In this document: piece by piece, positions 1-6,760 of the stretch
Layout: each line of letters opens with the position of its first letter
Position numbering within the stretch: the first letter of the stretch is position 1
Assembly (NCBI GenBank): GCA_943330985.1
Contig: CALQJV010000069.1
Span: 1-6,760 of the forward strand
Direction of reading: 5' to 3'
DNA: 6,760 nucleotides
DNA from: Chitinophaga pinensis
GTDB lineage: Bacteria; Bacteroidota; Bacteroidia; M30B66
Program-made: the position numbers and the translations under genes
Notes under the pieces: model-generated
What the model was told of the DNA's origin: nothing
Seen by the model: the letters and a program-made list of their open reading frames with translations, nothing else
The model's database searches: none

Positions 1-491
1 GATTGAGTTTAGATATAGCTGTTTTGATGTTAATCATAGGACTCATTTTCCGATCATGGCGCATGATGTTACTTTCAGTTTTACCGAATATTCTTCCTCT
101 TTGTATGATTGCTGGATTAATGGGCTTGGTAGGTATCGAAATGAAAGTAACGATATCGATTATCTTTTCCATCGCCTTTGGCATTGCTGTCGACGATACA
201 TTGCATTTGCTAAGTCGTTTAAAAGTAGAACTTTCCAAGGGGAGCAATTTGCCCATGGCTATTCGTGTAACTTATTTCTCGACTGGCAAAGCCATGATTT
301 TAACCGCCATGGTTATTGCTGCAGGATTTGCGACTTTGATGCTGAGTGATTTCAAAAGCACCTTTTATGTGGGCATGATGATTTCGCTCACTTTGATTTT
401 TGCTTTGATTTCGGAGTTGGTATTGATGCCGGTTTTATTGCTGGTGTTTTATGGGAAGAAAGCGGATAAAGAAATTATAGATAAAACATGA
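1..491 (+). CDS. RND/MMPL-superfamily exporter, C-terminal fragment (5' end outside window)
   Basis: This is the last 162 or so residues of a membrane transporter of the RND/MMPL superfamily. The frame is open to the left edge and the first full codon is an internal TTG, so the start lies upstream and no start is claimed. Four or five hydrophobic segments are visible, roughly residues 4-17, 22-44, 48-65, 97-114 and 121-150 of the fragment. The signature is FGIAVDDTLH at residues 59-68, with paired aspartates 64-65 inside a membrane segment. This motif is typical of proton-driven exporters of the MMPL/Patched-like type, where acidic residues in the membrane carry the proton relay. The tail after the last helix is short and charged, as usual for the family. 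The inner membrane is the expected location. The substrate cannot be told from this part; lipids or hydrophobic compounds are common for the family. Its GC content is higher than that of the genes that follow. Confidence 0.85.
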   Translation, partial: LSLDIAVLMLIIGLIFRSWRMMLLSVLPNILPLCMIAGLMGLVGIEMKVTISIIFSIAFGIAVDDTLHLLSRLKVELSKGSNLPMAIRVTYFSTGKAMILTAMVIAAGFATLMLSDFKSTFYVGMMISLTLIFALISELVLMPVLLLVFYGKKADKEIIDKT

Positions 492-554
492 AATAATATA
501 AATTAACATAAGCTAGGACAATAAAACACTCTTTATTGGAAGACTTACTCAGAA

Positions 555-600
555 AAAATAAATTCAAATTCAATGTATTTTTTTACGTTGAATTTATTTT
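555..600 (+). terminator. possible terminator: 13-bp AT-rich inverted repeat downstream of the exporter gene
   Basis: Positions 555-567 (AAAATAAATTCAA) and 588-600 (TTGAATTTATTTT) are perfect reverse complements separated by a 20-nt loop. The right arm ends in a T-rich run. The repeat lies 64 nt after the exporter stop codon and before the next gene, so it could end exporter transcription. It contains no GC-rich core and the loop is long, so a regulatory palindrome or chance in AT-rich DNA remains possible. Confidence 0.3.
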
Positions 601-614
601 CTAAATTAGTATTG
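587..614 (+). promoter_or_regulatory. candidate Bacteroidota-type promoter for the 663 gene
   Basis: TAGTATTG at 607-614 matches 7 of 8 positions of the Bacteroidota -7 element TAnnTTTG. A GTTG at 587-590 lies 16 nt upstream as a possible -33 element, close to the usual spacing. Transcription would start near 621, giving a leader of about 40 nt. A second near match, TAAATTTC at 650-657, is too close to the start codon unless the message is leaderless. The -33 part overlaps the right arm of the 555-600 inverted repeat. Confidence 0.25.
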
Positions 615-662
615 CAAATATAATATACTTAATAAGCAAACATTCATTCTAAATTTCGTACT

Positions 663-1268
663 ATGAAATCAATCTTACTTTTAATTGGTTTTTTTACTTT
701 TCTAACAAGTTTTTCTCAAGACGAAATCACTAAAAAAGATGGTTTAATCATAAAAGTAAAAGTAACAGAAATTACAGATGATTTAGTTAAATACAAGAAG
801 TTTGAAAATCTTGAGGGACCAACTTACAATCTGGAAATGAGTAAGATTTTACAAATTAAATATCAAAATGGAAGTATTGATAAATTTGAAGAAGATAAAA
901 TTGAGCCAACATTAGATATTGAATCAAATGATTCTAAGAAATTAATAGATGACCCATATTTCAAAAAACAGGTAGAAGCTATTGCAAAAGATGCAGGAGA
1001 ACAGATAATTCAGAATTGCTCAAATGCTAAAGATAATTATGGTACAGATATTTATTGGGATGGTGTTATTAAAGATCAGATATCAGGCGAAATTACTGTA
1101 CCAATTCGCACATGGTGGAATAAAAAATGGTCAACTGAAGGCAATAAAAAATGGATCCGAGGTAAAGTAATTTTAAGAAAATCTGGTGAGAAAAAATGGA
1201 TATATCAATCATCAGATGGTATGGAATTCCATGGTACAAGTTGCGCTGAGAATTTAAGACTAAAATAG
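663..1268 (+). CDS. exported protein of unknown function with N-terminal KDG..I.G/KV..I-type Bacteroidota domain
   Basis: A 201-residue protein with a clear signal peptide (residues 1-18, cleavage before Gln19), so probably periplasmic. Residues 24-75 match a motif pattern common in short exported Bacteroidota proteins: a KKDG..I-K.KV-EITDD start, then a VKYKKF-N--GP-Y core, ending KI--IKY-NGS. I recognise the pattern from this phylum but know of no assigned function. A charged linker (76-95) leads to a C-terminal region (about 97-201). That region has a predicted helix ending at Cys119 and a Trp/Lys-rich beta-like stretch with NKKW twice and EKKW once, and Cys194 near the end. The two cysteines could form a disulfide in the periplasm. 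The ATG is the only sensible start because it leads straight into the signal peptide. It lies 57 nt before the lipoprotein gene on the same strand and may be co-transcribed with it. Confidence 0.75.
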   Translation: MKSILLLIGFFTFLTSFSQDEITKKDGLIIKVKVTEITDDLVKYKKFENLEGPTYNLEMSKILQIKYQNGSIDKFEEDKIEPTLDIESNDSKKLIDDPYFKKQVEAIAKDAGEQIIQNCSNAKDNYGTDIYWDGVIKDQISGEITVPIRTWWNKKWSTEGNKKWIRGKVILRKSGEKKWIYQSSDGMEFHGTSCAENLRLK

Positions 1269-1292
1269 ATTTTTTTATATATATAACTTTTA

Positions 1293-1300
1293 TATTTTTG
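1293..1300 (+). promoter_or_regulatory. candidate -7 element (TATTTTTG) for the lipoprotein gene
   Basis: TATTTTTG is a full match to the Bacteroidota -7 consensus TAnnTTTG. It is placed so that transcription would begin near 1307, about 19 nt before the ATG at 1326. No TTG is visible at the expected -33 spacing, so the call rests on the -7 element alone in AT-rich DNA. Confidence 0.3.
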
Positions 1301-1325
1301 CCGATACCAAATAATAAAAAACACT

Positions 1326-1658
1326 ATGAAAAAATTTTCAACATTAATTCTAGTTGCTTCCGCACTATTCTTATCAAGTTGCAACCAACGTTTGATTGAC
1401 TTCACTGTTATCAGCTCTAAAAATGTAACTCTTCGTTTAGATGAAGATGCTAAAGGCCCTCGTTCAACAGGCAAAGAAATGAAATTCTGTGGAAGACCTA
1501 TGTTAAAAGCAGCTGTTGATAAAGCTATTGAAAATGCTGGACCAGGTTATGATGCTCTTATTGATGGGGTTGTTTACCAAAGAAATGAGATTTTTCGTGC
1601 TGGGTTTGTAGTTGAAGGAACGCCAATCAAAACAAGTCAATTAAAATCTTCAAAATAA
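1326..1658 (+). CDS. small lipoprotein (110 aa), TRL-like family appearance
   Basis: The N-terminus is a type II signal peptide: Lys2-Lys3, a hydrophobic stretch, then the lipobox LSSC at 16-19, so Cys19 would be lipidated after signal peptidase II cleavage. The mature part is about 92 residues. It shows the layout I associate with small bacterial lipoproteins of the TRL-like type. First comes a beta stretch (RLIDFTVISSKNVTL, 22-36). A proline-containing helix follows (GRPMLKAAVDKAIENAG, 56-72), then a Gly/Asp turn (PGYDALIDGVVY, 73-84) and a final GF-VEGTPIK (93-102). The family is abundant but of unknown function. The protein probably sits in the outer or inner membrane facing the periplasm. 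No Shine-Dalgarno site is present; the leader is A-rich. It ends 5 nt before the large inverted repeat that should terminate its transcript. Family assignment is moderate, lipoprotein status strong. Confidence 0.8.
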   Translation: MKKFSTLILVASALFLSSCNQRLIDFTVISSKNVTLRLDEDAKGPRSTGKEMKFCGRPMLKAAVDKAIENAGPGYDALIDGVVYQRNEIFRAGFVVEGTPIKTSQLKSSK

Positions 1659-1663
1659 TTTTT

Positions 1664-1718
1664 TTGACAGAATAAAAAAAAACGCAAATTGTATTTGCGT
1701 TTTTTTTTATTCTGTCAA
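1664..1718. terminator. bidirectional intrinsic terminator: perfect 26-bp inverted repeat, 3-nt loop
   Basis: Arms 1664-1689 and 1693-1718 are perfect reverse complements around the loop TGT. The core is a 7-bp stem (CGCAAAT/ATTTGCG) flanked by nine A on one side and nine T on the other, which gives a hairpin plus U-tract on either strand. It lies between the convergent lipoprotein gene and the WD40 gene and serves both. The outer 10 bp of the stem go beyond what a terminator needs: the right arm contains the last codons and TAA stop of the WD40 gene on the minus strand, and the left arm copies the same bases on the plus strand. Confidence 0.9.
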
Positions 1719-2651
1719 TTTCCAGATTTTAATTTTATTGTCTGATCCTGCTGAAATAATATTGCTTATTCCATTAACAAAACGCACATCCATTATCGTA
1801 CCATCGTGAGCATCTGTTATGCGATGAACTACTTTCTTCTCAAGAACATCCCAAACAAGTATTGATTTGTCTTCGCCACCGCTTACCAAATATTGCCCAT
1901 CTTTAGATAAATCAATTGCAACAACTCCTCCTTTATGTTCTTTTAAAGCTCCTATATTTTTCTGCGAGCTCATTTCCCAGATTCGTATACTCGAATCAAA
2001 ACTACCTGAATAAAGGAATTTTTCATCATTTGATAAAGCCAAATCATAAATCCAATCTGAATGCCCTGCAAATTTGGCTATAAGCTCTCCAGAGCTAACA
2101 TCCCACAATTTAATTAAATTTAAGTGGTTTCCTGTTATTAGAATTTCGCCATTTTGAGCAAAAATACTGCAGTCGGTCCATACTGAATCATTCATTGCAA
2201 TTAGTTTTTTAAAACTATTTCGCTTCCATATCAATACACTTTTATCACGCCAACTCGTTGTTGCAACAATATCATTACAAATTGATATACTTTCAATAAA
2301 TGCAGAATGCGCTTTGAAAGACTTTTCAACTTTGAATTTCTTCAAATCACAGAAAAAGATTTTACCATAGCCCGCTGCATAAAATTTTGATCCTTCAGGA
2401 TTGATATTGACTTTTTTAATCGAACTCGGCAAACCTGAAATGACTTTTAATTGCTCATTTTGAACTAAATCCCAAAGTCGAATACTTTGATCTTTACTAC
2501 ATGATATCAATAATTTACCATCGTTAGAAATATCAATCCCATTAACAGGTGCAGAATGTCCAATTAAAGAAGAATGCAAGTGATACTGTGCAGATGAAAT
2601 TACAGGGGATAAAAAAAATAATATTAGAATTCGTGTATTCAAAAAAGACAT
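1707..2651 (-). CDS. exported WD40-repeat protein, seven-bladed beta-propeller
   Basis: A 314-residue protein with a signal peptide (1-21, cleavage before Gln22) and then seven WD40 repeats that fill the rest of it. The repeat-ending positions are WD60-61, FCD100-102, WK142-143, WD183-184, WE225-226, WD267-268 and WK310-311, about 41-42 residues apart. GH or AH dipeptides open repeats 1, 3, 5 and 7, and SxD or SWxD turn motifs are visible in most. Seven repeats make one complete propeller, so the gene appears whole. WD40 propellers are protein-interaction platforms with no catalysis of their own; this one would work in the periplasm or outside the cell. It is the last gene of the operon. Its ATG lies 13 nt inside the preceding gene, which suggests translational coupling, and its stop codon is inside the terminator hairpin. 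Partner proteins are unknown; the operon neighbours are the obvious candidates. Confidence 0.9.
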   Translation of the reverse strand: MSFLNTRILILFFLSPVISSAQYHLHSSLIGHSAPVNGIDISNDGKLLISCSKDQSIRLWDLVQNEQLKVISGLPSSIKKVNINPEGSKFYAAGYGKIFFCDLKKFKVEKSFKAHSAFIESISICNDIVATTSWRDKSVLIWKRNSFKKLIAMNDSVWTDCSIFAQNGEILITGNHLNLIKLWDVSSGELIAKFAGHSDWIYDLALSNDEKFLYSGSFDSSIRIWEMSSQKNIGALKEHKGGVVAIDLSKDGQYLVSGGEDKSILVWDVLEKKVVHRITDAHDGTIMDVRFVNGISNIISAGSDNKIKIWKLTE

Positions 2652-3535
2652 AGTAGTTTTCTTTTAATTTTATCGTTAAAAATTCTAGTGCGATTATAAT
2701 TAATTATGGGTACTAAATCATTTACCTGATTTATTCCACCTGTATAGAAAAGCCTAATAAGATGCACGCCCGCTGTTGCTGATGTAAAATAATTTCCGCA
2801 ATATATATTTAACGCTGTGTATGATGCAGAAGCCAAAAGTAAAGTAATATTACCCAAAGCCCGTCCTGATTTTCCAATATAAATCAATCCTGCACCTGGA
2901 AGAACTTTCGATAGTTTTCGTGCTTTGTGAATGGATTTTATTTTAGGGGTTTTTTCATTAGAATAATCCTTATCTATTATCGAAACAATACTATCCTTGA
3001 TTGGAGTCTTTGTATAATTGATTGCATAAACTGACAGTTTATTTCGGGCTTCAGAATATTTAAATAACTCATTAAGAACCAAAACATTTAATAAAATAGA
3101 GTTCTTATATTCCAATGTAGTTATAGGCAGGTTAAAATTACGCTGCAGATACGAATCAGCATCATTAAAATAATTACTTAAATACAACATTAATCCTATT
3201 TGAAAATTATATACACATTTTAATGAATCGTTATAATTATCAATATCCAATCTTTGGAAATTCTGATAAGCTTCATAATACTTACCACTATTTTTAAAAC
3301 AATATGCACGTTGCATTAAAGCATATTCTTTTATTGAAGAATCCATATTTTTAAATACACATTTTTCGTATTCAAGAGCTGCTTCTTCAAACTGATAAGC
3401 ATGGAATAAGCTATCTGCAATATAAACAGAGTAGTTTTGAGCTTTAATTGAAAAGCTCCCGAAGTGGCATATGAATGCCAACCAAAATATTAGATTTATT
3501 TTCAAGGTCTTTTTCTGTTTTGATAATTTGAACAC
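2639..3535 (-). CDS. exported TPR-like membrane protein with C-terminal PGAGxIYxG domain
   Basis: A protein of up to 298 residues. A signal peptide (hydrophobic residues 13-30, cleavage after SIKA before Gln33) precedes helical TPR-like repeats at about 36-175, with patterns such as FEEAALEYEKC and YYEAYQNFQRL. A charged linker (185-210) leads to a membrane domain with PGAGLIYIG at 213-221, a hydrophobic segment at about 226-245 and FYTGG at 263-267. It is paralogous in layout to the next gene upstream in the operon. The start is uncertain: the longest frame begins with GTG at 3535, and a TTG at 3505 (codon 11) would give a more compact signal peptide. No ATG occurs before the signal sequence. 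Either choice leaves it overlapping the upstream gene by 62 or 92 nt. Inner-membrane anchoring with periplasmic TPRs is inferred. I recognise no assigned function. Confidence 0.75.
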   Translation of the reverse strand: MFKLSKQKKTLKINLIFWLAFICHFGSFSIKAQNYSVYIADSLFHAYQFEEAALEYEKCVFKNMDSSIKEYALMQRAYCFKNSGKYYEAYQNFQRLDIDNYNDSLKCVYNFQIGLMLYLSNYFNDADSYLQRNFNLPITTLEYKNSILLNVLVLNELFKYSEARNKLSVYAINYTKTPIKDSIVSIIDKDYSNEKTPKIKSIHKARKLSKVLPGAGLIYIGKSGRALGNITLLLASASYTALNIYCGNYFTSATAGVHLIRLFYTGGINQVNDLVPIINYNRTRIFNDKIKRKLLCLF

Positions 3536-4313
3536 TTAGCGCACTCCCCCATATATTGCCAATGTAAAATGCACTGAATAAGCTAGCAAAAAAAATTGTT
3601 TGAGGATCTCGAATACCTCTATGCATATAGTTTTCGACCGTAATAACTCCCAAAACACCAACCCTCAAAAACGCGGATAATCCTTGAGCATTATTTCCTG
3701 CATATACTTTACCCAAACCAGGCACAAACGCAGAAAACAATGCCGCAATTAATGGCGATTTACGATTATTGGATTTATGAATTTGAGAATATTTGATAAG
3801 GTTATTTTGTTCGACTCTTAGAAAATCATACTTACTGTTGAATTTCTTGCTAAGTGAATCGCATTTTAAAACATCTCCAGACAATAAATAGGCGCCTGCC
3901 ATTTGGAATTCCCTGAACTGATTAACCTCCTCGTTTGATGATCGTTTTAATTTACTTAAATGAATAACGGAACTGTCTGGTTGATTCAATTTCATACAGA
4001 TGTATGAATGATAAAAATTACTTTTAAAATACCAAGGACTATTTTCTGAGACATTTCGGAAGAGTGATTTGGCTCGTTTTAAACTGTCATTTTGATAATA
4101 GACAAAGCCCATCATATAATTTAGTGAATCCAATTGACCAATATTATTTCGCGATTTGAATGTTGTTTGTTTAAAATAAACATCACTTTCATTAAATAGT
4201 TTGTTGGAGGTAAGATGAATGAGGAAGTCAAGATCGTCAATAAATGCATACTCTTTCTGAGCATACACAACATTAAAATAAACTGAGAGAAGAAAGACAA
4301 ACAGATACTTCAT
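3444..4313 (-). CDS. exported TPR-like membrane protein with C-terminal PGLGxxYxG domain
   Basis: A 289-residue protein with a signal peptide (1-18, VYA before Gln19). Helical TPR-like pairs follow at about 62-165, for example the stretch with GFVYYQNDSLKRAKSLF at 69-85. A basic linker (175-185) leads to a C-terminal membrane domain. That domain has hydrophobic segments near 186-200, 211-228 and 240-262, PGLGKVYAG at 198-206 and FYIGN at 249-253. A PGxGxxYxG motif beside a membrane helix occurs in several Bacteroidota and spirochaete envelope proteins (DUF5683-like proteins have a similar PGLGQ-Y-G); I make no firm family call. The ATG at 4313 overlaps the stop of the YidD-like gene as ATGA, a classic coupled junction. 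The last 30 residues (260-289) are encoded in DNA shared with the start and signal peptide of the next gene. The function is unknown; the context suggests a partner of the YidD-like protein. Confidence 0.8.
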   Translation of the reverse strand: MKYLFVFLLSVYFNVVYAQKEYAFIDDLDFLIHLTSNKLFNESDVYFKQTTFKSRNNIGQLDSLNYMMGFVYYQNDSLKRAKSLFRNVSENSPWYFKSNFYHSYICMKLNQPDSSVIHLSKLKRSSNEEVNQFREFQMAGAYLLSGDVLKCDSLSKKFNSKYDFLRVEQNNLIKYSQIHKSNNRKSPLIAALFSAFVPGLGKVYAGNNAQGLSAFLRVGVLGVITVENYMHRGIRDPQTIFFASLFSAFYIGNIWGSALSVQIIKTEKDLENKSNILVGIHMPLRELFN

Positions 4314-4744
4314 TTGAGTAGTTTATACATTTCTGGATTATCAATAACTTTATTCTGAAAATTGATTAACAATGGGTGAAAATCCGCACTCGCTATTTTG
4401 TTACATCTTGTAAGTCTGTCAGTTGAGAGGGCAATACCTTTTAGAAAGCCATAATGACTAATACATTGTTTACTAAAATTTGAACAACTTATTTCATATG
4501 CACATCCTGCTGAAATCTGAGGAGAAATAGCTCTTTGATAAATAAACAAAGCTCCACCAAAAAAAATACTAATTGGGTTGTATTTAATGAATACGTTTTT
4601 ATCATGAAATAAATATTTTGCCGATAATTGGACTTCTGTAGAAGCAATATTATGACCCTTCATTAGATCCAAATCTGTAATTTGTTGAGAATTAACATAA
4701 TTGATGAAATTAAAAGAAAGATAAATTATGAGTAAGGTTTTCAT
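4310..4744 (-). CDS. yidD: YidD-domain (membrane protein insertion efficiency factor-like) protein with N-terminal signal peptide
   Basis: A 144-residue protein. Residues 56-115 carry the YidD (DUF37) signature: IYQRAISP (68-75), Cys81, the SCS triad with Cys87, then HYGFLKGIAL (97-106) and RLTRCN with Cys114. E. coli YidD has the same order (YQRLISP, C, TCS, G-KG, C-HP). YidD proteins sit at the inner membrane near the YidC insertase and help membrane proteins insert. Two things differ from standard YidD, which is about 70-85 residues. First, about 55 extra residues at the N-terminus begin with a signal peptide (1-19, before Gln20). Second, the usual HPGG-DPVP tail after the last cysteine is replaced by an unrelated sequence. 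It is therefore probably a specialised paralogue, not the housekeeping copy, which normally lies near rnpA/yidC. It is the first gene of the operon and overlaps the next by 4 nt. The family call is strong; the exact role is inferred. Confidence 0.82.
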   Translation of the reverse strand: MKTLLIIYLSFNFINYVNSQQITDLDLMKGHNIASTEVQLSAKYLFHDKNVFIKYNPISIFFGGALFIYQRAISPQISAGCAYEISCSNFSKQCISHYGFLKGIALSTDRLTRCNKIASADFHPLLINFQNKVIDNPEMYKLLK

Positions 4745-5029
4745 ATTTGATCAAGTCTATACAATTAAATATAAATAGCGGTTATTTAAAATCTAATAAT
4801 TTACAAATTTGCTTTAATTCACCCGGGTTCAGGTGTTTCATTTATTCAATTAAAAAATGAAAGTAGGTTATAAATTAAAATCTTATGATAAAACACTAAA
4901 CGATGTTTAATAATTGATACAATATTAAGTAAAATTAGATTGTAGCTTTTGTTAAAATCTATTTTTAAGTAATGTGTTTAATCATTGAAGTCAAAATAAA
5001 TTTGCATACTTTTTTTCAAACATTCAACT
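4745..5029. other. AT-rich intergenic region between divergent units
   Basis: This 285-nt region separates the minus-strand operon from the plus-strand beta-barrel gene and must hold both promoters. For the operon I see only weak candidates: TAGACTTG on the minus strand (4759-4752) matches 7 of 8 of TAnnTTTG but sits only 7 nt before the ATG, and no good -33 element accompanies it. An 8-bp inverted repeat (4836-4843 with 4855-4862, TTTCATTT/AAATGAAA) and a CCCGGG are present without clear meaning. No ORF with a signal peptide or recognisable product is seen, and no RNA gene. Confidence 0.5.
4997..5004 (+). promoter_or_regulatory. candidate -7 element (TAAATTTG) for the beta-barrel gene
   Basis: TAAATTTG is a full match to the Bacteroidota -7 consensus TAnnTTTG. 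Transcription would start near 5010, about 20 nt before the ATG at 5030. The -33 region shows only a GTG at 4974-4976 with a 20-nt spacer, so that half is weak. Confidence 0.4.
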
Positions 5030-5494
5030 ATGAGACTGCTGTTAATTATTGTAATCTTCTTTATTTCAAATTCAAATTCATTTGGGCAAGGCTATAAATT
5101 TACAGAAGACTCCCAAGTTGGGAGTTTGGGTTTGGGATTATCAGGAGTATATGGAAATAGTTCACTTAGTTTTCAATATGAAAAGGGAATTTGGCCTATC
5201 AATAAAATTGGTGTTGTAAGTCTTGCTGGATATTTGGGGTTTGGCGAAGGGAATAAAATAGGAGGAGGTTATACAATTATAGGAATCAGAAGTGCTTTCC
5301 ATTGCAATATTCCAATTGTTGACAACTTAGACCCATATGGTGGATTAATGATTGGGTTAGTATCTAGAGATTTTAGGATCGATCCTTCAATATACATAGG
5401 CTCTCGCTATTATTTTACTGAAACTTTTGCTGTTTTTGCTGAACTCGGAAGCGGAGCTTCTTTTTTAACTGGCGGTTTAGCAATACAATTTTAA
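5030..5494 (+). CDS. small outer-membrane beta-barrel-like protein
   Basis: A 154-residue protein with a signal peptide (1-19, cleavage before Gln20). The mature part is made of alternating short strands rich in Gly and aromatic residues (LGLGLSGVYGNSSLSFQYEKG, GGGYTIIGIRSAF, GSRYYFTETFAVFAELG). It ends in GGLAIQF, so the C-terminal residue is Phe. A terminal aromatic after an amphipathic last strand is the usual BAM-recognition signal of outer-membrane barrels. About eight strands could fit this length, as in small OmpA/OmpW-like barrels. No enzyme motif is seen, so a porin-like, adhesive or structural role is open. Its stop lies only 4 nt from the convergent sirtuin stop, with no hairpin terminator visible in between. 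Without structure prediction the barrel call is good but not certain. Confidence 0.75.
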   Translation: MRLLLIIVIFFISNSNSFGQGYKFTEDSQVGSLGLGLSGVYGNSSLSFQYEKGIWPINKIGVVSLAGYLGFGEGNKIGGGYTIIGIRSAFHCNIPIVDNLDPYGGLMIGLVSRDFRIDPSIYIGSRYYFTETFAVFAELGSGASFLTGGLAIQF

Positions 5495-5498
5495 TTTC

Positions 5499-6200
5499 TT
5501 ATTTTATTGATTTAATCAACTCATCCACCAATTTAGGCATTGCCTTACCAGCAGTCTCTTGAATATGTGTTAATCTGAACATCTCAGTTTGAAGATCTTC
5601 CGATGGGTCGACTAAGAATTTTCTGCTTCCGTAAGGTGCATGATTTAGCAAACCTGCGGCTGGGTAAACTTGCAATGAAGTACCAATAACAATTACGATA
5701 TCGGCCTGTTTTACAAGTTCAATGGCAGGTTCAATCATGGGAACTTGTTCGCCAAACCAAACAATATGCGGCCGAAGTTGAGTTCCTCTTTCACATAAAT
5801 CTCCCAATTTCAACTCCCATCCCGAAGTTGGATAAACCAATTCCTCAAAAACCTCGCTTCGCACTTTCAGCAGTTCACCATGCAAATGCAACACATTTTC
5901 TGAACCCGCTCTTTCGTGCAAATCATCCACATTTTGAGTAATTATCTGCGTCGGAAAATGCTTGGCCAATTTCACAAGTGCCTTATGTGCCGCATTGGGG
6001 CTTGATTCTAAAAGATGCTTTCTGCGTTGATTATAAAATTCTAAAACCAAGGTGGGATTCCGTTTCCAACCTTCAGGTGTGGCAACATCTTCAATAGCAT
6101 GCTCTTCCCACAAGCCGCCACTATCGCGAAATGTTTTTATGCCACTTTCTGAACTTATTCCGGCACCTGTAAGGACAACAATACGAGTGATTTTAGACAT
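5499..6200 (-). CDS. cobB: NAD-dependent protein deacylase, SIR2 family class III (CobB-like)
   Basis: A 233-residue cytoplasmic sirtuin. It removes acyl groups from lysine side chains using NAD, releasing nicotinamide and O-acyl-ADP-ribose. NAD-binding motifs are present: GAGISSESG (12-20), FRD (24-26), QNVDDLHERAG (89-99) and GTS (173-175). His107 in HLHGEL is the catalytic base. Tyr56 and Arg59 in FYNQRR correspond to the class III pair (Tyr92/Arg95 in E. coli CobB) that binds acidic acyl groups, so desuccinylase or demalonylase activity is predicted alongside deacetylase activity. Where CobB has its zinc-binding cysteines, this protein has only one Cys in its whole length (136, in GDLCERG), so the zinc site is absent; related Bacteroidota sirtuins appear to share this. 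The length is normal and complete. It is divergent from the malic enzyme gene and convergent with the beta-barrel gene. Confidence 0.95.
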   Translation of the reverse strand: MSKITRIVVLTGAGISSESGIKTFRDSGGLWEEHAIEDVATPEGWKRNPTLVLEFYNQRRKHLLESSPNAAHKALVKLAKHFPTQIITQNVDDLHERAGSENVLHLHGELLKVRSEVFEELVYPTSGWELKLGDLCERGTQLRPHIVWFGEQVPMIEPAIELVKQADIVIVIGTSLQVYPAAGLLNHAPYGSRKFLVDPSEDLQTEMFRLTHIQETAGKAMPKLVDELIKSIK

Positions 6201-6224
6201 CTGAAATGGTTGAAAAATGAATTT

Positions 6225-6255
6225 TAAAAATAGATTTTTTTCATCGACTAAACAA
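6225..6255 (-). promoter_or_regulatory. candidate promoter for the sirtuin gene
   Basis: On the minus strand a TTG (6255-6253) is followed, 20 nt later, by TATTTTTA (6232-6225), a 7 of 8 match to TAnnTTTG. The spacing is within the normal Bacteroidota range. Transcription would start near 6218, about 18 nt before the ATG at 6200. Confidence 0.35.
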
Positions 6256-6303
6256 TGTTGAAAACCACCTTATAAAACAGGCAGCATTTGCCTTGATTTC
6301 TTT

Positions 6304-6330
6304 TACTTTTGCGGTTCTCCGTTTGGGAGA
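6304..6330 (+). promoter_or_regulatory. candidate -7 element and leader hairpin for the malic enzyme gene
   Basis: TACTTTTG at 6304-6311 is a full match to TAnnTTTG. A TTTG at 6287-6290 lies 13 nt upstream, closer than the usual -33 spacing. The expected start of transcription, near 6317, coincides with a 5-bp hairpin (TCTCC at 6316-6320, GGAGA at 6326-6330, loop GTTTG), leaving a leader of about 40 nt. Whether the hairpin matters is unknown. Confidence 0.4.
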
Positions 6331-6357
6331 TAAAAATATCAAACTACTGCATTTCAA

Positions 6358-6760
6358 ATGAGTATGAACGATTATAAAAAGAAACAAGCCCTTGATTACC
6401 ACGCTAATGGTCGTCCGGGTAAAATTGAAGTCATTTCAAGCAAGCCAACCTCCACTCAACGCGACCTTTCTTTGGCTTATTCGCCGGGCGTTGCTGAACC
6501 CTGTTTGGAAATTGCCAACAACCCCGAAGATGTATATAAATATACAACCAAGGGAAATTTAGTAGCCGTCATTTCGAATGGAACTGCTGTATTGGGTCTT
6601 GGAAATATTGGCCCCGAAGCATCCAAACCCGTAATGGAAGGAAAAGGTGTTTTGTTTAAAATATTTGCTGATATCGATGTTTTCGATATCGAAGTTGACG
6701 CTACCGATATCGATAAATTTGTGGAAACCGTTCAAGCCATTTCCCCCACATTTGGAGGAA
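6358..6760 (+). CDS. maeB: malic enzyme (MaeB-type), N-terminal part, continues past window
   Basis: The frame is open from ATG 6358 to the right edge, giving 134 codons. Malic enzyme oxidatively decarboxylates malate to pyruvate and CO2 with reduction of NAD(P), linking the TCA cycle to pyruvate and supplying NAD(P)H. Recognisable family stretches are [15 protein letters not shown] near the start, [12 protein letters not shown], the [16 protein letters not shown] block, [11 protein letters not shown], then [14 protein letters not shown] and [12 protein letters not shown]. These match the N-terminal malic domain of bacterial MaeB-type enzymes, which usually carry a C-terminal phosphotransacetylase-like domain; that half lies outside the window. 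A second ATG at 6364 is an alternative start two codons later. Codon use and GC (48% in one line counted) resemble the sirtuin gene and differ from the AT-rich block upstream. Confidence 0.93.

What the first reader, a model, noticed from the sequence alone, without database searches (positions are those of the whole stretch)
1707..4744. Four-gene exported operon: YidD-like protein, two TPR/PGxGxxYxG membrane proteins, WD40 propeller
Four minus-strand genes overlap at every junction (4, 62-92 and 13 nt), and every product has a signal peptide. The first carries a recognisable YidD signature, the next two share a TPR-like region plus a membrane domain with PGxGxxYxG and FYxG, and the last is a complete seven-bladed WD40 propeller. 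Known YidD assists YidC-dependent insertion. A YidD variant locked in a coupled operon with two membrane TPR proteins and an exported scaffold suggests a dedicated envelope complex, perhaps for assembling or placing a particular membrane protein. I know of no described system with this exact set. The functional link is inference from gene order.
Basis: partly seen in the sequence, partly recalled or inferred. Interest (0 to 1): 0.72.

Follow-up and report, generated by a model that had tools for sequence, protein, structure and literature searches.

The report
Exported YidD operon of Bacteroidota
Many bacteria of one large phylum carry a second copy of a membrane-assembly helper protein that looks made for the outside of the inner membrane, beside the same partner genes; this conserved gene set seems undescribed and probably handles greasy molecules in the cell envelope, though its exact job is unknown.

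Summary
The four-gene operon is real and its first three genes are a conserved unit. An exported YidD paralogue (4310-4744) and two TPR proteins with a PGxGxxYxG/FYxG membrane domain (3444-4313, 2639-3535) keep their order across Bacteroidota: YidD profile hit in 76 of 80 fetched loci, a remnant lacking the conserved cysteines in the other 4. In 198 genomes of the phylum, 25 have YidD beside gene 2; all 25 have a second YidD, against 3 of the other 173. The WD40 propeller is not core: it is limited to one clade that includes the window. YidD-TPR fusions without an internal leader suggest a periplasmic YidD domain, so a YidC helper role on the cytoplasmic face is unlikely. Best reading: an inner-membrane-anchored periplasmic module handling a hydrophobic client, usually with a LolA-fold carrier. 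Anatomy is shown; mechanism and client are inferred. Seven library searches found no description.

The parts
4310..4744 (-). Exported YidD paralogue: leader, then YidD domain with the C-x5-C pair (C81, C87) and a third Cys (C114)
3444..4313 (-). Gene 2: leader, TPR domain, C-terminal TM2-like membrane hairpin (PGLGKVYAG ... FYIGNIWGSALSV)
2639..3535 (-). Gene 3: second TPR-like + PGxGxxYxG/FYxG protein, weakly similar to gene 2; leader encoded inside the overlap with gene 2
3444..3535 (-). Out-of-frame overlap of genes 2 and 3 (92 nt, or 62 nt from the TTG), a recurrent feature of the operon
1707..2651 (-). Exported seven-repeat WD40 propeller: accessory gene seen only in the window's clade
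1664..1718 (.). Perfect 26-nt inverted repeat (3-nt loop) at the convergent 3' ends: likely bidirectional terminator
1326..1658 (+). Convergent small lipoprotein-like gene, kept beside the WD40 gene in L001-L004; possible further accessory
663..1268 (+). Exported protein of unknown family, kept in L001, L003, L004; a homologue (by eye) lies upstream of YidD in L139

Best explanation
Genes 1-3 encode a dedicated envelope module. All three are exported by Sec. Genes 2 and 3 stay in the inner membrane by their TM2-like C-terminal hairpins with TPR domains in the periplasm, and hold the YidD domain on the periplasmic face. There YidD, a family thought to contact hydrophobic segments, receives a hydrophobic or lipid-anchored client. 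In most lineages found the client passes to a LolA-fold periplasmic carrier encoded next door (often with an exported TM2 protein), much as LolCDE hands lipoproteins to LolA; in the window's clade the carrier is missing and an exported WD40 propeller has joined, either replacing it as docking partner or marking a changed client. Shown: gene content, order, overlaps, co-occurrence, fusions, predicted LolA fold, clade-wise swap. Inferred: complex formation, client handling, hand-off.
For: Conserved and coupled: YidD upstream of gene 2 in 76 of 80 loci, remnant in 4; 24 of 24 loci in a separate phylum sample, 22 of 24 with gene 3 recognised; 29 of 30 loci in the window's order, in L140 with one gene between. 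Second YidD tracks gene 2 (25 of 25 against 3 of 173, Fisher 9e-29). YidD fused to gene 2 with one leader only in L063, L065, L067 (one clade) and in the distant L096: physical link, same compartment. The C-x5-C pair is kept or lost as a pair in 96 of 96 aligned YidDs, as expected of a disulphide outside the cytoplasm. LolA-like gene directly upstream of the main operon in 68 of 81 loci, predicted LolA fold (pLDDT 95.9; PDB LolA E 9.9e-12), tied to gene 2 across whole genomes: 10 of 16 against 0 of 102, and 14 of 23 against 2 of 96.
Against: No biochemical or phenotypic data. No LolA-like gene was found in several triad genomes (G208, G210-G214, G217, G219; drafts of untold completeness) nor upstream of YidD in the acyl-CoA-dehydrogenase-linked lineage, so a LolA carrier cannot be essential to the core. 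A LolA fold does not prove lipoprotein carriage: RseB/MucB-type sensors share it, and a histidine kinase lies in 13 of the 81 loci. Some Bacteroidales lost the YidD cysteines. Topology rests on a hydrophobicity rule and fusions, not experiment. WD40 'replacement' is one event in one clade, and LolA-like absence without WD40 occurs too (L007, L021, L037).
Confidence: 0.4

Rival explanations
1. Assembly platform for one particular envelope structure (secretion, adhesion or outer-membrane machine): TPR proteins scaffold, the YidD domain helps place subunits, and LolA-like or WD40 proteins are structural or docking parts rather than carriers.
For: TPR and WD40 are docking folds; accessory genes change by lineage (LolA-like/TM2, WD40, an unassigned gene near 13 loci); patchy distribution, 25 of 198 genomes.
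Against: In the 6-kb flanks of the 80 loci and the window, the only families in more than 13 loci are the triad, LolA-like and TM2; the next (8-13 loci) are histidine kinases, an unassigned protein, PPK2 and a small beta-barrel by eye, none a known machine. Rarer families were not all identified.
Confidence: 0.22
2. Periplasmic sensor: the LolA-fold or WD40 protein senses mislocalised lipids or proteins, like RseB/MucB, and the TPR-membrane proteins relay it.
For: RseB and MucB appear among the fold matches of the LolA-like protein. A sensor histidine kinase lies in 13 of 81 loci, in a group of Bacteroidales just upstream of the LolA-like gene.
Against: No such kinase clustered in the flanks of the other 68 loci, and its group also shares PPK2, so it may be plain local synteny. 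RseB/MucB match worse than LolA (E 2e-6 to 1e-5 against 1e-11). Does not explain a YidD domain.
Confidence: 0.15
3. One reading: a specialised helper of YidC-dependent membrane-protein insertion.
For: YidD is annotated as an insertion efficiency factor and a review table lists in-vitro transport/cross-linking for E. coli YidD.
Against: Leader and fusions put the domain in the periplasm; a canonical YidD exists besides in 10 of 10 triad genomes; the window shows no yidC or rnpA beside it.
Confidence: 0.1
4. No joint function: the genes merely stay together by descent.
For: Gene order can persist in close relatives.
Against: Order persists between gene-2 proteins only 18-24% identical, in a second, paralogous operon (L002, L023), with fusions in two distant lineages; the LolA-like gene co-occurs even on other contigs.
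Confidence: 0.03

Closest known systems
YidD (PF01809, TIGR00278), encoded with rnpA and yidC in E. coli
   Same: YidD domain over the family cut-offs, with the conserved cysteines
   Different: Has a leader, stands in a TPR operon, and is a second copy beside a canonical YidD in relatives
Lol pathway (LolCDE-LolA-LolB) and the extra LolA paralogues of Bacteroidota (LolA2, LolA3)
   Same: The partner gene of most relatives has a predicted LolA fold; P. gingivalis LolA3 (9tp6) is among the matches
   Different: Under the LolA_like sequence cut-off (28 bits against 30 at best); the triad stands where no LolCDE or LolB was seen. The main texts of PMC11885536 and PMC13103446 hold the word YidD 0 times
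TM2 (PF05154) and DUF5683 membrane domains
   Same: Short PGxGxxYxG hairpin motif resembles both
   Different: Below both families' cut-offs (14.9 of 27.9 bits; 17.2 of 26.7) and joined to an exported TPR domain
Exported TPR docking proteins such as LbcA and BepA
   Same: TPR fold of gene 2 matches them weakly
   Different: Gene 2 has the extra membrane hairpin and the YidD operon context

Membership tests
YidD (PF01809) | Domain score above curated cut-off | tested here: met
   54.5 bits against 27; TIGR00278 60.9 against 40
YidD (PF01809) | Conserved cysteines and DRxxR core | tested here: met
   C81, C87, C114 and D109/R110/R113 in the window protein; C-x5-C pair kept in 95 of 96 aligned relatives
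YidD (PF01809) | Non-exported, acts at the cytoplasmic face with YidC (localisation recalled) | tested here: not met
   N-terminal hydrophobic leader in 97 of 98; fusions to the TPR part. Sequence evidence only. So filed as an exported paralogue, not an orthologue
YidD (PF01809) | Contacts nascent membrane proteins | not testable with these tools
   needs cross-linking
TM2 (PF05154) | Domain score above curated cut-off | tested here: not met
   gene 2: 14.9 bits against 27.9
DUF5683 (PF18935) | Domain score above curated cut-off | tested here: not met
   relatives' gene 3: 17.2 and 12 bits against 26.7; not listed for the window's genes at E 1
TPR | Alpha-solenoid of helix pairs | tested here: met
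   gene 2 model, TPR-type fold matches and profile matches to TPR chains; Pfam TPR scores stay under cut-off. Gene 3 was not modelled
WD40 | Repeat score above cut-off and seven repeats | tested here: met
   PF00400 148.5 bits; seven repeats read
LolA (partner gene of relatives, absent from the window) | LolA fold | tested here: met
   model of the L019 protein, pLDDT 95.9, PDB LolA E 9.9e-12
LolA (partner gene of relatives, absent from the window) | Sequence family cut-off | tested here: not met
   PF17131 28, 26.1 and 12.6 bits against 30 in three main-operon proteins, no PF17131 match in the two second-operon ones
LolA (partner gene of relatives, absent from the window) | Carries lipoproteins between LolCDE and LolB | not testable with these tools
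   needs binding and transfer assays

The most novel reading that the evidence does not exclude
A so far undescribed periplasmic trafficking route of Bacteroidota, in which a Sec-exported YidD held by a pair of TPR-membrane proteins plays the part that LolCDE plays for LolA: it collects lipid-anchored or hydrophobic clients at the outer face of the inner membrane and passes them to interchangeable carriers or docks (LolA-fold in most lineages found, WD40 in the window's clade). It would give orphan LolA-type proteins of the phylum a source.
Probability: 0.22. Interest if true: 0.85.

Novelty: new variant of a known kind. Interest (0 to 1): 0.62.

Why it matters
YidD is very widespread (found in 198 of 198 genomes sampled and 10 of 14 named controls) and its mechanism is still vague. 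An exported paralogue with constant partners moves the family into a compartment where cytoplasmic helpers of YidC cannot act, and offers a separate place to learn what the domain does. It is also a concrete candidate for missing steps in Bacteroidota lipoprotein or lipid traffic: a mutant without all five known LolA/LolB proteins of F. johnsoniae is viable (PMC11885536, passage), and P. gingivalis LolA3 binds LolB only very weakly, the authors suggesting alternative routes (PMC13103446, abstract and passages). The gene set is compact, present in cultured species (Spirosoma, Rudanella, Filimonas, Flectobacillus, Ancylomarina by record titles) and testable by deletion.

Tried and rejected
WD40 as core component: rejected, only in the window's clade. 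Plasmid-borne operon: gene 2 has no tblastn match at E 1e-5 in 72,556 plasmid records. PDB sequence search for the exported YidD found nothing, for one LolA-like protein nothing relevant, for the LolA-like profile only weak hits, two of them of LolA-type fold (E 0.008 and 0.019). Sigma-70-type promoter matches are no more than chance (24 found, 22.4 expected). The raw tally (123 of 198 at E <= 0.001) is mostly TPR noise; I cut at E < 1e-12 after seeing the list. Below that come further hits in genomes already counted, then 1.9e-9; the next six loci (L105-L110) lack YidD. G019 fell under that cut but its second YidD is followed by gene 2 and the start of gene 3; with G019 on the other side the table is 24 of 24 against 4 of 174. 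Literature: seven searches of the held library gave no paper on an exported YidD or on this operon; most subscription papers are not held. Only four papers were opened (PMC11885536, PMC13103446, PMC8082313, PMC10502375), as passages, plus the abstract of PMC13103446; the rest were seen as listings, among them the one paper that holds both YidD and LolA (PMC13066512, on Leptospira transcription), which I did not open. Yu et al. 2011 on E. coli YidD was not read; I saw it only as a citation and its content is recalled.
Full report
What is in the window. Four minus-strand genes lie at 4310-4744, 3444-4313, 2639-3535 and 1707-2651 with overlaps of 4, 92 (62 from the alternative TTG) and 13 nt. The first is a YidD by both curated models. 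Genes 2 and 3 share a PGxGxxYxG...FYxG C-terminal membrane region; direct pairwise similarity is slight (E 0.003 over 36 residues), but a profile of gene 2 picks up gene 3 in most loci. The fourth is a seven-repeat WD40 protein. All four begin with a hydrophobic leader (by eye). No whole genome is held for the window, so its own canonical YidD or other copies could not be looked up.

The triad is a conserved unit. A profile of gene 2 found 258 relatives in one-genome-per-species contigs; the best 80 were kept. In these 80 loci the YidD profile hits a gene upstream of gene 2 in 76 (77 of 81 with the window); the other four (L043, L054, L063, L067) have a remnant without the conserved cysteines, recognised by eye, in two of them fused to gene 2. 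Gene 3 follows in 79 of 80; in L006 the contig ends. In a separate even sample of 198 genomes of the phylum, 24 have a gene-2 match at E < 1e-12; all 24 have YidD upstream and 22 have gene 3 recognised downstream, L096 and L104 not. In the window's order, 27 of 87 genomes match; of the 30 loci fetched, 29 have YidD upstream of gene 2 (in L140 with one gene between), L142 being the exception. Four of these 30 (L126-L128, L130) lie in the genomes of L001 and L003-L005.

The second YidD and the triad go together. Ten of ten triad genomes have exactly two YidDs, one canonical (98-117 bits) and the exported one (40-68 bits). In the 198-genome sample every genome has a YidD, and 28 have more than one. 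Of these 28, 24 are the genomes above; G019 is a further one; G035, G094 and G105 have a short second YidD that starts directly with the domain and has unrelated neighbours. So 25 of 25 genomes with YidD beside gene 2, against 3 of 173 others, carry a second YidD (Fisher 9e-29; with G019 not reassigned, 24 of 24 against 4 of 174).

Compartment. Strong leaders occur in 97 of 98 YidDs (a hydrophobicity rule). More telling are natural fusions. In L063, L065 and L067 (one clade on the tree, which also holds the unfused L043 and L054) and in the distant L096, YidD and gene 2 form one frame with one leader and, by eye, none between the halves. YidD and the TPR part must then lie on the same side. 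In 96 aligned YidDs the two cysteines of C-x5-C are both present in 95 and both absent in one, while the third cysteine is replaced in 20 (D in 18, R in 1, N in the cysteine-less one). Not in that count: the four remnants, the fused L065 (pair kept) and L096, and L022, L039, L052 and L072, dropped by a distance rule. This fits a disulphide, though a metal site is not excluded.

Translational coupling. YidD and gene 2 overlap by exactly 4 nt in 43 of 96 unfused cases, the commonest value. Genes 2 and 3 overlap by at least 50-69 nt in 57 of 103, and in 80 of 103 the hydrophobic core of the gene-3 leader is encoded wholly inside gene 2 in another frame. In the 23 others it is not: 20 are in the divergent sample L083-L103, the rest L020 and the second copies of L002 and L023. 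Starts are mechanical, so single values may be off.

Partners that the window lacks. A gene of about 240 codons lies directly upstream of the main operon in 68 of 81 loci (two of them cut by contig ends), and in L002 and L023 upstream of a second operon. It scores just under the LolA_like cut-off (28, 26.1 and 12.6 bits of 30). Its AlphaFold2 model (47 sequences, pLDDT 95.9) matches LolA structures (best E 9.9e-12), P. gingivalis LolA3 (E 5.8e-10) and more weakly RseB/MucB. Co-occurrence holds for whole genomes at E 1e-12: in the order of G001 the LolA-like gene is in 10 of 16 gene-2 genomes and 0 of 102 others; in the order of G005 in 14 of 23 and 2 of 96 (Fisher 8e-11 and 1e-10). In G443, G465 and G485 it lies on another contig than gene 2, and in G215, G216 and G218 away from the triad, so the link is not only shared position. 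A TM2 protein with a leader is found in 63 of 81 loci, mostly just upstream on the same strand (34) or downstream convergent (26); L001-L006 and the window lack it.

The window's clade. The WD40 gene follows the triad in L001-L005, L129 and the window, and in no other of the 80 loci at E 1e-5. The genomes of L001 and L003-L006 gave no LolA-like match at E 0.001, with the caveat that these are drafts; L002 has one, in its second, divergent operon. The nearest group in the same order (G331, G335, G338, G340, G349, G356, G357, G408) carries the LolA-like gene in place in 8 of 8. On the gene-2 tree the WD40 rows form one clade with L006 and the long-branched L139 (99/97); its union with the LolA-bearing sister group is less firm (80/89). 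In L006 and L139 the sequence held ends before the WD40 position. LolA-like absence without an adjacent WD40 also occurs (L007, L021, L037), so the swap is a single suggestive case, not a rule.

How it most likely works. Established here: conserved order, coupling, fusion, second-copy YidD, predicted LolA fold of the usual partner, clade-wise swap. From family knowledge: YidD helps hydrophobic segments into the inner membrane (recalled; a review table lists in-vitro transport/cross-linking, PMC8082313 passage), TPR and WD40 domains dock proteins, and LolA folds bind acyl chains. Inferred: genes 2 and 3 form an inner-membrane platform whose TPR domains hold the YidD domain in the periplasm; the platform presents a hydrophobic or lipid-anchored client; a LolA-fold carrier or, in this clade, a WD40 protein takes the next step. 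I give this 0.4. A scaffold for a particular envelope structure is the main rival; a sensor is the next, helped by a histidine kinase found in 13 of 81 loci, in one Bacteroidales group just upstream of the LolA-like gene.

Comparison and novelty. The protein is YidD by domain and cysteines but fails the family's cellular setting; the membrane hairpins resemble TM2 and DUF5683 without passing either cut-off; the usual partner has the predicted LolA fold but is only borderline by sequence. The main texts of two papers on Bacteroidota LolA/LolB paralogues do not hold the word YidD (passages read, not the whole texts). Seven library searches found no description of the operon. I rate it a new variant of a known kind: a known domain in a new compartment with new constant partners.

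Noticed in passing
window 1664-1718: Perfect 26-nt inverted repeat with a 3-nt loop between the convergent WD40 and lipoprotein genes, likely a terminator for both strands; folds at -32 kcal/mol.
   Followed up: partly
window 663-1268 and 1326-1658: Two exported genes convergent with the operon keep their place beside WD40 in related loci (lipoprotein in L001-L004; 663 gene in L001, L003, L004). A 663-type gene (by eye) lies upstream of YidD in L139, a second arrangement.
   Followed up: partly
L002:2186-4892, L023:9146-11836: A second, divergent copy of the operon on the other strand, again LolA-like, YidD, gene 2, gene 3; the two copies form one clade (100/99) apart from the main copies. In L125 (same place as L002) an exported protein resembling the TM2 gene's product by eye precedes it; Pfam gives it no family.
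   Followed up: partly
L043, L054, L063, L064, L067: Some Bacteroidales (mostly ruminant-gut records by title) keep the operon but their YidD has lost the conserved cysteines; L065 has lost only the third.
   Followed up: partly
L001:1051-4617, L011:3091-4602 and relatives (13 loci): Sensor histidine kinase in the flank; in L011, L018, L028, L029, L040, L042, L059 and L061 it lies just upstream of the LolA-like gene, with PPK2 before it.
   Followed up: partly
L011:7647-8555 and relatives (13 loci): A gene of about 300 codons without a Pfam family, TPR-like by eye; it directly follows or overlaps gene 3 in 7 loci and is divergent beside the LolA-like gene in 3 (L023, L051, L077).
   Followed up: partly
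L017, L034, L048, L057, L060, L069, L071, L073; window 5030-5494: A small outer-membrane beta-barrel-like gene (by eye) lies near the operon in 8 loci; the window has a similar one divergent from YidD, which matches the L073 one at E 1.3e-7.
   Followed up: no
L096:660-1130, L104:2707-3195: In two distant loci a lipoprotein with a PEGA domain (36.2 and 22.7 bits against cut-off 20.8) lies directly upstream of YidD.
   Followed up: partly
L118, L119, L120: Three genomes have another kind of second YidD, about 95-116 codons, starting with the domain itself and with a response-regulator gene (by eye) nearby.
   Followed up: no
L083, L085, L087-L092, L094, L095, L097, L098, L102, L116: A divergent lineage of the triad lies downstream of an acyl-CoA dehydrogenase gene (by eye), without the LolA-like gene between; its YidD mostly lacks the third cysteine. 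One related gene-2 protein is named Ignavibacteriales.
   Followed up: partly
L046, L076, L016, L060: Record titles (Williamsia, Cloacimonadota, Flavobacterium, Cellulophaga) disagree with the tree position of gene 2 among Chitinophagales, Balneolales, Rudanella and Flectobacillus; probably misnamed or mis-binned records.
   Followed up: no
window 5499-6200, 3-491, 6358-6760: Ordinary neighbours: Sir2 deacetylase, end of an MMPL-type transporter, and the start of a malic-enzyme-like gene (recalled, not tested).
   Followed up: no
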